In this document: positions 1 through 64,000 of the stretch, piece by piece
How the letters are laid out: every line of letters starts with the position of its first letter
Position numbering within the stretch: position 1 is the first letter of the stretch
Assembly (NCBI RefSeq): GCF_001435315.1
Contig: NZ_AZGK01000003.1
Coordinates: 1-64,000, forward strand
Direction of reading: 5' to 3'
DNA from: Lentilactobacillus parabuchneri DSM 5707 = NBRC 107865
GTDB taxonomy: Bacteria; Bacillota; Bacilli; Lactobacillales; Lactobacillaceae
DNA length: 64,000 nucleotides
Notes under the pieces: model-generated
Databases searched by the model: none
What the model saw: the letters and a program-made list of their open reading frames with translations, nothing else
What the model was told of the DNA's origin: nothing
Position numbers and translations under genes: made by a program

Positions 1-36
1 CGTGAGCTGAGACTTTTGTCCCAGCCTCTTTTATAT
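1..36. terminator. 3' half of a hairpin terminator cut by the window edge
   Basis: The sequence GAGACTTTTGTCCCAGCCTC followed by a T-rich stretch looks like the 3' arm and tail of a rho-independent terminator whose 5' arm lies outside the window. Its core (GACTTTTGTCCCAGCC) resembles the arms of the terminators at 20655-20695 and 47000-47044. It would end the gene to the left and possibly also the permease on the minus strand. Confidence 0.5.
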
Positions 37-50
37 TTTAAAATAAGTTA

Positions 51-1661
51 CTAATCATCATCGTTCATTTTAACGGTGTCGTTCAGCTTCTTGGCCTGAT
101 AGAAATCAGGGAAAACGTGGGCGGTTTTGATTCCCCAGTAGTAAAACGCCAGGGATGCCAAGGCAATGACAACGAAGTCCCATGGATAATGGATCCAGTT
201 GATGCCATTGAACTCGGCGCTGCCAATATATGACATGATCGAAATAAAGATCAGATAAATAATCATCCACATACTGGAGTAAAACGCCTTTCTGGTATCA
301 ACGTAACCAGCTCGATATTCATAGTAAAAGTAAAATGGTAGGCCGATCAAAATGACCAGAATGACTTCAACGGTTGTTGGCCACATTGCCCAATAAATGG
401 CCAGAGAGGCCAAGACAAATGAAAGTGGGGCCATCCAGCCAAGATTCTTTAATTTGACCGGACGCTTGAAGTTAGGCGCCAATTTCCGGAAGGCAACCGC
501 GGTCACCGGACCGGTTAAATAAGCGATTAATGTCGACGTTGAAATAACGGTTGCCAACGTTGACCATGACCTGAATACGGAAACCATCAGCATACTAAGT
601 ACGAGGTTGACGATCATCGCAACTCGCGGGATGCCGTACTTTTGATTGATTTTACCGATAAAGCTTGGAATATGTTGATTGCTTTCCATGGCGTACAAGG
701 CGCGGCCAGTGGAAGCAGCAAATGACACGCCGGTTCCGACTGGCGAAACAAAGGCGTCCATGTACAACAGAACGGATAACCAGCGAATGCCCAACATAAT
801 CGCTAAATCAGCGAACGGCGAGTTAAAATCAAAACCACTCCAACCGGTTGACGCAAGCGTTGACGGCTTCATAGATGTGATGTAAGTGCTTTGAAGCAGA
901 ATGTAAATAATCCCACTGATCAGCAATGAAATAAAAATACCACGACCGATATTTTTCCGAGATTTTTTGATTTCGCTTCCCATATTGATCACGGTCTGAA
1001 ATGCGTTAAATGAAAAGATAATCCCGGCGGCCGACGTTGCGGCGAAAATCGGAGCCGAACCATATGGCATAAACTCGTGAACAGAGTGACCGTAGTTTTG
1101 CGGATAAAATCCTGACACGGTCAGCATGATAATTGTTAGGGCAGGAACCCCGATTTTTAGAATTGATATTAAACTGGTGAAGCTGGTTAACAGTTTAACG
1201 GACCAGAAATTTAAGAGGGTGAATACTAAGATAAATACGAAAACAACCATTAAGCCGGACGTGGTGATCGCACCGTTTTTCAAAAACGCGTGGGTCCAGT
1301 TCGCCCATGACCACGGCCAGGAACTCATATACTGAACAGCGGCGACGGCTTCAATCGGAATTAACGTGATTAATGAAATCCAGTTGGCCCATGATGCAAT
1401 GAACCCCAAAAGTGGCCCGTGTGAATATTGGGCATAGCGGCTCATTCCGCCAGCCTCGGGAAACATTGCGCCGATTTCGACATAGTCATAAGCGATTGCC
1501 GCAATCACGACGCCACCAATGACCCAAGAAATAATCGCTGCCGGGCCGGCAATCTTAGTTGCTTCCCATGATCCGAAAAGCCAGCCGGAACCAATCAGTG
1601 ATCCCAGTGTCAGCATGACAAGTTGAAAAAGTCCAATCTTTGTTGTGTTTTTTGAATCCAT
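51..1661 (-). CDS. APC superfamily amino acid permease
   Basis: A 536-residue integral membrane protein of the amino acid-polyamine-organocation superfamily. The N-terminus carries the family helix-1 signature (MLTLGSLIGSGWLFG, residues about 16-30) with the unwound GSGW substrate loop, and about 12-14 hydrophobic segments follow. The length and the long C-terminal part with extra helices resemble the YveA/aspartate-proton symporter group, but the substrate cannot be read from sequence. The ATG is preceded by AGGAGG at seven bases. It appears monocistronic. The C-terminus is acidic (NDDD). Confidence 0.85.
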   Translation of the reverse strand: MDSKNTTKIGLFQLVMLTLGSLIGSGWLFGSWEATKIAGPAAIISWVIGGVVIAAIAYDYVEIGAMFPEAGGMSRYAQYSHGPLLGFIASWANWISLITLIPIEAVAAVQYMSSWPWSWANWTHAFLKNGAITTSGLMVVFVFILVFTLLNFWSVKLLTSFTSLISILKIGVPALTIIMLTVSGFYPQNYGHSVHEFMPYGSAPIFAATSAAGIIFSFNAFQTVINMGSEIKKSRKNIGRGIFISLLISGIIYILLQSTYITSMKPSTLASTGWSGFDFNSPFADLAIMLGIRWLSVLLYMDAFVSPVGTGVSFAASTGRALYAMESNQHIPSFIGKINQKYGIPRVAMIVNLVLSMLMVSVFRSWSTLATVISTSTLIAYLTGPVTAVAFRKLAPNFKRPVKLKNLGWMAPLSFVLASLAIYWAMWPTTVEVILVILIGLPFYFYYEYRAGYVDTRKAFYSSMWMIIYLIFISIMSYIGSAEFNGINWIHYPWDFVVIALASLAFYYWGIKTAHVFPDFYQAKKLNDTVKMNDDD

Positions 1662-1804
1662 GTATACCTCCTGTTAGCAATGACAACTAGTTTACCAAAG
1701 ATAAAAATGATTGCAAATGATTGAAAACGGACAACCGCGGGCTATGGTTGTCAAAACAGGGGGTTGGGGAAATTTGATGGATTTTGAAATTTCACAAATA
1801 TTGC

Positions 1805-1829
1805 AAAAAAACACCCAAATTTTGGGTGC
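1805..1829 (-). terminator. Rho-independent terminator of the secreted SH3-like protein gene
   Basis: CACCCAAA and TTTGGGTG form a short stem and are followed on the minus strand by a run of seven T. It lies just after the stop codon of the minus-strand gene that ends at 1852. Confidence 0.8.
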
Positions 1830-1851
1830 TTAACAATGAATCGATCACAGA

Positions 1852-2883
1852 TTATTTTTGGGATGCATTATTATCGGATTTGGACTGACCGTTTGCTGGT
1901 GAACCTGAGTTACTGTTTTGACCAGGTAATTCTTTTGTGCTGTCTTTAGGTCCTTCAGTTTCTTTAGGTTGTATTTTATCAGAAGTTGACTTATCTTCTT
2001 TGACTGGCTCAGGAGCAGGAGTAACAGCGTTTGAGCCGGTACCAATTTTGATTTGTGACCAATCGACATATCCCGAAATCTTACCATCAGCCGTTTTAAT
2101 CATAACTTGCTTGTGGCCATCATGAGGGTCATTTAAGGCAATCAAAATTTTAGTTCCCTTTTTTACACGTGCTGCAAGAACTTGAGAAGCTGGTTTACCG
2201 GTGTTGTCTTTTGAATCCCATGTTTGGTGGTAGACCCAACTTGTATCGGCAATCTCGCCTTCAGTATAGGTATCGAAGGCATGCTCAGAATCCGGCTGAG
2301 CAGCTCGTTTCTTTTCAACTTTGTTAGTCACCTTGCTTTTTCCTGAAACAACTGTACTTGGTTGGGAAGGATACGAGGAAATGCTTGAAGTGCTTTGAGA
2401 ACTTTGACTAGCAGAATTTGCTGGTTTTACCGTATTTACACTATTAGAAGCCCCTGAAGCGGCAGGTGTTGATTGTGATGACGCAATACCAGGTTTGGCG
2501 TCACCGTTAGTGATTGGTGTAACCTTACCACCCTTATTTTTGATCAACTTAACACTGTTTTTGTTGATCCAGCCGCTAATTTTGCCACCTTTGACAAAGT
2601 AATAAATGGTTCCGCTCTTAACTTTCATGTGGCGAAGGGTGGTTAAGACCAATCCCTTTTTATGGGAGATTCGGTATTTAATTTTAGAATTTTTGGAAGT
2701 CTTATATGGTTTGTTCCAAATAATTCCCTTACCGTTTTTTAACCCAACTTTGTGGTGAGCCATCGCCTTGTTCCAAAGAACCTTTTGATAAGCCTGGTGA
2801 TGACTGGCTGAAGCGTTGGACGAAACGCCCCCTAAAACACCCAAAGAAATTAGTGAAGCCAACGCAATTCTAGATAATCTCAT
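1852..2883 (-). CDS. Secreted protein with two SH3-like modules
   Basis: I set the start at the internal ATG (MRLSRIALASLIS...) because GGAGGAG sits eight bases upstream and a Sec signal peptide begins there; the longer frame adds 14 implausible residues. The 343-residue product has a signal peptide cleaved near SNASA-SHH, an SH3-like module rich in Lys, Tyr and Trp (about residues 40-115, ending in GWINKNSVKLI), a Ser/Ala/Gln/Thr-rich linker, a second SH3/GW-like module (about 215-280, ending in GYVDWSQIKIG) and a polar Pro/Ser/Asn tail. There is no LPXTG or transmembrane anchor, so attachment would be non-covalent or it is released. Similar modules in lactobacilli bind the cell wall. Function beyond surface location is unknown. 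Confidence 0.75.
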   Translation of the reverse strand: MRLSRIALASLISLGVLGGVSSNASASHHQAYQKVLWNKAMAHHKVGLKNGKGIIWNKPYKTSKNSKIKYRISHKKGLVLTTLRHMKVKSGTIYYFVKGGKISGWINKNSVKLIKNKGGKVTPITNGDAKPGIASSQSTPAASGASNSVNTVKPANSASQSSQSTSSISSYPSQPSTVVSGKSKVTNKVEKKRAAQPDSEHAFDTYTEGEIADTSWVYHQTWDSKDNTGKPASQVLAARVKKGTKILIALNDPHDGHKQVMIKTADGKISGYVDWSQIKIGTGSNAVTPAPEPVKEDKSTSDKIQPKETEGPKDSTKELPGQNSNSGSPANGQSKSDNNASQK

Positions 2884-3062
2884 AAAATATACTCCTCCAA
2901 AAATATTGTTTGCAGTTATTTGCAACAGGGTAAATTATATGGGGCATTAATTAAAAATGGGGTTAAATTTCGTGAATATTTCATGAGTATTGGATAAAAT
3001 GTATTTAATAAAACATCTAAAAAATAAAAACCGTACCAAAAAATATCCCGTTATGGTAAAAT

Positions 3063-3082
3063 AAAAAAGCAGGTTACCCTGC
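3063..3082 (-). terminator. Terminator hairpin after the 188-residue protein
   Basis: GCAGG-TTAC-CCTGC forms a stem followed on the minus strand by six T. The right flank is also T-rich on the plus strand, but no plus-strand gene precedes it. Confidence 0.7.
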
Positions 3083-3087
3083 CATTT

Positions 3088-3654
3088 TTATTCGTGGTGT
3101 TTGTTCTTTGAATTGTCCGTTTCAGTCAATCGATTAGACATCCGTTCGACTTGATCCACAATCGTAATAAATGAATTAACGTTTTTATTGTATTCAGAGT
3201 CGATTTTGGTAAGATGTTCCTCATAATCCGTCCGCAGCCGTTTCAGACGCTCAAATGTGGCGTTGATTTGATTTAATCGGTTACGCAGCATTTTTAAGTT
3301 TGCAACGGTTGGGGTCAAATAGTCTGGATTATTTCCTTTGACATTCAAGTAGCCAACATAATCAAATGTGTCGAGGTCCAATTCGGGTTCGGAAAGGACT
3401 GTCAGGCCACCGTCCAGTAAGGCTTTATTGCCACTGAGATTGGTCAAAACAAGCGACTTTCCTGTATCCATATTGACGACCTTAACGTATCCATATGAAC
3501 TTTCGTTAACGTCGGCACTTACCGTGTAGCCAAGGCTGAATATCAGCTGCAAGGCGTCATTTTGAGGCGCGGTAAATGTATTGGTTAAAAAGTTCTTTTG
3601 GTAAATTTTTAAGACTTTTTTGATTGCTAAATTTGGTCTTAGTTTTCGCGGCAT
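3088..3654 (-). CDS. Hypothetical protein with C-terminal coiled coil
   Basis: 188 residues, no signal peptide or membrane segment. The first 110 residues look globular (basic start, then alternating beta-type stretches such as YGYVKVVNMDTGKSLVLTN). Residues about 115-175 have regular leucine/isoleucine spacing typical of a coiled coil (NLKMLRNRLNQINATFERLKRL), ending in a His-Lys-rich tail. A GGGAG motif lies about nine bases before the ATG. I do not recognise the family. It is a single gene with its own terminator, downstream in direction of transcription of nothing obvious. Confidence 0.6.
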   Translation of the reverse strand: MPRKLRPNLAIKKVLKIYQKNFLTNTFTAPQNDALQLIFSLGYTVSADVNESSYGYVKVVNMDTGKSLVLTNLSGNKALLDGGLTVLSEPELDLDTFDYVGYLNVKGNNPDYLTPTVANLKMLRNRLNQINATFERLKRLRTDYEEHLTKIDSEYNKNVNSFITIVDQVERMSNRLTETDNSKNKHHE

Positions 3655-3765
3655 ATCATCACACTCCCGTCCTTACATACATATTATACTGTGCCACAAG
3701 TTAAAAATGGGTTTAAAGGGGCTAAATTTCTATTTTCTTCAACATTTATTTAGATATTCATCTAA

Positions 3766-5379
3766 TTATTCTTCAATCATAATCGCATTGATACCTTTTC
3801 CGGCTAAAACTCGAGAAGCATTATACGGACCAAGTCCCTTACGGAATGTGATGTAGACTTTTTTATCCTTTGGAATCTCATCAATTCGGTCACGTAGTTC
3901 TGATAATGGGATGTTCAGGGTGGGGGTGATGGAACCGGCCACCGGTTTGCCAGCCTCTCGGATATCTAAAAATGCCGCATGAGCTAAGTCATCTGGAGAA
4001 ATCGCTTCTGCTTTAATCGTGGCAGTTGTATTTGTAAGCTGGTTAATGGCGACATATCCCGCAATGTTCAAGACATCTCGGGTCGATGAGTAAGGCGGCG
4101 AATAAGGAATTTCCAGGGAAGGCAAATCAAACGCCGTTAAATTACCGGTAATTGCGACGGACAATTCGGCAATCCGCTTATCAATCCCGTTTCGACCAAC
4201 AGCTTGACCGCCCAGAATTTTACCGGTTTTATCTTCGTAAATTAATTTGAAGTTCACTCGATCAGCATTTGGATAGAAATAAGCTCGGTCAAAAGGTGTG
4301 ATGAAGACGGTCTTGTAATTCGTAATCCCAAGTTGCTGTAAAGTTTGCTCTGTAAAGCCAACGAAACTGGCAGTTAAATCAAAGAACTTTGATACGCCAG
4401 CACTAATAAAGCCTTTGTATTCTAAGGAACTTCCATTTAAGATATCGGCCAATAAATGACCCTGCCGATTTGCAGCACTCGACAGCAAGCTTGGAATGGG
4501 CTTGCCGGTAATTAAACTCGTCGTCTCGATCACATCGCCAATCGCGTAGATATCGGGTAGATTTGTCTGCAGATGATGATCAACGATCACGTGGCCATCA
4601 TCAGACAGGTTAATGCCAGCAGCCCCTGCGATTTCACTATTTGGTTGAACACCTGTGCCTAAAAACAGCATGTCTGTTTCATGAATTGTTCCATCGGCTA
4701 AAACGAGGGTATGACCGTTATCGCGGATCTCGTCGACCGTTTCATTAAGGATGACATGAACGCCTTGTTTGTGCAATTCTTCGGCAACAATATCCGTAAT
4801 TTCCGGATCAAATGGCGAAGCAACGTGTCCGGACTGCTCGACGATTGTCACGTCAATATTGTTATCGACGAGTGCTTCTGAAACTTCGATTCCAATTGAA
4901 CCGGCCCCCAGGACCGTTGCGTGTTGCGGGTGCTTTTCGTCAATAAACGCTTTGATCTTATCTGCATCGGTCACGGCTCGTAGAACAAACGCGTTATCTG
5001 CGTCATGAATACCCTTAATTTCGGGGAATGTTGGACTGGCTCCTGTTGCAATGATCAACTTGTCATAAGACTCACGATAAGTTTCCCCCGTTTGAAGGTT
5101 TTTGACGTCAACATTTTTGTCGGCGGAATTAATCTTGGTCACTTCATTAAATAATCGAACATCAATATTATTTTTCTGCTTTAAAATTTCTGGGGTTCGT
5201 TCGATTACTGCGGACCGATCCTTGATCAGGCCACCCAAGTAATAAGGCAGGGCACAACTGGCAACAGAAATTGCCGCGCCACGTTCAAGGATAATAATTT
5301 CAGCATTTTCGTTTATTCGACGAAGTCTGGTGGCAAATGAAGGCCCACCGGCAATTCCACCAATAACTAGTACTTTCAT
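3766..5379 (-). CDS. CoA-disulfide reductase/NADH oxidase-like flavoprotein with degenerate rhodanese domain
   Basis: 537 residues of the pyridine nucleotide-disulfide oxidoreductase class III group. FAD binds at VIGGIAGG (5-12); the redox-active single Cys is at residue 42 in SCALPYYLGG; the NAD(P)H-binding motif GAGSIGIEVSEAL is near 158-170; the second FAD motif YAIGDV is near 270. The C-terminal 80 residues align with a rhodanese domain (LDIREAGKPVAGSITP), but the expected catalytic Cys in the VYxxC loop is replaced (VYITFRKG) and the usual GGY end is missing, so sulfurtransferase activity is unlikely. Likely role: reduction of CoA disulfide or related low-molecular-weight disulfides, or oxygen, in thiol homeostasis. 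RBS GAGGAG at eight bases. Next gene downstream of its promoter is a universal stress protein on the same strand. Confidence 0.85.
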   Translation of the reverse strand: MKVLVIGGIAGGPSFATRLRRINENAEIIILERGAAISVASCALPYYLGGLIKDRSAVIERTPEILKQKNNIDVRLFNEVTKINSADKNVDVKNLQTGETYRESYDKLIIATGASPTFPEIKGIHDADNAFVLRAVTDADKIKAFIDEKHPQHATVLGAGSIGIEVSEALVDNNIDVTIVEQSGHVASPFDPEITDIVAEELHKQGVHVILNETVDEIRDNGHTLVLADGTIHETDMLFLGTGVQPNSEIAGAAGINLSDDGHVIVDHHLQTNLPDIYAIGDVIETTSLITGKPIPSLLSSAANRQGHLLADILNGSSLEYKGFISAGVSKFFDLTASFVGFTEQTLQQLGITNYKTVFITPFDRAYFYPNADRVNFKLIYEDKTGKILGGQAVGRNGIDKRIAELSVAITGNLTAFDLPSLEIPYSPPYSSTRDVLNIAGYVAINQLTNTTATIKAEAISPDDLAHAAFLDIREAGKPVAGSITPTLNIPLSELRDRIDEIPKDKKVYITFRKGLGPYNASRVLAGKGINAIMIEE

Positions 5380-5478
5380 AGTTGATTCTCCTCTCGGATT
5401 ACAGCGCTTACATATACTAATTTAATCATACCTTGTTGGGGAATAAGGTCAACAAATTGCCCCCTAAATATAGCCATG

Positions 5479-5518
5479 AAAAAAGACCACCAAAGAACAC
5501 AGTTGTCCTTCGATGATC
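5479..5518 (-). terminator. Terminator of the universal stress protein gene
   Basis: A long imperfect stem (GACCACC...GATGATC with G-U pairs) is followed on the minus strand by six T. It separates the usp gene from the flavoprotein gene downstream. Confidence 0.7.
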
Positions 5519-5537
5519 TATATGGGTGATAGTTGAT

Positions 5538-6023
5538 TTAATCCTTTGGAAATGGAATATATGGCTTATTGTCTGTGTTCGTTCGAATGACCATGACGTC
5601 ACACTTGGCATTTCTGTCAACGAATGATGACACTGATCCTTCTAAAACACGTTGTAGCCGACTCATACCGGTTGCGCCGATGATGATTAAGTCAGATTTG
5701 TGGTCTCTTGGGAATTCCATTGAAATAACAGTCTTTGGATTACCGAAACGAATGTGAATTTGAATGTCGTCAAGACCCGATTCTTTTTTAATCCGGTCAA
5801 CGAGTTTGTTCAAATAGTCCGTGGTATCTTCAACAAGATTGTTGATGACATCGCCGTCTACCATTCCGCCGTAGTTATAACCGTATTGTTGTGTGCTCAG
5901 AACATGAAGTACGTCCAAATGAGCATCGTTATTTTTTGCAAATTGTGCGCCCTTTGCCAATGCGTCCTCTGACTGACTAGACCCATCGACCGGTACTAAA
6001 ATGGTTTTATAATTGGATTCCAT
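5538..6023 (-). CDS. Universal stress protein, UspA family
   Basis: 161 residues with the ATP-binding Usp fold. The start is the ATG of MESNYKTILVPVDGS, seven bases after GGGAGG; a GTG 15 bases further up is inside the RBS region and less likely. The ATP-binding motif G-x2-G-x9-G-S is intact (GATGMSRLQRVLEGS, about residues 122-136), which places it in the nucleotide-binding subclass. These cytoplasmic proteins are dimeric and accumulate under stress. Monocistronic with its own terminator. Confidence 0.9.
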   Translation of the reverse strand: MESNYKTILVPVDGSSQSEDALAKGAQFAKNNDAHLDVLHVLSTQQYGYNYGGMVDGDVINNLVEDTTDYLNKLVDRIKKESGLDDIQIHIRFGNPKTVISMEFPRDHKSDLIIIGATGMSRLQRVLEGSVSSFVDRNAKCDVMVIRTNTDNKPYIPFPKD

Positions 6024-6100
6024 GAAGAAACCTCCCACAAATTAATTTAAGTTCATTATATCACTAATTTTTCTTTGTCATAACGTCTGAAAACCAAATA

Positions 6101-6610
6101 TTATGGCTTACTTGGAATGGTGAATTCGGCAGTTGCCAGGATGTGTCCGCGCATTGCGTCTTGCAGTTCGTTCAACCAAAAGCCGTCTTTTAACGGTAAT
6201 TCGGCGTCCAATGCAAACATTGATAAATGATAGTTGTGAACTTTATCCGGTGGGTTGGGTCCGTTATAATGCCACGCAGTTTTAACGTCTTTGTTACCAA
6301 TCATGCCGCCTGCCGTGCTGTTTCTGCCCTGAACCATTGGCACCTTCAACGTTTGACTGTTGTCTTCCGGAATTTCGGTGACGGTTGGTGCGATATTGGC
6401 AGCAATCCAATGGATCCATGGAAAGCCACTGACTGGTACGGCATCCCAATCCAAAAAGGTGAGTGCCAAAGATTTGGCTTCTTCCGGGACACCGTTAATT
6501 TTAATTGGAAACGAGACAATTGGTTTGCCGTCCACGATGTCGGCAGCTGCCGCATACTTCGCGTATTTGTCTGCTAAGAGACCCTTTGTAAGTGGTACTT
6601 GAATGTCCAT
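6101..6610 (-). CDS. PEBP/YbhB-type Raf kinase inhibitor-like protein
   Basis: 169 residues of the phosphatidylethanolamine-binding protein family, bacterial YbhB/YbcL branch. Visible family motifs are FLDWDAVPVSGFPWIHW (DxD-type and P-x-x-H-W ligand-pocket strand) and NGPNPPDKVHNYHLSMFALD, which forms the anion-binding pocket. I chose the second ATG (MDIQVPL) because AGGAGG is seven bases before it and only one base from the first ATG. The cellular role of the family in bacteria is unclear; this is a cytosolic protein with no signal peptide. Confidence 0.85.
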   Translation of the reverse strand: MDIQVPLTKGLLADKYAKYAAAADIVDGKPIVSFPIKINGVPEEAKSLALTFLDWDAVPVSGFPWIHWIAANIAPTVTEIPEDNSQTLKVPMVQGRNSTAGGMIGNKDVKTAWHYNGPNPPDKVHNYHLSMFALDAELPLKDGFWLNELQDAMRGHILATAEFTIPSKP

Positions 6611-6675
6611 GGTCATCCCTCCTTAAGTCCATGATATGTCTTTTACGTTGAGATTAAAATAATCTGTTTTTTAAA

Positions 6676-7293
6676 TTATTTGATGAAACGTAAGATGAAA
6701 TAGCCCTGACCGTTTGACGTAATTGTATAATTCACATAGCCGGCTTTGAGCCACTGCTGTTTAGTCGCATTTGCCCAATTCTTGGCGTCTTGAACCGAGG
6801 CAAAGGTATGGGTGCTGGCAAATTGGTCGGGCGCCTTCTGGGGCTTGGCAGGTTTGTTGCTCTTAATGCCATTGAGTAGATTTTGCTCTTGTGAACGAAC
6901 CGATTGGTTTTGTTCCTCATTGATTGTCGTTTGGAACTGGGAACGTTCTTTGGGTGACAGTCCGCCGTCACTGGCGTCTTTGAGCTTGTTGCTAAACGCG
7001 TTCACCCGATTTTTTTCAACTTGACTCGTCAGTGCACCCTTGTCACTTTTTCCGGTTAAAGCCTTTTCGGACTTGTTGATGGTTTTGCTAATCTCGTTTG
7101 TGGAATTACTCTTAGACCGGCCATTACCGGACGTTAACAACCAACTGACAGACAGGGCAAGGGCAATCCCGATAACCAAAATTAAGAGTGCCAACCACCA
7201 GCCGCTATATTGTTTCTTGTGTTGACGGCGCCGATTCTCTTCAGAATTGAAGTCGTATTTTTTGTATTGTGGTTCATTGTCATGCCTATTCAA
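6676..7293 (-). CDS. Single-pass membrane protein with extracellular C-terminal domain
   Basis: 205 residues starting at TTG, supported by GAGG seven bases upstream. The N-terminal 30 residues are charged and cytoplasmic, one transmembrane helix follows (about 31-53, WWLALLILVIGIALALSVSWLL), then a long Ser/Lys/Asn-rich extracellular coiled or disordered stretch. The last 50 residues (TFASVQDAKNWANATKQQWLKAGYVNYTITSNGQGYFILRF) form a compact beta-alpha-beta-like domain reminiscent of peptidoglycan-binding SPOR-type domains; that likeness is only an impression. Function unknown. Confidence 0.6.
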   Translation of the reverse strand: MNRHDNEPQYKKYDFNSEENRRRQHKKQYSGWWLALLILVIGIALALSVSWLLTSGNGRSKSNSTNEISKTINKSEKALTGKSDKGALTSQVEKNRVNAFSNKLKDASDGGLSPKERSQFQTTINEEQNQSVRSQEQNLLNGIKSNKPAKPQKAPDQFASTHTFASVQDAKNWANATKQQWLKAGYVNYTITSNGQGYFILRFIK

Positions 7294-7396
7294 ATCAATA
7301 CCTCATTTAGATTCTATTATTGCATATTAATCTAGTTGAATATATTATAACAGATAGCGAAAATCTTGTATTTTTAAACCACAAAGGATGGCCAAT

Positions 7397-7846
7397 ATGG
7401 ATGATGTGTATGTAAAACAATTTTCCCAACTGACAACAAACGAACTCTTCGATATTTATAAGCTCAGGGTAGCAGTCTTTGTGGTCGAACAAAAATGTTA
7501 CTACCAAGAAGTTGATGACGACGATAAGATTTCCTACCACTTGATGTTTAAAGACGCGCGTGGGCAATTAACCGCTTATGCACGGATTATCCCTGAAGAA
7601 AATCGGACGGTTGCCCGAATCGGACGAGTGGTCGTCGATCCCCAAAGCCGTGGCGGTGGTCACGGAAGAAGACTCGTCGATCAAGCATTGGCTCAAATTC
7701 CACAATTAATGCCCAAAGCCAGTAAAATTGTTTTGGCAGGTCAACAATATCTCAATCAGTTTTATCAATCATTTGGTTTTAAAAATGTTAGTGACGTTTA
7801 TTTGGAAGACGGCATTCCCCACATTGACATGGAGAAGCTGATCTAA
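7397..7846 (+). CDS. GNAT acetyltransferase, ElaA type
   Basis: 149 residues. The second ATG (MDDVYVKQF) has AAAGGA eight bases upstream, whereas the first ATG directly abuts that motif, so 7397 is preferred. The protein has the ElaA hallmarks: LRVAVFVVEQKCYYQEVDDDD near residues 25-45, the acetyl-CoA pyrophosphate loop RVVVDPQSRGGGHGRRLV near 75-92, and FYQSFGFKNVSDVYLEDGIPHIDM at the end. The acceptor substrate is unknown. It lies just upstream of the pyrP promoter. Confidence 0.85.
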   Translation: MDDVYVKQFSQLTTNELFDIYKLRVAVFVVEQKCYYQEVDDDDKISYHLMFKDARGQLTAYARIIPEENRTVARIGRVVVDPQSRGGGHGRRLVDQALAQIPQLMPKASKIVLAGQQYLNQFYQSFGFKNVSDVYLEDGIPHIDMEKLI

Positions 7847-7852
7847 ATTAGA

Positions 7853-7990
7853 TTGACAAGTGTTTTCAGTATATTATAATTATTTCAACGAATGAATCTT
7901 TAACTCTGGTCCCGTGAGGCTGGTAAGAGGACGATATTGAACGAGTGAAGGCTCGAAAATGTCTGTCGGCTTGCCGGCGGGCATTTTTTT
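7853..7990 (+). promoter_or_regulatory. pyrP promoter and PyrR-dependent attenuator leader
   Basis: A near-consensus promoter is TTGACA (7853-7858), 16 bases, TATAAT (7875-7880). About 20 bases into the transcript is the PyrR-binding loop sequence GGTCCCGTGAGGCTGGTAAG (7909-7928), which matches the known anti-antiterminator consensus of pyrimidine operons. A terminator stem of twelve pairs follows at 7959-7982 (ATGTCTGTCGGC with GCCGGCGGGCAT, including G-U pairs) and a T7 tract. Known mechanism: PyrR with UMP stabilises the anti-antiterminator so that transcription stops before pyrP when pyrimidines are plentiful. Confidence 0.9.
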
Positions 7991-8052
7991 GTGCGGTTCG
8001 AGGTGCAGTGGTGACATAAAGATTTAAATTTAAATGAGGGTGGCAAATATAT

Positions 8053-9411
8053 ATGGCAGACAAAAATGAATTTCACGACGATCGGGCGATTCTAGATATC
8101 CATGACATGCCGAAGTTCTTCCCGTGGGTTGGGTTGTCACTTCAACACATGTTTTCGATGTTTGGTTCGACAGTGATTGTCCCGTTATTGGTCGGGTTGA
8201 GTCCAAGCATTGCGTTGTTTGCGTCAGGTGTCGGAACGCTACTTCACATTATGATTACCCAGCGGAAGATTCCGGCCTACATGGGATCAAGTTTTGCATT
8301 TATCACACCGATGTTGGCGTTAATGAAGACGACCGGCTATCCTGGAATCGCTCAGGGAGTTATTGGTGTCGGAATTGTGTATATGATTGTGGCGGCGATT
8401 ATCTGGGGCATCGGATCGGACTGGGTGGACCATATTTTACCGCCGATTGTGGTTGGACCGATTGTGATGGTGATTGGTCTGTCACTGGCTGGTAGCGCAG
8501 CACAAGATGCCATGATGAAAAATGGCCATTACAGTCTGCTATACTTCTCAATTGCACTGGCAACGTTATTCTTAGCAATTATTTTTAACATGTTATTTAA
8601 AGGCTTTATTGGTCTAATTCCAGTGTTATTGGCGATTGTTTGTGGGTATTTGATTTCGGTATTCTGCGGAATCGTTGATTTACACGCGATTGCAACTGCA
8701 CCCTGGTTCAAAATTCCGGCCTTTGATATTCCCGGAATTGATTACAAATTTCACATTGATTGGGCGGCAATTTTAGCCATCACCCCAATTGCCTTCGTCA
8801 CGATGACTGAGCATATGGGACACATCATGGTGCTGGACGAATTAACCGGTCGGGACTTCTTCAAGGACCCTGGCTTGAATCGAACGCTTGCCGGTGATGG
8901 TGCCGCTTCATTGTTTGCCGGTTTGGTTGGGGCGCCAGCCATGACCAGTTACGGTGAAAACATTGGCGTTATGGCCATTACCAAGATTCACAGTGTTTAT
9001 GTATTGATGGGAGCGGCCATGTTCGCGATTTTATTTGCCTTCGTCAATAAATTAAACGTTTTGATTATGCAAATGCCGATGCCGGTTATTGGCGGAATCA
9101 GTTTTCTCTTGTTTGGAACAATTGCGACAGCCGGAATTCAGGTTATGGTGGAAAATAAGGTTGACATGGGTCTCAAGCGAAACCTGATGATTGCCTCAAC
9201 GGTAATGGTCGTTGGTGTCGGAAATGCCTATTTGCAAATTGGCCACTTTCAATTTACTGGATTGGCATTCGCCACAATTATTGGGATTGTGCTCAACCTG
9301 GTATTGCCACAAAAGGCTGCCAGCGAGCGGGAACATGATCAAAAGATGGCAGATAAGGCGGCCGAAGAAGAAAAGCAGCGACTGCTTCATCAACGCAATT
9401 TGCATAAGTAA
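8053..9411 (+). CDS. pyrP: Uracil permease (NCS2 family)
   Basis: 452 residues, about 12-14 membrane segments, nucleobase-cation symporter-2 family. Family features include GLSLQHMFSMFGSTVIVPLL near the N-terminus, the helix-3 strand MGSSFAFITP, the proton/substrate glutamate region VTMTEHMGH and the motif TSYGENIGVMAITK with the second conserved glutamate. The NCS2 family also includes purine transporters, but the PyrR attenuator directly upstream strongly favours uracil. The C-terminal 35 residues are charged and cytoplasmic. It stands alone, away from the de novo pyr genes, which are not in this window. Confidence 0.93.
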   Translation: MADKNEFHDDRAILDIHDMPKFFPWVGLSLQHMFSMFGSTVIVPLLVGLSPSIALFASGVGTLLHIMITQRKIPAYMGSSFAFITPMLALMKTTGYPGIAQGVIGVGIVYMIVAAIIWGIGSDWVDHILPPIVVGPIVMVIGLSLAGSAAQDAMMKNGHYSLLYFSIALATLFLAIIFNMLFKGFIGLIPVLLAIVCGYLISVFCGIVDLHAIATAPWFKIPAFDIPGIDYKFHIDWAAILAITPIAFVTMTEHMGHIMVLDELTGRDFFKDPGLNRTLAGDGAASLFAGLVGAPAMTSYGENIGVMAITKIHSVYVLMGAAMFAILFAFVNKLNVLIMQMPMPVIGGISFLLFGTIATAGIQVMVENKVDMGLKRNLMIASTVMVVGVGNAYLQIGHFQFTGLAFATIIGIVLNLVLPQKAASEREHDQKMADKAAEEEKQRLLHQRNLHK

Positions 9412-9456
9412 TCAACATTTTGTAAAGTAGTCCCAAGCATAAAGGGAGGGATAGCC

Positions 9457-9954
9457 ATGATTGATCCACAAAAGCAGCCACAAATTGCTTATAAGCACGC
9501 CGTTTCCAACGAGGATTTTGAACTCGCCAAACGGTTATTCATTGAATATTCCCAGTCGCTGGGATTTGACCTCAGCTTTCAAGACTTTTCCGATGAGTTA
9601 AATGATTTATCAAACAGGTACAGTCAGCCGGGCGGTGATTTAATTTTAGCGTACGTTGATCATCAGTTGGCTGGTGCAGTTGCCGTACATCCATTTGAAC
9701 CCGGAATTGCGGAAATGAAACGACTCTACGTGAGGGATGCTTTTCGACAATTGGGCATTGGTCAAGAGCTGGTTGCCCGAATTTTGGTAAGTGCCAAAAG
9801 CCTCGGGTATGATGCAATTCGCTTGGATACTTTAAAATCCATGCAGGGCGCATTAAAAATTTACCGGGCGGCTGGTTTTAAGGCGATCGATCCGTATCGG
9901 TTTAATCCCTTGGATGGTGCGGAGTATATGGAATTACGTTTCGACGAAATTTAG
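9457..9954 (+). CDS. GNAT family N-acetyltransferase
   Basis: 165 residues. The RBS AAAGGGAGGG precedes the ATG. The acetyl-CoA binding motif is MKRLYVRDAFRQLGIGQELV near residues 87-106 (R/Q-x-x-G-x-G/A pattern), followed by GYDAIRLDTLKSMQGALKIYRAAGF, the typical C-terminal strand and helix. The substrate cannot be deduced. It follows pyrP by 45 bases, has its own RBS and may be cotranscribed with it, ending at the terminator at 9986. Confidence 0.85.
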   Translation: MIDPQKQPQIAYKHAVSNEDFELAKRLFIEYSQSLGFDLSFQDFSDELNDLSNRYSQPGGDLILAYVDHQLAGAVAVHPFEPGIAEMKRLYVRDAFRQLGIGQELVARILVSAKSLGYDAIRLDTLKSMQGALKIYRAAGFKAIDPYRFNPLDGAEYMELRFDEI

Positions 9955-9985
9955 ACTGTTGGATAATACACTTGTTTATAAAATA

Positions 9986-10032
9986 ATGGGCTGAAACACA
10001 AGCATCGTTGCTTGTGTCCAGCCCATTTTTTT
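9986..10032. terminator. Strong hairpin terminator between convergent genes
   Basis: ATGGGCTG-ACACAAGC and GCTTGTGT-CAGCCCAT form a long stem with a T7 tail on the plus strand. It terminates the acetyltransferase and probably limits antisense reading from the acyltransferase on the other strand. Confidence 0.9.
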
Positions 10033-10100
10033 ATTTAGTGTTATTCGTTTAATACCCCGTTGCTTATCACATTAATGCTTCAAGTCTAACCGGGGTCGTG

Positions 10101-11108
10101 TCACGCGCGCAGATACACACCTTGGTTTCTTTGCATTGATTGTGCCAGCAATGCGAGAAGCATTGGGACGATTATGGCAATAGAAACTTTAACCATGACG
10201 CCTTCGATTCCTGCCTGCTCGGCGATATCCAGCAGTGCGCCGTGCAGATACATGATGATCATCGTGTGTTTACCAATCGTTGATAAGAATAAACTAATTG
10301 GCAATCGACTGGTCAAATACGAGATGCCCATGACCCCAAATGAGAAGATGAGGGGAATCGTTGCCAACATCAGGATTTTTGGCTCCGATGATTCAATCAA
10401 GTGAGACTTCATTGAGAATCTGAAGTCAAAGTTATGATTGATGTAAAGGCCCATCAAAGCGACCGCAGCAGTTACCAGCACGCCGATCGAAGCCGGCTTT
10501 TCAATCCATTTCCAATTGGTGTGGAAGAATAAGTAACCGACATAGGTGAAGAAAGCCGCAATCAGAACAATGTCGGCATTCCACGGCAACGTTTGATACT
10601 GATACAAGTTCGACCAGTCAATTTTGTCGTAGCAAGTTGCCACAAACAAACCGCCAGAAACGATTCCCAACTGAAGCCAGCGTGATTTAACGGTCGAAAT
10701 GAGCAGCGTCACTGCCGTAATTGACAGCAGGTAAACGTTGACGAACCAAAATGTACTGGTATAGTGGTTCAGCGTTCTTCCGCCGACCAGCAGCCGGGAG
10801 AGGTAATCGATCAGGTACTGCCAGTCTTTGTTATAAAGGATGCTGTACAAGAGGATTAATCCAATTCCGGCCGAAAAGTAAATTAAAAGATCCTTGTAAA
10901 TTCGTTTGTTAAAAAACTTTTTCCATTGTTCAAATGTATTTGTTGTAAGTGGTTTTAAGAAGAAGCCGCCAATAATGAAGAATAATGGCATGTGCCACCA
11001 GTAGATGATATCAGTTGCCTTCCCACTGGCCATTGCGTGACCAAAAACCACCGCAATGATGCCATATGCCTTGGCGATGTCAATCCATTCAATTCTCTTT
11101 TTCAGCAT
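10101..11108 (-). CDS. Membrane acyltransferase, acyltransferase-3 family
   Basis: 335 residues with about ten transmembrane segments. The N-terminus has the family start RIEWIDIAKAYGIIAVVFGH, with the conserved His in helix 1, followed by WWHMPLFFIIGGFF, as in fucose 4-O-acetylase-like and OafA/WecH-type O-acyltransferases. Members acetylate polysaccharides, peptidoglycan, teichoic acids or capsules. The acceptor here is unknown because no polysaccharide genes are adjacent. Only a weak GAAAG motif precedes the ATG. Monocistronic, converging on the GNAT gene. Confidence 0.8.
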   Translation of the reverse strand: MLKKRIEWIDIAKAYGIIAVVFGHAMASGKATDIIYWWHMPLFFIIGGFFLKPLTTNTFEQWKKFFNKRIYKDLLIYFSAGIGLILLYSILYNKDWQYLIDYLSRLLVGGRTLNHYTSTFWFVNVYLLSITAVTLLISTVKSRWLQLGIVSGGLFVATCYDKIDWSNLYQYQTLPWNADIVLIAAFFTYVGYLFFHTNWKWIEKPASIGVLVTAAVALMGLYINHNFDFRFSMKSHLIESSEPKILMLATIPLIFSFGVMGISYLTSRLPISLFLSTIGKHTMIIMYLHGALLDIAEQAGIEGVMVKVSIAIIVPMLLALLAQSMQRNQGVYLRA

Positions 11109-11207
11109 AATGTTCTTTCGATCACCGTCCTTAATTAACTATCTGTATGAACTTTATACATTATCAAGCTTAAGTCAGGCTTAAAGCAAAAATACAGTCT
11201 GCAACGC

Positions 11208-11239
11208 AAAAAGAGCAAAGGCACATGGCCTCGGCTCTT
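11208..11239 (-). terminator. Terminator of ccpN
   Basis: AAGAGC...GCTCTT with an inner GGC/GCC pair forms a hairpin followed on the minus strand by five T. It lies 13 bases after the ccpN stop. Confidence 0.75.
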
Positions 11240-11252
11240 AGCGGGTCGAACG

Positions 11253-11867
11253 TTATTGAACACTTTCGATAAAGTGCTGAAAAATGCGGTTTTTGGTAAT
11301 CTTGCCAACAACTTTTGTCTGGTTGTCCTGGTCGACTACCGGAAGTGAATCAACTTTTCGCTCCAGCAATAGTTTCCCGGTTTCGATCACAGACATGTCT
11401 GGTGTGACCGTAAAAATATTAGGCATCCGTGTCATCACGGTGCTGGCTAACGTGAGTGATGCATTAGTATTATTCAAGGTTGCCCTGAGCAAATCCTTTC
11501 GAGAAATCAGGCCAACTAATTCATTTTGGTCGCCAACAACGTACAACGAGCCAACATCTTCAATGAATAAAGTATTAACGGCTTCGGTGAGGGTCGCATC
11601 TTCTCTGATCTCCGTCGGTTTTTGCAAAATGCGTTGGATGGGCTCTTGATAAAGCTTTTGATAACTCAAAGACTTGGCTGGGGAATCATTAAACGTGTAG
11701 CCAACTTTGGGCTTGGCTTCGAGAATTCCGAATGCCGTTAATAATCGCAGGTCCGATCGAATTGTCGGCATGCTCAGTTTCAGCTCAGCGGAAATCTGCT
11801 TACTGGTGATTGGGCTGTCCTTTTTAACAATAGCGATAATTTGATTTTGGCGAGGGGTAAGTTTCAA
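11253..11867 (-). CDS. ccpN: CcpN-type transcriptional repressor with CBS domains
   Basis: 204 residues: an N-terminal winged helix-turn-helix (residues 1-60, SKQISAELKLSMPTIRSDLRLL as recognition segment, split here across helices) followed by two CBS domains (about 80-138 and 145-204, with the CBS signatures DVGSLYVVGDQNELVGLISRKD and KVDSLPVVD). This is the architecture and length of Bacillus CcpN (YqzB), which binds adenine nucleotides through its CBS pair and represses gluconeogenic genes under glycolytic conditions. Here it is divergent from ppdK, whose product makes PEP, which strongly supports control of that gene. The Bacillus partner yqfL (PEP synthase regulatory protein) is not adjacent. 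Confidence 0.87.
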   Translation of the reverse strand: MKLTPRQNQIIAIVKKDSPITSKQISAELKLSMPTIRSDLRLLTAFGILEAKPKVGYTFNDSPAKSLSYQKLYQEPIQRILQKPTEIREDATLTEAVNTLFIEDVGSLYVVGDQNELVGLISRKDLLRATLNNTNASLTLASTVMTRMPNIFTVTPDMSVIETGKLLLERKVDSLPVVDQDNQTKVVGKITKNRIFQHFIESVQ

Positions 11868-11928
11868 GGTCGTCGCTCCAAACGTTTTGATTTAGTGGTC
11901 CGTACCATTCAAATAGATTCTAACATAC

Positions 11929-12094
11929 AACGTTCTATATGTATCCAATAAAACGTGTTATTTGACAAAATCTAGCAAATAAAATATTTTTTGGAGGTCT
12001 GAAAATCCCAGCAGATCAATTGTTTTGAAAGTTGCAATAAAACGTTCTATAAAATTTAATTTGCATTAATAAGACGTATCATATATGATATACG
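11929..12094. promoter_or_regulatory. ccpN-ppdK intergenic control region
   Basis: Three copies of a motif with core AACGT(T/G)(C/T)TAT occur: 11929-11940, 11947-11963 and 12036-12054, the last two sharing AATAAAACGT. A candidate ppdK promoter is TTGCAT (12061-12066), 17 bases, TATGAT (12084-12089). A perfect 14-base palindrome TATCATATATGATA (12077-12090) covers its -10 box, and TATGATATACG (12084-12094) nearly matches the CcpN operator consensus TRTGHYATAYW as I remember it. Binding of CcpN here is an inference. Confidence 0.6.
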
Positions 12095-12138
12095 CATCAA
12101 ATGAAATGTGTAATTGATTTTAGAAAGGACGTCATTAT

Positions 12139-14793
12139 ATGAAATACATCTATCGATTCGAAGAAGGCAACAAAGATATGCGACGCTTGCTCGGTGGAAA
12201 AGGTGCCAACTTAGCCCAGATGACCACATTGGGCTTTCCAGTTCCGGATGGGTTTACGATCACCACTGAAGCATGCCAGGCGTTCTATGATAACAACAAT
12301 CAATTAAATGACGACACATTAACTCAGATTGAAGCGGCAATTGCCCAACTGAGTGAAAAAGTGGGCAAACAGTTCAATAGTCCAACCAATCCATTATTAG
12401 TGTCAGTTCGTTCCGGGGCAGCAATTTCGATGCCGGGGATGATGGACACGATTTTAAATATCGGTTTAAATGATCAAACGGTCGAAGTTTTGGCTAACAT
12501 GACTGACAATCGCCGATTTGCTTATGACAGCTACCGCCGTTTACTGGCGATGTTTGGAAACGTGGTCTATGAGATCCCTGAAGGTGTTTTCGATCAGGTC
12601 CTAGAGGATGTTAAAACAACGCACAACTATCAATCCGATTTGGACTTAACCGTCTCTGACTTGAAGGAGATTGTCGATCAATTCAAGGATCTTTATGTTG
12701 GCAAGGCAGGAAAGGTCTTTCCTCAAGATCCTAAAGAACAATTATTAGCGGCGGTCAACGCCGTCTTTGAATCCTGGAATAATCACCGAGCCCAGGTCTA
12801 TCGTCGTGAAAATCACATCGCCAGTGATTTAGGTACGGCCGTCAACATTCAGATGATGGTCTTTGGAAATGCCGGTGAGGATTCCGGAACCGGGGTTGCC
12901 TTTACCAGAAACCCGGCAACCGGCGAAAACAAATTATTTGGCGAGTATTTATTAAATGCTCAAGGAGAAGACGTTGTCGCCGGTATTCGGACGCCACAGC
13001 CAATTAGTACGTTGGCGGACACAATGCCCGACTTATACAACGAATTTGCTGCAATCGCTAAAAAGCTCGAATTTTACTACCGTGATATGCAGGACTTGGA
13101 GTTCACGATCGAACACGGGACATTGTATATGCTTCAAGCAAGGGATGGCAAACGGACGCCAACAGCCGCCGTTAAAATTGCCGTTGACCTGGTTGATGAG
13201 GGACTGATTTCTCAAACTGAAGCGCTTTTGCGAATTAATCCCGATTCAGTGGGCGCGATTCTTTATCCTGAGTTTGATGAAGCAGAACTGGATCAAAATA
13301 CCGTTGCTGCAAGTGGGCTACCCGCATCGCCAGGGGCGGCGTCTGGACAAATCTATTTTACGGCTGAATCAGCCAAAGCGGCGCATGATGATTTGGAACA
13401 ACAAGTTATTTTGGTTCGTCAGGACACGTCTCCTGAAGATATTGAAGGCATGGTCATCAGTGAAGCCATCGTTACTTCACGAGGCGGGATGACGTCTCAC
13501 GCGGCAGTTGTTGCCCGCGGGATGGGGACACCTGCCACGGTTGGCGTCAATGGCCTTCAGGTGGATTATCAAAACCGAGTAGCGACGATCTCCGGTGAGC
13601 AGTTGAATGAGGGCGACTGGATTTCGGTTGACGGCACCAACGGAAATATTTATATCGGCCAGATTAAAACCAACGATACCAAGGTCAATGATAATTTATC
13701 GACGATTTTAGAGTGGTCCAAACAGGAAAGTGACATGGGCGTCTATGCCAACGCGGACACGCCGGCTGATTTTGCCCAAGCCCTTAAATTTGGGGCAGAC
13801 GGCATCGGCTTAACCCGAACGGAGCACATGTTCTTCAAACCGGAACGATTGTTGGAGATGAGACGGTTAATCATTGCTGAAGACGCAAAAGAACGTGAGG
13901 CGCCATTGGCTGAATTAGCCAAAATGCAACAGGGTGACTTTTACGAATTGTTTCGCCTCTCCGAAGGTCGCTCAGTGACCATCCGTCTCCTGGATCCGCC
14001 GTTGCACGAATTTTTACCGCACGACGAGAAAGAAATCCAAAAGGTTGCTGATCAGCTAAATATTGATCCAACTTATCTGGCGCGCCGTGTTGATGCCCTG
14101 AAGGAAATCAACCCAATGCTGGGCCACCGTGGTGACCGATTAGCCGTCACCTTCCCGGATATTTACGAAATGCAGGTTCGTGCCATTATTGGGGCCGCAT
14201 TGGACTTGCTTGATCAAGGACTGATTATTGAGCCGCATATCATGATTCCACTCACCGGATCCAAGGCTGAGATGAAGTGGGTTCGAGAAGTGGTCGTGAA
14301 CCAAGTTGAACAACTATTTGCAAAAAAGGGTGCCAAACTTGAATATACAGTTGGAACAATGATGGAAATTCCGCGTGCCTGCTTAACGGCTGATAAAGTC
14401 GCAGAAGTATCGGACTTCTTCAGCTTCGGGACGAATGATTTAACCCAGTTGACCTATGGTTTTTCCAGGGATGACGTCGGCTCCTTTATGCCAGAATATA
14501 TTAAAAAGGGGATTCTACCCGCCGACCCATTCCAGACAGTGGACGTTGACGGCGTCGGTGAGTTGATGAAGATGGCGGTGGAAAAGGGCCGTTTTGCTAA
14601 ACCCAATCTGCCGATTGGCGTGTGTGGCGAAATTGGTGGTGATCCAAAATCAATTGAATTCTTTGAAGCAATTCACGTGTCGTATGTGTCCTGCTCGCCG
14701 TTTAGAGTTCCGGTTGCCAAATTAGCGGCTGCCCAAGCCCACATTAAGCTCAACAAGAAAAAAGACGTGATGGCGAATTTAGTTAAGAATTAG
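12139..14793 (+). CDS. ppdK: Pyruvate, phosphate dikinase
   Basis: 884 residues, full length for the bacterial enzyme. It interconverts pyruvate, ATP and Pi with PEP, AMP and PPi. The N-terminal ATP-grasp domain starts with GGKGANLAQMTTLGFPVPDGF; the phosphohistidine is His454 in SRGGMTSHAAVVARGMG, with the regulatory Thr two residues before it; the C-terminal TIM barrel carries GTNDLTQLTYGFSRDD and Cys829 in GVCGEIGGDP. In lactobacilli it can supply PEP for gluconeogenesis from lactate or pyruvate. RBS AGAAAGGA. Divergent ccpN is the likely repressor. No PPDK regulatory kinase/phosphatase gene is adjacent. Confidence 0.95.
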   Translation: MKYIYRFEEGNKDMRRLLGGKGANLAQMTTLGFPVPDGFTITTEACQAFYDNNNQLNDDTLTQIEAAIAQLSEKVGKQFNSPTNPLLVSVRSGAAISMPGMMDTILNIGLNDQTVEVLANMTDNRRFAYDSYRRLLAMFGNVVYEIPEGVFDQVLEDVKTTHNYQSDLDLTVSDLKEIVDQFKDLYVGKAGKVFPQDPKEQLLAAVNAVFESWNNHRAQVYRRENHIASDLGTAVNIQMMVFGNAGEDSGTGVAFTRNPATGENKLFGEYLLNAQGEDVVAGIRTPQPISTLADTMPDLYNEFAAIAKKLEFYYRDMQDLEFTIEHGTLYMLQARDGKRTPTAAVKIAVDLVDEGLISQTEALLRINPDSVGAILYPEFDEAELDQNTVAASGLPASPGAASGQIYFTAESAKAAHDDLEQQVILVRQDTSPEDIEGMVISEAIVTSRGGMTSHAAVVARGMGTPATVGVNGLQVDYQNRVATISGEQLNEGDWISVDGTNGNIYIGQIKTNDTKVNDNLSTILEWSKQESDMGVYANADTPADFAQALKFGADGIGLTRTEHMFFKPERLLEMRRLIIAEDAKEREAPLAELAKMQQGDFYELFRLSEGRSVTIRLLDPPLHEFLPHDEKEIQKVADQLNIDPTYLARRVDALKEINPMLGHRGDRLAVTFPDIYEMQVRAIIGAALDLLDQGLIIEPHIMIPLTGSKAEMKWVREVVVNQVEQLFAKKGAKLEYTVGTMMEIPRACLTADKVAEVSDFFSFGTNDLTQLTYGFSRDDVGSFMPEYIKKGILPADPFQTVDVDGVGELMKMAVEKGRFAKPNLPIGVCGEIGGDPKSIEFFEAIHVSYVSCSPFRVPVAKLAAAQAHIKLNKKKDVMANLVKN

Positions 14794-14801
14794 TATGTAT
14801 G

Positions 14802-14838
14802 AAAAAAGATCGCCGGTGCAAAGTCGGCGGTCTTTTTT
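14802..14838. terminator. Bidirectional terminator between ppdK and the MarR gene
   Basis: AAAAAAGA-CGCCG and CGGCG-TCTTTTTT form a stem with A and T tracts on both sides, placed between two convergent genes. Confidence 0.85.
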
Positions 14839-14850
14839 AGATGCTATCGG

Positions 14851-15411
14851 TTAAAAGAAGTCTCTAGGTCCATGAGGTCCTCGAGGTCCACCATGAGGTC
14901 CTCCGTGAGGGCCGCCAAAAGGTGGTCGGCCGAATGGTCCGTGGTGGCCGTGTCCGTGTGGTCCCCAAGGCTCTTCATCACGGTCAGGAAGTTTGCTCTT
15001 AAGTGAGTTGTTTAACTTATCCATCAGGTCGTTAAGTTGGGTTAATTCTTCATCAGATAAACCTTCAAAGATCTCGTCTAACAAATCATCGGCTGAGTCG
15101 TCTTCTTGAATTAACTTCTTTCCTTCATCTGTGATTGCCACATTCGTCACGCGTTTGTCGTTCTCGTCAGGGGTGCGGGTGATCAGGCCACGTTCCTCTA
15201 ATTTGGCCAACAGTTCCGTGAGTGAGGATGGGCGGATGTCCATAATTTCAGCGAGTTGGCTTTGAATCAAAGTGCCTTTTTTTGCCAAAATGACTAGGGC
15301 TCGGTTTTGTCCCCGTAAGTGGTAAGGCCGTTCTTGGTGTCGGGCCAGGCGTTGAGTGCCGTGCATGAAGCCAAAGAACTTGCCGAGTAATGCTCTTTTA
15401 TCGTTTGTCAT
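14851..15411 (-). CDS. MarR family regulator with His/Gly/Pro-rich tail
   Basis: 186 residues. The winged helix-turn-helix covers about residues 30-105 (LIQSQLAEIMDIRPSSLTELLAKLEERGLITR, then the wing DENDKRVTNVAITDEG), which is typical MarR. Helices for dimerisation flank it. The last 38 residues are extraordinary: WGPHGHGHHGPFG and repeated GGPHGGP-type units, about nine His in a Gly/Pro background, a composition that could bind Ni, Zn or Cu ions. Two TTAGGTACC-type sites lie in its promoter, so autoregulation is likely. The regulated function is unknown; the nearest candidate is the divergent sugar porter gene. Confidence 0.85.
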   Translation of the reverse strand: MTNDKRALLGKFFGFMHGTQRLARHQERPYHLRGQNRALVILAKKGTLIQSQLAEIMDIRPSSLTELLAKLEERGLITRTPDENDKRVTNVAITDEGKKLIQEDDSADDLLDEIFEGLSDEELTQLNDLMDKLNNSLKSKLPDRDEEPWGPHGHGHHGPFGRPPFGGPHGGPHGGPRGPHGPRDFF

Positions 15412-15436
15412 ATTAATTCTCCTTTGAATGTTTTAC

Positions 15437-15506
15437 TTAGGTACCTAACAATATGAAGTATACACGGAAAAATTCAGAAGGCAAGGAAAATGTTTCGGTA
15501 CCTAAC
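15437..15506 (-). promoter_or_regulatory. marR promoter with two operator-like sites
   Basis: On the minus strand, -35 TTGCCT (15479-15484) is 16 bases from -10 TATACT (15457-15462). The perfect palindrome TTAGGTACCTAA (15437-15448) lies just downstream of the start point, and a partial copy, CGGTACCTAA (15497-15506), lies upstream of the -35 box. The arrangement fits repression by the encoded MarR protein. Confidence 0.65.
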
Positions 15507-15654
15507 TAGATAAAAAATACGCGTTATATTTTCAACTGTAATTCCACTAAAGGCATGAGATGCAGGTAAAAAATGTAAATACTTGTAAACTTGACCGGAT
15601 GTTTTTACACTAAGAGCAGAAATAAATGAATGGTTGCTGGGGAGACTAAATGGC

Positions 15655-15680
15655 GTAAAACGTTTACATTTCATATGTAA
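15655..15680 (+). promoter_or_regulatory. Near-palindromic sites upstream of the sugar porter (possible cre)
   Basis: GTAAAACGTTTACA (15655-15668) fits 12 of 14 positions of the cre consensus TGNAANCGNTNNCA, and the palindrome TTACAT-ttcat-ATGTAA overlaps its end (15664-15680). They lie 60-80 bases before the TTG start of the sugar transporter. CcpA control is plausible but the match is imperfect; the rest of the 324-base gap holds only AT-rich sequence and the marR promoter. Confidence 0.35.
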
Positions 15681-15735
15681 GGGCTTACAATTAGTAACCG
15701 TTCATTAAATTATATTCCCTGGGGAGGGACGTATC

Positions 15736-17136
15736 TTGAGAGCAAGACATTTGAGTACATTTTTTATTTTCTTCTTTGGTGCATTAGGGGGCCTTTTATT
15801 TGGATTTGATACCGGTATTATTTCTGGTGCCTCACCATTGATTGAAAGTAATTTCAATTTAGGAACTGCACAGACTGGCTTCATTGTCTCTTCAGTTTTG
15901 ATTGGTTCGTCTGTTGGTGCCTTATCGATCGGGTCATTGTCTGATCGATACGGGCGGAAGCGGTTGTTGGTTTTTGCTTCGATTCTATTTTTAATTGGAT
16001 CTGGGCTGTCGATGTTTGCACAAGGATTTGTTTCGATGGTCATCGCCCGAATTATTTTAGGCTTTGCCGTAGGATCTGCTTCAGCTTTGACACCGGCATA
16101 TTTGGCTGAATTAGCTGACGCACCGCACCGAGGCTCACTTGGCACGATGTTTCAGTTGATGATTACTTTAGGGATTCTGTTGGCCTATGTTTCCAACTTG
16201 GGATTCCTGCACCACAACTTATTAGGCTTACGTGACTGGCGTTGGATGCTCGGGTCGGCTTTGATTCCAGCGCTGATGCTGTTCATCGGTTCAATCATTT
16301 TGCCTGAGTCTCCTCGTTACCTGGTTGAAAAAGGTGATATTGATGAGGCCCGTGACGTCTTGCATGAACTTCGTGCGAAGACTAATGAGGACCCTGATAA
16401 AGAATTGGCCGACATCCAAACGGTTGCCAATCAACCAAAGGGTGGCTTAAAAGAGCTGTTCACGGTTGCCCGTCCGGCCGTGATTGTTGCGATCTTACTG
16501 ATGTTACTGCAGCAATTAGTTGGGATTAACTCAGTTATTTACTTCTTGCCACAAGTCTTTATTAAGGGCTTTGGATTCCCTGAAAGCAATGCAATTTGGA
16601 TTTCAGTTGGAATCGGAGTTGTGAACTTTCTTTGCACCATCTTGGCGTACAACATCATGGATCGGTTCAACCGGAAGACGATCTTGCTATTCGGATCAAT
16701 CGTGATGGCACTTTCAATTGGCATCCTTTCAATTTTAAACTTTACGTTGAAGGTTCAAGACGCCGCTGTCCCAACCATGATTTTAATTGGGATCTACATC
16801 TTCGGTTTCGCCGTTTCATGGGGTCCAATTTGCTGGTTAATGATTGGTGAAATTTTCCCATTGAACGTTCGTGGTGTCGGAACCTCAATTGGTTCAGCTG
16901 CCAACTGGATTGGAAACTTCATTGTTTCACAATTCTTCTTGGAATTACTCCACATGTTTAACAATAACGTCGGTGGTCCATTCGCCGTCTTTACATTCTT
17001 CGCCATCGTTTCAATCTTCTTTGTCATCTTCATGGTCCCAGAAACCCGTGGGAAGACGTTGGAACAAATTGAAATGGATATGCGAAAGAACGCTGCTTTA
17101 AAAGCGGCTGCCAAGTCTGCTGCCCAGGCTAAGTAA
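15736..17136 (+). CDS. MFS sugar:proton symporter, sugar porter family
   Basis: 466 residues, 12 membrane segments. The TTG start is fixed by GGGGAGGG seven bases upstream. All sugar-porter signatures are present: GGLLFGFDTGIISGA in helix 1, DRYGRKR after helix 2, PESPRYL before the central loop, QQLVGINSVIYFLPQ in helix 7 and PETRGKTLEQIE at the end. Relatives transport xylose, arabinose, galactose, glucose or myo-inositol; the substrate is not deducible here because no catabolic gene is linked. Divergent from the MarR gene. Confidence 0.9.
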   Translation: MRARHLSTFFIFFFGALGGLLFGFDTGIISGASPLIESNFNLGTAQTGFIVSSVLIGSSVGALSIGSLSDRYGRKRLLVFASILFLIGSGLSMFAQGFVSMVIARIILGFAVGSASALTPAYLAELADAPHRGSLGTMFQLMITLGILLAYVSNLGFLHHNLLGLRDWRWMLGSALIPALMLFIGSIILPESPRYLVEKGDIDEARDVLHELRAKTNEDPDKELADIQTVANQPKGGLKELFTVARPAVIVAILLMLLQQLVGINSVIYFLPQVFIKGFGFPESNAIWISVGIGVVNFLCTILAYNIMDRFNRKTILLFGSIVMALSIGILSILNFTLKVQDAAVPTMILIGIYIFGFAVSWGPICWLMIGEIFPLNVRGVGTSIGSAANWIGNFIVSQFFLELLHMFNNNVGGPFAVFTFFAIVSIFFVIFMVPETRGKTLEQIEMDMRKNAALKAAAKSAAQAK

Positions 17137-17151
17137 GCTGCGTTTGCAATG

Positions 17152-17185
17152 AAAAAAGCCTCGAGAATTTTCTCGAGGCTTTTTT
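17152..17185. terminator. Bidirectional terminator between sugar porter and dipeptidase
   Basis: Perfect stem AAAAAAGCCTCGAGA with its complement TCTCGAGGCTTTTTT, symmetric A and T tracts, between convergent genes. Confidence 0.95.
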
Positions 17186-17197
17186 GGTCGCGGTAAG

Positions 17198-18544
17198 TTA
17201 ATCGACGCACAGACGTTTAATCGCTTCAGCGTAGATATCCATTGCTTTAAACATACTTTTCAGTTCCCAGTTTTCATTGACTTGATGCATGAAATCGGGC
17301 GTTCCCGGCAACATTGCACCATAGGCAACACAATTGTTCATGGTCCGGGCAAACGTGGCACCACCGGAAATTTGTGGCTGAGTATCATCTCCGGTGAGGT
17401 CCTTATACGTGGCCATCAGGGTTTTAACCAAGTGGCTGTCAGTTGGGACGTAGAGTGGGGCAACGTAGTCAAAAGCTTCGTAGTGTAATCCGTAAGGTTC
17501 AGCGGCTTTCTTAAGTTGCTCAATCAGCTCGTCGTGATCAACGGTTACTGGAATTCGCATATCGACTTGCATTCGGGTCTCGTCCTTGGTGATCTTCAAG
17601 CTGGAAATGTTGACGGTCAAATGGCCGGATGCTTCATCTTCGACGTCACCCAACAAATTGGTGCCGGTTGCGTCTTCTTTAAATTTCTTGCCAAAGAAAT
17701 CAAGCACTTTGTTTGGGAAAACATCATCTAAGGCAATCGCCAATCGTAACACTGCATTGGTGCCTTGAGGGGCATTCATGGCGTGAACGGCTTTACCAAC
17801 AACTGTAATCCCGTCCGATCCATGATCCTCGTATTCAAATCCGTGCTTGTCAAGACTTGCCTTGACTTCCGCTAACTTGGGACCATTGTAAGGTGCCTTG
17901 GCAGGAACAGCGTTGAAGGCATTTTCGAGTTCGAGTGAAAGTTCGTCCATTCCTGGTCCAACCAAGTAGGACTGCTCAAGGCCTTTTTCTGCGTAAATCA
18001 ACGGGAATTCTGCATCTGGTGCAATCCCAAAATCAATTGGGGATTCTTTCTCATTATAAACGGCGATGCCGCGCCAGAGGGTTTCCTCGTCAGTGCCAAA
18101 GATAAAACGAATTCGGCAGTTAAACTTGTAACCGCGGTCAACTAGAGCTTTGACAGCAAACATCGCGGCCATTGACGGCCCTTTGTCGTCTTGGGTTCCA
18201 CGGCCATAAATATAACCATCCTTAACAGTAGCGTGGAACGGATCGGTGTCCCAATCATTTGGATCGCCGGCAGGAACAACATCAACGTGGCCGATGATTC
18301 CAAAGATTTTATCGCCGGATCCAATTTCAGCATAACCATAGTGGCCTTCAGGATCTTTGAACGTCTTGAAGCCATTTTCTTCGGCAATCTTCAAAACTTC
18401 GGTCAGTGCGTCATCAATCCCTTGTCCAAATGGTGTGGTTTTGGAAACGGTTTGGGGATCGTTGGCTGAAGGCTTGCTGACAAGACGTTTTAAACCTTCA
18501 ACGGCGGCATTCTGTTCGGTTTCAGTAACTAATTTTTCTGACAT
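17198..18544 (-). CDS. pepV: M20 family metallodipeptidase, PepV-like
   Basis: 448 residues. Metal-ligand motifs of the M20 family are visible: GHVDVVPAGD (His86, Asp88), GTQDDKGPSMAA (Asp119/120) and GTDEETLW (Glu153/154, catalytic base and metal ligand). The central insert with VGKAVHAMNAPQGTNA is the lid/dimerisation domain. Family members are dinuclear zinc enzymes that hydrolyse a broad range of dipeptides at the end of the peptide utilisation pathway, in the cytoplasm. RBS AGGAGG at ten bases. It lies downstream of a YfcC-type transporter on the same strand, separated by a highly structured 309-base gap. Confidence 0.87.
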   Translation of the reverse strand: MSEKLVTETEQNAAVEGLKRLVSKPSANDPQTVSKTTPFGQGIDDALTEVLKIAEENGFKTFKDPEGHYGYAEIGSGDKIFGIIGHVDVVPAGDPNDWDTDPFHATVKDGYIYGRGTQDDKGPSMAAMFAVKALVDRGYKFNCRIRFIFGTDEETLWRGIAVYNEKESPIDFGIAPDAEFPLIYAEKGLEQSYLVGPGMDELSLELENAFNAVPAKAPYNGPKLAEVKASLDKHGFEYEDHGSDGITVVGKAVHAMNAPQGTNAVLRLAIALDDVFPNKVLDFFGKKFKEDATGTNLLGDVEDEASGHLTVNISSLKITKDETRMQVDMRIPVTVDHDELIEQLKKAAEPYGLHYEAFDYVAPLYVPTDSHLVKTLMATYKDLTGDDTQPQISGGATFARTMNNCVAYGAMLPGTPDFMHQVNENWELKSMFKAMDIYAEAIKRLCVD

Positions 18545-18620
18545 GTTTGTTGTGCCTCCTAAGTTGTATTGTTTATGAACTTATTTTTTGAAATGAGTTT
18601 CTTTGAGCTGTAATCCGCAC

Positions 18621-18833
18621 CTAAGCCAACTTCCGGTGAAATCAAGGTAGATTTCTGTGAAAGTTGGCTTAGCTGATGAGTAAATGCTTGTCGAGCTAAA
18701 CTTGCTCCGACGACCGCAAACGAAGTGTAGCGTCTAGTCCTTTGGACGACAGGCCTGATGCTAACTTCTAAGCCAGCTTTGATTCAAACCCAAAGGCGGG
18801 GTTTAAACCAAAACTGCCTTAGAAACCGCATCA
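18621..18833. ncRNA. Highly structured intergenic element with two long hairpins
   Basis: Hairpin B (18621-18672) has 23-base arms starting CTAAGCCAACTT and a six-base loop, with only four unpaired positions in the arms. Hairpin A (18756-18833) pairs TGATGC with GCATCA, TTCTAAG with CTTAGAA and AAACCC with GGGTTT, with TTTGATT opposite AACCAAA. The arms share a module: CTAAGCCA(A/G)CTTT occurs at 18621 and 18768 and inverted at 18661. Between them smaller stems occur (GTCG...CGAC near 18698). There is no open reading frame of note and no T-tract terminator. It lies between yfcC and pepV, both on the minus strand. It could be a leader or intercistronic RNA of pepV, or a dispersed palindromic repeat. 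Confidence 0.5.
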
Positions 18834-18853
18834 CCCAGCCCTCGTCGCACTCT

Positions 18854-20377
18854 TTAAATAACCGCCATCACTCCCAAGAATATTGCAGTGGCTAAGAACA
18901 AGTAGATCATCAGTTTGAACATGAATTTCCACCACGTTGTGATATTGACGTGCGCGATCGTTAACGCACCCATTACGACACCCGAAGTTGGGGTAATCAG
19001 GTTTACCCAGCCGGATGCACTTTGGTATGCTGTTACGACCAAGCTTGGATCAACGCCCGCAAACTTACCCATTGGTCCGATGATTCCCATAGTCGCAGCT
19101 GCAAGGCCCGACGTTGATGGAATCAAGAAGGACATTGGGATGTAAAAGACGTACGCCAAAATGATGAAGACAACTGAACCGAGGTTGGATAATCCCATTT
19201 CACCCCAGTGCAGAACCGTTGCGGTAATGTTTCCGTCATTCATAACGACTTGAATTCCACGCGCAACGGCAACAACGATCGCAACGCCCATGAAGTCGCT
19301 CATTCCCGCTAAGAATGATTCAATAAACGTTGACTCCTTCATTTTGAAGACAAACATCACAACGATTGCCATCAAGAAGAAGAGGGTGGTGATTTCGGTA
19401 AAGTACCAGGAACCAAACGGTGTTAAGTTTGACCCGATCAAGCTTCCCAGGAACGGAACGCCTTGGAGCCATTTAGTGAAGCTGGTAAAGAATGTCCAGT
19501 TCTTGTTAATTTGGTCCCATGGGATGAGCCCCATGATCATAATTAAGAAGGTCAATCCAAACATCCAAAGAACGGCTTTTTGACGGCCGGTCATTTTGGT
19601 ACCGGGCTGGTCTTCATGGTTCAATGCGAACCGTTTCAGATCTTCCTCGCGCTGCTCAAAGACATAGGATCTTGACGGATCCTTTTCAATCTTCGCAGCG
19701 TATTGATAAACAAACAGGATACTAATTGTCACGACGATGACAAACAGAACCGCCCGGGAAATAATACCGTCACCGGGTGAAATGTGAAGGGTTTGAGAGG
19801 CAACACCGGTCGCAAACGGGTTAACCGTTGAGGCCAAGCAACCGACTTGAGAACCAACCAAGACGATCGAGACCGCAACCAGCGAGTCAAATCCCACACC
19901 AATCATGACTGGAATCAATAGTGGATAAAAGGCGATGGTTTCTTCAGCCATCCCATAAGTTGATCCACCAAGGGCAAACAAAATCATCAGTAAGGGAATT
20001 AAAACTTTTTCCTTGCCTTTATACTTTGAAACAACGGTGGCAATTCCATCATCAAGGGCTTTTGTCTGGTTGACAACGCCCAAGAATCCACCAATTACCA
20101 AGATAAACAAAGAAACAGAGATGGCACCTTCAGTGGTGTCGTTTCCGACCATTCCATAGATCGGGGCTGAAAAGACGTCCCAAATACCTTGAGGGTTAGA
20201 GGCAACCGCCTTATAAGTATGGGCAATAATGTTGCCGGCTTTATCAGTCGAGTACTGCCCAGCTGGAATGATCCAAGTTAAAATTGCAACGAATATAATA
20301 ATCAGAAATAAGATCGTGTACGCTGAAGGCATCTTAAATCTTTTTTTCTTTGGTGTTGTTTGTTGATTTTGCATCAT
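18854..20377 (-). CDS. YfcC/DcuC-type membrane transporter
   Basis: 507 residues from the first ATG, seven bases after AAGGA (a GTG two codons upstream overlaps the RBS). About 12-13 transmembrane segments. The protein belongs to the YfcC (COG1288, C4-dicarboxylate anaerobic carrier-like) family: MPSAYTILFLIIIFVAILTW at the N-terminus followed by the conserved IPAGQY, then GGSTYGMAEETIAFYPLLIPVM and GSQVGCLASTVNPFATG as re-entrant-type loops. Family members have been linked to basic amino acid, peptide or dicarboxylate transport; the dipeptidase downstream hints at amino acid or peptide metabolism, but the substrate is unknown. Confidence 0.82.
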   Translation of the reverse strand: MMQNQQTTPKKKRFKMPSAYTILFLIIIFVAILTWIIPAGQYSTDKAGNIIAHTYKAVASNPQGIWDVFSAPIYGMVGNDTTEGAISVSLFILVIGGFLGVVNQTKALDDGIATVVSKYKGKEKVLIPLLMILFALGGSTYGMAEETIAFYPLLIPVMIGVGFDSLVAVSIVLVGSQVGCLASTVNPFATGVASQTLHISPGDGIISRAVLFVIVVTISILFVYQYAAKIEKDPSRSYVFEQREEDLKRFALNHEDQPGTKMTGRQKAVLWMFGLTFLIMIMGLIPWDQINKNWTFFTSFTKWLQGVPFLGSLIGSNLTPFGSWYFTEITTLFFLMAIVVMFVFKMKESTFIESFLAGMSDFMGVAIVVAVARGIQVVMNDGNITATVLHWGEMGLSNLGSVVFIILAYVFYIPMSFLIPSTSGLAAATMGIIGPMGKFAGVDPSLVVTAYQSASGWVNLITPTSGVVMGALTIAHVNITTWWKFMFKLMIYLFLATAIFLGVMAVI

Positions 20378-20519
20378 GTTCACTTCCTTTTCTTTTACTG
20401 ACTTAAGTTTACAAAAAAACTATAAAGAATCTGTGAAGAAATTTCGAATTATTTTCATAAGTTTAAGTTATTCTAAATTTCACAATCACAAGACTTTATA
20501 GAATCCCCTCCATGCCCTC

Positions 20520-20563
20520 ATTATAAATAAGAAGGTATAAAAATTACAAAGAAAGTGCTTTCA
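20520..20563 (-). promoter_or_regulatory. yfcC promoter with cre-like site
   Basis: On the minus strand, -35 TTGTAA (20544-20549), 18 bases, -10 TATAAT (20520-20525). Directly upstream is TGAAAGCACTTTCT (20550-20563), which fits 12 of 14 positions of the cre consensus. The transcript would have a leader of about 140 bases before the yfcC start, in which I see no clear attenuator. Confidence 0.5.
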
Positions 20564-20654
20564 AATTCTCTAATAATTCATACTAATTGGTGAAAATGTC
20601 CAAAAGACAAAACGCCGGTTAGCAAATGTTTTAGCAAGATAATATGAAAAACAT

Positions 20655-20695
20655 CAAAAAAGGCTGAGTCAAAAGTTGACACTTTTGACCCAACC
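20655..20695 (-). terminator. Terminator of the ABC importer operon
   Basis: GGTTGGGTCAAAAGT and ACTTTTGACTCAGCC form a long stem followed on the minus strand by TTTTTT. It ends the ABC operon 37 bases after the ATPase stop. The arms are related to those at 47000-47044 and at the window start. Confidence 0.85.
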
Positions 20696-20731
20696 TCCAA
20701 TTGACGTTGTGATTATAAATGAGTTTGTGCG

Positions 20732-21505
20732 TTACTCTTCAATATCGTTGAAGAAGCTCAATAATTCTTCCTTTGTCAGGTTATCCTTTTGGTCGCCTGC
20801 AATGTCGTAGGTGATCTTTCCGTTATCCAGGACGATTAATCGATTTCCATACTTTAAAGCATCATCCAAATGGTGGGTGATCATCAAGCAGGTGAGGTGG
20901 TTTTGTGTGATTTGGTCGTTGGTCGCGGTCATCAGTTCCTGAGAGGTCTGGGGATCTAAGGCAGCGGTATGTTCATCCAACAATAAAATCTCAGGGCGCT
21001 TGATTGTTGCCATTAAGAAGCTAAGCGCCTGTCTCTGCCCACCTGATAATTTGCCGGTGGCGGTATTTAACCGGTGTTCCAGACCATTGTTCATAACGGA
21101 CGTAATCTCCTTGAACTTGTCCATGTGGGCTTTAAGATGCCTTGAACCAAAGCCACGGTGCTGACCGCGCTTTTCGGATAATAAGAGATTTTCGGCAACG
21201 GTCATTCGTGGGGCGGTGCCCATTTTGGGATCTTGGAAAACGCGGCTTAAAAAGCGGGTGCGATGTTCCACGGACATATTAGTGATGTCTTTGCCATTAA
21301 GTAGAATTTGACCTTCCGAAACGGGAATATTTCCTCCGATGACGTTAAATAACGTCGACTTTCCGGCACCGTTTGATCCCAGAATTGTCACAAAGTCACC
21401 GGGATAAATCGCCAAGTTAACGTGATCCATGATGTTAATTTGCTCCGGCGTTCCGTGATTGACGGTGACGACGATATCTTTTAACTCAAAGATTGGCTCA
21501 GTCAT
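20732..21505 (-). CDS. ABC importer ATPase (predicted tryptophan-type, COG1101)
   Basis: 257 residues. Walker A GSNGAGKST (about 43-51), signature LSGGQRQA (about 153-160) and Walker B with the unusual IILLLDEHTAALDP-type D-loop: His replaces Pro in the DEPT motif, which is characteristic of this ATPase subfamily. It overlaps the permease gene by eight bases, so the two are translationally coupled. With the permease and binding protein it makes the complete TrpXYZ-like importer, in which one ATPase type energises one permease type. The Trp specificity is known only as a prediction for streptococcal relatives. Confidence 0.88.
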   Translation of the reverse strand: MTEPIFELKDIVVTVNHGTPEQINIMDHVNLAIYPGDFVTILGSNGAGKSTLFNVIGGNIPVSEGQILLNGKDITNMSVEHRTRFLSRVFQDPKMGTAPRMTVAENLLLSEKRGQHRGFGSRHLKAHMDKFKEITSVMNNGLEHRLNTATGKLSGGQRQALSFLMATIKRPEILLLDEHTAALDPQTSQELMTATNDQITQNHLTCLMITHHLDDALKYGNRLIVLDNGKITYDIAGDQKDNLTKEELLSFFNDIEE

Positions 21506-22397
21506 GTTTGGTCATCCCCTTTGCTAAAGTATGGCGGATCCGGAAACGTTTCTCCAGCACTGGGAACATCATGAAGAGGGCCAGAACAATTGCTGAAATC
21601 AGGTTCAAGTCGTTGGCGTTGAAGCCCAACTTGAGAACAAGTAAGATGACAAACCGATACAGGATACTTCCGATCGTGACGGCAATCAGCCGCTGATTCA
21701 TGGTCAAATCACCAAAGACAACCTCACCAATGATAATTGAGGCTAAGGCAACCACGATGACGCCGATTCCCATGTTAACGTCGGCAAAGCCGTTATTTTG
21801 GGCCACCAGAGCACCACCAAGGCCAATCAGACCGTTGGAAACGCCGAGTCCCATAATTTGCATCGCATCAGTACTGATGCCAAGTGAGCGTGCCATGTTG
21901 GGGTTATCCCCAGTCGCAATGAAGGCTTGGCCCAAATTGGTTTGCAAGAAGTAGATAATCAGGGCAGTCACAATTGCGACCACAATGATGCCCAGAACGA
22001 CGCTGTCAAAGTAAGGTGGCAGTGATTCCAGGAAGTGGTTCTTCAACATTGTTGGCTTATCAAATAATGATAGGTTGGCACGGCCCATGATCCGTAGGTT
22101 GACGGAGTAAGCAGCGGTCATTACCAAGATTCCTGCTAATAACACAGGAATTTTTCCTTTAGTGTACAGCAGTCCCGTTACCAAGCCAGCCAGCATGCCG
22201 GCAATAAAAGCGATTAGGGTTGCAACCAGTGGGGAAGCGCCTGAATAAATTGCGGCCACACAGGCGGCAGCACCCATCGGGAAGGTGCCTTCAACGGTCA
22301 TATCGGGAAAATCAAGAATTCTGAAGGTGAGAAATAGGCCGATGCCGACGATCCCCCAAGTTAATCCTTGGCCGATTGCTGATACGATAATACTCAT
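21498..22397 (-). CDS. ABC importer permease (predicted tryptophan-type, COG4120)
   Basis: 299 residues with about eight to nine membrane segments, similar in fold to branched-chain amino acid (LivH-like) permeases: ILDFPDMTVEGTFPMGAA near residues 28-45, and ATGDNPNMARSLGIS near 160-175, where the cytoplasmic coupling helix contacts the ATPase. Its start overlaps the stop of the binding-protein gene by four bases (ATGA). Substrate inferred from the family only. Confidence 0.88.
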   Translation of the reverse strand: MSIIVSAIGQGLTWGIVGIGLFLTFRILDFPDMTVEGTFPMGAAACVAAIYSGASPLVATLIAFIAGMLAGLVTGLLYTKGKIPVLLAGILVMTAAYSVNLRIMGRANLSLFDKPTMLKNHFLESLPPYFDSVVLGIIVVAIVTALIIYFLQTNLGQAFIATGDNPNMARSLGISTDAMQIMGLGVSNGLIGLGGALVAQNNGFADVNMGIGVIVVALASIIIGEVVFGDLTMNQRLIAVTIGSILYRFVILLVLKLGFNANDLNLISAIVLALFMMFPVLEKRFRIRHTLAKGMTKHD

Positions 22398-23395
22398 TTA
22401 ATCAATTCTCCTTTTTCTTGGGCTTTCTTCAAAAGTGCTGCAGGAACTTTGATGCCCAACTTGTGCGCTTGTTTTTCATTGATGATCAATTTTCCATAAC
22501 GGAAGAATTTGATTGGTGTGGTGGCAGGCTTCTTCTTTCCTTTGAGGATCTGGCCACTCATCTTACCAGTTGCAACTCCCAATTTGTATTGGTCAATTCC
22601 ATACGTTGCAACACCACCTTGTTTAACCATGGTGTCAACGGCCGGAAAGACGGGTACCTTTGCGTTGTTTGCGGCTCCTACCAGCGTTTGCATCGCACCG
22701 GCAATGGTGTTATCGGTTGGAACGTAAATCGCGTCAACCGAACGAACGGCTTGTTCAGCAACTTGGGTTAAATCATTGGTATTAGCGATTGAGTAAGCTT
22801 TCAAACGAACATTTTCCTGTTTACATATTTTGACGAACATCTTATATTGGGCGACGGCGGAGTCATCGCTTGATGTGTAAATGATTCCTAATGTCTTCAT
22901 GTGAGGCATGAATTGCTTGATCAAGCCTAGTTGTTCTTTAAGTGGTGCTTGGTCGGAAACACCGGTGATGTTGCCACCGGGCTTGTTGTTATTTTTAACG
23001 AGGCCGGCGCCCTTTGGATCGGTGATGGCACCGAGGATGACAGGCTTATGGGTAATCGTATTTGCCAAAGCCTGGGCCGATGGGGTTGCAATTCCGATGG
23101 ACAGGTCTGCATCCTCATTGGCAAATTTGGTGCTCATTGTTTTCAAATTACTTTGGTCATTTTGGGCATTTTGAAAATCAATTTTGATGTTCTTGCCAGG
23201 GGTGTAGCCCTCTTCTTCAAGTCCGTGAATGATTCCTTTGTGGATGGCGTCCAGCGCTGGATGTGACATTAATTGAAGAATCCCAACGGTCGGCTTGGCC
23301 TGGGTCTTTTGTTTCTGATTCCCCTGAGCAAATGCGACGCCCAAAATCACGATTAACACAGCGATGACACCTGAAATTAAATATTTTTTCTTCAT
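22394..23395 (-). CDS. ABC importer substrate-binding protein (predicted tryptophan-type, COG2984)
   Basis: 333 residues from the ATG of MKKKYLISG, nine bases after GAGGGAG; the longer frame adds eight residues without support. The N-terminus is a hydrophobic signal/anchor (LISGVIAVLIVILGVAFAQG) with no lipobox Cys. The mature part matches the ABC_sub_bind/TrpX fold: VGILQLMSHPALDAIHKGI, IGIATPSAQALAN, ILGAITDPKGAGLV, VSDQAPLKEQLGLIK and IYVPTDNTIAGAM. It is the first gene of the operon and sits behind the structured leader at 23447-23672. Confidence 0.88.
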   Translation of the reverse strand: MKKKYLISGVIAVLIVILGVAFAQGNQKQKTQAKPTVGILQLMSHPALDAIHKGIIHGLEEEGYTPGKNIKIDFQNAQNDQSNLKTMSTKFANEDADLSIGIATPSAQALANTITHKPVILGAITDPKGAGLVKNNNKPGGNITGVSDQAPLKEQLGLIKQFMPHMKTLGIIYTSSDDSAVAQYKMFVKICKQENVRLKAYSIANTNDLTQVAEQAVRSVDAIYVPTDNTIAGAMQTLVGAANNAKVPVFPAVDTMVKQGGVATYGIDQYKLGVATGKMSGQILKGKKKPATTPIKFFRYGKLIINEKQAHKLGIKVPAALLKKAQEKGELIK

Positions 23396-23446
23396 AATTA
23401 CCGTCTCCCTCAATCTCAATGATTTTATTTAAAAAATTAATACGAA

Positions 23447-23486
23447 CAAAAACGAGCATTCCAGTCTGCCCAACCGAAATGCTCGT
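23447..23486 (-). terminator. Intrinsic terminator within the ABC importer leader
   Basis: ACGAGCATT and AATGCTCGT pair over a 17-base loop and are followed on the minus strand by TTTTTG. It lies about 50 bases before the first ABC gene and downstream of its promoter, so it is an attenuator rather than an end-of-gene terminator. Confidence 0.8.
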
Positions 23487-23706
23487 GATAAGTCGGCCTG
23501 CCGGAATCATCTGTACAGACCGTTCGTTTTCCGAAAGATTGCCGGTACAGATGCGTTCATGATCGCATGCTTAAGATCAAGTCGCATCTGTATCGATGTG
23601 ACTTGTTACCGGCTTTGCCAACTGCGATTAACAAGTGAACTCATAGCAATCTTTCCTTTCGTAGTAGAATACATTTAATTTTATATGATTGTTTCTGGTT
23701 CGTCAA
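23487..23706 (-). promoter_or_regulatory. Structured attenuator leader of the ABC importer operon
   Basis: The promoter on the minus strand is TTGACG (23701-23706), 17 bases, TAAAAT (23678-23683). In the transcript, bases 23533-23555 are complementary without a gap to three separate upstream segments: GAAAGATTGC (23646-23655, the leader ORF's RBS region), GCCGGT (23608-23613, at its stop) and ACAGATGCG (23583-23591). Part of the same segment, CATCTGTAC (23545-23553), can instead pair with GTACAGATG at 23508-23516. A terminator follows at 23447-23486. No T-box sequence (AGGGTGGNACCGCG) is present. Mutually exclusive pairing plus an ORF with a Trp codon suggests attenuation by translation or ligand. 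Confidence 0.65.
23606..23644 (-). CDS. Putative leader peptide MSSLVNRSWQSR
   Basis: A 12-codon open reading frame too short for ordinary gene calling. ATG is preceded by AAAGGAAAG at about nine bases. The single Trp codon lies at position 9, three codons before the stop. Its RBS and its last codons are both part of predicted RNA stems with 23533-23555, so ribosome position on this frame would change the leader fold. The predicted tryptophan specificity of the downstream transporter makes a Trp-sensing leader peptide reasonable, but one Trp codon alone is weak evidence. Confidence 0.45.
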   Translation of the reverse strand: MSSLVNRSWQSR

Positions 23707-23801
23707 TGTCTGAATCTGAGAATATTATGACAGTGTCATTTTGAGTTAACCGATTGGTAACTTATTCATGATATCCTGTTAGTGAAAGAGGGGGTTCATT
23801 C

Positions 23802-24980
23802 ATGAAAAAAATTGTTAAGTTTGTTGGCATCCTGCTTGCGTTCGTGGCATTTGCAATGGTTGCCAGCCCACAGTCGGCGCGGGCTGCTCACAGTAATTAT
23901 CGCGTGAAAACGCTGAAAACGTATCGGATCCAAACCAATTCCGGTTCAAATGTTGCTTTTCACGCAAAGCCGGGAACAAAAGCGACGCTGTGGGTTAATC
24001 CTGACAGTGTCAATGCAAAACAGATTAAGTCGTCTGTCTTTCATAAAAAAGGCATTAAGCTTTCCAGTTACAAGACAACAACCTGGTTTGTTCAAACCAA
24101 GGTCCGAATTTATCAACATTCGAAGAGCGCAACTTATTATTATGTTAACAATCGGTATGGCAGTGTTGTGGGCTATGTCAGAACCAATGCATTAAAGCGG
24201 GGATTCAGCCCTTACGGTTATCAAATTACCGGCATTAAATGGTACGGCAAGTACGATTCTTTCCATGTTAAATCTGCTTATAAACAGAAAAATGTTTACG
24301 TCTGGAATTACACCCATACCAAACGGGTCGCTAATTTAAAGCATTATCCTGGCGCAAACTTTGCCAAGACCGCTGACGTTGTCATGCGCCATAATGGTAA
24401 GAATTCAAAATATGTTTATCTGGTTGGTTCACTGAATGGGACTGCCAACAGCGTTCACGGCTATGTTCCGGCAGCTGCAATTACAAGCGGCCTAAATCCT
24501 GATCATACCGGTATGAACTATGTTCCAATTGATGATTTTGTTAATAACACTGATTTTAATCAGTACCTTCAAACTGGAAAGAACCAAAAATTGGCCAGAG
24601 AAATTCTCAAACTTTTTCCCAATTCCAAACCGGATTTGGAACTGTCCAAGATTGCTGTAAAAAATTACGATCATTTCACTGAAAGCATGAACTCAGAAGG
24701 AGACCCAATCAGTACTAAAGGGTATACTGATATCAAGACGTTCCCGACCATTCAGAAATGGCTGTATGCTCATTCAAAGAGCTCCAACGCAACTAAGATT
24801 GCTGGAATTAAAAAACTGTTGGATAAGAAAGGTTACACCGCCAGCAAGTGGCAGTCACTCTCCGATGACAATCTGGGCATCCAAATCGTCAATAACATTG
24901 CTTTTAATTATCCAGAACATGATTTGTTTGGCCGCAAGAACAGCTATACATTTATATTAGGTAAACCTGATAACAATTAA
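23802..24980 (+). CDS. Secreted SH3-like protein, first of two tandem paralogues
   Basis: 392 residues. A clear Sec signal peptide (IVKFVGILLAFVAFAMV, cleavage near ARA-AHS). The mature protein starts with SH3-like/GW-type stretches rich in Tyr, Lys and Trp (ATYYYVNNRYGSVVGYVRTNAL; GYVPAAAI). The C-terminal 140 residues (from about DDFVNNTDFNQYL) form a different, probably helical domain that is very similar in the neighbour (KGYTDIKTFPTIQKWLYAH). No LPXTG or membrane anchor. RBS GAGGGGG. It is divergent from the ABC importer and likely cotranscribed with the next gene. I do not recognise a named family. Confidence 0.75.
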   Translation: MKKIVKFVGILLAFVAFAMVASPQSARAAHSNYRVKTLKTYRIQTNSGSNVAFHAKPGTKATLWVNPDSVNAKQIKSSVFHKKGIKLSSYKTTTWFVQTKVRIYQHSKSATYYYVNNRYGSVVGYVRTNALKRGFSPYGYQITGIKWYGKYDSFHVKSAYKQKNVYVWNYTHTKRVANLKHYPGANFAKTADVVMRHNGKNSKYVYLVGSLNGTANSVHGYVPAAAITSGLNPDHTGMNYVPIDDFVNNTDFNQYLQTGKNQKLAREILKLFPNSKPDLELSKIAVKNYDHFTESMNSEGDPISTKGYTDIKTFPTIQKWLYAHSKSSNATKIAGIKKLLDKKGYTASKWQSLSDDNLGIQIVNNIAFNYPEHDLFGRKNSYTFILGKPDNN

Positions 24981-25026
24981 TATTGTTAAAATCGTTAACG
25001 TAAAAAGTAGAGGGGAATGGTTACAT

Positions 25027-26181
25027 ATGAAAAACATGATTAAGCTCGTTGGTGTGTTGGCAGCCTTTGTTGGGCTCCTGTTTATTGCTAGTCCTCAACC
25101 AGCACAAGCCGCACACAACGGTTATCGGATTAAGGTTCTCAATACTTACTCAAATGATTTGCCACAGAATGCCTACCATACGAACTTGAAGTCCAAAGCT
25201 TCTATTTGGACAGCAAAACGTTATCCAAGTGACAAGCAAAAAGACTTTCAAAAGCGGCTTTATAGAGTTTCCAAGTTAAAAGGCGTGACGTTGTTTATCC
25301 AGAAAAAGGCCAGAGTGTATCATAAGCTCAAGAGCGCTATTTACTACTACGTGGCCGATCGGAATAATGGCTATCAGGGATGGGTTCGCTCCAGCGCATT
25401 AATCAAGGGATTCAGCCCTTACGGCTATCAAATTATCAAAGAGAAGTGGGGGAATCAGTCAGCAACATTTCATGCTAAGAACCCCAAACAAAATATTTAC
25501 ATCTGGAATTGGCGACATACCAAGAAACGGGCGAATGTAAAAAATTATCCTGGTGCCAACATGTATCGTTCAGAAACGGTAACCATGCTGCATAATAAGA
25601 AACAAAGTACTTACTACTACGTTAATATGCGACCAGACGGGAATTCGACAAAGGGCACTTCTGGATATGTTGCTGCTTCACAGGTCGCAGCCGGTCACAA
25701 TACCAACTACCCGGAGATTGAGTATACAAGTATCAATCAATTCACTGACAGCGCAGATTACAACAATTACATCCAACGCGGCAAGAAGCAAAAGCTGGCC
25801 AGAAAAATTGTTAAGCTGTTTCCCAACAGTTCGATTGATCTAGGGTTGTCTAAGATTGCTGCCTATAACTATGACACCTTTAACAATGACGTCGATGGTG
25901 ATCCTAATCCCATCAGTAAGAAGGGCTACACTGACATCAAGGCGTTCACAACCATTCAAAAGTGGCTGTATGCTCATGAAAAAGCATCCAACGCCACTAA
26001 ATTGGCTGGCATTAAACAGCTGCTTGATAAAGAAGGCTATACTGCAAGCAAGCGGGCCTCAATGTCTGGTTATAAACTTGGCATCCAAATTGTCAATAAT
26101 ATCAGTGGCTATCAAGAAGAAAGCGGGGATGCGACTCGTTGGAATGGATATGTGTTTATTTTGGGACGGGTTGATAATTAG
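25027..26181 (+). CDS. Secreted SH3-like protein, second of two tandem paralogues
   Basis: 384 residues, same layout as the preceding gene: signal peptide ending near AQA-AHN, SH3-like Tyr/Lys-rich stretches (SAIYYYVADRNNGYQGWVRSSAL), and a conserved C-terminal domain with KGYTDIKAFTTIQKWLYAH, IKQLLDKEGYTASK and LGIQIVNNI in common. The intergenic distance is 46 bases with its own AGAGGGGA RBS, and a terminator follows, so the two form an operon made by gene duplication. Divergence in the N-terminal half is greater than in the C-terminal half, suggesting different ligand surfaces on one scaffold. Confidence 0.75.
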   Translation: MKNMIKLVGVLAAFVGLLFIASPQPAQAAHNGYRIKVLNTYSNDLPQNAYHTNLKSKASIWTAKRYPSDKQKDFQKRLYRVSKLKGVTLFIQKKARVYHKLKSAIYYYVADRNNGYQGWVRSSALIKGFSPYGYQIIKEKWGNQSATFHAKNPKQNIYIWNWRHTKKRANVKNYPGANMYRSETVTMLHNKKQSTYYYVNMRPDGNSTKGTSGYVAASQVAAGHNTNYPEIEYTSINQFTDSADYNNYIQRGKKQKLARKIVKLFPNSSIDLGLSKIAAYNYDTFNNDVDGDPNPISKKGYTDIKAFTTIQKWLYAHEKASNATKLAGIKQLLDKEGYTASKRASMSGYKLGIQIVNNISGYQEESGDATRWNGYVFILGRVDN

Positions 26182-26195
26182 AATTTTTTGCTGAA

Positions 26196-26234
26196 AAAGT
26201 GCCAACTTAAATTCGATTTGGGTTGGCACTTTGT
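26196..26234 (+). terminator. Terminator after the tandem secreted paralogues
   Basis: AAAGTGCCAAC and GTTGGCACTTT form a perfect stem with a 17-base loop, directly after the second gene. The T tract is short. Confidence 0.75.
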
Positions 26235-26365
26235 TATTGAATGATCAATCTAAACTATTTTGTTGTGTAGACGTTAAATTGTATCAAAAATGCGCCCTCT
26301 TAAGGTGACAAGCAAATAAGGAAAGCTTGTTGTGTTAAGAGGGAGTTTTGCATGACTGGAAATAA

Positions 26366-27271
26366 TTAGTCTTTTTGGAAATAATAATCATCCAAAGTAA
26401 AAGTCTCAACAGGGGTGACATGAAGCTGATATTTAGCAACGAGTTCTGCAACCCGTCTGCCATCAATCAACGTGACTGACTTGGAGCCTTGTACTGCCTT
26501 TTCTTTGGCAGAATCAGTGAAGTGGCTGGTGGTAATGAAGATGCCATATTCGGCGTTGAAACTATCCATGACGCCTTTAAATTTGTCAATATCAGGTTCT
26601 GAAACCGGATTGTTAGCAAATTTTTTGGATTGGATCGCAACTCGGGTGGTTCTAAATTCATCTGACTCAAAATAACCAAATCCATCAATACCATGGTCTC
26701 TAGACTGGATTTTACCTAATTTATCGTCAATTCGAACACCCATTTTGGAAATCAGTAGGCGAGAAAAGCTTTCAAATTTTCCGGGAGTGAAAGCATTGAG
26801 CTGATCGATTAACTCGGATTTCCAACTGTCGTTATCAACTGCATCATCATCGGTATTATCATCAACTGGGTCCGTCACTTCTTTAGCCTTTGCCTTTTTC
26901 TTTTCCTTATTGATCGCTATCCGCTTCTTCCAGTAACGATCGATAATTTCTTGTTCCTTCTCCGTTGGAAAATTGATCGGTTCTCTTAATCGTCCTTGTT
27001 CGGTGAGGATGATATCTTTCATACGTTGGGGTTGTTCTACATAGCCAGTCGCATACAAATTGTTAATACCAAAGTTAAAGTCGAATAAAAAAGGATTGTA
27101 TTTTCCGCCATTTTTAGAAGTTACACTATTGAAAACCTCTTCATATGTAAATCCACTATTCTTATCGTTAGCAATTGAATTTCTCAAGGCGTCCCGGGAA
27201 GCAGATCCTCCAAGATTCTTAAGTGCCCGTAGGATTGCGCGTTCAGCTGATCGTCGTTTGTATTTAACCAT
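26366..27271 (-). CDS. mrr: Mrr-type restriction endonuclease
   Basis: 301 residues. Residues 1-100 resemble the Mrr N-terminal winged-helix domain; a charged Lys/Asp-rich linker spans about 120-148; residues 150-290 are the Mrr catalytic domain of the PD-(D/E)xK fold, with FESFSRLLISKMG, Asp195 in RDHGIDGFG and the Q-x-K variant of the catalytic motif in VAIQSKKF (Gln214, Lys216). Such Type IV enzymes cut methylated foreign DNA. It is a lone gene with RBS TTAGGAG, no methyltransferase partner nearby, as expected for Type IV. It sits inside a run of secreted-protein genes. Confidence 0.87.
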   Translation of the reverse strand: MVKYKRRSAERAILRALKNLGGSASRDALRNSIANDKNSGFTYEEVFNSVTSKNGGKYNPFLFDFNFGINNLYATGYVEQPQRMKDIILTEQGRLREPINFPTEKEQEIIDRYWKKRIAINKEKKKAKAKEVTDPVDDNTDDDAVDNDSWKSELIDQLNAFTPGKFESFSRLLISKMGVRIDDKLGKIQSRDHGIDGFGYFESDEFRTTRVAIQSKKFANNPVSEPDIDKFKGVMDSFNAEYGIFITTSHFTDSAKEKAVQGSKSVTLIDGRRVAELVAKYQLHVTPVETFTLDDYYFQKD

Positions 27272-27453
27272 TTATTTTCTCCTAATTTAAAATATTATCC
27301 CATAATTTTACCATTTGAAATAATGGATTTAAAGCAATTTCTTACAGTATATTCCTTTTAATGCCTAGAAACTGGTTAAAAGAGTTCATTATTAGAAGTA
27401 TAATGTATGCGACTGGAAGGTCGGAAAGATTCAATTATCGGGAGGAATACGTA

Positions 27454-27834
27454 TTGAAATTTCGAAATAAACTGATGCTTGTTTTAGTATCAACTTTGGC
27501 TTTTTCCTCAGCAATAGCAGACGTTGGTTCGATGATTCAGCCTGTTGAAGCTTCGCGGCTCGTTACGATGCCCAAACGGTTTCGGCATCACTGGCGTTAT
27601 CGCTATTCAGCCAAGAGAATGTTCTATTTAAGTGTTCACAAGCATTATTGTTATTTTAATGATATGAATGGGCGTGGAAAATGGATTAAGTACAAGTATG
27701 TCAATGATGGCCATCATAACTATGGGACGATTTCTGTTAATGGAACCTACGAACCGATTGGGTTGCATTTCAAAAGTAGTCAGCGATTGGTCGTTGGTTA
27801 TGATATTTCCAACTTGCATTTTTACCACAAATAG
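27454..27834 (+). CDS. Small secreted basic protein
   Basis: 126 residues. The TTG start follows GGGAGGA by seven bases and begins a good signal peptide (LMLVLVSTLAFSSAIADVGS, cleavage near VEA-SR); the longer frame starting 93 bases upstream has no such support. The mature part is about 90 residues, rich in His, Tyr, Arg and Lys, with a beta-strand pattern (GRGKWIKYKYVNDGHHNYGTI). No anchor. It resembles other short secreted lactobacillar proteins of unknown function. Confidence 0.65.
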   Translation: MKFRNKLMLVLVSTLAFSSAIADVGSMIQPVEASRLVTMPKRFRHHWRYRYSAKRMFYLSVHKHYCYFNDMNGRGKWIKYKYVNDGHHNYGTISVNGTYEPIGLHFKSSQRLVVGYDISNLHFYHK

Positions 27835-27837
27835 ACG

Positions 27838-27889
27838 ACACAAAGAATGCTCATCTGGCCAAATTTGACCAAATGAGCATTCTTTGTGT
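27838..27889. terminator. Long inverted repeat between convergent genes
   Basis: ACACAAAGAATGCTCAT and its exact complement ATGAGCATTCTTTGTGT flank an 18-base centre that itself pairs (TGGCCAAATTTGACCA, one mismatch). T tracts are weak, but the position between two convergent genes supports a bidirectional terminator. Confidence 0.75.
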
Positions 27890-27905
27890 TGCATTATCAT
27901 ATTTC

Positions 27906-28952
27906 TTACTTAACAATTTCCTTCGCCAACGCATACCCCAGCTTCTGAGCTGTCTGGGCAGTCGGGTGAATTTCGTGATCCTTTAAAGTGACGTCCTTGT
28001 TGGTATCAGTGATCACGTTTGGGGCAAATTGCTGGAAGTTGATCACTGTGGCACCCATTGACTTGTAGAGCTTTGCTTCAGCTGCTCTTAGGTCATGGAA
28101 GGTGTATCCGTACATATCTGCCATATTATTGCGGTTCATTCCATTCGCATCGTATCTTGAAATTGGCAGGATACCGTAAATTTTGGCAGATGGATTCAAC
28201 TTTTTGATTAGCTTGATGTTGTATCGTAAGTGGCGCATGACATTTTGCAAACTACCGGAGCCTGAATAGTTGGTGTAGTCATTGGTGCCGATGTGGACAA
28301 AAATGATATTCATTTTCTTGATGTCACTTTTGTGAGCCCTGATCGCTGCCGATAAATCTTGGGGCACTAATGTGGTTCCGAGATAGGCATACCGATGACC
28401 AACAATTCGACCGCTTGGGCAGGCGAAATTTTCCACTTTCGTGTTGGTCCCTAAGTACTTGGCTGTCCAATCCGGATAGGAACTATTCAAATAGAAGTGA
28501 TAGCCGTCCCAGCCGGCAGGAATGGAGTCGCCAAACACGCCGATCTTCTTGCCGCTGTATTGATTACCAGCTTGAGCGAGCTTAACGTTATATGACTTAG
28601 ACGTGATATTCGTTACTTGGGAATTTAAAACCCAGAATTTATACTTTTGGTTGGCACTGGTCAGGCGATAAACAACCTTGGTCTTACCACCATAAATCAA
28701 CTTGGCAGCCTGGCTTCTGTACCAAGCGGTCTTCATAAACTGTTTAGCAGAAACCGACTTTCCAAGATGAACATCCGTATACAATTTTGCGTTCTTCTTG
28801 AGCGCAAAGGCATGGGGATGTGTCTGAGTGATATATTCGACCTGCACACTTGCTTTGTCTGCGGTAGGGTGGCTATAAATCCCAAATGAAACTGACGCCA
28901 CAACGAAGGCTGCAAAAAACAGCTTGATGTGTTTATTGAAAAAATTAATCAT
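27906..28952 (-). CDS. Secreted SGNH/GDSL hydrolase
   Basis: 348 residues. N-terminal signal/anchor helix (HIKLFFAAFVVASVSFGIYS), then about 90 residues of SH3-like sequence (ALKKNAKLYTDVHLGK...VVYRLTSANQKYKFWVLNSQV), then the SGNH hydrolase domain: block I VFGDSIPAGW with catalytic Ser143, block III IGTNDY (Asn224), and block V KDHEIHP with Asp325 and His329. Such extracellular esterases can deacylate polysaccharides or peptidoglycan-linked groups. RBS GAGGAG-type. No terminator-independent partner; convergent with the small secreted gene. Confidence 0.85.
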   Translation of the reverse strand: MINFFNKHIKLFFAAFVVASVSFGIYSHPTADKASVQVEYITQTHPHAFALKKNAKLYTDVHLGKSVSAKQFMKTAWYRSQAAKLIYGGKTKVVYRLTSANQKYKFWVLNSQVTNITSKSYNVKLAQAGNQYSGKKIGVFGDSIPAGWDGYHFYLNSSYPDWTAKYLGTNTKVENFACPSGRIVGHRYAYLGTTLVPQDLSAAIRAHKSDIKKMNIIFVHIGTNDYTNYSGSGSLQNVMRHLRYNIKLIKKLNPSAKIYGILPISRYDANGMNRNNMADMYGYTFHDLRAAEAKLYKSMGATVINFQQFAPNVITDTNKDVTLKDHEIHPTAQTAQKLGYALAKEIVK

Positions 28953-29219
28953 TAAATATTCTCCTCAGAAAAATGATCTTTAGAAAGGAACCGAATTATG
29001 ATGGGCACTTCCCTCGTATCCATAATAATATATCCACCGTTAACTTTCTAATTATACGACAAAAAAGTTTTGAAGTTTATAAAAAATTGCAATAAGCAAA
29101 TAAAAAAATCTGATGAGTTAACCTTAGGCTATGGCGAGCAAGGCAAGCGGCCAGCATAATTGATTTTTCCAATAGCATTTTCTCCGCTCACCACTTATCA
29201 TAGAAGAAGAGGTGATTGT

Positions 29220-29930
29220 ATGAATTTTAAACAAGTTGTATTTGATAAAGAAAAAGATATCAAATTGGACATTTACGACGCCGATAGTGACGTTGCTTTA
29301 CCGGGCATTGTAATCCTCCCGGGCGGAAGTTACAAGACATTTCAAGAACGGGACGCTGCACGCGTTGCGCTGACTTTTTTGACGAAAAGTTATCAAGCAT
29401 TTGTGGTGGAGTACCCAGTTAATGAAAAAAAGAATTATCAAGATGCCAAACAAAGTATTGATTTAGCTTTTGATTATATCACGAAGAACGCCAAAGATCT
29501 GAATGTTGATCCTGAGAAACTTGGGATCATTGGCTTTTCAGCCGGCGGACAGCTCGCCGCTGCGTACTCTAACCAATCTGGCACTAAGGCCAAATTTGCA
29601 ATCTTAGGCTACCCAGTTTTGACTCAAGCTTTGGATGAAAAAATTGGGATCCAAAGTGAGGATGTTACCAAACAAGTTACCAAGAATACACCGCCAACCT
29701 TCATCTTTGGTGCCCGTGGGGATGAGTTGGCACCATACATTGACCACATTTATCCTTACACTGAAGCATTGTACAAAAATGGCGTTAACTTTGAAGTCCA
29801 CTTGTTTGCGACCGGCGGACATGGCTTCAGCTTAGCCAACAAATTTGTTGGTGTTGTCAACCGTGACCGCACCGATAACCACTTTGCCAAGTGGTTCCCG
29901 CTGTGCCTTGAATGGTTACAGTCATTATAA
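29220..29930 (+). CDS. Alpha/beta hydrolase, acetyl-esterase type
   Basis: 236 residues from the ATG after GAAGAGGTG; the longer frame adds 20 unsupported residues. PGGSY forms the oxyanion region (about 34-38), the nucleophile is Ser107 in GFSAGG, the acid is in GARGDELAP and the His is in TGGHGFSL. The family (COG0657/1506-like, Axe/BD-FAE type) removes acetyl or other short acyl groups from sugars or small esters in the cytoplasm. No signal peptide. It is divergent from the SGNH hydrolase, with a 267-base gap in which I see only AT-rich promoter-like sequence. Confidence 0.82.
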   Translation: MNFKQVVFDKEKDIKLDIYDADSDVALPGIVILPGGSYKTFQERDAARVALTFLTKSYQAFVVEYPVNEKKNYQDAKQSIDLAFDYITKNAKDLNVDPEKLGIIGFSAGGQLAAAYSNQSGTKAKFAILGYPVLTQALDEKIGIQSEDVTKQVTKNTPPTFIFGARGDELAPYIDHIYPYTEALYKNGVNFEVHLFATGGHGFSLANKFVGVVNRDRTDNHFAKWFPLCLEWLQSL

Positions 29931-29956
29931 TAAGTTTCTCAGCTTAAGTGGATCTT

Positions 29957-30002
29957 AAAGCCGCCTCCAATCTGAAAAATCGGATTGGGGGCGGCTTTTT
30001 TT
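29957..30002 (+). terminator. Terminator of the alpha/beta hydrolase gene
   Basis: AAAGCCGCC-TCCAATC and GGATTGGGGGCGGCTTT form a strong stem followed by T7. Confidence 0.92.
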
Positions 30003-30088
30003 GCTGCTAGAGAACGTTAACCATTACCAAGGCTTGATCGAATAATTCAGTAACGCTCTAATTTATGAGCACCTTATAAACCCCATAA

Positions 30089-30160
30089 AATAGCACTTAT
30101 CCTTGAAAGCCAACCAGAGTTGTTTAGAACTCTAAGTGGTGTAGATGGATAAGTGCTATT
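30089..30160 (-). terminator. Large hairpin at the end of the amidohydrolase gene
   Basis: AATAGCACTTATCC and GGATAAGTGCTATT are a perfect 14-base inverted repeat 44 bases apart, with an inner hairpin AGAGTT...AACTCT. On the minus strand it is followed by TTTTATGG. It probably terminates the amidohydrolase transcript, though the size is unusual. Confidence 0.6.
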
Positions 30161-30168
30161 TGTTTATT

Positions 30169-31737
30169 TTAATAAACCCGTTTGCCGGCCATCCAAGTTT
30201 GCACAACCCGGACGTCCTTGATGTCATCGTGTGGCACTAAAAAAATGTCACGGTCCAAGATGACAAAGTCACCGGCACAGCCAGGTGTTAACTGACCATT
30301 TGAAGAAAAGCCGCCAATTTTAGCGGGCCAGTTCGTGTACGCCAAAACAGCCTCCGGGACGGTTATTGCCTCGTTGGCGTTCACCACGTCACCGTTTGAT
30401 GCTTTGCGTGTGACTGCCGCGTAAATATTAACAAATGGACTGTCCGGCTCGGCCCATGGTGTACATGGCGCATCTGAACTCAAAGCAAACGCCGCTTTGG
30501 ACTTAATCATAGATTTGACCCGGTAGGCTTCCTTGAACTGCTCTGGCGATAAGAAATGACGGTACGACTCATCTTCAGCAAAAAAGAAAATCGGTTGCGT
30601 GACCAAGGCGTAATTCATTCTGGCGTGATTGAGTTGGTTGAGCATTGCGTCTGACAAGATTGAAGCGTGTTCGATGCGAATCGACGGCCAATCCGTTAGC
30701 CAAGGGGTCATCTGATCGGTGACGTCTAAAATGAGTTGAATCGCAGCATCACCCATGGCGTGAACGGCGACTTGGAGGTGGTTGCTTTGAGCAAATTCAA
30801 CAGCTTGTTTGAGCTTATCGGCGTCCGTCAGGCAGACACCCTGAATACCACTTGGATAAGGCACACTGTTATAAGCAGTTTCCCCTGAGATGCTGCCATC
30901 CATGAAGACTTTGATGCCGGCGATTCGAAGCTGTGGGTCATCTGTCGGCGTTAAACGCCCCTGACCAGCAACTTCATCATAGACATAGTAAATGGAGGCT
31001 TTAGGCTTGAATTCGTCTTTTACAGCATCCTGGTACAACTCTAGTGAGTCATATGGTTGGGTTCGACCCATCATTTCTCCGATGGCGACAATGCCGTTTT
31101 CTAAATAATGGGCCGAACTATTTGTCATGTTATCAACGTCTGCCCGGTAACTCTGAGCTGATTTGGCCTGGATCAACAGTTGGGTTGCAGCGACTTCTTT
31201 CATGTAACCGTTGGGGTGGCCATCCGGGAAGTGACCAATAAAGCCACCAACCGGATCTGGAGTGCTTGCGGTAATCCCTGCGAGTGCCAAAGCTCTTGAG
31301 TTGCCAATTGACGAGTGACAATCCGAGCGATAGACAAATATTGGTTGGGTCGTCGAGACGGCATCAAGGTCATCAACCGTTGGTGTTCGGTGCTCGGCTA
31401 ACTTGGTTTCGTCAAATCCCCAGCCTTCAATCCAAGTTGCAGGGCCTTTGCCGAAAGCGGGGGATTGTTTGAGGGCGGCTTTCATCTCTTCGATACTATT
31501 GACGTTTGGCGGCGTGCAGGCGACGCCATGAAGCGCATCGGCAATGTATTTGGGATGCGTGTGGACATCGATTAATCCGGGCAGGACGGTCTTTCCCTCT
31601 AAGTTAATGGCGTCAGGATCATTGACTTCACTTGATTCGCCTGTCCAAGTGACCTGACCAGCTTCAATTTTCATCGCGGAAACAAATGAGGTGGGGTCTG
31701 TTCCGACAAATATTTTTCCATTTATGAAAGTGGGCAT
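30169..31737 (-). CDS. Amidohydrolase, YtcJ-like
   Basis: 522 residues of the metal-dependent amidohydrolase superfamily (COG1574). The N-terminal strand domain is followed by the metal motif LPGLIDVHTH (residues about 52-61), VAVHAMGDAAIQ and RIEHASIL provide further His ligands, and FALSSDAPCTPW holds the conserved catalytic Asp; the C-terminal end GDFVILDRD returns to the beta sandwich. Family members hydrolyse amides or imides of small molecules; the substrate is unknown. A single gene with its own end hairpin. Confidence 0.85.
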   Translation of the reverse strand: MPTFINGKIFVGTDPTSFVSAMKIEAGQVTWTGESSEVNDPDAINLEGKTVLPGLIDVHTHPKYIADALHGVACTPPNVNSIEEMKAALKQSPAFGKGPATWIEGWGFDETKLAEHRTPTVDDLDAVSTTQPIFVYRSDCHSSIGNSRALALAGITASTPDPVGGFIGHFPDGHPNGYMKEVAATQLLIQAKSAQSYRADVDNMTNSSAHYLENGIVAIGEMMGRTQPYDSLELYQDAVKDEFKPKASIYYVYDEVAGQGRLTPTDDPQLRIAGIKVFMDGSISGETAYNSVPYPSGIQGVCLTDADKLKQAVEFAQSNHLQVAVHAMGDAAIQLILDVTDQMTPWLTDWPSIRIEHASILSDAMLNQLNHARMNYALVTQPIFFFAEDESYRHFLSPEQFKEAYRVKSMIKSKAAFALSSDAPCTPWAEPDSPFVNIYAAVTRKASNGDVVNANEAITVPEAVLAYTNWPAKIGGFSSNGQLTPGCAGDFVILDRDIFLVPHDDIKDVRVVQTWMAGKRVY

Positions 31738-31874
31738 CTGAATTCTCCTCGTTGGATGTATTTACCTCTATTATTCATGAAAAATGGGAGCGATTGCAAG
31801 CCCTATCTCTCTGGAAATTCACTTCGAGAAAAGTTATCATTGAAACATTGAGAATTTTCGAGAGGAGCCATCCC

Positions 31875-33059
31875 ATGGAATCTTTGGAGTCACATACGCT
31901 GAATGCATTTTCAAAAAACATCGAGTTAACGACTCATCAACAGCAGGTCTTAAAACAAATCGATGCCTTTGCCAGGCTGCACTTAAAAGAAGCTGGCCAT
32001 GCCGTCTTTGTTTTGATGGGAGATGCCGGCACCGGCAAGAGCTTGATTTTGAACCAACTATTCACGGAACTGGCGCAGGAAGTCGATGATGCCTACTTCT
32101 TGGTCAATCATCCGGAACTGCTGAAAGTGTATCGTGAGTTGGCAGGCCAGACACCGCATATGCTGAAGAAGTATTATCAGCGCCCAACCAGCTTCATTAA
32201 TCAAATGCATAAGCAGGACAAACAGGTGAATTTAACGGTGGTTGACGAAGCTCATTTGCTGCTCAGCAAGCCCGACCACTACAACAATTACTATGGTAAC
32301 AATCAGCTCCAGGACATTATCAATTTGAGCCGGGTGACAATTGTTGTCTTCGATCCCCATCAGGTGTTGCGGACAAAAAGTTTTTGGAACAAATCACGAT
32401 TGGAGAAATTGATTGCCGCATATCCACACGAATTGGTGCACTTAAAGCAACAATTTAGAATGCAGGCCGGCCCGAAATTAATGGATTGGCTGGATCATTT
32501 TGTTGATGGCGACGTTATTTCTCCGGTTCCAGTCGAGATTGGCGATTATGATTTTCAAATATTTCCGGATGCCCAGAAAATGTTTCAAACGATTATCAAG
32601 AAAAACGCCAAATATGGCCTATCGCGGATGACGTCAACCAGCGGATATCCGTCAACATTGGACGGCGGCAAGCATTTGGTCAATGAGGGGAATTTTCAAC
32701 AACCTTGGGATCAGTACAACTTTACCAGCACGCCGTGGGCTGAACAGCCACAAACAATTGATGAAGTCGGCAGTATTTATACGGTTCAGGGGTTTGATCT
32801 AAACTACATTGGCATTATTATTGGGCCGCCGTTTTATCTGACGGCCGACAATCGTTTGGGCGTTGACCCCAGTAAGGTAACCGATGTTGAGATTTTTAAG
32901 CATCGTGCTGATATGTCGCCAGAAGATTATGAGCAAAGTAAGGTTGAACTCTTGAGGAATTCTTTAAATGTTTTATTACGCCGAGGGATTAAGGGAATGT
33001 ATTTGCATGCCCATGACCCGAAACTTGAAAGCTACTTGGAACAAATGATGCCGAAGTGA
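31875..33059 (+). CDS. DUF2075-type P-loop ATPase
   Basis: 394 residues from the ATG seven bases after AGGAG; the longer frame has no RBS. Walker A GDAGTGKS (49-56) and Walker B TVVDEAHLL (Asp124-Glu125) are intact, followed by VVFDPHQVL and LKQQFRM, which correspond to helicase-superfamily-1 motifs III/IV, and VGSIYTVQGFDLNYIGIIIG, which resembles motif V/VI. This is the layout of the DUF2075 (Schlafen-type DNA/RNA helicase-like) family. Possible roles include nucleic acid repair or defence; no partner nuclease is visible inside the protein or next door. Confidence 0.8.
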   Translation: MESLESHTLNAFSKNIELTTHQQQVLKQIDAFARLHLKEAGHAVFVLMGDAGTGKSLILNQLFTELAQEVDDAYFLVNHPELLKVYRELAGQTPHMLKKYYQRPTSFINQMHKQDKQVNLTVVDEAHLLLSKPDHYNNYYGNNQLQDIINLSRVTIVVFDPHQVLRTKSFWNKSRLEKLIAAYPHELVHLKQQFRMQAGPKLMDWLDHFVDGDVISPVPVEIGDYDFQIFPDAQKMFQTIIKKNAKYGLSRMTSTSGYPSTLDGGKHLVNEGNFQQPWDQYNFTSTPWAEQPQTIDEVGSIYTVQGFDLNYIGIIIGPPFYLTADNRLGVDPSKVTDVEIFKHRADMSPEDYEQSKVELLRNSLNVLLRRGIKGMYLHAHDPKLESYLEQMMPK

Positions 33060-33074
33060 TGGGCGGCAAATCAA

Positions 33075-33103
33075 TTGACAGGGTCATATAGATTAGATAT
33101 AGT
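33075..33103 (+). promoter_or_regulatory. Consensus promoter of the YxeA-like gene
   Basis: TTGACA (33075-33080), 17 bases, TATAGT (33098-33103), ending 33 bases before the start codon. Confidence 0.8.
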
Positions 33104-33136
33104 TTGTTCATAAGATGCAACATGAGGAGATTATCA

Positions 33137-33493
33137 ATGAAAAAGCGAACAATTATCATTCTGGCAGTTATCGTGGCCTTAGGTGCGATTGGTGGCGGAT
33201 GGTATCACCACAATTATTCGACGATTCCATACTATGGTCGGGTAGGGAACTTGGAGCGCACCGAAAAGTCACCGAAAGGTAATCCGGATGTGCATTATTA
33301 CCTGATTAAAGCTTATAACAAAGACGGTCAAAGTAAGACACTAGAGGTTGGTGCGATGGCCGGCAAGTATTTTACGAAGGGTCACTACATTAAGATCGGC
33401 TATTCAAGAGCCAAAAATGTCGTGAACTACGAGGGAATCCCGTATTCAGAGGTTCCTAAAAATATTCAACCTAAATTAGCAGATAACCAATAA
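33137..33493 (+). CDS. YxeA family (DUF1093) secreted or membrane-anchored protein
   Basis: 118 residues starting at the ATG seven bases after GAGGAG. N-terminal hydrophobic segment (TIIILAVIVALGAIGGGWY) without a lipobox, then a small beta-rich domain with the family features PYYGRV, DVHYYLIKAYNKDGQSKTLEV and GHYIKIGYSRAKNVVNYEGI. The YxeA family is widespread in Firmicutes as small exported proteins of unknown role, possibly OB-like folds. It has its own promoter and terminator. Confidence 0.8.
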   Translation: MKKRTIIILAVIVALGAIGGGWYHHNYSTIPYYGRVGNLERTEKSPKGNPDVHYYLIKAYNKDGQSKTLEVGAMAGKYFTKGHYIKIGYSRAKNVVNYEGIPYSEVPKNIQPKLADNQ

Positions 33494-33496
33494 TCC

Positions 33497-33542
33497 AAAC
33501 GAGGCTTAAACGTGAGTAATTGTTCACGTTTAAGCCTCGTTT
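33497..33542. terminator. Bidirectional terminator between the YxeA-like and CPBP genes
   Basis: Perfect stem AAACGAGGCTTAAACGTGA with its complement TTCACGTTTAAGCCTCGTTT across a short loop; lies between convergent genes. Confidence 0.88.
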
Positions 33543-33552
33543 ATATTTGACG

Positions 33553-34227
33553 TTATGGAATCAGATTGTTCATCATGTGTAAGGCGATGCTGTACCGGAT
33601 GTCTCGGAAGTGCATGTATGCAAATGAGAGGCAGCAGCCTAACAACGAGTACATGATCCAAGTAAAATCAAAGCTCATTTCATGGGCGAACCCAAAAATG
33701 GATCCGCTAATGACAACGGCTAAAATATTGCTCAGACGATTGTCTTTATTGAAGAAATAATTCATGAAGATGCCACGGAAAATCAGTTCCTCAAAGATTG
33801 GTGCGAGAATTCCGCCGAAAAAGATATTCCACATGGGCATTCGCATTTCGGCAGCGTTGACGGCTTGTTGATTACTTGGAATTGTCAGTAGATGTTTTGA
33901 AATCAGCCACTGCCAGAAGATCTGGATGGCTGTCATCAAGATGAAAATCCACAGTAATTGGGCAATTCGTTTCATTGTTGGCCGCGTTTTACCAAAATTG
34001 CGGGGATTATAGGCAGCCAGTTGTTTCCCATACCGCCACCCGATCAACGCCAGAGCACCGGCAATTAAGACCAGAGCCAACCCCAGCACGTGTCGGGCAC
34101 GCAGGGGATCCTTAATGTACGTACCGGCGATTTCAAAGACCGATTCGGCAATAATGTATACTGCCAGAAACCCCACGAATTTTAAGATTTGGAGTGATTT
34201 AGTTGTGAGATACCTGGTTGTGATCAT
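33553..34227 (-). CDS. CPBP family intramembrane metalloprotease
   Basis: 224 residues, about seven membrane helices. The catalytic motifs are intact: EELIFRG (Glu146, Glu147, Arg151), FxxxH in IFGFAHE (His182) and HxxxN/D in LHMMNN (His217). These proteases process prenylated proteins or regulators; bacterial members in lactobacilli often give bacteriocin self-immunity. No bacteriocin gene is visible nearby. It follows the VOC gene by two bases, so the two are probably cotranscribed. Confidence 0.88.
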   Translation of the reverse strand: MITTRYLTTKSLQILKFVGFLAVYIIAESVFEIAGTYIKDPLRARHVLGLALVLIAGALALIGWRYGKQLAAYNPRNFGKTRPTMKRIAQLLWIFILMTAIQIFWQWLISKHLLTIPSNQQAVNAAEMRMPMWNIFFGGILAPIFEELIFRGIFMNYFFNKDNRLSNILAVVISGSIFGFAHEMSFDFTWIMYSLLGCCLSFAYMHFRDIRYSIALHMMNNLIP

Positions 34228-34229
34228 CG

Positions 34230-34583
34230 CTATTTGAATTCATTAACTTCAATCCGGTTTTTGTCGGGATCTAAAATCGTAATTGAGTTAACGTTTCTCC
34301 TTACTTCAGTTTTTTCTGTGGGTTCGCTGACGATGTCCACAAAATAATTAATCAGGTGCGCTTTGATATCTTCCATCTTATCCTTGGCGATTAAGCCAAA
34401 TGAAATTGGATGCTCAACCTGTTTTTCTTCGTGGAAGTCCAAAAACATTTTGTGCATGTCGGCACCCTTGTCGCCATTTGGCAAATCAACAATTTGCAGG
34501 TCAAAGACTTCATGATAAAAGCGCAAGCTGACTTCCAAATTTGAAACGGGAATCGTGATGTACTCAATTTCTCTGATATTCAT
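34230..34583 (-). CDS. VOC/glyoxalase-like domain protein
   Basis: 117 residues, single VOC domain: EIEYITIPVSNLEVSLRFYHEVFDLQIVD (N-terminal beta-alpha-beta module) and SITILDPDKNRIEVNEF at the C-terminus, with the Glu metal-ligand position in the final strand. Members include glyoxalases, dioxygenases and drug-binding proteins; the ligand here is unknown. RBS AAAGGA is about 11 bases from the ATG. Confidence 0.83.
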   Translation of the reverse strand: MNIREIEYITIPVSNLEVSLRFYHEVFDLQIVDLPNGDKGADMHKMFLDFHEEKQVEHPISFGLIAKDKMEDIKAHLINYFVDIVSEPTEKTEVRRNVNSITILDPDKNRIEVNEFK

Positions 34584-34724
34584 CTTATAATCATCCTTTA
34601 AAAGTAGTGTTTCTATTATATACCAAACCGAATTCTTCGCGCGATTAGTTTGACTACTATAGGAAACAAGCGTAACGTAACAATTTGTATGTAGTATTTC
34701 GAATTAATTAAGGAGTGAACTTTT

Positions 34725-36293
34725 TTGCCATTATTATCCGTATCAAATCTTTCAATGAGTTTCGCCGAGAAAGATCTGTATAAAGATGCTGAATTCACGC
34801 TCGAAAAAGGCGAGCACATGGGCGTGGTTGGTCAAAATGGGGTTGGAAAATCAACTCTGATTAAGATTATTACCGGAAGTGAACTGCCCCTTTCTGGAGA
34901 CGTGAAGTGGCAGAAAAATATTAAAATCGGTTATTTGGACCAGTATGCCGATGTGCAAGGCGATCTGACAATGATCGACTTTTTGCGGACGGCTTTCGCT
35001 GATTTATACAAAACGAGTGACCAATTAAATGAACTGTATAATCAATATGCCAAAACAGCAGATGACAAGTTATTAGAGCGGGCTGGACAGTATCAAGATA
35101 TTTTGGACTCCAGTAACTTCTATAATATTGATACCAGAATCGAACAAACTATCACCGGCCTTGGGCTTGATAATATCGGGCGTGATCATTTGGTTGGGAA
35201 GATGTCTGGTGGTCAGCGTTCAAAGATTATTTTGGCCAAGATGTTGTTGGCTGACCCTGACGTTATTCTGTTAGATGAGCCGACGAACTATTTGGATACT
35301 GCCCAAATTGACTGGCTGGTTGATTATCTAAACGGCTTCACTGGGGCAGCATTGGTCGTTTCCCATGATTACGATTTCTTGGAAAAGATCACCAACTGTA
35401 TTATTAATATTGCGTTTGGAAAAATTACTAAATATCGTGGCAGCTTCAAGCAAGCGATGCGCCAACGAGAAGAACGAGAAGACTTCCAACAGCGTGAATA
35501 CGATAAACAACAAGTGGAAATTGAAAAGGCCGAGCGGTTTATCCGTAAGAACAAGGCCGGCTCCAAATCAACGATGGCTAAATCGCGGGAGAAAAAGCTG
35601 GCGCATATGGATAAGATTGATCCGCCTTCAACAAACATTAAGGCAACTTTCAACTTTCCGTATGAAGAAACCGGCTCGCATGAAGCGCTGACGGTCGATC
35701 ATTTATCGGTCGGTTATAACAAGCCGTTGTTAAAGCCGGTGACCTTTACGATTTCGATGGGTGAAAAATTTGGCTTTGCCGGGTTTAACGGGGTTGGAAA
35801 GTCAACCTTGATTAAATCAATCCTTGGACAATTACCTGCTAAGGGTGGAACGGCTAAATTTTCACCATCGTCTCACATCAGTTACTTCAGTCAGGAGCTT
35901 CAATGGGACAACAATCGGATGACACCAATGCAGATCATTTCCGATAAATTTCCCAAGTTAAATCAGCGGACCATTCGGACCAAGCTTGCCAAGTGTGGGT
36001 TGGATGCTGCAAATGCGATCAAGCCAATCGGTCAACTTTCTGGTGGCGAACAAACCAAAGTTAAGTTGGCGATGATGGAATTCGTTCCCAGCAACTTCTT
36101 GATCATGGATGAGCCCACCAACCATTTGGACGAAGAAACCAAGGAAGCTTTGAAACGGGCGCTTGACCGTTTCCCAGGTAACTTAATCATCGTCAGCCAT
36201 GAGTCGAGTTTTTATGATGGCTTGGTTGACAGAGTGTTGAACGTTGAACAATTGAGCTTGAAAGAAAAGCCGGTTATTCGAGAAGAACCATAA
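34725..36293 (+). CDS. ABC-F family ATPase (YkpA/YbiT type)
   Basis: 522 residues, TTG start with AAGGAG nine bases upstream. Two ABC cassettes in one chain: Walker A GQNGVGKST (36-44) and GFNGVGKST (about 350), signatures MSGGQRSK and LSGGEQTK, Walker B LLDEPTNYLD and MDEPTNHLD. The linker between cassettes is charged and helical (REEREDFQQREYDKQQVEIEK), the P-site tRNA interaction motif of ABC-F proteins. No membrane domain. These cytoplasmic ATPases act on the ribosome in translation control or antibiotic protection; this group is the housekeeping YkpA/YbiT type rather than a known resistance type. Confidence 0.9.
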   Translation: MPLLSVSNLSMSFAEKDLYKDAEFTLEKGEHMGVVGQNGVGKSTLIKIITGSELPLSGDVKWQKNIKIGYLDQYADVQGDLTMIDFLRTAFADLYKTSDQLNELYNQYAKTADDKLLERAGQYQDILDSSNFYNIDTRIEQTITGLGLDNIGRDHLVGKMSGGQRSKIILAKMLLADPDVILLDEPTNYLDTAQIDWLVDYLNGFTGAALVVSHDYDFLEKITNCIINIAFGKITKYRGSFKQAMRQREEREDFQQREYDKQQVEIEKAERFIRKNKAGSKSTMAKSREKKLAHMDKIDPPSTNIKATFNFPYEETGSHEALTVDHLSVGYNKPLLKPVTFTISMGEKFGFAGFNGVGKSTLIKSILGQLPAKGGTAKFSPSSHISYFSQELQWDNNRMTPMQIISDKFPKLNQRTIRTKLAKCGLDAANAIKPIGQLSGGEQTKVKLAMMEFVPSNFLIMDEPTNHLDEETKEALKRALDRFPGNLIIVSHESSFYDGLVDRVLNVEQLSLKEKPVIREEP

Positions 36294-36307
36294 AAAGATA
36301 AAATAAT

Positions 36308-36343
36308 AATACCACACAAATTTGTACTTGTGTGGTATTTTTT
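36308..36343 (+). terminator. Terminator of the ABC-F gene
   Basis: AATACCACACAA and TTGTGTGGTATT form a perfect 12-base stem with an eight-base loop and a T6 tail. Confidence 0.92.
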
Positions 36344-36402
36344 GCTCCAAAAATTTTCCTTGATTTACAGGGTCAACCTGTTGTAAGATAGGTGCGAATT
36401 AA

Positions 36403-36482
36403 AAGTTCAAAGTACGTCACGTTCTCCCGTGAACGAGCGAGTGCTTTGAACTTCTTTCAAGTTGTCATTGTAAGCGGTAACA
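36403..36482 (+). promoter_or_regulatory. oppA leader: hairpin and consensus cre box
   Basis: TGTAAGCGGTAACA (36469-36482) matches all defined positions of the cre consensus TGNAANCGNTNNCA, 30 bases before the oppA start, where CcpA would block elongation. Upstream, AAGTTCAAAGTAC (36403-36415) pairs with GTGCTTTGAACTT (36441-36453) around an inner CGTTC/GAACG stem. A possible promoter further up is TTGATT, 18 bases, TAAGAT. The hairpin lacks a T tract, so its role is unclear. Confidence 0.7.
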
Positions 36483-36512
36483 GTCATTATTTGAAGGGAA
36501 GATGTCATCATT

Positions 36513-38165
36513 ATGAAGCATTATTTGAGGAAAATAGTCCTGTTAGCTGCAGGCATCATGAGCGTGGGGGCGCTTGCTGCCTGTTCGAATCAGAGCAAGT
36601 CTAAAGATAATGGCAAGTTAGTGCGAACGGCCAGCTTGTCGGCCAACTATTCCATTATCACCTTGGATATTTCCAAGGCACAGGGATTTGACAATGCGGG
36701 GAATTTATATGACAGTTTGTTGTACATGAACAAGAATCACAAGCCGATTCCCGCACTGGCAAGTAAGTACGCTGTCTCAAAAGATGGTCGGACATATACG
36801 TTTACCATCAGAAAGAACGCCAAGTTTAGTAATGGGGATCCGATTACCGCGCAAAGCTTCGTTTACTCGTGGAGAAGAACCCTTAATCCCAAGACCAAGT
36901 CAACCCATGCTTATTTGTTTGACGGGGTTAAAAATGCCGAGAAGGTGAACTTTGGTAAGCTTCCATTAACTGCACTTGGCGTCGATGCGCCCAACAAGCG
37001 AACGTTTGTGGTTCACTTGGACCGGCCAATTGCATACTTCACCAAGCTGATGACCTACCAGGCATTTTCACCGCAGGATCAGAAAGTTGTCAATAAATAT
37101 GGTGCCAGTTACGGTCAAGCTGCCAGCAAAACCGTCTTTTCAGGACCGTACGTCATCAAGAACTGGAGTCCACAGTCAAATACCTGGACATTTTCGAAGA
37201 ATCAAAATTATTGGGATAAAAAGCACGTTAAGATGAACACGATTCATATGAATTATGTGAATGATCCGCAGACCAGCTTGTCATTGTACCAGGCAAAGAA
37301 GCTGGATTTTACGATTTTAATTGGGGACCAGGTCAGCCATTATCAGAATAGCAAAGACCTGTACCACGGCCCGTATTCCTACATGAACTATTTGGTTTAC
37401 AATCAAAAAATTAAAAATCCAACATTGAGAAAAGCTTTTAACAACGTCAATATTCGCAAGGCAATTTCACTGACGATTGACCGCAGTCAAATTTCAAATA
37501 ACTTATTGAAAGGTGAATCGCTTAAACCAACTGGATTCGTAACCAAGTATCTGGCCTATGATCCTGCCAACAACAAAGATTTTGCTTCCCAGCAGTACGG
37601 TGGCGAAGGGGTTGCCTATAATCCCAAGTTGGCGAAGGACTACTGGCGAAAAGGGCTCAAACAAATTGGTCAAAAGAAGCTGTCCTTTGATTTGATGGTC
37701 GCCAATGCTGATAACGTTAAGAAGGTCAGTGAATATATTAAATCAACGGCTGAAAAGCAACTGCCTGGATTAAAGATTAATCTACAAACCGTTCCGCAAG
37801 AAGTTCAATACGCGCGTGGTGTTTCTGGAGATTTTGAGGCCTATATCACCGGCCGTGGTGCCGACATTGCCGACCCAACAGCTTTCTTACAACCGATGAT
37901 GAGCAAGAATTCAATGAACCATGGTTCTTGGAGCAATGCAGAATTTGATAAGCTGATTAGTCAGTCAATTTATACAAACAACGCCGATCCGACTGTTCGC
38001 TGGAATAAGATGCTGAAGGCTGAAAAGATTATCATGCAACAACAGGGGGCAACACCATTATTCCAGAACTATAATCTGTACTTGAAACGACCATATCTTC
38101 ACGGGATTACTCATAACACAACCGGATCACAGTGGAATTATAAGTATATGTATATTAAAAAGTAA
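36513..38165 (+). CDS. oppA: Oligopeptide-binding lipoprotein, OppA family
   Basis: 550 residues. The lipoprotein signal ends in GALAAC with the lipidated Cys24. The mature protein has the SBP_bac_5 fold: TLDISKAQGFDNAGNLYDSLL, KNAKFSNGDPITAQSFVYSWRR and FSGPYVIKNW are classical OppA/DppE segments. It captures peptides outside the membrane. There are no opp permease or ATPase genes next to it, so it is an orphan binding protein that would use a system encoded elsewhere. The upstream perfect cre box indicates catabolite control. Confidence 0.9.
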   Translation: MKHYLRKIVLLAAGIMSVGALAACSNQSKSKDNGKLVRTASLSANYSIITLDISKAQGFDNAGNLYDSLLYMNKNHKPIPALASKYAVSKDGRTYTFTIRKNAKFSNGDPITAQSFVYSWRRTLNPKTKSTHAYLFDGVKNAEKVNFGKLPLTALGVDAPNKRTFVVHLDRPIAYFTKLMTYQAFSPQDQKVVNKYGASYGQAASKTVFSGPYVIKNWSPQSNTWTFSKNQNYWDKKHVKMNTIHMNYVNDPQTSLSLYQAKKLDFTILIGDQVSHYQNSKDLYHGPYSYMNYLVYNQKIKNPTLRKAFNNVNIRKAISLTIDRSQISNNLLKGESLKPTGFVTKYLAYDPANNKDFASQQYGGEGVAYNPKLAKDYWRKGLKQIGQKKLSFDLMVANADNVKKVSEYIKSTAEKQLPGLKINLQTVPQEVQYARGVSGDFEAYITGRGADIADPTAFLQPMMSKNSMNHGSWSNAEFDKLISQSIYTNNADPTVRWNKMLKAEKIIMQQQGATPLFQNYNLYLKRPYLHGITHNTTGSQWNYKYMYIKK

Positions 38166-38175
38166 CGATAAAGAA

Positions 38176-39234
38176 GTGAGGACTTATTCACTATTTAGAT
38201 ACGTCAAACGGACTGGCTTATTTGAAGATTCAACGGTTGAACAGGCCTTTCCGGAGTATTTGGAAAAAAGTACCGAGTTTTCGGATTCGCTGATCTATTT
38301 CTACCACCCGCAAAAGCCGATTGTAATTTGCGGCGTCCATCAAAACGTCTTTTCTGAAGTTGATATGGCTTACCTTAACGAACACAACATCGATTTGGTT
38401 CGGCGAGGATCAGGTGGTGGGGCGGTGTACGTTGATCCTGGCAATTTAACTTATGTCTTTATTGATACAGAACGGTCAGTTCAACACCCTGATTTCAAAA
38501 AATACGCCCAACCAATCCTACAAACCATGCAGGTTCTCGGGGTTCACGCAAAAGCCAATGGCCGCAATGATTTAACTGTCGATAACAAGAAGTTTTCAGG
38601 AATGTCGGCTTCTAAAATTGGCAATCGGGTTTCCTATGGTGGGACTTTGATGATTGATGTGGATTTACAATCCGCAAGCCGAGTGTTGAAACCGACGAAA
38701 GCAAAGTTAAAAGCCAAGGGTGTCCAGTCTGTTCACAGCAGAGTCACGAATATCCGCCAATTCTTTAGTCCGGAATACAGCAGCATTTCCATCGAACAAG
38801 TTCAGCGTCTCATACTCGAGCATGTCTTTCACACGGGTAACATCGGGCAAATTCCAACGTATCAGTTAACTGAAGCCGATTGGCAGCAGGTCGTTGAACT
38901 GGCTCATAGCAAATACGGCACCAAACAATGGGTGTACGCCGGAAATGACCGCCACGACTATTATCGGGATGCGTACTTTCAAGGATTTGGAACGGTGGGA
39001 ATTGGATTTTCCGTCAAGGACAATCGGGTGACAGGCGCCAAAATTTACGGGGACTTTTTGCAGACGTCAGGCGACTTGGAGACAATTGAGTCGGCAATTA
39101 ATGGTACCCGTTTGACGTTTGAAGATTTAACCAAAGCGTTTGGTGGGGCAAATTTATCGGTAAATTTGGGGAACATTAAGCCTAGTGCCCTGGCAAAGCT
39201 GATGGTCGACCCTGCTCGTGATGAAAGTCTGTAA
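38176..39234 (+). CDS. lplA: Lipoate-protein ligase
   Basis: 352 residues, probable GTG start 10 bases after oppA, with only a weak RBS (GATAAAGAA); no ATG occurs until residue 64, which is inside the fold. The lipoate/AMP-binding motif RRGSGGGAVYVDPGNLTYVF (76-95) and GRNDLTVDNKKFSGMS are diagnostic for LplA-type enzymes, and the C-terminal accessory domain (about 250-345) is present. It attaches scavenged lipoate to E2 or GcvH proteins using ATP. No lipoylated-complex gene is adjacent. Confidence 0.9.
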   Translation: MRTYSLFRYVKRTGLFEDSTVEQAFPEYLEKSTEFSDSLIYFYHPQKPIVICGVHQNVFSEVDMAYLNEHNIDLVRRGSGGGAVYVDPGNLTYVFIDTERSVQHPDFKKYAQPILQTMQVLGVHAKANGRNDLTVDNKKFSGMSASKIGNRVSYGGTLMIDVDLQSASRVLKPTKAKLKAKGVQSVHSRVTNIRQFFSPEYSSISIEQVQRLILEHVFHTGNIGQIPTYQLTEADWQQVVELAHSKYGTKQWVYAGNDRHDYYRDAYFQGFGTVGIGFSVKDNRVTGAKIYGDFLQTSGDLETIESAINGTRLTFEDLTKAFGGANLSVNLGNIKPSALAKLMVDPARDESL

Positions 39235-39254
39235 TGCAGACTAAGGAGGGTCGT

Positions 39255-40430
39255 ATGAAAATTACCAGTATGGATATTTTTCAGCTTCAATGGTTTGGTT
39301 TAATGCCGGCTTGGCACCCCGTGGTTATCAGAGTCAACACAGATTCTGGGATCTCTGGGTTTGGTGAGGCCGGGCTTGCATATGGCAGTGGTCAACTTGG
39401 AGCAGTTGGCAGTCTAAAGGATTTGTCACAGAAAATCATTGGCTGGGATCCGATGCGGACTGAAGCCATTTGGGATCACCTATACCAGGATACGTTCTGG
39501 GGAAAAGGCGGCGGAGTAGTTTTCTATTCTGCGGTCAGTGCAATTGACACGGCACTTTGGGACATCAAAGGCAAGTACTTCAAGGTACCGGTCTATCAGC
39601 TATTGGGTGGTCAAACTCGTTCTCGTATCCGTGCATATGCCAGCCAACTGCAATTTGGTTGGGAAGACCATGTCAAATTTTTGACAACACCTGATGAGTA
39701 TGCAAATGCTGCCACCAAAGCTGTTTCTGAAGGATATACCGCAGTTAAGGTCGATCCGTTTATGATTCAAGAAGATGGCCAACTCGGCATTCACGACAAG
39801 CAACTATTAAGTCAGTCGGAGATGGGGTTGTTCTTTGACCGAGTTGCAGCAATTCGTAAAGCAGTTGGCGACACTACCGACATTATTTTGGAATGTCACG
39901 CCCGACTGAATGTCAATTCTGCAATTCAGTTTGCGGATAAAGTCAAGGCTTTGAACATCTATTACATGGAGGAACCGAATTCTCCCAAAAATCCCGAGTT
40001 AACGAAACGGATTGGGGCAAAGACGTCAATCCCACTGGCCAGCGGGGAACGGTTGACGACTCGGTATGGATTTCGACCGTTCTTAAAGAACCGTTCATTA
40101 AGCGTCGTGCAACCGGACTTAGGTATTTGCGGTGGCATCACGGAAGGTAAGAAGATTAGCGATATGGCAGCAACTGAAGATGTCAGTGTGCAGTTTCATG
40201 TTTGTGGGAGTCCAATTGCTACGGCAGCGGCGCTTCAACTCGAGGCGGTGATTCCCAACGCATTAATCCATGAACACCACGAAATTTCGTTGAAGACGCC
40301 CAATATTGATTCGGGTGAGTATCGTCACGAACCTAAGAACGGCTGGTTTGAAATTCCAAATCGGCCCGGAATTGGTCAGGAGTTGAGTGAAAGCGCAATC
40401 GAACAGGCCAAGATTGAGACGATTCAATAG
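39255..40430 (+). CDS. Enolase-superfamily dehydratase (mandelate racemase/MLE family)
   Basis: 391 residues; AAGGAGGG precedes the ATG of MKITSMDIF, so the frame beginning inside the lplA stop is not used. The N-terminal capping domain is followed by the TIM barrel: AVKVDPF (Lys165, KxD-type base), ILECHARL (Glu213, first metal ligand), MEEPNSP (Glu239), LASGERLTTR (Glu265) and VQFHVCGSP (His base). This arrangement fits the galactonate/mannonate (ManD/GalD-like) acid-sugar dehydratase branch. The substrate is not determined. Its location after lplA, with a strong RBS, suggests cotranscription. Confidence 0.82.
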   Translation: MKITSMDIFQLQWFGLMPAWHPVVIRVNTDSGISGFGEAGLAYGSGQLGAVGSLKDLSQKIIGWDPMRTEAIWDHLYQDTFWGKGGGVVFYSAVSAIDTALWDIKGKYFKVPVYQLLGGQTRSRIRAYASQLQFGWEDHVKFLTTPDEYANAATKAVSEGYTAVKVDPFMIQEDGQLGIHDKQLLSQSEMGLFFDRVAAIRKAVGDTTDIILECHARLNVNSAIQFADKVKALNIYYMEEPNSPKNPELTKRIGAKTSIPLASGERLTTRYGFRPFLKNRSLSVVQPDLGICGGITEGKKISDMAATEDVSVQFHVCGSPIATAAALQLEAVIPNALIHEHHEISLKTPNIDSGEYRHEPKNGWFEIPNRPGIGQELSESAIEQAKIETIQ

Positions 40431-40525
40431 TGTATTTAGGAAATATCGAGGACAGAGATCAACAACTGTTATTTACGCTCATTCGAAGCATCATTCGGTC
40501 GAACTAGGCAGATCAAGTGACACAC

Positions 40526-40570
40526 AAAGAACCGCCACATCAGAAGGCAATCCTGATATGGCGGTTCTTT
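40526..40570. terminator. Bidirectional terminator before the glucoside operon end
   Basis: AAAGAACCGCC-CATCAG and CTGATATGGCGGTTCTTT form a strong stem between the enolase-family gene and the convergent GPH symporter gene. Confidence 0.9.
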
Positions 40571-40587
40571 ATATTGATGTAGCTGAA

Positions 40588-41973
40588 TTAAGCAGCTGCA
40601 TGGCGTTCTTTTAAATCGGCTTCAATCTGAGGTTGCATTTTATCAAACTTGTAGAAGTACATCAAAATCAAGCCAATCCCAAATCCAATAAATGGTACCC
40701 AGACAAAGTTCATTTCAATTGCATTAAGCGCTTGTGCAGTTTGGGCGTGGTTAGCGACGTAGCCGTTCATGCTCAGCAGGAATCCGGTAACGACACCGCC
40801 CATTCCCATGCCTAAGTTAGAAGCGATTCCGGAAAATGAAGTGACCAATCCTTCGGCACGGACTCCGTTCTTCCATTCACCATAATCGACGGTGTCAGCA
40901 AGCATAACGGGCAGTAGTCCGGCGAAAAAGCCATTTCCAAAGTAACCCAGAATCGTTGCACCAGCCAAGATTGGCACGTTCATCATTTTGGCACCGATAC
41001 CTAGGATCAATTGGCTGACAACACAGAGGCCCAAGCCAATGACCATGGTGCCCTTCTTGCCGAAGTGACGGGTAAGAAACGGCGTGAAGACAATCACGAC
41101 AAGCGATAAAGCTTGCAGGCCCAACATGAACGATGCCAAATCGGCGTTATGCATGTTGTATTTGAAGAAATAAACCGTTACTTGAAGCTTGGTTTGCATC
41201 CCGATCCAGAAGAAGAAATACATTAAGGAAATGATCATCCAAGGCCAGTTACCTTTAAGGGCCCTTGCGGATTCCTTAAGAGACAGCTTTTCCTGGTGAC
41301 GGGGATGGACACGTTCACGCGTGTTTTTGAAGGTTAATAATAGCAAGAATGCGGTTACAATTGCGACCAGAATGGCTGTCACGAGAAAGCCCTTCTTATC
41401 GTTGCCTTGACCAAGTAAGGAAACAGCTGGTAAGACCATAATTGAAATCAGCGTTGCACCAGCGGTGGCCAACACCTGACGAACGGTACTGAAACGAACC
41501 CGTTCCTGAGGGCTAGCAGTTAAACTTGGCAGCATCGATGTAATCGGGATGTTAATGCCCAAATACAGGATATCAATGGCAATGTAGGTCACGTATGCCC
41601 AGACTAATTTACCGATCGGCCCGAGTGGAACGGCTGTAAACGCCAGGATGAAGAAGATGGCGTAGGGAATCGAGAACCATAAGAAGAATGGTCGGCTCTT
41701 GCCCCAACGGGTATGCGTTCGGTCAATCATAATTCCCCAAGTGGGGCCGGAAATTGCATCCACGATTCTGGCGATGAAGAACAGGGTTCCGATCGCGCCG
41801 GCTGCGAGGCCAAACACATCGGTGTAGTAGTACATAAGGTAGGTTCCAACCATTCCATTGGCGATGTTGCAGGCAAAGTCAGATGCGCCGTAGCTCAAGC
41901 GTTCTTTATTAGTAATATTCTCAGCATTTGTAAGTGTTGCGGAACCCGCAGGCAATGTTTGTGTCATTTTCAT
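40588..41973 (-). CDS. GPH family glycoside:cation symporter
   Basis: 461 residues with 12 membrane segments. Family features: ERLSYGASDFACNIANGMVGTYLMYYYTDVFG at the N-terminus, PTWGIMIDRTHTRWGKSRPFFLW (the MFS-type loop 2-3 with the DRxxTRWGKxRP signature) and DTVDYGEWKNGVRAEGLVTS. There is no C-terminal EIIA domain. Third gene of the operon, 29 bases after sucrose phosphorylase, so it probably imports the unphosphorylated glucoside (sucrose or a malto/isomalto-oligosaccharide) that the two enzymes degrade. Confidence 0.9.
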   Translation of the reverse strand: MKMTQTLPAGSATLTNAENITNKERLSYGASDFACNIANGMVGTYLMYYYTDVFGLAAGAIGTLFFIARIVDAISGPTWGIMIDRTHTRWGKSRPFFLWFSIPYAIFFILAFTAVPLGPIGKLVWAYVTYIAIDILYLGINIPITSMLPSLTASPQERVRFSTVRQVLATAGATLISIMVLPAVSLLGQGNDKKGFLVTAILVAIVTAFLLLLTFKNTRERVHPRHQEKLSLKESARALKGNWPWMIISLMYFFFWIGMQTKLQVTVYFFKYNMHNADLASFMLGLQALSLVVIVFTPFLTRHFGKKGTMVIGLGLCVVSQLILGIGAKMMNVPILAGATILGYFGNGFFAGLLPVMLADTVDYGEWKNGVRAEGLVTSFSGIASNLGMGMGGVVTGFLLSMNGYVANHAQTAQALNAIEMNFVWVPFIGFGIGLILMYFYKFDKMQPQIEADLKERHAAA

Positions 41974-42002
41974 TTTTAATCCTCTTTTCGATTTGTTGGT
42001 GC

Positions 42003-43481
42003 TTATTTAACGGCTGCTAAATTACTTGTTAAAATCTCGGTTGTCTCACCATTTGGCGTCGTTTCGGTGATTGTAAATTCTTGTGTTTTCAAGTTGGCGG
42101 TCAAGGTTGCTGAAGTTTGGCCATCAGCTGATTGACGGGTAACTTGTATTTCATTTTCACTTGGTTGCTTGACATCGATCGCGCCATCCAAATCAAATGC
42201 GGAACTATTGTTACGGAAACGGAGGAGATCGAAGAGGGCGGCAACAACGGGACGTTGCGTTTCACGGTCAATTTCAGCCATTGAGTAATAGTGACGGTTA
42301 ATGTTTCGGCCTTCCTTGGTTTTTTCCAAGAGATCCAAGTCATTTTTACCTGCCAGCAAGCCGACATAGTAAACCTGTGGAATTCCTGGTGCGAATACCT
42401 GGATGGCCCGGGCTAATAGGTAGGCGTGATCGTTGTTGCCTAAAGCAGAGTAGTAAGTGGTGTTGATTTGGTAAACGTCCAGATTATGGTAAGCGGTGCT
42501 TGAATAAACTTTTTTGACGTTGGCGCCGACCTTATACATTTCAGCCTTGGTGTAATCCAACTCGTCATCGGATAAAATATCCTTCGCATCAACCACGCCG
42601 ATTCCGTCATGGGTATCAAGTGTGGTGAATTGCTTCATTGGGCTGTTTTTCAGCCAACCAACCAGGCGATCGGCTTTTCCCGAATACAGACTGTAGAGTG
42701 TGACGATTGGTAACGCAAAGTCATAGCTGAAGTAGTTGTGATCGGTAATCTTTCGAACAATGTGGTAGTTTTCGTGGATTTCTGGTAACAGTGTCGTCTC
42801 ACGAGGGGCGGTGATGCCGTCAATTTCCTTTAACAAGTCCCAAATCTCGGGTTCAACGAAGAAATCATTGGTGCCTAATTTTTTGACTGCATAAGCGAAG
42901 GCGTCCAAGCGAATAATTGAAGCGCCGTGATCAATCAAGAAGTTGAGCGTGTCTTTGATAAACTTCTTGGTAACCTGCTTGGTGACGTCTAAATCAATTT
43001 GATCCTCGCCGAAGGTATTCCAAACTTCTTCTGTTTGACCGTCTGCGAATTTGACGCTTTGAACCGGGGCCTTTGGCTTACGTTTATAAATCAGGTCAAT
43101 GTCTTCTTGAGTAGGGTGACCCTTTGGCCAAAATTCATCCCAGTGAATAAACAAGTCCCGATAGGCTGAATCATTATGCTTTTCCTGGAAGTCCTTGAAG
43201 TATTTTGACTGTTTGGAAATATGATTGACCATGAAGTCAAACATCAGGTAGTAAGATTCTGACAACTTCTTGACGTCATCCCAGCTACCAAATTTTTCAT
43301 CAACTTTAGTGTAATCCATTGGCGCAAAGCCACGGTCACCTGAAGATGGGAAGAAGGGGAGTAAATGAACACCGCCGACAACACCTTTTAAATGGGTTTC
43401 CAAAACGGTTTGAAGATCTTTGAGATTACTTCCCAAGCTGTCCGGGTAAGTAATGAGCATTGCTTTGTTGTTTAATTTCAT
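42003..43481 (-). CDS. gtfA: Sucrose phosphorylase (GH13_18)
   Basis: 492 residues, the normal length for the family. It converts sucrose and phosphate to glucose-1-phosphate and fructose without spending ATP. Diagnostic segments: [16 protein letters not shown] start, [22 protein letters not shown], nucleophile Asp193 in [10 protein letters not shown], acid/base Glu234 in LPEIHENY, and Asp292 in TLDTHDGIG. The unphosphorylated-sugar transporter downstream suggests sucrose rather than sucrose-6-phosphate. It is four bases after the alpha-glucosidase stop, so translation is coupled. Confidence 0.93.
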
Positions 43482-43485
43482 AGGA

Positions 43486-45135
43486 TCAATTCCTTTCGTA
43501 TTTGTACAGGTAGGCTGACCATGGCTGGAGCTTCATGGAAGCCGGTCGTTGTTTTTCTGAATCGTTTGTGAGAACTAATTTGAGGTTTTGATAAGTATCC
43601 GGAACCTGATAGCTGGCGGATTGATCACTTAAATTGGTGATAATTAAGTAGCCGCTGCGTCCGGATTCTCTGGTGTAAACGTATAACTGGTGGTCGTTGG
43701 TATTGACTAACGCATACTGGCCATCGAGTAAAATCGGATCATGCCGTCTTAGCTCAACTAATTTTCGGTAGAAGTTAAGGACTGAATTGGCGTTGGTTTC
43801 CTCGGTTTCGACGTTGACTTCAACGTTGTTGGGATTAACTTCAATCCACGGTTTGTGGCTGCTAAAGCCGCCGGTTGACGTCCGATCCCACTGCATGGGT
43901 GTCCGGGCATTATCGCGGCTCTTGCTGCGAAGCTTAAACAACGTCTGGGCTTTGGTCGCGCCCTTTTGTAGTTCTTCACGATAAAAGCGTTTGGAATCCA
44001 GGTCGCGGTACTGATCAATCGTTTCAAAATCAACGTTACTCATGCCCAACTCTTGACCTTGGTAAATAAATGGCGTGCCTTTCATCAAAAAGTACATCAT
44101 CGCAAGTGCGGTCGCGCTTTGACTGCGCATGGTTGTGTCATTACCGAAATATGAAACCGCTCGGGGCAAATCATGATTTTCCAGGAATAAGGCGTTCCAG
44201 CCGATTCCCTCCAAACCGGTCTGCCAGTTGGATAACGCCTGGCGTAGTTGAGCAACATCGACTTGACCAACCGTAAACTTTTCCCAAAAGCTAACGTGAT
44301 CAAATTGAAAAATCATATCGAAATAGCCGTTTTTTGAATTGACCCACTGTTGAGCCCGACGAACAGGGACCCCGCCAGCTTCTCCGACAGTCATGAGATG
44401 GTCGCGCTTGAAGTCGGCGCTCAATTCAGCGAGCAGTTTGTCAATGCCTGGCACGTTATTCATGGCATCTTCTTGGTCTGCGACATCTGCGAATGACTGA
44501 TTTTTCTTCAAATGTGAGATGGCATCCAACCGGAAGCCATCAACGCCTTTAGCTGCCCACCAATCAATGATCTTCATGACTGCTTGATGAACCTTGGGAT
44601 TTTCCCAGTTCAAGTCAGGTTGCTGCTTGGCAAATAAGTGATAGTAATATTCGTCAGTTGCCGGGTTGTATTCCCAAGCTGAGCCACCGAATAGTGATAC
44701 CCAGTTGTTAGGCAGCTTGCCGTTATCAGCTTTGCGCCAGATATAAAAATCATGATAGGGATTGTCAATGGATTTCTTAGCTTCTTGGAACCATCGATGC
44801 TGATCCGATGTGTGGTTGATGACGAGGTCAAAGACGACGCGAATATCGTTTCGATGAAAATCATCGATCATTTTGAATGTGTCATCCAATGTGCCATATT
44901 GAGGATCGACATCTTCATAGTTTGACACATCGTAACCATTATCGACGTTTGGTGAAGCGAAGAATGGTGATAACCAAACGAAGTTTACGCCAAGTGACTT
45001 GATGTAAGGGATCTTTTGAATAATTCCCTGAAGGTCGCCGATGCCATCACTATTACTGTCATAAAAGCTTTTCGGGTATATTTGATAACCAACGGCGTTC
45101 TTCCACCAGGTTGGGTTTTGTTGATTGTTAATCAA
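43486..45135 (-). CDS. GH13 alpha-glucosidase (probable alpha-1,4 type)
   Basis: 549 residues from a TTG eight bases after AGAGG; a GTG three codons upstream lies inside that RBS. GH13 motifs: [11 protein letters not shown], nucleophile Asp204 in GFRLDAISH, acid/base Glu252 in TVGEAGG, and FLENHDLPR. The residue after the nucleophile is Ala; in this subfamily Val there goes with alpha-1,6 specificity and Ala/Thr with alpha-1,4, so a maltase or broad alpha-glucosidase is more likely than oligo-1,6-glucosidase. First gene of the operon, cytoplasmic, hydrolysing imported oligosaccharides. Confidence 0.88.
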
Positions 45136-45157
45136 AGTGCTCACCTCTCACAGTTTT

Positions 45158-45171
45158 TGAAACCCCTTTCA
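45158..45171 (-). promoter_or_regulatory. cre box of the glucoside operon
   Basis: On the minus strand TGAAAGGGGTTTCA fits 13 of 14 cre consensus positions (GG in place of the central CG). It starts about nine bases downstream of the -10 box, a position at which CcpA would block initiation or escape. Confidence 0.6.
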
Positions 45172-45179
45172 CAAAACAC

Positions 45180-45219
45180 ATGATACACGCTTACATGTTC
45201 ATGTGTCAATCGTTTGACA
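45180..45219 (-). promoter_or_regulatory. Glucoside operon promoter with LacI-type operator
   Basis: The palindrome TGTCAATCGTTTGACA (45204-45219) is a typical LacI-family operator with central CG. Its left half doubles as the minus-strand -35 box TTGACA (45204-45209), 18 bases from -10 TATCAT (45180-45185). Binding of the divergent LacI protein would hide the -35 box. Confidence 0.8.
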
Positions 45220-45289
45220 TAAATTTCCATAAAATATTTTTTCAATATGCTATACTTAGACTGATAAAACGCGATGGGAAGGTGATTTC

Positions 45290-46276
45290 ATGCAGCCCAA
45301 GTTGGCAGATGTTGCAAAATTGGCAGGGGTATCGGTGACAACTGTGTCACGTGTCATTAATGACCGGGGATATCTTTCGGCCAATACCAAGGAAAAGGTA
45401 TTCGCTGCAATGCAGCAGTTGAACTATCAACCGAGTCTAGCGGCCCGTGTCCTGCAGGGAAAACAATTTAAGCTCGTCGGACTAATTTTTGCCAGTTTGG
45501 AGAATCCTTTTATTGCCCAGTTGGTCGTTGAAATTGAGAATCGACTGTTCACACACGGATATAAGGCGATTATTTGCAATAGCATGGACAATCCTGAAAA
45601 AGAGCAGCAATATTTAAAGATGTTATTGGCGAACCAGGTTGATGGCATTATCACCGGGTCTCATAATGAAGGAATTGAAGAGTATAAAATGTCGGGGTTG
45701 CCAATTGTGTCGTCCGACCGTTATTTTCAAAATAAGATTCCGACGGTCAGCAGTGATAATCAGGCTGGGGGCGAATTGGCCGCTCGGACGATGATCGAGA
45801 AGGGCTCTAAAAAGTTCATGCTGGTTTCGGGCAGTTTGGAAAAGAAGGCACCGAATAATGCCCGGATCACCGGATTTGAGAAAATTGCTGCAGATCGCAA
45901 ATTTCCCGTTGAAGTGGTAGAATTTCCATTTAATTCGACGCCAACGATTCGACGGGCAACATTGCGGGAGAAATTGCTGAGTTATCATCCGGACGGCATT
46001 TTCTGTACCGACGATCAAACGGCTCTGTTATGTATGCAAGAGGCGCGTAAGCTGGGGATGCAAATTCCCAAAGATGTTCAAGTGATTGGCTACGATGGGT
46101 CGGATTACGTTCAGGAATATCACCCAGAGTTAAGTACCATCGTTCAACCAGTCAGCGATATTGCCGAACTGTTGGTCCGATTGTTGTTCAACCGGCTCCA
46201 ACAAAACGACGACCAGCTGTTGGACAAATATGTACTGCCGATTAAGTTGTTACAGCGCGAATCGTTGCGAAAATAA
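45290..46276 (+). CDS. LacI family regulator of the glucoside operon
   Basis: 328 residues. N-terminal helix-turn-helix with hinge (LADVAKLAGVSVTTVSRVIN, then LQGKQFKLVGLIF) and a periplasmic-binding-protein-like sensor domain (VDGIITGSHN, VSSDNQAGGELAA, GIFCTDDQTALLCMQ, TIVQPVSDIAELLV). RBS GGGAAGGTG. Divergent from the alpha-glucosidase operon and separated from it by a clear LacI operator, so it is very likely the local repressor induced by the transported sugar or a product. Confidence 0.92.
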   Translation: MQPKLADVAKLAGVSVTTVSRVINDRGYLSANTKEKVFAAMQQLNYQPSLAARVLQGKQFKLVGLIFASLENPFIAQLVVEIENRLFTHGYKAIICNSMDNPEKEQQYLKMLLANQVDGIITGSHNEGIEEYKMSGLPIVSSDRYFQNKIPTVSSDNQAGGELAARTMIEKGSKKFMLVSGSLEKKAPNNARITGFEKIAADRKFPVEVVEFPFNSTPTIRRATLREKLLSYHPDGIFCTDDQTALLCMQEARKLGMQIPKDVQVIGYDGSDYVQEYHPELSTIVQPVSDIAELLVRLLFNRLQQNDDQLLDKYVLPIKLLQRESLRK

Positions 46277-46345
46277 CACCATCGGTATTTCCATTTCTTT
46301 AATCCGGTCATTCATTCAATTGCGTAGGTTGGGAGGAAACAATTT

Positions 46346-46977
46346 TTGCCAAATATAAAGCGGCCATGGTGTATTGACGTCAAATACGTGAATGGTATGG
46401 TTAAGAAATACCGGCTGACGATGGATCTTCAACACGCATTAAACGGGGATCCACAAGGAAGAAATCTGTTACAAAATGCGTTGATTGTCGTGCCACTGGC
46501 CCCATACCTGGAATTCAAGTACCAAAAAAAGATGTCTAAGGACGCTTGGAAACGATTCAAAGTAAAAACCCAGCCACCATTTGGGATTGGTAGAATCATT
46601 AAATTCTATCAATTATCATCGGCTCGCGCCCACAAATTTCCAGTGTCTCGAAGCCAGTTTGTTGCCGCCGAGTATTGGAAGGCAGGACCTTATGCGCGGG
46701 TGAATCGGTATTTGCGTCATGATTATAAATGGTTAACCAAGTGTCAAATATCGGCTGACATTACTTATTGGCAAAGGCAGTTATATTTGAAAAAGCCACA
46801 TCCAAATGGATGCTGTCGGCTGCTCACCTGGATCCGGGTTCAAATTCGATTGAAGCAATGCCAACGCCAGTGGTTCGCACAGGAAAAGCGGTTATGGCAT
46901 GTTTAAAAAGGAAAGGTGTGGCGAAATATCGATTGGGCTTATACGTCCGGAAGCTGCTATTTTGGCGCACGTTTTAA
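46346..46977 (+). pseudogene. Hypothetical gene split by a one-base frameshift
   Basis: A TTG start with GGAGG nine bases upstream opens a frame of 186 codons ending at 46906. The last 40 codons of that frame have an unnatural composition (paired Cys, many Trp, Gln, Arg), whereas the -1 frame from about 46752 to 46977 gives a normal-looking sequence (ATSKWMLSAAHLDPGSNSIE). One added base between 46752 and about 46795, for example in the A5 run at 46790, would join them into one protein of about 210 residues. The product is basic, without signal peptide, and not recognised. It lies after the LacI gene and before a terminator. Confidence 0.6.
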
Positions 46978-46999
46978 TTAGATAACTTCAAATCAACAG

Positions 47000-47044
47000 A
47001 AAAAGGCCGAGTCAAAAGTTCACCACTTTTGATTCGGCCTTTTA
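47000..47044. terminator. Bidirectional terminator before pepI
   Basis: AAAAAGGCCGAGTCAAAAGT and ACTTTTGATTCGGCCTTTT form a long stem between convergent genes. The arms are related to the terminator at 20655-20695. Confidence 0.9.
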
Positions 47045-47080
47045 GACTGCACGATAATATCGTGAGTTGGCTTATTTAAT

Positions 47081-47992
47081 TTATTTATTAAACGTGTCGC
47101 TTTCAACTTCTCGAATGAAGGTTGCCAGATGATCGTAGTAAACATCTGGATTGTCGACCATATGATGGTGACCGCCTTCTGGAGTTGAGACAAATTTGGC
47201 GTTTGGAATCATTTCAGCCATTCGTTTTCCAGTGGCAATCGGCATGGTTTCGTGTTCACCAAATGTGACCAGAGTTGGCACCTTAATGTTTTTGAGCTGA
47301 TCGGTGAAGTCCCACTCTGCTAATTTTCCGGTCACAACGAATTCGTTGTCGCCTTGGAAAGCGCCATAAATATCTGTGTTGGTAACATCGATCAAATGGG
47401 AAAGTTTTGAAGGCTGCTTGCGGTCGATGTAACCCTTGTTCAAAATATCAACGTATGATTGGTACTTGTCGTTATCATAGTCGCCCTTGGCTTCACAAGC
47501 CTTCATGTAAGCAACTTGTTCAGGAGTTAACGCTTTTTCGCGGACTTCTTCCAAGTGCTCAGTGTAGTCGTCGATGCGGTCAACCATTGATGAAATGATG
47601 GCACCCTTTAAGTGTTGACCAAATTTGGCGGCGTATTCTTGAACTAACAGTCCGCCCCATGATTGGCCAATGAGGTAGAAGTTATCCAAGCCAAGCTTAT
47701 CACGCACTTCATCGACTTCATTTAAGAAGTAATCGTAGTTTAGGATGTCCTCGCGGTTCTTTGGATCGCTGAAATCAGGACTATCGGAATACCATGAGCC
47801 AAGTTGATCATACATCGTCACCTGCACGTCCAAGCCCTGCTTTTTAAGTTGCTTGGCTGCGTCTTCCCAGTATTCATGTTCACCACCAGGGCCACCGTGT
47901 AATGCTAACAAATGAATATCGCCGGTCCCTTGTGTGTTGGTCCATAAGTGATATCCGTTATCCAAAGTAATGATCTTTGTTCCTTGTTTCAT
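47081..47992 (-). CDS. pepI: Proline iminopeptidase (peptidase S33)
   Basis: 303 residues, alpha/beta hydrolase fold. Oxyanion motif LHGGPGG (31-37), nucleophile Ser111 in GQSWGG, the DQLGSW strand typical of proline iminopeptidases, and the catalytic His in EGGHHHM. It releases N-terminal proline from peptides in the cytoplasm. It lies 44 bases downstream of pepX on the same strand, so both proline-specific peptidases appear to form one operon for use of proline-rich peptides. Confidence 0.93.
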   Translation of the reverse strand: MKQGTKIITLDNGYHLWTNTQGTGDIHLLALHGGPGGEHEYWEDAAKQLKKQGLDVQVTMYDQLGSWYSDSPDFSDPKNREDILNYDYFLNEVDEVRDKLGLDNFYLIGQSWGGLLVQEYAAKFGQHLKGAIISSMVDRIDDYTEHLEEVREKALTPEQVAYMKACEAKGDYDNDKYQSYVDILNKGYIDRKQPSKLSHLIDVTNTDIYGAFQGDNEFVVTGKLAEWDFTDQLKNIKVPTLVTFGEHETMPIATGKRMAEMIPNAKFVSTPEGGHHHMVDNPDVYYDHLATFIREVESDTFNK

Positions 47993-48036
47993 ATAATCAC
48001 CTATCCTTATCCTTATTTATAAAAATCATATCACAT

Positions 48037-50472
48037 TTAGCGGTTATTAGCATTGCCGGAAAGCAACGGAAGTTCGATTTGAGAAGCGCCCAGGTCAACT
48101 GAATAGGTAATGTCTTGGTTTCCGCGAATAGTGTAGTCCATGTCGGTGGCGTAAATGATGATCCCCAGTTGATGGCCCTTTAAGAGTCGCCAGAATGTTG
48201 GTTGAAAGGCCATCTCAAAGTTATAGTATTGGCCAGCTTTAAGATCGTCTGATTTGTAATTATTAGTGCGGTTTTGCATGTTCATGTGGGCATCGGTAAA
48301 TTTCTTGTATGCGGAGACTTTTGGTTCCGGTAGAAACTCTTTCAAGTCATCCTTGCGCCAATTATAGCCGGTAATAATCTTTTGGGCGGCTAAGACTTGT
48401 GGGACAGCCGTTAACCGCTTTTCGTCACCGTAGTCAACCAGCGCTGCACTCAACAAGCCCAGATCAGCGCTGCTAAATGCCCTCAAGGTAATTTTTGCTT
48501 CGCCGTCGACGATCATGTCTTGATCCAAAGGTTCGGTAACCAGCTTAATGGCGTGCTTATCCATCTTGGAATGCGACTTGGTAAACAAAGCGTGTTGCCA
48601 TTTGTGGGTTTCAGCCACGTATTGTTTAAACAGGTCTTGTGGCAGCTGGTCGTTGAAGCTTTGATTTTCATTGAGGTCCGTGAACCGTTGGTCGTTTAAC
48701 GAAATGGTCTTGACTTCGGCATCGCTTCCCCAATCCTGATAAGTATTCCAAGTTTCCGGTTCAGCGTTATCCTGAACCAAAACATCAGGAACGACTTGAT
48801 TAGCCTGGTTATCGACGTCCAGTAATTTGTTGGTTAACCATAAGTTAGCTAAATCAGTAAAATCAACTGAACGGAAATTATTAAGATACTCATGCTGACC
48901 TTGGTGAAGAACGAGCTTTTGGGTAATGGCTTCATTTTTTAAAGTATTTCGGAGGTTATAAACATGTGAGAGCTTGACATTCCAGTCATTCAAGCCGTGA
49001 ACCAACATCATATCTGCTTTGATATTGACGTTTTTCAGGAGGTTTCGATTATCCCAAAACTTGTTATAACTACCAGACTGTCGATCTTGGCCGCTGGTCA
49101 GCTTTTTCAGTTGTGCCAGCCAAGTGTCCTTAATCTTTAAGTAATCAGCGGCGGATTGTTCGCGGCTAAACGTGATTTCACCTAAGACATCAGCGTCTTC
49201 ACCTTGGAAGCCGCCAGGCGCGACGACCAAGCCGTTTTCACGGTAGTAGTTGTAATAATTGGAAATGCCGGCTTCAACAATGGCGGTCTTGAAACCATCA
49301 ACGCCGGTCAGCGCAGCAGCTGTAGCTAAGGTGCCCAAGTATGAACGGCCGGTCATGCCGACGTTGCCGTTGGACCACCATGCTTTGATGCCAACTTGGT
49401 CGGTCCGATTGGTAAATGCGGTCCGATCACCGTGGAGCCATTCAATAATTGCAGTTGCACTAATGGTTTCGTCGGGCGTTCCGGTGGTGCGGACACCGTC
49501 GGAATCCTTAGTACCAATACCGGATGAGTAAACCACGGCAAATCCTCTGGCCAAGAAATAATCATTTAGCGTATAGGTCCAGGTTTTGACGAAGGTTTCT
49601 TCTGCGACTTCACTGGTTGCCTGAACGGGTCTTGGCGCCGGTAAATTTGAGTGGTCATAATCAAATTTAACGTCTTGATAACTCAAGTTATTCGGTTCCT
49701 TGCGGGTGAGGGGCTTGTTGACATCGTGGGTCATATCATCGGCTTGTTTATCGTTGGTTCCTTGATCGTACGGGCTGGCCGTGAAGACAACCGGCACCTT
49801 CAAACCACCTTCTGTATCGGCTGGACGGATAATTTCTGCCTTGAGCAGGTCACGTTTGCCATCGTGATCGGTGTCCAGTGGCGCTTCAACGTAAACCACC
49901 TCGCGAATCAGCTTGCTGGTATCGAACACCGCTTGGGATTTACCGTTGAAGATCAATGGGCGTTTGAGCGTGCCTTTGTCATCAAAAAATTGGTGGTAGT
50001 ACCCTTGGCCGGCCAAATAGTCAATCAGTGTCTGGCCAAACTTGGTTCGGGTATTAAGCAGCTTGTACCAAGCATCAATGAGTTGATCGCGATTCAACGT
50101 ATTAGGAACGTCGGCGACCGGCAATTTCCATTCAGTCATTGATTTGAATGGATCATGGAGGTCAAAGTCCAGGCCGACTTCAAAGCCTAAGAGCTGTAGG
50201 CCAACGTTATAGAAGGCCAACTTTGAGACGGCGTCTTGGGTGGTGGTGTACGCGTAAGCATTCAGTTCTGGGGTCGCCATCAAATTTGAAACTTTTTGAG
50301 TCCGGGTGGCCAAACCCTGCTTTTCAATAAAGAACTTCAATAAAAATTGGCGATACAGCATGACTGGATCGGCCATCTTTTTCGTTTGAGCGGTTAAGAA
50401 TTGAATATCCGCCAACTCTTTAACGATTTGATCATGGTTCGTGGGAACATAAGCAAACTGATTGATTTTCAT
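48037..50472 (-). CDS. pepX: Xaa-Pro dipeptidyl-peptidase (peptidase S15)
   Basis: 811 residues, the usual length of lactobacillar PepX. The N-terminal dimerisation helices (MKINQFAYVPTNHDQIVKEL) are followed by the S15 catalytic domain with VYVEAPLDTDHDGKRDLLKAEIIRP, SSGIGTKDSDG and the nucleophile Ser377 in GMTGRSYLGT; GLNDWNVKL supplies the Asp and HQGQHEYL the His. The C-terminal jelly-roll domain closes the protein. It removes Xaa-Pro dipeptides from proline-rich peptides. RBS AGGAGG. Followed by pepI. Confidence 0.95.
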   Translation of the reverse strand: MKINQFAYVPTNHDQIVKELADIQFLTAQTKKMADPVMLYRQFLLKFFIEKQGLATRTQKVSNLMATPELNAYAYTTTQDAVSKLAFYNVGLQLLGFEVGLDFDLHDPFKSMTEWKLPVADVPNTLNRDQLIDAWYKLLNTRTKFGQTLIDYLAGQGYYHQFFDDKGTLKRPLIFNGKSQAVFDTSKLIREVVYVEAPLDTDHDGKRDLLKAEIIRPADTEGGLKVPVVFTASPYDQGTNDKQADDMTHDVNKPLTRKEPNNLSYQDVKFDYDHSNLPAPRPVQATSEVAEETFVKTWTYTLNDYFLARGFAVVYSSGIGTKDSDGVRTTGTPDETISATAIIEWLHGDRTAFTNRTDQVGIKAWWSNGNVGMTGRSYLGTLATAAALTGVDGFKTAIVEAGISNYYNYYRENGLVVAPGGFQGEDADVLGEITFSREQSAADYLKIKDTWLAQLKKLTSGQDRQSGSYNKFWDNRNLLKNVNIKADMMLVHGLNDWNVKLSHVYNLRNTLKNEAITQKLVLHQGQHEYLNNFRSVDFTDLANLWLTNKLLDVDNQANQVVPDVLVQDNAEPETWNTYQDWGSDAEVKTISLNDQRFTDLNENQSFNDQLPQDLFKQYVAETHKWQHALFTKSHSKMDKHAIKLVTEPLDQDMIVDGEAKITLRAFSSADLGLLSAALVDYGDEKRLTAVPQVLAAQKIITGYNWRKDDLKEFLPEPKVSAYKKFTDAHMNMQNRTNNYKSDDLKAGQYYNFEMAFQPTFWRLLKGHQLGIIIYATDMDYTIRGNQDITYSVDLGASQIELPLLSGNANNR

Positions 50473-50511
50473 AAACTACCTCCTGAAAATGATTGTTAAA
50501 GCCATTATACC

Positions 50512-51732
50512 TTACTTTTGTGGGCCTGAATCGGTCGGATGGCGACGAAATTCGGATGGTGTCACGCCCACGAAACGCTTAAAGACCCGAATGAAGTAGG
50601 TTAAATCGTTAAACCCAATGATCATGGCAATATCGGTAATCGACGGCTCAGCGTGCACCAGATATTTCTTGGCTTCGACGATCCGCCGCTGGTTGATATA
50701 GTCCGTCACACTCAGACCGATTTCCTGCTTGAATTTTCTGGATAAGTACGATGGATGGCTGCCAACAGCGGCCGCAATGTCGTCTAACGCAATATGGTGC
50801 CCCAAATTGAGGAGAATATAATCAAGCGCGCGTTTGATCATTGGCGAGGCGCCGGAAGTTGAAACATCCTGGACTAACTGGCAATATTCAGTCGTCATTG
50901 AACCGACCAGCGTGTGGAGCCCAGCCAAGTTATTTTGCCGTTCAATCAGAAGGGCGTACTTTTCTGAAATTGCGTTGAGAAAGACTGGATGAACGCCACC
51001 TTGGTGAGCCGCGATTCGACAAATGGTGTTGAAGACAAAACAGATATTTTTTGATGACCGCAGTGGCTGGTTGGGAATCCGCTTGGAAAACGAGTCAAAA
51101 ATCCGTGTCATCGTCGTGTTCAGTTGCCGGACTGCAGCTTGATTTCCAGTCGCAATTGCATTGGTGATCTTTTCTTCATTAAGATAGTTTTCTTCGATTT
51201 GACGTTTGTTATCAGAATTAACGGTGGCAATCGATTGGTCCCTTAAATGGGTGGTGTCATCTGATTGCCCCTGCTTTTGAGGGACAATCAGCGGTTGGCT
51301 AAATAGATTGATCATCAGGGTGGCCAAATCGGCAATCTTTTGTGATGAAAGGACTGGCAGACTTTGATAGCGCTGCTCTAATTGGCGGCGCTCACTAATC
51401 GTGTCGTTGTTCTTAATCAGAATCGCGTTGATTTCAGTCGTTGTTGGTGGCGCGGTTAAAAATGGTCCCAGTAAGCCAATTGTACCGGTGGGATTCGCTA
51501 ATTTAACCGCCACCCAGGTGAGTAATGCCGAGTTTGTCACCAGGTAATGATTAACTTCCAGCGGTTTCAGGCTGTCAATGATTGATTGAAGTTGTTCTGG
51601 CGCTTGAAGATCTGCAGTTGGGTTGTCCTGAAGACGGATCAAGGCGCGTCCGTCTTGGGTAAACAAGGCAACGTCAATGTGGGTGATTGAGTAGATCAGT
51701 TCAGCTGTTTGGTGTGAATTTTGTTGGGACAC
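50512..51732 (-). CDS. AraC family transcriptional regulator
   Basis: 406 residues, GTG start with AAGGAGG eight bases upstream. The C-terminal 100 residues are the double helix-turn-helix of AraC/XylS proteins (HIALDDIAAAVGSHPSYLSRKFKQEIGLSVTDYI and SITDIAMIIGFNDLTYFIRVFKRFVGVTPSEFR). The long N-terminal part has PAS/GAF-like alternation and YSITHIDVALF; no membrane segment. It is divergent from uidA and is the best candidate for its activator. Confidence 0.88.
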   Translation of the reverse strand: MSQQNSHQTAELIYSITHIDVALFTQDGRALIRLQDNPTADLQAPEQLQSIIDSLKPLEVNHYLVTNSALLTWVAVKLANPTGTIGLLGPFLTAPPTTTEINAILIKNNDTISERRQLEQRYQSLPVLSSQKIADLATLMINLFSQPLIVPQKQGQSDDTTHLRDQSIATVNSDNKRQIEENYLNEEKITNAIATGNQAAVRQLNTTMTRIFDSFSKRIPNQPLRSSKNICFVFNTICRIAAHQGGVHPVFLNAISEKYALLIERQNNLAGLHTLVGSMTTEYCQLVQDVSTSGASPMIKRALDYILLNLGHHIALDDIAAAVGSHPSYLSRKFKQEIGLSVTDYINQRRIVEAKKYLVHAEPSITDIAMIIGFNDLTYFIRVFKRFVGVTPSEFRRHPTDSGPQK

Positions 51733-51746
51733 GCGACACGCCTCCT

Positions 51747-51760
51747 TGTTAGCGGTTACA
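51747..51760. promoter_or_regulatory. cre box in the araC-uidA intergenic region
   Basis: TGTTAGCGGTTACA fits 13 of 14 cre consensus positions. It adjoins the RBS of the AraC gene and lies about 115 bases before the uidA start, so it could mediate catabolite repression of the regulator, and through it of uidA. Confidence 0.6.
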
Positions 51761-51872
51761 TAAAAGTCATGAAAGTCCGATTAATGTTAATATTGTATAA
51801 GTATCATCCTTGATTTTAGACTATCCTTTAGATATTGAAAAGATGATTTTAATTAAATGGAGGAATTTAACA

Positions 51873-53684
51873 ATGCTATACCCACTGACAACACCCAGCA
51901 GAACACTACTTGACCTATCTGGTCTTTGGAAATTTATGATCGATGAGGAGACAACTCCGATCGATCCGAAGAAGCCATTACCCACTGAAGATGTCGTTTC
52001 AGTGCCGGCATCATTTAACGACCAGACGGCATCAAAGAAGATTCGCGAGCACAACGGCTTTGTATGGTATGAAACCAGTTTTGATATTGCCAAGCCGCTT
52101 GCTTCTCAACGACTGGTTTTGCGGTTTGGTTCAGCGACTCATGAGGCGTGGGTCTATCTGAATGGCCAAGAAATAACGCACCATAAGGGTGGCTTCACAC
52201 CATTTGAAGTCGAAATTAATGACTACCTGGTTGCTAACGATAATCGGCTAACCGTTAAATTAAGCAATATTCTCGACTACACCACGTTACCAGTGGGGAA
52301 TTATAGTGAAACAACTGATGCTTCGGGGCACAAAATTCGCCACGTTGACGAAAACTTTGACTTCTTCAACTATGCGGGACTCCAGCGTCCGGTGAAGATT
52401 TATTCAACCCCAACCAGCTACATCAACGATATTACGGTTGTGCCAAATGTCGACCTTGAGAACAGTCGCGCAGATGTTCAGGTGAAAGTTGCCACTGAAG
52501 GTGAATTTGACGACGTTAAAGTGACAATTCTCGATCAAGATGGGAAGCCGGTTGTAAGTGGCCATTCAGCTGACCAAACATTGACGATTAACGACGTGCA
52601 TCTTTGGCAGCCGATGCATGCCTATCTGTATCGGGCACGAGTTGAAGGACTGAAAAACGGTCAAGTAATTGACAGTTATACCGAAGAATTTGGCGTTCGT
52701 AAGGTTGAAGTCAAAAATGCTCAGTTCCTGATTAACGGGGAACCATTTTACTTTAAGGGCTTTGGCAAACACGAAGACTCTTACGTCCACGGTCGCGGAT
52801 TCAACGAACCGACTAACGTTTTGGATATTCACTTAATGAAGGATATGGGCGCCAATTCATTTAGAACATCGCATTACCCATACTCAGAAGAAATGATGCG
52901 TTTATGCGATCGTGAAGGTATTGTCGTAATTGATGAAACACCAGCAGTTGGATTGATGGTTAGCTTTGGTTTCGACGTTTCAATGTTAGAAAGCGACGAC
53001 TATCAAGATGATACTTGGACGAAATTAAAGACGGCCGATGCTCACAAACAGGTCATTAAAGAAATTATCGAACGTGATAAAAACCACGCCTGTGTTGCAA
53101 TGTGGTCAATCGCAAACGAAGCGGCAACTTTTTCCAAGGGGGCCTATGAATACTTCAAGCCGTTGTTTGATGAAGCGCGTCAATTGGATCCTCAAAATCG
53201 GCCATGTACTTACACGAGTATCATGATGGCGAATCCCAAGACTGACAACTGCGTATCATTAGTCGACGTGATTGCGTTGAATCGTTACTACGGCTGGTAC
53301 GTTGCCAATGGTGATTTGGCAACCGCTGAAAAAGCAACCCGAGATGAGTTGAAGGCATACTCCGACAAATTCCCAGACAAGCCCATCATGTACACCGAAT
53401 ATGGTGCCGACACGATTCCTGGGCTTCACAGTAATTACGACGAACCATTTTCAGAAGAGTTCCAAGAAGATTACTATCGTATGACGAGTAAAGTCTTTGA
53501 TGAAATCCCACACTTTGTCGGCGAACAGCTGTGGAACTTTGCCGACTTCCAGACGAAATCTGGCATCCAGCGGGTACAAGGCAATAAGAAGGGAATCTTT
53601 ACTCGGTCCCGGGAACCAAAGATGGTCGTCCGGTACTTGAAGAAGCGTTGGACAAACATTCCTGATTTTGGGTATAAAAAATAA
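51873..53684 (+). CDS. uidA: Beta-glucuronidase (GH2)
   Basis: 603 residues, the same length as the E. coli enzyme; the ATG follows GGAGG, and the longer frame lacks support. Jelly-roll domain with GLWKFMIDEE, immunoglobulin-like domain, then the catalytic barrel with acid/base Glu416 in SIANEAA and nucleophile Glu509 in MYTEYGAD. The N-x-K motif that binds the glucuronate carboxylate is present (Asn571, Lys573 in GNKKGIFTR), which separates glucuronidases from other GH2 enzymes. No signal peptide, so it acts on imported or permeating glucuronides; no transporter is adjacent. Confidence 0.95.
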   Translation: MLYPLTTPSRTLLDLSGLWKFMIDEETTPIDPKKPLPTEDVVSVPASFNDQTASKKIREHNGFVWYETSFDIAKPLASQRLVLRFGSATHEAWVYLNGQEITHHKGGFTPFEVEINDYLVANDNRLTVKLSNILDYTTLPVGNYSETTDASGHKIRHVDENFDFFNYAGLQRPVKIYSTPTSYINDITVVPNVDLENSRADVQVKVATEGEFDDVKVTILDQDGKPVVSGHSADQTLTINDVHLWQPMHAYLYRARVEGLKNGQVIDSYTEEFGVRKVEVKNAQFLINGEPFYFKGFGKHEDSYVHGRGFNEPTNVLDIHLMKDMGANSFRTSHYPYSEEMMRLCDREGIVVIDETPAVGLMVSFGFDVSMLESDDYQDDTWTKLKTADAHKQVIKEIIERDKNHACVAMWSIANEAATFSKGAYEYFKPLFDEARQLDPQNRPCTYTSIMMANPKTDNCVSLVDVIALNRYYGWYVANGDLATAEKATRDELKAYSDKFPDKPIMYTEYGADTIPGLHSNYDEPFSEEFQEDYYRMTSKVFDEIPHFVGEQLWNFADFQTKSGIQRVQGNKKGIFTRSREPKMVVRYLKKRWTNIPDFGYKK

Positions 53685-53711
53685 CAAAATATATATAATT
53701 TTGAAGATTTG

Positions 53712-53752
53712 AAAGCTGATATGACGCATTTTATGCGCGATATCGGCTTTTT
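53712..53752 (+). terminator. Terminator of uidA
   Basis: AAAGCTGATAT and ATATCGGCTTT pair with an inner GCGC-type stem, followed by a T tract. Confidence 0.8.
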
Positions 53753-53820
53753 GAAATTTCTTTGTAAACTTATTCACAAAGCATTGCAATTTTCCCGAAT
53801 AAAGACTAGCCTTAATGTGT

Positions 53821-53834
53821 ATTAAGCGGTTACA
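53821..53834 (+). promoter_or_regulatory. Weak cre-like site before pntAA
   Basis: ATTAAGCGGTTACA fits 12 of 14 cre positions, missing the leading TG. It lies 30 bases before the pntAA start. Possible catabolite control, low certainty. Confidence 0.3.
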
Positions 53835-53865
53835 AAAAGAATCGTGTGAAGGGGGAAACATACTA

Positions 53866-55077
53866 ATGTCAACGATTATTTCTACATTGAAAGAATCTGA
53901 CGATGAGAACCGAGTGGCGATCACGCCGGACGTGGCGGAAAAGCTGGTTCACAAGGATTTTCAAGTGTTGGTTGAAAAAGGTGCAGGTGAGAAAGCGTTC
54001 TTTTCTGATCAAGCCTATGTTGACGCTGGGGCAACGGTTGTTAGTCGGGATGACGCGGTTTCAAAAGCGAACCTGATTGCAGTTATTAATCAGCCGGATG
54101 AGGCAACCCGCGCAAAGATTCATGAGGGCCAAATCCTGATTGGCTTGCTGAAAGCCTTGGTTGATACCGATGCTATTCAAGAACTGGCCAAACAAAAGGT
54201 AACGGCTCTCTCGTTTGAACTTTTGCCGCGGACGATTTCTCGAGCCCAAAGCATGGATGTGTTAAGCTCACAAGCTTCGATTGCCGGCTATAAAGCAGCT
54301 TTGGTTGCGGCCGATCAATTTGCACGCTATCTACCGATGATGATCACGGCTGCCGGAACTGCCAAGCCAGCTAAAGTATTGGTCTTAGGAACTGGTGTTG
54401 CCGGGCTTCAGGCAATCGGGACCGCCAAGCGATTGGGCGCAATTGTTTCTGGATACGATGTTCGCCCGGCTTCTCGAGGTGAAGTGGAATCACTGGGAGC
54501 CGAATTTCTGACTAGTTCAGTCAGTGCCGTTGGTGCCGGCGGATATGCCCGTCAGCTCTCAGCGGATGAACAAAAGCAGCAGCAAGACGAACTTGTTGGG
54601 TTCATTAAACAAAACGACATTGTGATCACAACGGCGCAGGTTCCTGGGAAAAAGCCACCGCTGTTGGTACCACAACAAGCGATTGATAATGCCAAATCAG
54701 CAAGTGTCTTCGTTGATCTGGCTGCCAGTGATTTAGGTGGTAACGTGTCCGGATCAAAACCGGGTCAAACGGTGATGACTGAAAATGGTGCCAAAATTAT
54801 TGGGGCGGGGAATTTAGCGAGCCAGTTGGCAACGTCTGCTTCGGAAATGTTCTCCAAGAACGTTCAAGCCGTCATTAATGATATTGCTGACAAGGATGGC
54901 AATCTCAACATTGATTTAACCGACGACGTGATGAGCCAGTTGGTTGCAACCGACCACGGTGAAATTATTTCCGACCGGCTGCGGGATGCGTTGAATTTGC
55001 CGACCAAGCAGCCAGCTGAAGATGCGCCTGAAGAAGCAACCAAAGAAACAAAAGATGCTGACAAGGGGGATGAGTGA
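53866..55077 (+). CDS. pntAA: NAD(P) transhydrogenase subunit alpha part 1 (NAD-binding)
   Basis: 403 residues, ATG after GAAGGGGG. Alanine dehydrogenase/PNT-type N-terminal domain (STLKESDDENRVAITPDVAEKL) and Rossmann domain with GTGVAGLQAIGTAKRLGA (175-192), GYDVRPASRGEVESLGAEF and the mobile loop region. The C-terminal 20 residues are charged. It forms the NAD(H)-binding peripheral domain of the proton-translocating transhydrogenase. Three separate polypeptides (split alpha plus beta) follow the Rhodospirillum-type arrangement. First gene of a tight operon. Confidence 0.95.
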   Translation: MSTIISTLKESDDENRVAITPDVAEKLVHKDFQVLVEKGAGEKAFFSDQAYVDAGATVVSRDDAVSKANLIAVINQPDEATRAKIHEGQILIGLLKALVDTDAIQELAKQKVTALSFELLPRTISRAQSMDVLSSQASIAGYKAALVAADQFARYLPMMITAAGTAKPAKVLVLGTGVAGLQAIGTAKRLGAIVSGYDVRPASRGEVESLGAEFLTSSVSAVGAGGYARQLSADEQKQQQDELVGFIKQNDIVITTAQVPGKKPPLLVPQQAIDNAKSASVFVDLAASDLGGNVSGSKPGQTVMTENGAKIIGAGNLASQLATSASEMFSKNVQAVINDIADKDGNLNIDLTDDVMSQLVATDHGEIISDRLRDALNLPTKQPAEDAPEEATKETKDADKGDE

Positions 55078-55079
55078 TT

Positions 55080-55397
55080 ATGAGTCAGGAGTTATATACG
55101 AATTTAGCCATTTTTGTTCTGAGCCTATTAGTTGGATTTGAAGTCATGAGTAAAATTCCTTCGACTTTACAAACACCAATGATGTCCGGTGCCAATGCAA
55201 TTCACGGGGTCGTGGTTGTCGGGGCCTTTGTGATTGCGGCGGAAGCCAATAATTGGTATTTCTACATTCTCGCCTTCCTGGCAGCCTTTTTTGCCGCCGT
55301 CAACGTTGCTGGTGGTTATACGGTAACCGACCGAATGCTGGGGATGTTCAACCGGCCAAAAAAGCCGGCAGATTCTAACAAAGAAGGCGACAAATAA
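55080..55397 (+). CDS. pntAB: NAD(P) transhydrogenase subunit alpha part 2 (membrane)
   Basis: 105 residues with three transmembrane helices (NLAIFVLSLLVGFEVM, GVVVVGAFVIAA, FYILAFLAAFFAAVNVAGGYTVTDRML). This is the short membrane part of the split alpha subunit. It begins two bases after pntAA and its stop codon overlaps the pntB start. Confidence 0.93.
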   Translation: MSQELYTNLAIFVLSLLVGFEVMSKIPSTLQTPMMSGANAIHGVVVVGAFVIAAEANNWYFYILAFLAAFFAAVNVAGGYTVTDRMLGMFNRPKKPADSNKEGDK

Positions 55398-56815
55398 TGT
55401 CAATGCTTAAAACACTTGCTTCGTTAATTTATTTGCTGTCGGCCGTCTGCTACGTGGTTGGTGTCCACATGATGCGTTCGCCGAAAACGGCTCGAAAAGG
55501 AAACATGCTGTCTGGATTAGGGATGGCAATGGCGGTCGTCATGATTCTGATTGAAATTATTGCTGACGGTAAAATCACCCTGATTGGGTGGACGGTTTTG
55601 TTTGTCGGCCTTCTAATCGGTATTTTGTATGGGGTTATTAAAGCGCGTAAAGTGCCGATGACTGACGTGCCACAGTTGGTTTCGCTATTTAATGCTGTTG
55701 GTGGTGGTGCTGCCGCCACAATTGGTATCTTCGACTACACCCATGAGGCATTAGGAACTTCACTGAGTTTGGCCTTTTCAATTCCGGTCCTTCTCGACAT
55801 TGTCATTGGAGGGATTACTTTCTCAGGTTCTTTGATTGCAACTGGAAAGTTATCCGGTCACGTTCCTGGCAAGCCAATTTCATTTCCCGGCGATAAGCTG
55901 ATTAATGGGATCGCTGTTCTTGGAATCCTTGTGGCTGCCGTTTGGATGATTGGCTTTCCATCTGCGTACTGGCCATTGGTCTTGGCATTGCTTGCCAGCT
56001 TAATCTTCGGCCTGCTGATGACCTTGCCAATCGGTGGTGCCGACATGCCGGTTGTCGTATCGCTTTTGAACGCCTTTACCGGTTTGGCGGTTGCCTTTGC
56101 CGGATTCGTTATCGATAATCAGGTTTTGATCATTGCTGGTGCCCTGGTTGGTGCTGCCGGAACTATTTTGACCCTGCAAATGGCCGAAGCAATGAACCGG
56201 TCAGTTGCCAACATTCTTGCCGGAGGTTTTGGAACAGGTGGTTCAGACGCTGGATCCAGTGCTGGTGCGGATGTTCCGACTAACATCAAGAAGACAACGC
56301 CTGATGATGTCGGAATGCAGCTTGCATACGCTCATAACGTCATGATTGTGCCTGGCTACGGATTAGCTGCTGCTCAGGCCCAACATGAAGTCGCTGAGTT
56401 GGCAAAATTGCTGACGGATGCTGGAATTAACGTTAATTATGCGATTCACCCGGTTGCTGGCCGGATGCCTGGTCACATGAACGTGCTGTTGGCTGATGTT
56501 AACGTTCCTTACGACCAAATGAAGCAGTTGGATGATGCCAACTCAATGTTTGAAAATACCGATGTTTCACTGGTCATTGGTGCTAATGATGTTACCAACC
56601 CGCTTGCACGTGAGAAGGGAAACGCAATTTCCGGAATGCCAATTCTGGACGTTGACAAATCAAAGTCGGTTGTCGTCATCAAACGGTCAATGAGTACCGG
56701 ATATGCCGGTGTTCAAAACCCACTGTTTAGTGAAGATCAGACCAGTATGATGTTCTCGGATGCCAAGAAGGGACTGCAGGAGATTATCGCAGCCACGAAA
56801 GGGTATCTGGATTAA
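55397..56815 (+). CDS. pntB: NAD(P) transhydrogenase subunit beta
   Basis: 472 residues: nine or so membrane helices that form the proton channel, then the NADP(H)-binding domain III (about 290-472) with VPGYGLAAAQAQHEV, HPVAGRMPGHMNVLLAD, VIGANDVTNPLA and KRSMSTGYAG. With the two alpha parts it couples the proton motive force to NADPH formation from NADH or the reverse. ATG overlaps the preceding TAA (TAATG). Confidence 0.95.
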   Translation: MSMLKTLASLIYLLSAVCYVVGVHMMRSPKTARKGNMLSGLGMAMAVVMILIEIIADGKITLIGWTVLFVGLLIGILYGVIKARKVPMTDVPQLVSLFNAVGGGAAATIGIFDYTHEALGTSLSLAFSIPVLLDIVIGGITFSGSLIATGKLSGHVPGKPISFPGDKLINGIAVLGILVAAVWMIGFPSAYWPLVLALLASLIFGLLMTLPIGGADMPVVVSLLNAFTGLAVAFAGFVIDNQVLIIAGALVGAAGTILTLQMAEAMNRSVANILAGGFGTGGSDAGSSAGADVPTNIKKTTPDDVGMQLAYAHNVMIVPGYGLAAAQAQHEVAELAKLLTDAGINVNYAIHPVAGRMPGHMNVLLADVNVPYDQMKQLDDANSMFENTDVSLVIGANDVTNPLAREKGNAISGMPILDVDKSKSVVVIKRSMSTGYAGVQNPLFSEDQTSMMFSDAKKGLQEIIAATKGYLD

Positions 56816-56836
56816 TTAAGTAGGTCTATGTACAGG

Positions 56837-56875
56837 AGAACGGCGCAAAACGTTGAGTTTTGCGCCGTTCTTTTT
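56837..56875. terminator. Bidirectional terminator between pntB and the surface protein
   Basis: AGAACGGCGCAAAAC and GTTTTGCGCCGTTCT form a perfect stem around a five-base loop, followed by T5. Confidence 0.95.
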
Positions 56876-56893
56876 AACATATGACTTGCCACA

Positions 56894-59007
56894 TTACTTA
56901 TACACTTTAACGAATTTTGCGTTAGCGGTGATGTAGCCACCTTTAACCGCAAATCGCTTGGCTCCGGATTTAGAGTGCGAAGTGGCGTGGCTATAGGTGT
57001 AGAAATTAATCGCCAGCTTGTCGCCCTTCTTAAAGTGACCATTTTTCTTTGAGAAGTTGGCGTTGTTATAGCGGTTAATTGCCCGTTTGACAACCACACG
57101 TTTGGGCTGCTTTTGCTTGCCGTTCATGACTAGTTTGCGATTGGCGGTAATGAAGTTGCCATTTCCCAACATATAACGGGTTGTTAAATTATGAGTGGTA
57201 ATCGATGCGACTTTTAAGACGGTTCCCTGTTTAAACGTTGTGACCTTTTCAGTTAGGTTCTTTTCATTATATTCGTTGACCCCATTCGGACTGATGACCG
57301 TCACAAATTTGGGCTTGGATTCATAATAGACGGGCGATACGTAAGTCGATTTTGTGGTGATATAGCCTGTTTTTCCAGCGGTTTTGCTTTCGTGGTTGAC
57401 GTCTCGAACCTTATAACGTAACCTGCCCTGGCTTGATCGCTGATAGTCGGTGACCACAAACATTGGCCGAAAGACACGGGGCTTCTTCGCGTAACTTGTG
57501 ATTCGCTCGGACTTCTTGAAAGTGGGATTTTTGTACAAGTAAATCTTCTTGAGTGAGTAAACGACTTCGCCAGTTGTCGTCGCGTAGTCTGGCTGCTGAT
57601 TTTCAGTCGGAGGCGTTGGCTTGCTTGGATTAGTGGGCTGTTCTGGCGTTTCCGGAGGCGTTGGCGTTGTTGGTGGGGTTGGGATCACCGGGCTGGCATT
57701 CTTGGTGTACACCAGCTTAAACGTCTGTTCTTGATCGGAAATCGTCCCAGTTTGAGCCGGGTCGTATTTCTGGAAAGTATACCCCGGGATCGTCAGCTTA
57801 TATTGCACTTTTGAGAGGTCAAAAGACTCGTCGATATTGCCGGTGATCGTGACGGGGTCATGCAGCTTGTTGCCGTTTGAGTCCACGTATTGGACGGTGA
57901 CCGGCTGCGCTTTGGCTTCTTGAATATCGTATGGCATGAAGTAGCTTAATACAGGCTGCGGGTTAGTGGGATCCTTATAGAAACGATACTGGGCAATCAT
58001 GTAGTAAGTGTACGGATTGCTGACGACAGTCGCATTGACGCTGTGAAATGGGTTTTCCGGATCTGTCGGAGAAACTTGTGGCGATAAGTTGGTATACGTA
58101 AAATCATCACCTGAGATAATTGTTTGACCCATTTGAACGTCCTTCAGAAATGTGCCGTTTCGAAAGACATCGATTTGACTATAACTAGCGTCAACGGGAT
58201 TGCCAAATGCTTTCGTCCCAGGTGTTAGAAATTCACGTTGATAAGGCTGAAAGGGCTTTGTCTCACTCGTGACTGCATTTTTTGTAATGAGTCGACAAAC
58301 GGTGCCTTCCAAGTGTATGTGTCGGTGTGCAAAACCTTTAATGGAAAGATGACGATTTGGCTTAAATAGTTAAAAGCGGTGTATTGAGAAGCATCCAAGG
58401 TATTCAAGTTGGTGATGGAATTCATGTTGATGTACAGCGTCTTGATCTTGGTTAAGCCAGCTAACGGTGAAATATCTTGAATCCGATTACCCGATAAATT
58501 CACATATTCCAAATTAGTTAGATCTTTTAACGGCGAAATATCAATAATGTCATTCCGGAAAAAATGTTTACCCCGATTTAAATCAGAGTTAAGCTCGATT
58601 TTCGTTAGATTATGACAGTATTGCAGCCCTTCCAGAGAATAATTTCCTTTGTTGGTTGGGCCGACCGAACCATTGCCGCCATTAACCGGGACTTGGTTAT
58701 CAACTTCAGCAGCGGTGCCAATTTCCCAGCCCAGGTAGGTGAGCTGTCCCAAGGCTGATTTAAAAGATGCTGGGGTAAAATCAGCAACCGTAAAATCAGG
58801 ATCGGTAATAATTTGTTGTTTCTTCATGTTAACCAACACGAGTTCCCGCAGCTTTTCGTTTGGCATCATTTGGTCGACCGTTTGATCTTCCTGGGTGGTT
58901 GCCGCATGTGCCACAAGGTTGACTTCGACGTGGTTCATTGAAATTGAAAAAACAGCGACTGAACTGACTGCCAAAGCAACTTTGATAAAGCGTTTTAAAA
59001 AGTTCAT
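56894..59007 (-). pseudogene. LRR/MucBP/SH3-like surface protein gene with a one-base frameshift
   Basis: Two overlapping minus-strand frames (58225-59007 and 56894-58312) read as one protein if one base is added at the T6 run at 58278-58283 (A6 in the coding strand): APFVDSLQK then continues NAVTSETKPFQPYQ. The joined product is about 704 residues: signal peptide (cleavage near AHA-ATT), leucine-rich repeats (ISPLKDLTNLEYVNLSGNRI), an extension, a MucBP-type domain (PVTVQYVDSNGNKLHDPVTI...), a Pro/Thr linker and a C-terminal region of three SH3-like/DUF5776-like units (VFRPMFVVTDYQ; GNGNFITANRKLV; GGYITANAKFVKVY). RBS GGGGAGGG at nine bases. Likely a cell-surface adhesion protein, inactive, phase-variable or an assembly artefact. 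Confidence 0.75.
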
Positions 59008-59218
59008 AATTAGTGGCCCTCCCCAATGAGTTCTATTAGTCATTTGTTATCAATATAATTTTAACTGATTTCTTATTGGGAAGGAAAGTAATATGATTGT
59101 GAAATCAATTTAACAAGGGCCGTTTTTCTCCCATGAACTGCGAGTAGCGGTTATGGTAAACTGATACTAATAGATTGTGTTTATCGAAGAAAAGATCATG
59201 TAGAGAAAGGGTTTTTAA

Positions 59219-60358
59219 ATGGCGTTTGTAGGACAAATTGCACTTATCTTAATTGCGACCTTATTAGCTGCTGCAATTAGTCAACGACTGGGGATGCCGG
59301 CAGTGATCGGCCAACTCCTGGCTGGTGTTTTGCTGGGGCCTGGGGTTTTGGGGGTTCTCCAACACACAGAGTTGATGCGCGCGGGCGCGGAGATTGGCGT
59401 GATTATTTTAATGTTTATTGCCGGAATTGAAAGTGACTTGGACCTGCTTAAGAAGTATTTCAAGCCAGCCATCAGTGTTGCCGCAATCGGTGTCTTGTTT
59501 CCAATGATTGTCTTCTATCTTTACGGTGAAATGATGGGTCAGGGATTCGAGCGGTCAATCTTTTGGGGCGTCATTTTTGCCGCCACTTCAGTTTCAATCA
59601 GCGTTGAAGTGCTGCGTGAATTTAAAAAGCTTAATACCAAAGAAGGCGCCACTATTTTGGGGGCTGCCGTCGTTGACGACATCATCGCTGTCATCTTGTT
59701 GAGTATTTTTGTCAGTTCGTTTGGCGTTGGCGGCGAGGGTTCTAATAATTTACTGGTTGCAACTTTGTTCCAGTTGGTTTACTTTTTAGGTGTCATTGTG
59801 GTGGTTAAATGGGTGGCCCCGATCATGCTGCGGTTGGCCGAACGGCTGCCGGTCCATGGTTCAGTTGCAATCACTTCTTTGGTGTTGTGTTTGTCCATGG
59901 CATGGTTGGCTGATGTTTTGGGACTGAGTTCAGTCGTTGGCGCCTTTTTTGCCGGCGTGGCGGTTTCTCAAACCAAGTTTCAAGGAGAAATTTCAAGCAG
60001 TGTCAGTTCGGTTGGCTACACGTTTTTCATTCCGATTTTCTTTGTCAGCATTGGGCTGGACATGGAATTTGGCAATGTTTTGAAGAACTTGGGCTTCATT
60101 ATCATCATGACGCTACTGGCAATCGCCACTAAATTGTTGGGCGGCGCAGTGGGAGCTCGAATAACTAAAATGAATTGGAATAGTGCATTTATCGTGGGGT
60201 CAGGGATGGTCTCCCGAGGTGAAATGGCATTAATTATCGCCCAGATTGGGTTGGCTTCTAATTTGATGGCTAAGAATTTGTATTCCGAAATTATTATTGT
60301 CATTGTCTTATCGACGATTGTTGCACCATTGCTACTAAAGAAAACGATGAAGGTATAA
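59219..60358 (+). CDS. CPA2 family cation:proton antiporter (NapA/KefB-like)
   Basis: 379 residues, about 12-13 membrane helices. ISQRLGMPAVIGQLLAGVLLGP is the classical start of the family; the ion-binding Asp pair (Asp153, Asp154 in AAVVDDIIAVILL) marks the electrogenic NapA-like class; no C-terminal TrkA-N/RCK domain is present, so it is unlikely to be a K+-regulated Kef system. Likely Na+/H+ exchange in pH or salt homeostasis. Followed within 14 bases by a Nudix gene, so probably one operon. Confidence 0.88.
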   Translation: MAFVGQIALILIATLLAAAISQRLGMPAVIGQLLAGVLLGPGVLGVLQHTELMRAGAEIGVIILMFIAGIESDLDLLKKYFKPAISVAAIGVLFPMIVFYLYGEMMGQGFERSIFWGVIFAATSVSISVEVLREFKKLNTKEGATILGAAVVDDIIAVILLSIFVSSFGVGGEGSNNLLVATLFQLVYFLGVIVVVKWVAPIMLRLAERLPVHGSVAITSLVLCLSMAWLADVLGLSSVVGAFFAGVAVSQTKFQGEISSSVSSVGYTFFIPIFFVSIGLDMEFGNVLKNLGFIIIMTLLAIATKLLGGAVGARITKMNWNSAFIVGSGMVSRGEMALIIAQIGLASNLMAKNLYSEIIIVIVLSTIVAPLLLKKTMKV

Positions 60359-60371
60359 GGAGAGACGAACG

Positions 60372-60800
60372 ATGATTACTGAATATGCCAGTGGAGCAGT
60401 TGTTTATCAGATGCGTGAGGGAAAAATTTGGTATTTATTATTACAAAGTGCAACGTCTGACTTTTGGGGCCTGCCAAAGGGTCACGTTGAAGAAAACGAG
60501 AACCTCATTCAAACGGCGGTTCGAGAAATTCGGGAAGAAACCAACTTAAAAAGCCGAATTGATGCTAATTTCAAACAAAAGGTCGAGTACGATATGGACA
60601 ACGGTCACCATAAGGACGTGACATTTTTCGTCAGCCGGGTTCCTGAAGACGTGCAGGTCCATAAGCAGGATGAAGAAATCAATTCATTTGGTTGGTTTGA
60701 TTACCAAGATGCTTACGAAAAGCTGACTTATGATAACCTGCGCCAATTACTGAAAAGTGCGGATGCGTATATTCGCGACAAAGAAAACGTTGGGGACTAG
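60372..60800 (+). CDS. Nudix hydrolase, Ap4A hydrolase-like
   Basis: 142 residues. The Nudix box spans Gly37 to Leu59 (G-x5-E-x7-REI-x-EE-x-N-L) with Asn in place of the last Gly. The sequence around it (YASGAVVYQMREGKIWYLLLQSA, FWGLPKGHVEENE) matches the bis(5'-nucleosyl)-tetraphosphatase type, which degrades Ap4A. AGGAGA precedes the ATG. It starts 14 bases after the antiporter and is four bases from the next gene, which handles another nucleotide fold. Confidence 0.87.
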   Translation: MITEYASGAVVYQMREGKIWYLLLQSATSDFWGLPKGHVEENENLIQTAVREIREETNLKSRIDANFKQKVEYDMDNGHHKDVTFFVSRVPEDVQVHKQDEEINSFGWFDYQDAYEKLTYDNLRQLLKSADAYIRDKENVGD

Positions 60801-60803
60801 TCA

Positions 60804-61361
60804 ATGAAAAATCGAGTGTTTGTCATTACCGGTGCTGCAGGAAGCGGCAAGACAACAGTGCGCGATTATTTGCACGATCAATACAAAATGGCTCGGGTCA
60901 TTACCCACACAACCAGAGCACCACGGGCAAATGAACGGGATGGAATCGACTATTATTTTGAGGATAACGAGTCGTTTTTTGACAACCATTTTTTAGAGTC
61001 GGTACATTACGCCGGCAATTACTACGGTTCCTCGTACGAAGGCTTAGAAAATGCTTGGGAAAAATCGCCGTTGGCAACCATTGTCTTGGATACTGCCGGT
61101 GCGATTACATATAAACAAAAGCTTGGCGATAAAGCGATTATTATTTTTCTGGAGGTCGGCGATAGCGAAGAACTTCAGCGACGAATGCAAGGGCGTGGTG
61201 ACAATGCAGAAATGGTTGAAAAGCGGATTAAAAGTCAGGAATATAACCGTGATCTTCAGATGCCTTACGAATTAAAGGGCAAGGCCTATGAAGTGGTCAA
61301 CAAAGACTGGGATAAGACCCAGGCAAAGATTGACGAAATCGTTGAGAAATATAATGATTAA
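60804..61361 (+). CDS. Guanylate kinase-like P-loop protein
   Basis: 185 residues, P-loop GAAGSGKTT (10-18), guanylate-kinase signature VITHTTRAPRANERDGIDYYF (about 33-53) with the Arg residues that bind GMP phosphate, and LDTAGA... in place of the usual LDIDVQGA. Length fits guanylate kinase. Most lactobacilli have another gmk next to rpoZ, so this may be a paralogue with a different nucleotide substrate. Adjacent to the Nudix gene without its own promoter. Confidence 0.8.
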   Translation: MKNRVFVITGAAGSGKTTVRDYLHDQYKMARVITHTTRAPRANERDGIDYYFEDNESFFDNHFLESVHYAGNYYGSSYEGLENAWEKSPLATIVLDTAGAITYKQKLGDKAIIIFLEVGDSEELQRRMQGRGDNAEMVEKRIKSQEYNRDLQMPYELKGKAYEVVNKDWDKTQAKIDEIVEKYND

Positions 61362-61441
61362 CGGTTCTTTAGTTGTTGACGGGTTGAAACTATGGTAATA
61401 TGCGAATAAACAGTAACAATTACTTATTAGAGGTGAGTAGG

Positions 61442-61885
61442 ATGCCTGCAGCAATCGAACAAGCAACCAGAGTATTAAAAGATAATCATTTTAAAATCAC
61501 GAAACAACGCACGGCGATGATTGAATTCTTGGTCGGTACGGCCACCAATCGATTTGTGGACGTGACGAGCATTGATGAGTTTATGCGTAAAACATTTCCG
61601 AAGATGAGTCATAACACCATTTATCGAAACATTTCCGAATTTGCCGACCTTGGAATTGTTGAAAGACAAGTTCAAGGTGACCGGGCTTCGGTTAAGTTTC
61701 AGTGTGACTTCCAACAAGAACATCATCACCACTTTATTTGTAGTAACTGTGGTAAGGTCATCGAACTCAAGGACTGCCCACTAAGTCCAGAAATTACGTC
61801 CCAGCTCTCAGGCTGTGAAGTGACGGGGCATTTGTTCCAGATTTATGGTTTGTGCCCTAAATGCGCTAACTTAATGAATAATTAA
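61442..61885 (+). CDS. Fur family metalloregulator (PerR/Zur-like)
   Basis: 147 residues from the ATG after AGAGGTG; the longer frame adds 14 unsupported residues. Winged helix (residues 10-85, MSHNTIYRNISEFADLGIVE), then the dimerisation domain with a His cluster (HHHHF, 94-97) and two CxxC motifs (Cys100/103, Cys138/141) for structural zinc. Fe, Mn, peroxide or Zn sensing cannot be told apart here. The four linked genes upstream lie on the same strand with an 80-base gap. Confidence 0.9.
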   Translation: MPAAIEQATRVLKDNHFKITKQRTAMIEFLVGTATNRFVDVTSIDEFMRKTFPKMSHNTIYRNISEFADLGIVERQVQGDRASVKFQCDFQQEHHHHFICSNCGKVIELKDCPLSPEITSQLSGCEVTGHLFQIYGLCPKCANLMNN

Positions 61886-61958
61886 CGAATTATTTAGCAT
61901 TCGTTCAGATTCTTATGCGATAATTAAGGCTACAAAATTTAGTAAGGAAGTTTTTTGA

Positions 61959-62555
61959 ATGGATAATAGAATTCCGCCATTAATTACGCCATTTGCCATT
62001 TTATCGATTTCTTTGGCACTTGGTGCAACCAATGTTGTGGTTAATAACGTGACATCCACTGATGAGGGAACCCCTAGGACCACTCAAACGACTCATCAAA
62101 AGCAAATCTCCAATTCGATTTACGGCAACAACAATAAAAAGAAGACTGATGACGAAAAGACCAAGGCAGAAAAAGCCAAGGAGGAATCAGCCAAGAAGAA
62201 GGCCGCTGAGGAATCGTCAGCAGCCAAAGCTTCGTCTGAAAAGGCCGAAAGCGATAAGAAGGCCAATGCCGATAGTAGTGACCAAACTACCACTAACGAC
62301 TTGACGGACAAGAGTGGGACAACGACAAATAAGTCCAAGACAACTAACAAAGGCACCACCACAAATAAAGGGACCACAACCACTGGTGGGACCACCGAGA
62401 ACAACAATTCAAATCAAACGAATGATCAAAATAATAAGTCTGGCAATACGACCACTGGAACAACCGGGTCGAGTGCAACGAATACACAAAATAACAACGA
62501 TACCACCACGACCCAACAGGTGACGGGTGATACAACAGGGGAGGGAACTAACTAA
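61959..62555 (+). CDS. Low-complexity protein with N-terminal membrane segment
   Basis: 198 residues. One hydrophobic N-terminal segment (ITPFAILSISLALGATNVVV), then a Lys/Glu/Ala-rich charged helix (about 55-100) and a Thr/Asn/Gly/Ser-rich tail (about 105-198), with repeats such as TTNKGTTTNKGTTTTGG. RBS AAGGAAG. The stop overlaps the next start (TAATG), so the two proteins are coupled in translation. It looks like an exported, disordered surface spacer with a membrane partner; function unknown. Confidence 0.7.
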   Translation: MDNRIPPLITPFAILSISLALGATNVVVNNVTSTDEGTPRTTQTTHQKQISNSIYGNNNKKKTDDEKTKAEKAKEESAKKKAAEESSAAKASSEKAESDKKANADSSDQTTTNDLTDKSGTTTNKSKTTNKGTTTNKGTTTTGGTTENNNSNQTNDQNNKSGNTTTGTTGSSATNTQNNNDTTTTQQVTGDTTGEGTN

Positions 62556-63379
62556 TGTTTAGTTTTTTAGACATGGTTAACCACTACCTCGGTTACTTTA
62601 ATATTAATGTGACGTTAAAAAGCCGCATCTACACCGTTCTGGGCTTCTTTGGCGACATTTATTTGTTCTACATCGGTTTTCGATTTTTGCAGAACTCAAT
62701 GCTGACCAAGGGTTTGTTAATCTTATTGGTTGCAATCATTTTGATGTACTTTACGGTTTGCAACTTCTTTTATTACTTCACGAAACGCCAGCCGTGGTTT
62801 GATATTTCTCCAAAACTTGCCAAATGGCTGCATATTCAAGAACATCCTCAAGAAACACAAGTTCAGTCAAAGATGGGAACGACTGTGATTTCTGAAGAAC
62901 GCAATGTTCCAGCCAACGGATTGTTTGATAATCAACATCTCTTACCTGCTAAGATTCAAATCGGGGCAACCGAGCAGCGTAATATTGATCGTTTAGTCGC
63001 CCAGATGGAACAGCAACGATTATTTAGAACGGATTACGATGGCATGAGCGACCGCAAGATTTATGAGCTGCTCAAGGTTAACGGCAAGCCGATTTATGCG
63101 ATTGGCAAGGGTGTCTTAATGCCGTACTTTGAAATGCGTCAGCAAGGGACCTCATTAGTCGTATATTGCGGCTTGAATCAGGCCGAAACCTATCCTGTCG
63201 GCGAAATCCGCCGGGTGGGACTGCAGTCCGTTGAATCACTGGACTTGCGATCATTGAAGCTTTACCTGGCTTCAGTTACTTTAGTTGGCGGGCCGTTTAA
63301 ACAAATTGGTCGTGCTGGTGTGATTGAGACACCGCAAGCTTATACACTGAGGGCCATGGTCGCCTATAAGAAACTGTAA
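62555..63379 (+). CDS. Membrane protein of unknown function
   Basis: 274 residues. Two N-terminal transmembrane helices (LGFFGDIYLFYIGFRFL and LLILLVAIILMYFTVCNFFYYF), then a 180-residue cytoplasmic region with a beta-rich C-terminus (SLVVYCGLNQAETYPVGEIRRVGL; LYLASVTLVGGPFKQIGRAGVIE). I recall similar Lactobacillaceae-only proteins under a DUF number (DUF6681-like) but no function. Translationally coupled to the preceding low-complexity protein; next gene is a glutamine amidotransferase. Confidence 0.72.
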   Translation: MFSFLDMVNHYLGYFNINVTLKSRIYTVLGFFGDIYLFYIGFRFLQNSMLTKGLLILLVAIILMYFTVCNFFYYFTKRQPWFDISPKLAKWLHIQEHPQETQVQSKMGTTVISEERNVPANGLFDNQHLLPAKIQIGATEQRNIDRLVAQMEQQRLFRTDYDGMSDRKIYELLKVNGKPIYAIGKGVLMPYFEMRQQGTSLVVYCGLNQAETYPVGEIRRVGLQSVESLDLRSLKLYLASVTLVGGPFKQIGRAGVIETPQAYTLRAMVAYKKL

Positions 63380-63396
63380 GGGAAAGGGAATCAATC

Positions 63397-64000
63397 ATGA
63401 GAATCAATGTTTTGCAGCACACGCCCAACGAAGGACCGGGATCAATTCAAGACTGGGCCCACGCGCACGGTTATCAGCTATATATTTATCATCCATATCA
63501 ATTTGGCTTTCTGCCAACAGCCGACGAGACTGATATGCTGGTTATTCTTGGAGGTCCGATGAGTCCAAATGATGACTTGGCGTGGATCAAACAGGAGCGG
63601 GCACTGATTCAAGAATTGTTGGCAAATGAGACACCAATTTTTGGCGCCTGTTTTGGCGCTCAACAAATTACCAAAACGCTGGGGTACCCGGTTACCAAAG
63701 GGCCTGCCAAGGAAGTTGGCTGGGCACCAGTCTATCGGAAATCCGATGTGATTCCCGGATTACCTGAGAAGTTGACTGCGCTTCATTGGCATGAGGACAT
63801 GTTCCAAATTCCAGAAGGTGCTCAGTTGTTATTTTCAAGCGACAACCTGGTTAATCAGGGATTCGTTTTGAATCATCACGTTGTTGGCCTGCAATTTCAC
63901 TTTGAACCCAAGGAAGATAACGTTAGAGAAATGGTCATTAACGATCATCCATACATCAAAGGGTCTGTTTTGAATCAATCCGCTGAGGAAATTTTGGCGC
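63397..64000 (+). CDS. Class I glutamine amidotransferase, truncated by the window end
   Basis: An open frame of 201 codons from the ATG (MRINVLQHTPNEGPG), RBS GGGAAAGGGAA, runs past the window. It has the class I triad: Cys in FGACFGAQQ and His-Glu in LQFHFEPKED, plus LGGPMSPNDDLAWI for the oxyanion hole. Its form is that of stand-alone GMP-synthase-glutaminase-like proteins (COG0518). The acceptor enzyme is not identified. Confidence 0.88.
   Translation, partial: MRINVLQHTPNEGPGSIQDWAHAHGYQLYIYHPYQFGFLPTADETDMLVILGGPMSPNDDLAWIKQERALIQELLANETPIFGACFGAQQITKTLGYPVTKGPAKEVGWAPVYRKSDVIPGLPEKLTALHWHEDMFQIPEGAQLLFSSDNLVNQGFVLNHHVVGLQFHFEPKEDNVREMVINDHPYIKGSVLNQSAEEILA

What the first reader, a model, noticed from the sequence alone, without database searches (positions are those of the whole stretch)
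23447..23706. Complex RNA leader with leader ORF upstream of a predicted tryptophan ABC importer
Bases 23533-23555 are contiguously complementary to three separate upstream segments, one of which is the RBS region of a 12-codon ORF containing a Trp codon, and part of the same segment can pair instead with 23508-23516 before an intrinsic terminator. Related importers in streptococci are usually predicted to be T-box controlled, but no T-box sequence is visible. A ribosome-dependent attenuator or a new riboswitch class would be noteworthy in a lactobacillus.
Basis: partly seen in the sequence, partly recalled or inferred. Interest (0 to 1): 0.75.

Follow-up and report, generated by a model that had tools for sequence, protein, structure and literature searches.

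The report
Trp-codon leader-peptide attenuator before trpXYZ
The RNA in front of this lactobacillus's tryptophan importer carries a tiny gene with a tryptophan codon that very probably lets the ribosome itself switch the importer on when tryptophan runs short, and the same design recurs in relatives with histidine, tyrosine or phenylalanine codons, which would explain a published orphan 'riboswitch candidate'.

Summary
On the minus strand a 12-codon ORF (MSSLVNRSWQSR*, 23644-23606) and several competing helices lie between a promoter-like site and trpXYZ. All 22 Lentilactobacillus loci found have the ORF, and most of the helices show compensatory changes. The leader is a diverged, sub-threshold relative of the Rfam 'trpB motif' RF04312, published as a strong riboswitch candidate of unknown ligand. 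Of 96 RF04312 loci, 92 have just upstream an ATG-started ORF with a ribosome-binding site and a Trp codon near its end (shuffles: mean 0.72, maximum 3). Where the leader codons are not Trp, the gene differs too: 10 His leaders (one family) precede hisZ, 3 Tyr and 1 Phe leaders precede transporter genes, 5 Phe/Tyr leaders (one genus) precede TrpX-like genes. A conserved helix between the ORF end and P1, outside the Rfam model, supplies the missing segment. Best reading: ribosome-mediated transcription attenuation with exchangeable codons, a new variant of a known kind. No wet evidence exists; folding supports the early switch but not the last relay step in this genus.

The parts
23678..23706 (-). 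sigma-70-like promoter, TTGACG-17-TAAAAT
   Evidence: consensus scan, 10 of 12 matches; not tested
23648..23655 (-). ribosome-binding-site region of the leader ORF; 5' arm of the RBS helix, partner 23540-23533
   Evidence: sequence; paired in 94.8% of cells in 22 Lentilactobacillus leaders, two pairs with changes on both sides
23606..23644 (-). leader ORF MSSLVNRSWQSR*
   Evidence: sequence; an ORF ending WQ-x-R/Q in 22 of 22 congeneric loci
23618..23620 (-). Trp codon UGG, the proposed sensing codon
   Evidence: invariant in alignment A2; a Trp codon near the ORF end in 92 of 96 RF04312 loci
23607..23613 (-). ORF-end segment that can pair with segment 3 (23547-23541)
   Evidence: 94.2% of cells paired; the equivalent helix in other families 95.8%, no double changes
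23595..23605 (-). segment 1, pairs with segment 2 (23588-23578)
   Evidence: 97.7% of cells paired, two pairs with double changes; the equivalent in the RF04312 set has p<=0.05 against shuffles in 127 of 135 leaders
23578..23592 (-). segment 2 (5' arm of P1 23592-23583; partner of segment 1 23588-23578)
23546..23555 (-). segment 3 (3' arm of P1; 23553-23545 is the 5' arm of the antiterminator)
   Evidence: P1 94.9% of cells paired over nine pairs, two with double changes; the outermost pair, counted apart, 87.5% of 16 cells
23533..23540 (-). anti-RBS strand directly after segment 3
   Evidence: genus-specific
23508..23516 (-). segment 4, 3' arm of the antiterminator with 23553-23545
   Evidence: 88.7% of cells paired, two pairs with double changes, one pair unpaired in 10 of 22
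23495..23521 (-). relay hairpin GGUCUG...CAGGCC, excluded by the antiterminator
   Evidence: 91.7% of cells paired, no pair with double changes
23472..23498 (-). alternative helix 23498-23493 with 23477-23472 that would block the apical part of the terminator
   Evidence: 94.7% of cells paired, one pair with a double change; predicted probability only 0.00-0.07 at equilibrium
23446..23486 (-). intrinsic terminator (stem 23486-23452, then U run)
   Evidence: 98.0% of cells paired, seven of nine pairs with double changes
22394..23395 (-). trpX, tryptophan ABC transporter substrate-binding protein
   Evidence: NF041285 483.6 bits, cut-off 390
21498..22397 (-). permease (trpY by position)
   Evidence: PF02653
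20732..21505 (-). ATPase (trpZ by position)
   Evidence: PF00005

Best explanation
This is a ribosome-mediated transcription attenuator that senses charged tRNA-Trp through a short leader ORF and controls the trpXYZ importer. The leader RNA has five ordered segments. Segment 1 lies at the end of, or just after, the ORF and pairs with segment 2. Segment 2 can instead pair with segment 3 (P1). Segment 3 can instead pair with segment 4 (antiterminator). Segment 4 otherwise forms the terminator with segment 5; in Lentilactobacillus it forms a relay hairpin that leaves the terminator free. When Trp-tRNA is scarce the ribosome waits at the UGG codon, leaves segment 1 free, 1:2 forms, segment 3 is released, 3:4 forms and transcription goes on. 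When Trp is ample the ribosome reaches the stop codon and covers segment 1, P1 forms and transcription ends before trpX. In this genus an extra helix between the leader RBS and the strand next to segment 3 is predicted to accompany P1 and close the leader RBS in the off state. Shown by comparison: the ORF, its codon, and the conserved competing helices. Inferred: ribosome stalling, direction of the switch, order of events.
For: (1) ORF: 92 of 96 RF04312 loci have ATG, RBS and a Trp codon in the last 10 residues, with the stop near P1; 50 sets of dinucleotide shuffles gave a mean of 0.72 and at most 3 of 96. Two of the four failures, L132 and L194, have the Trp ORF without an RBS by my rule. 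71 of 80 TrpX loci, chosen by protein, have the ORF with an RBS, 70 of them with an ATG start. (2) Codon switching: 10 His-codon leaders precede hisZ (8 scanned, HisZ models best; L201 and L206 by eye), 3 Tyr and 1 Phe leaders precede transporter genes, 5 Phe/Tyr leaders precede TrpX-like genes (L254 by tblastn). (3) Helix 1:2, upstream of the Rfam model, beats shuffles at p<=0.05 in 127 of 135 leaders and has four pairs with double changes in 50 leaders of other families. P1 is paired in 99.6% of cells; the terminator has 10 of 12 covarying pairs. (4) Ribosome-masked folding of the window leader, cut just after segment 4: antiterminator 0.91 with the ribosome at UGG, 0.00 at the stop, 0.43 without a ribosome; P1 0.05, 0.99 and 0.55. 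In 59 distinct leaders ending W..W-x-x* helix 1:2 averages 0.35 with the A site on the second Trp codon and 0.08 one codon later; it falls by more than 0.1 in 28 and rises so in none. (5) The peptide body is poorly conserved (pN/pS 0.75 over 52 pairs), as expected if only the codon matters. (6) Both congeners without the leader also lack trpX.
Against: There are no expression, ribosome-profiling or mutant data. At equilibrium, once the whole relay hairpin of the Lentilactobacillus leader is made, it displaces the antiterminator in every ribosome state (means 0.03, 0.03, 0.00) and the blocking helix scores 0.00-0.07, so the last step must be kinetic or is wrong. Over 134 leaders the stalled state favours upstream pairing of the terminator arm over the stop state by more than 0.1 in only 42 (5 the other way); against the free state in 19 (1 the other way). 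Differences in the ORF body fall almost evenly on codon positions 1, 2 and 3 (78, 65, 83), so substitution pattern alone gives little coding signal. The antiterminator beats shuffles at p<=0.05 in 93 of 129 and the ORF-end/segment-3 helix in 77 of 135. Many leaders have a single Trp codon. His leaders come from one family (five genera) and Phe/Tyr leaders from one genus, so these are few independent switches. RF04312 does not reach its cut-off in the window (24 bits against 59) nor in any of 20 named Lactobacillaceae loci.
Confidence: 0.87

Rival explanations
1. A true riboswitch: P1 and its flanks bind Trp or a related small molecule, and the ORF is incidental. This is how the trpB motif was first presented.
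For: Published as strong riboswitch candidate SRC-39-1 with covarying hairpins (PMC11109978, passages). The nucleotides TGGCAA and neighbours around the Trp codon are very conserved. The ORF body shows little coding signal in its substitutions.
Against: An ORF with the pathway's codon precedes nearly every member examined, and the codon class changes with the gene. The near-invariance of segment 3 is explained by its having to pair with several partners. The same authors say a classic attenuator cannot be excluded.
Confidence: 0.05
2. A TnaC-like arrest peptide: free Trp stalls the ribosome at the stop codon of ...WQSR*, which covers segment 1 and keeps the importer off.
For: WQS/N and an upstream LN are frequent: W+1 is Gln in 178 of 199 ORFs, N at -3 in 106. 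A stop-codon ribosome is predicted to favour P1.
Against: The conservation is of codons, not residues: Gln is CAA in 177 of 178 and Ser at +2 is AGC in 125 of 129, which points to RNA constraint. The peptide body is nearly unconstrained (pN/pS 0.75). His, Tyr and Phe versions lack the WQS motif.
Confidence: 0.06
3. Control by an RNA-binding protein (for instance TRAP-like) or by a T-box that was missed.
For: Trp genes in other Firmicutes use TRAP or T-boxes (PMC8546594 and PMC9382623, passages).
Against: No T-box reaches the cut-off in the window, and none appears with E up to 10 in the leader. The only T-box in 20 of the 80 TrpX loci lies on the other strand (L050). The own genome has 47 T-box matches at E<=0.001, none at this leader.
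Confidence: 0.02

Closest known systems
trpB motif, Rfam RF04312 (Narunsky et al. 2024, PMC11109978; outline and passages seen)
   Same: P1 hairpin, antiterminator in the right shoulder of P1, intrinsic terminator, upstream of amino-acid ABC transporters or trpB. Relatives range from 86.6 bits in a member of the window's own family (L115) to 33.8 bits in L015 and 24 bits in the window.
   Different: The window leader is below the family cut-off and has an extra relay hairpin and an RBS-blocking helix. The text passages on the motif mention no leader ORF, and the Rfam model begins at P1, so it holds no segment 1.
E. coli trp/his operon leader-peptide attenuators (recalled, and as described in passages of PMC8546594 and PMC9413887)
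   Same: Short ORF with codons for the product amino acid, chain of mutually exclusive RNA helices, intrinsic terminator.
   Different: One more segment than the classic four (1:2, 2:3, 3:4, 4:5): the sensing codon lies upstream of segment 1 and the stop codon at its edge. No sequence relation claimed.
His-leader attenuators of Firmicutes (Bacillus cereus group, Peptostreptococcaceae with Lutispora, Erysipelotrichales; PMC9413887, passages)
   Same: His-codon runs upstream of his operons with terminator and antiterminator.
   Different: Found per taxon; the passages seen do not link them to the trpB motif. Whether their RNAs share this architecture was not tested here.
Tryptophan T-box of S. 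suis trpXYZ (PMC9382623, passages)
   Same: Controls a homologous importer in response to Trp limitation through transcription termination.
   Different: Binds uncharged tRNA directly. No T-box is present here.
Listeria BCAA leader (PMC5864092, title and start of abstract in the listing; mechanism and the name Rli60 recalled) and Corynebacterium ilvB uORF (PMC11109978, passages)
   Same: Leader-ORF attenuation of amino-acid genes in Gram-positive bacteria.
   Different: Branched-chain amino acids; no relation to this leader was tested.

Membership tests
Ribosome-mediated (leader-peptide) transcription attenuator | leader ORF with start codon and RBS | tested here: met
   window ORF; 22 of 22 congeners; 92 of 96 RF04312 loci against a shuffle mean of 0.72
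Ribosome-mediated (leader-peptide) transcription attenuator | codons for the amino acid of the regulated pathway, placed near the end of the ORF | tested here: met
   Trp with trpX/trpB, His with hisZ, Tyr/Phe with transporter genes
Ribosome-mediated (leader-peptide) transcription attenuator | mutually exclusive helices ending in an intrinsic terminator | tested here: met
   pair counts, terminator
Ribosome-mediated (leader-peptide) transcription attenuator | position of the ribosome decides between the helices | tested here: inconclusive
   clear for the window leader cut after segment 4, weaker over 134 leaders, lost at equilibrium once the relay hairpin is complete
Ribosome-mediated (leader-peptide) transcription attenuator | expression responds to starvation for the amino acid and needs leader translation | not testable with these tools
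   needs reporter assays
RF04312 trpB motif | score at or above the gathering cut-off of 59 bits | tested here: not met
   24 bits in the window; 0 of 20 named Lactobacillaceae TrpX loci reach it
RF04312 trpB motif | P1 plus terminator with alternative pairing, upstream of amino-acid transport or trpB genes | tested here: met
T-box leader (RF00230) | match to the family model | tested here: not met
   none at cut-off in the window and none up to E 10 in 23380-23800
Metabolite-binding riboswitch | direct ligand binding that alters structure | not testable with these tools
   needs in-line probing or ligand-dependent transcription in vitro

The most novel reading that the evidence does not exclude
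The orphan 'trpB motif' class is one RNA chassis for leader-peptide attenuation whose specificity is changed by exchanging leader codons. It spans Lactobacillales (Trp, Phe/Tyr) and another class of the same phylum (His, Tyr, Phe; probably Clostridia, my inference), in bacteria known for T-boxes. In Lentilactobacillus it has gained a second layer: the leader's own ribosome-binding site is closed by the strand next to P1, so that the off state could lock itself.
Probability: 0.7. Interest if true: 0.8.

Novelty: new variant of a known kind. Interest (0 to 1): 0.72.

Why it matters
More than 900 trpB-motif RNAs are on record as a strong riboswitch candidate with no ligand. If they are leader-peptide attenuators, the search for a ligand is misdirected and the question can be settled with one start-codon mutation. 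It also suggests that a bacterium rich in T-boxes runs a second tRNA-charging sensor for the same amino acid: this genome has a T-box in front of a cluster ending in trpB and the ORF-type attenuator in front of its Trp importer. The codon exchange gives a natural series for testing how attenuators change specificity, and leader codons may help predict the substrates of poorly annotated TrpX-like importers.

Tried and rejected
T-box: rejected. Ligand riboswitch: kept as a low-probability rival. Arrest peptide: codon counts speak for RNA constraint rather than peptide constraint. RBS helix as the general principle: rejected; it beats shuffles at p<=0.05 in 11 of 13 Lentilactobacillus leaders but in 2 of 19 Levilactobacillus, 1 of 9 Secundilactobacillus and 12 of 141 RF04312-set leaders. 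Ribosome-masked folding as a general proof: only partly successful. An early alignment with mixed strands was useful for reading only and was redone with strands corrected. A first version of the blocking helix was out of register and was corrected.

Misses and dropped rows. Of 80 TrpX loci 9 failed the rule. By eye in that output, L076 and L087 have the ORF but no canonical RBS and L049 has it with an apparent CTG start. L090, L091, L094 and L096 have an ORF of 146-174 codons ending within 30 bases of trpX. L092 showed no leader; L097 starts 6 bases before the match. In 8 of the 71 the ORF lies 407-832 bases from the gene. The 96 RF04312 loci were chosen by score, but I had read the first 12 before setting the ORF rule; the four failures are L141 and L198 (Phe, Phe/Tyr) and L132 and L194 (Trp ORF, no RBS). 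Four places listed (G303, G342, G255, G269) were not fetched, and most weak matches were left as probable chance. Searches drew or fetched only part of their groups. Of 18 distinct places have His, 3 Tyr and 1 Phe leaders; L203, L207, L208 and L262 showed none. In one search, 10 of 144 leaders were left out beforehand for unusable terminator or locus coordinates. L223, L244, L248 and L249 were weak or wrongly placed hits. Alignment A3 holds 50 of the 78 leaders of that type, chosen by me, mostly of similar length, before counting. Leaders of related species are not independent in any of these counts.

Literature. 'trpB motif' is found in one paper. Searches listed no paper whose title or abstract start reports a Trp leader ORF in Lactobacillales or an ORF in the trpB motif; of these I looked inside PMC11109978, PMC8546594, PMC9382623 and PMC9413887 only. 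The library lacks most subscription papers, so this is no proof of absence.

Full report
WHAT IS THERE. The feature lies on the minus strand between a promoter-like site (23706-23678) and three genes: a substrate-binding protein that passes the curated TrpX cut-off (483.6 bits, cut-off 390), a BPD_transp_2 permease and an ABC ATPase. The leader contains a 12-codon ORF, MSSLVNRSWQSR*, with its Trp codon four codons before the stop. It folds much better than shuffled sequence (z -5.07) and ends in an intrinsic terminator.

CONSERVATION IN THE GENUS. A DNA search found the leader in 22 of 24 genomes of the genus, the own genome included, and all 22 have an ORF ending in WQ-x-R/Q. The two genomes without the leader also lack trpX. 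Named loci on contigs of the same lengths as several of these genomes are Lentilactobacillus. In the alignment of 22 leaders the helices are kept: RBS helix 94.8% of cells paired, ORF-end helix 94.2%, helix 1:2 97.7%, P1 94.9% (outermost pair, counted apart, 87.5%), antiterminator 88.7%, relay hairpin 91.7%, blocking helix 94.7%, terminator 98.0%. The number of covarying pairs exceeds all 500 shuffles in the first two structures; in the third, 10 of 500 shuffles reach it. The number of further pair types, a weaker measure, is reached by 10, 12 and 94 of 500. Weak points: the relay hairpin has no pair with a double change, and one antiterminator pair fails in 10 of 22 leaders.

RELATION TO A PUBLISHED ORPHAN. 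The only related Rfam hit is sub-threshold: RF04312, the trpB motif (24 bits in the window, 33.8 bits in L015). A search with this family in 395 genomes of the order gives 59 genomes over its cut-off, including one of the window's own family at 86.6 bits; at E<=1e-6 the own genome has no match. In 398 genomes of the phylum, 1 is over the cut-off. The family was published in 2024 as strong riboswitch candidate SRC-39-1, more than 900 examples in Firmicutes and Fusobacteria, ligand unknown. The authors note an antiterminator in the right shoulder of P1 and say that a classic attenuator cannot be ruled out (PMC11109978, passages).

THE LEADER ORF IS GENERAL. I took 96 RF04312 loci chosen by score. 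The model starts downstream of the ORF, so the test is independent of it. 92 of 96 have an ATG, a ribosome-binding site, and an ORF of 8-39 codons with a Trp codon in its last ten residues that stops near P1; 50 sets of dinucleotide shuffles gave on average 0.72 and at most 3. 94 of the 96 differ in the 100 bases upstream, though many are from related species. A TrpX homologue lies downstream in 87 of 96 (tblastn). From the other side, of 80 loci kept because they encode the closest TrpX homologues, 71 have the leader ORF with an RBS, 70 with an ATG; the nine failures are listed under Tried and rejected. No shuffle control was run for these 80.

THE CODON FOLLOWS THE PATHWAY. The exceptions are the strongest evidence. 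Two of the 96 have no Trp: L141 (...FFNNHFR*) before a sodium-dependent transporter and L198 (...RFYFSYFR*) before a TrpX-like protein. Searching their relatives gave ten leaders with three or more His codons in a row, each before hisZ. Eight of the ten genes were scanned and have HisZ models as best matches, six of them over the TIGR00443 cut-off, L199 and L257 below it; L201 and L206 are by eye. These ten come from five genera of one unnamed family. Three leaders are rich in Tyr (L204 before a sodium-dependent transporter; L256 and L258 before a permease-like gene with only weak NCBIfam matches). Four more are of the Phe/Tyr type (L236, L237, L253, L254); with L198 all five are from one genus. 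Four of the five TrpX-like proteins behind Phe/Tyr leaders were scanned and score 261-311 bits against NF041285; two behind Trp leaders of the same family score 371 and 393, the cut-off being 390. All of these except L226 are cut at the locus end, which costs some score. L254 has a TrpX-like match by tblastn. Five loci have trpB next: L127 and L214 by NCBIfam, L161, L120 and L130 by eye.

THE MISSING SEGMENT. RF04312 starts at P1. Just upstream, from the end of the ORF, lies a strand complementary to the 5' arm of P1. It beats shuffles at p<=0.05 in 127 of 135 leaders; P1 does so in 131 of 135, the antiterminator in 93 of 129, the ORF-end/segment-3 helix in 77 of 135. In 50 leaders of other families helix 1:2 is paired in 94.0% of cells with four covarying pairs, though one of its pairs fails in 27 of 50; P1 99.6%, terminator 90.2% with 10 of 12 covarying pairs; antiterminator 83.4% with one covarying pair and one pair that fails in 31 of 50. 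The end of the ORF can also pair with segment 3 (95.8%, no double changes). Segment 3 is nearly invariant, which fits a strand that must pair with several partners but also means it offers little covariation. The structures were drawn from one sequence, so the comparison with slid versions is biased in their favour, as the tool warns.

MECHANISM. With the terminator as 4:5 and the antiterminator as 3:4, expression needs segment 3 free, hence 1:2 formed. A ribosome waiting at the Trp codon leaves segment 1 open; one at the stop codon covers it. Folding with the ribosome footprint masked agrees for the window leader cut after segment 4 (antiterminator 0.91 stalled, 0.00 at stop, 0.43 free). Averaged over 22 congeners the values are 0.37, 0.02 and 0.20; between stalled and stop 12 rise and none falls by more than 0.05. 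In 59 distinct leaders that end W..W-x-x*, helix 1:2 averages 0.30 and 0.35 with the A site on the two Trp codons, 0.08 one codon after the second and 0.05 at the stop; from the second Trp codon to the next it falls by more than 0.1 in 28 and rises so in none (one search gave the same picture for 78 leaders with or without longer tails). In 16 leaders of the WQSR* type the decline is smoother. Against this, over 134 leaders the effect on the terminator arm exceeds 0.1 in the expected direction in 42 and in the opposite direction in 5, and in Lentilactobacillus the completed relay hairpin wins in all states at equilibrium. The final relay is therefore an inference that rests on kinetics.

CODON OR PEPTIDE. 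The ORF body is almost unconstrained as a peptide (pN/pS 0.75, 52 pairs; differences at codon positions 78, 65, 83). This gives little coding signal by itself, so the case for translation rests on start codon, RBS, frame and codon identity. After the Trp codon, Gln is CAA in 177 of 178 and Ser AGC in 125 of 129: conservation of bases rather than residues. This favours codon sensing over an arrest peptide but does not exclude some contribution of the nascent chain.

SAME CELL, TWO SENSORS. The genome holds 47 T-box matches at E<=0.001, 11 of them over the cut-off. One (92.8 bits, cut-off 93) lies in front of a cluster of four same-strand ORFs that ends in trpB. Reading UGG as its specifier follows a convention I recall. 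So the same organism appears to use a T-box for synthesis and the leader ORF for uptake.

NOVELTY. Leader-ORF attenuation is an old kind, and His leaders in Firmicutes were predicted in 2022 (PMC9413887, passages). I found no report of a Trp leader ORF in Lactobacillales or of an ORF in the trpB motif, within an open-access library only. I rate it a new variant of a known kind that would resolve a catalogued orphan.

Noticed in passing
L115 (downstream of the RF04312 hit): The longest ORF starting within 600 bases after this leader (86.6 bits) looks like a group II intron reverse transcriptase rather than trpX, perhaps an intron inserted between leader and importer (by eye).
   Followed up: no
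L189:2-955 (-): A Trp leader (MHQVFKLQLQLNTRWQSH*) precedes a protein that looks like an oligopeptide-binding lipoprotein, suggesting peptide uptake as a Trp source (by eye).
   Followed up: no
L023 and L143 downstream of the leader: Trp leaders without a long same-strand ORF starting within 600 bases; in a related genome (L120) trpB follows directly. Possibly decayed operons or terminated small RNAs.
   Followed up: no
genome G125: L214, L235-L238: One genome carries five trpB-motif matches at E<=0.005: three with Trp leaders and two with Phe/Tyr leaders.
   Followed up: partly
L015:1592-1735: In this relative the hairpin that corresponds to the relay is itself followed by a T run, giving two tandem terminators; the window lineage may have turned the first into a relay.
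   Followed up: partly
window:23802-24980 and 25027-26181: Two tandem ORFs on the plus strand that look like paralogous secreted proteins, divergent from the leader (by eye).
   Followed up: no
L050:724-949 (-): A T-box on the strand opposite to trpX, upstream of it; it must belong to another gene.
   Followed up: no
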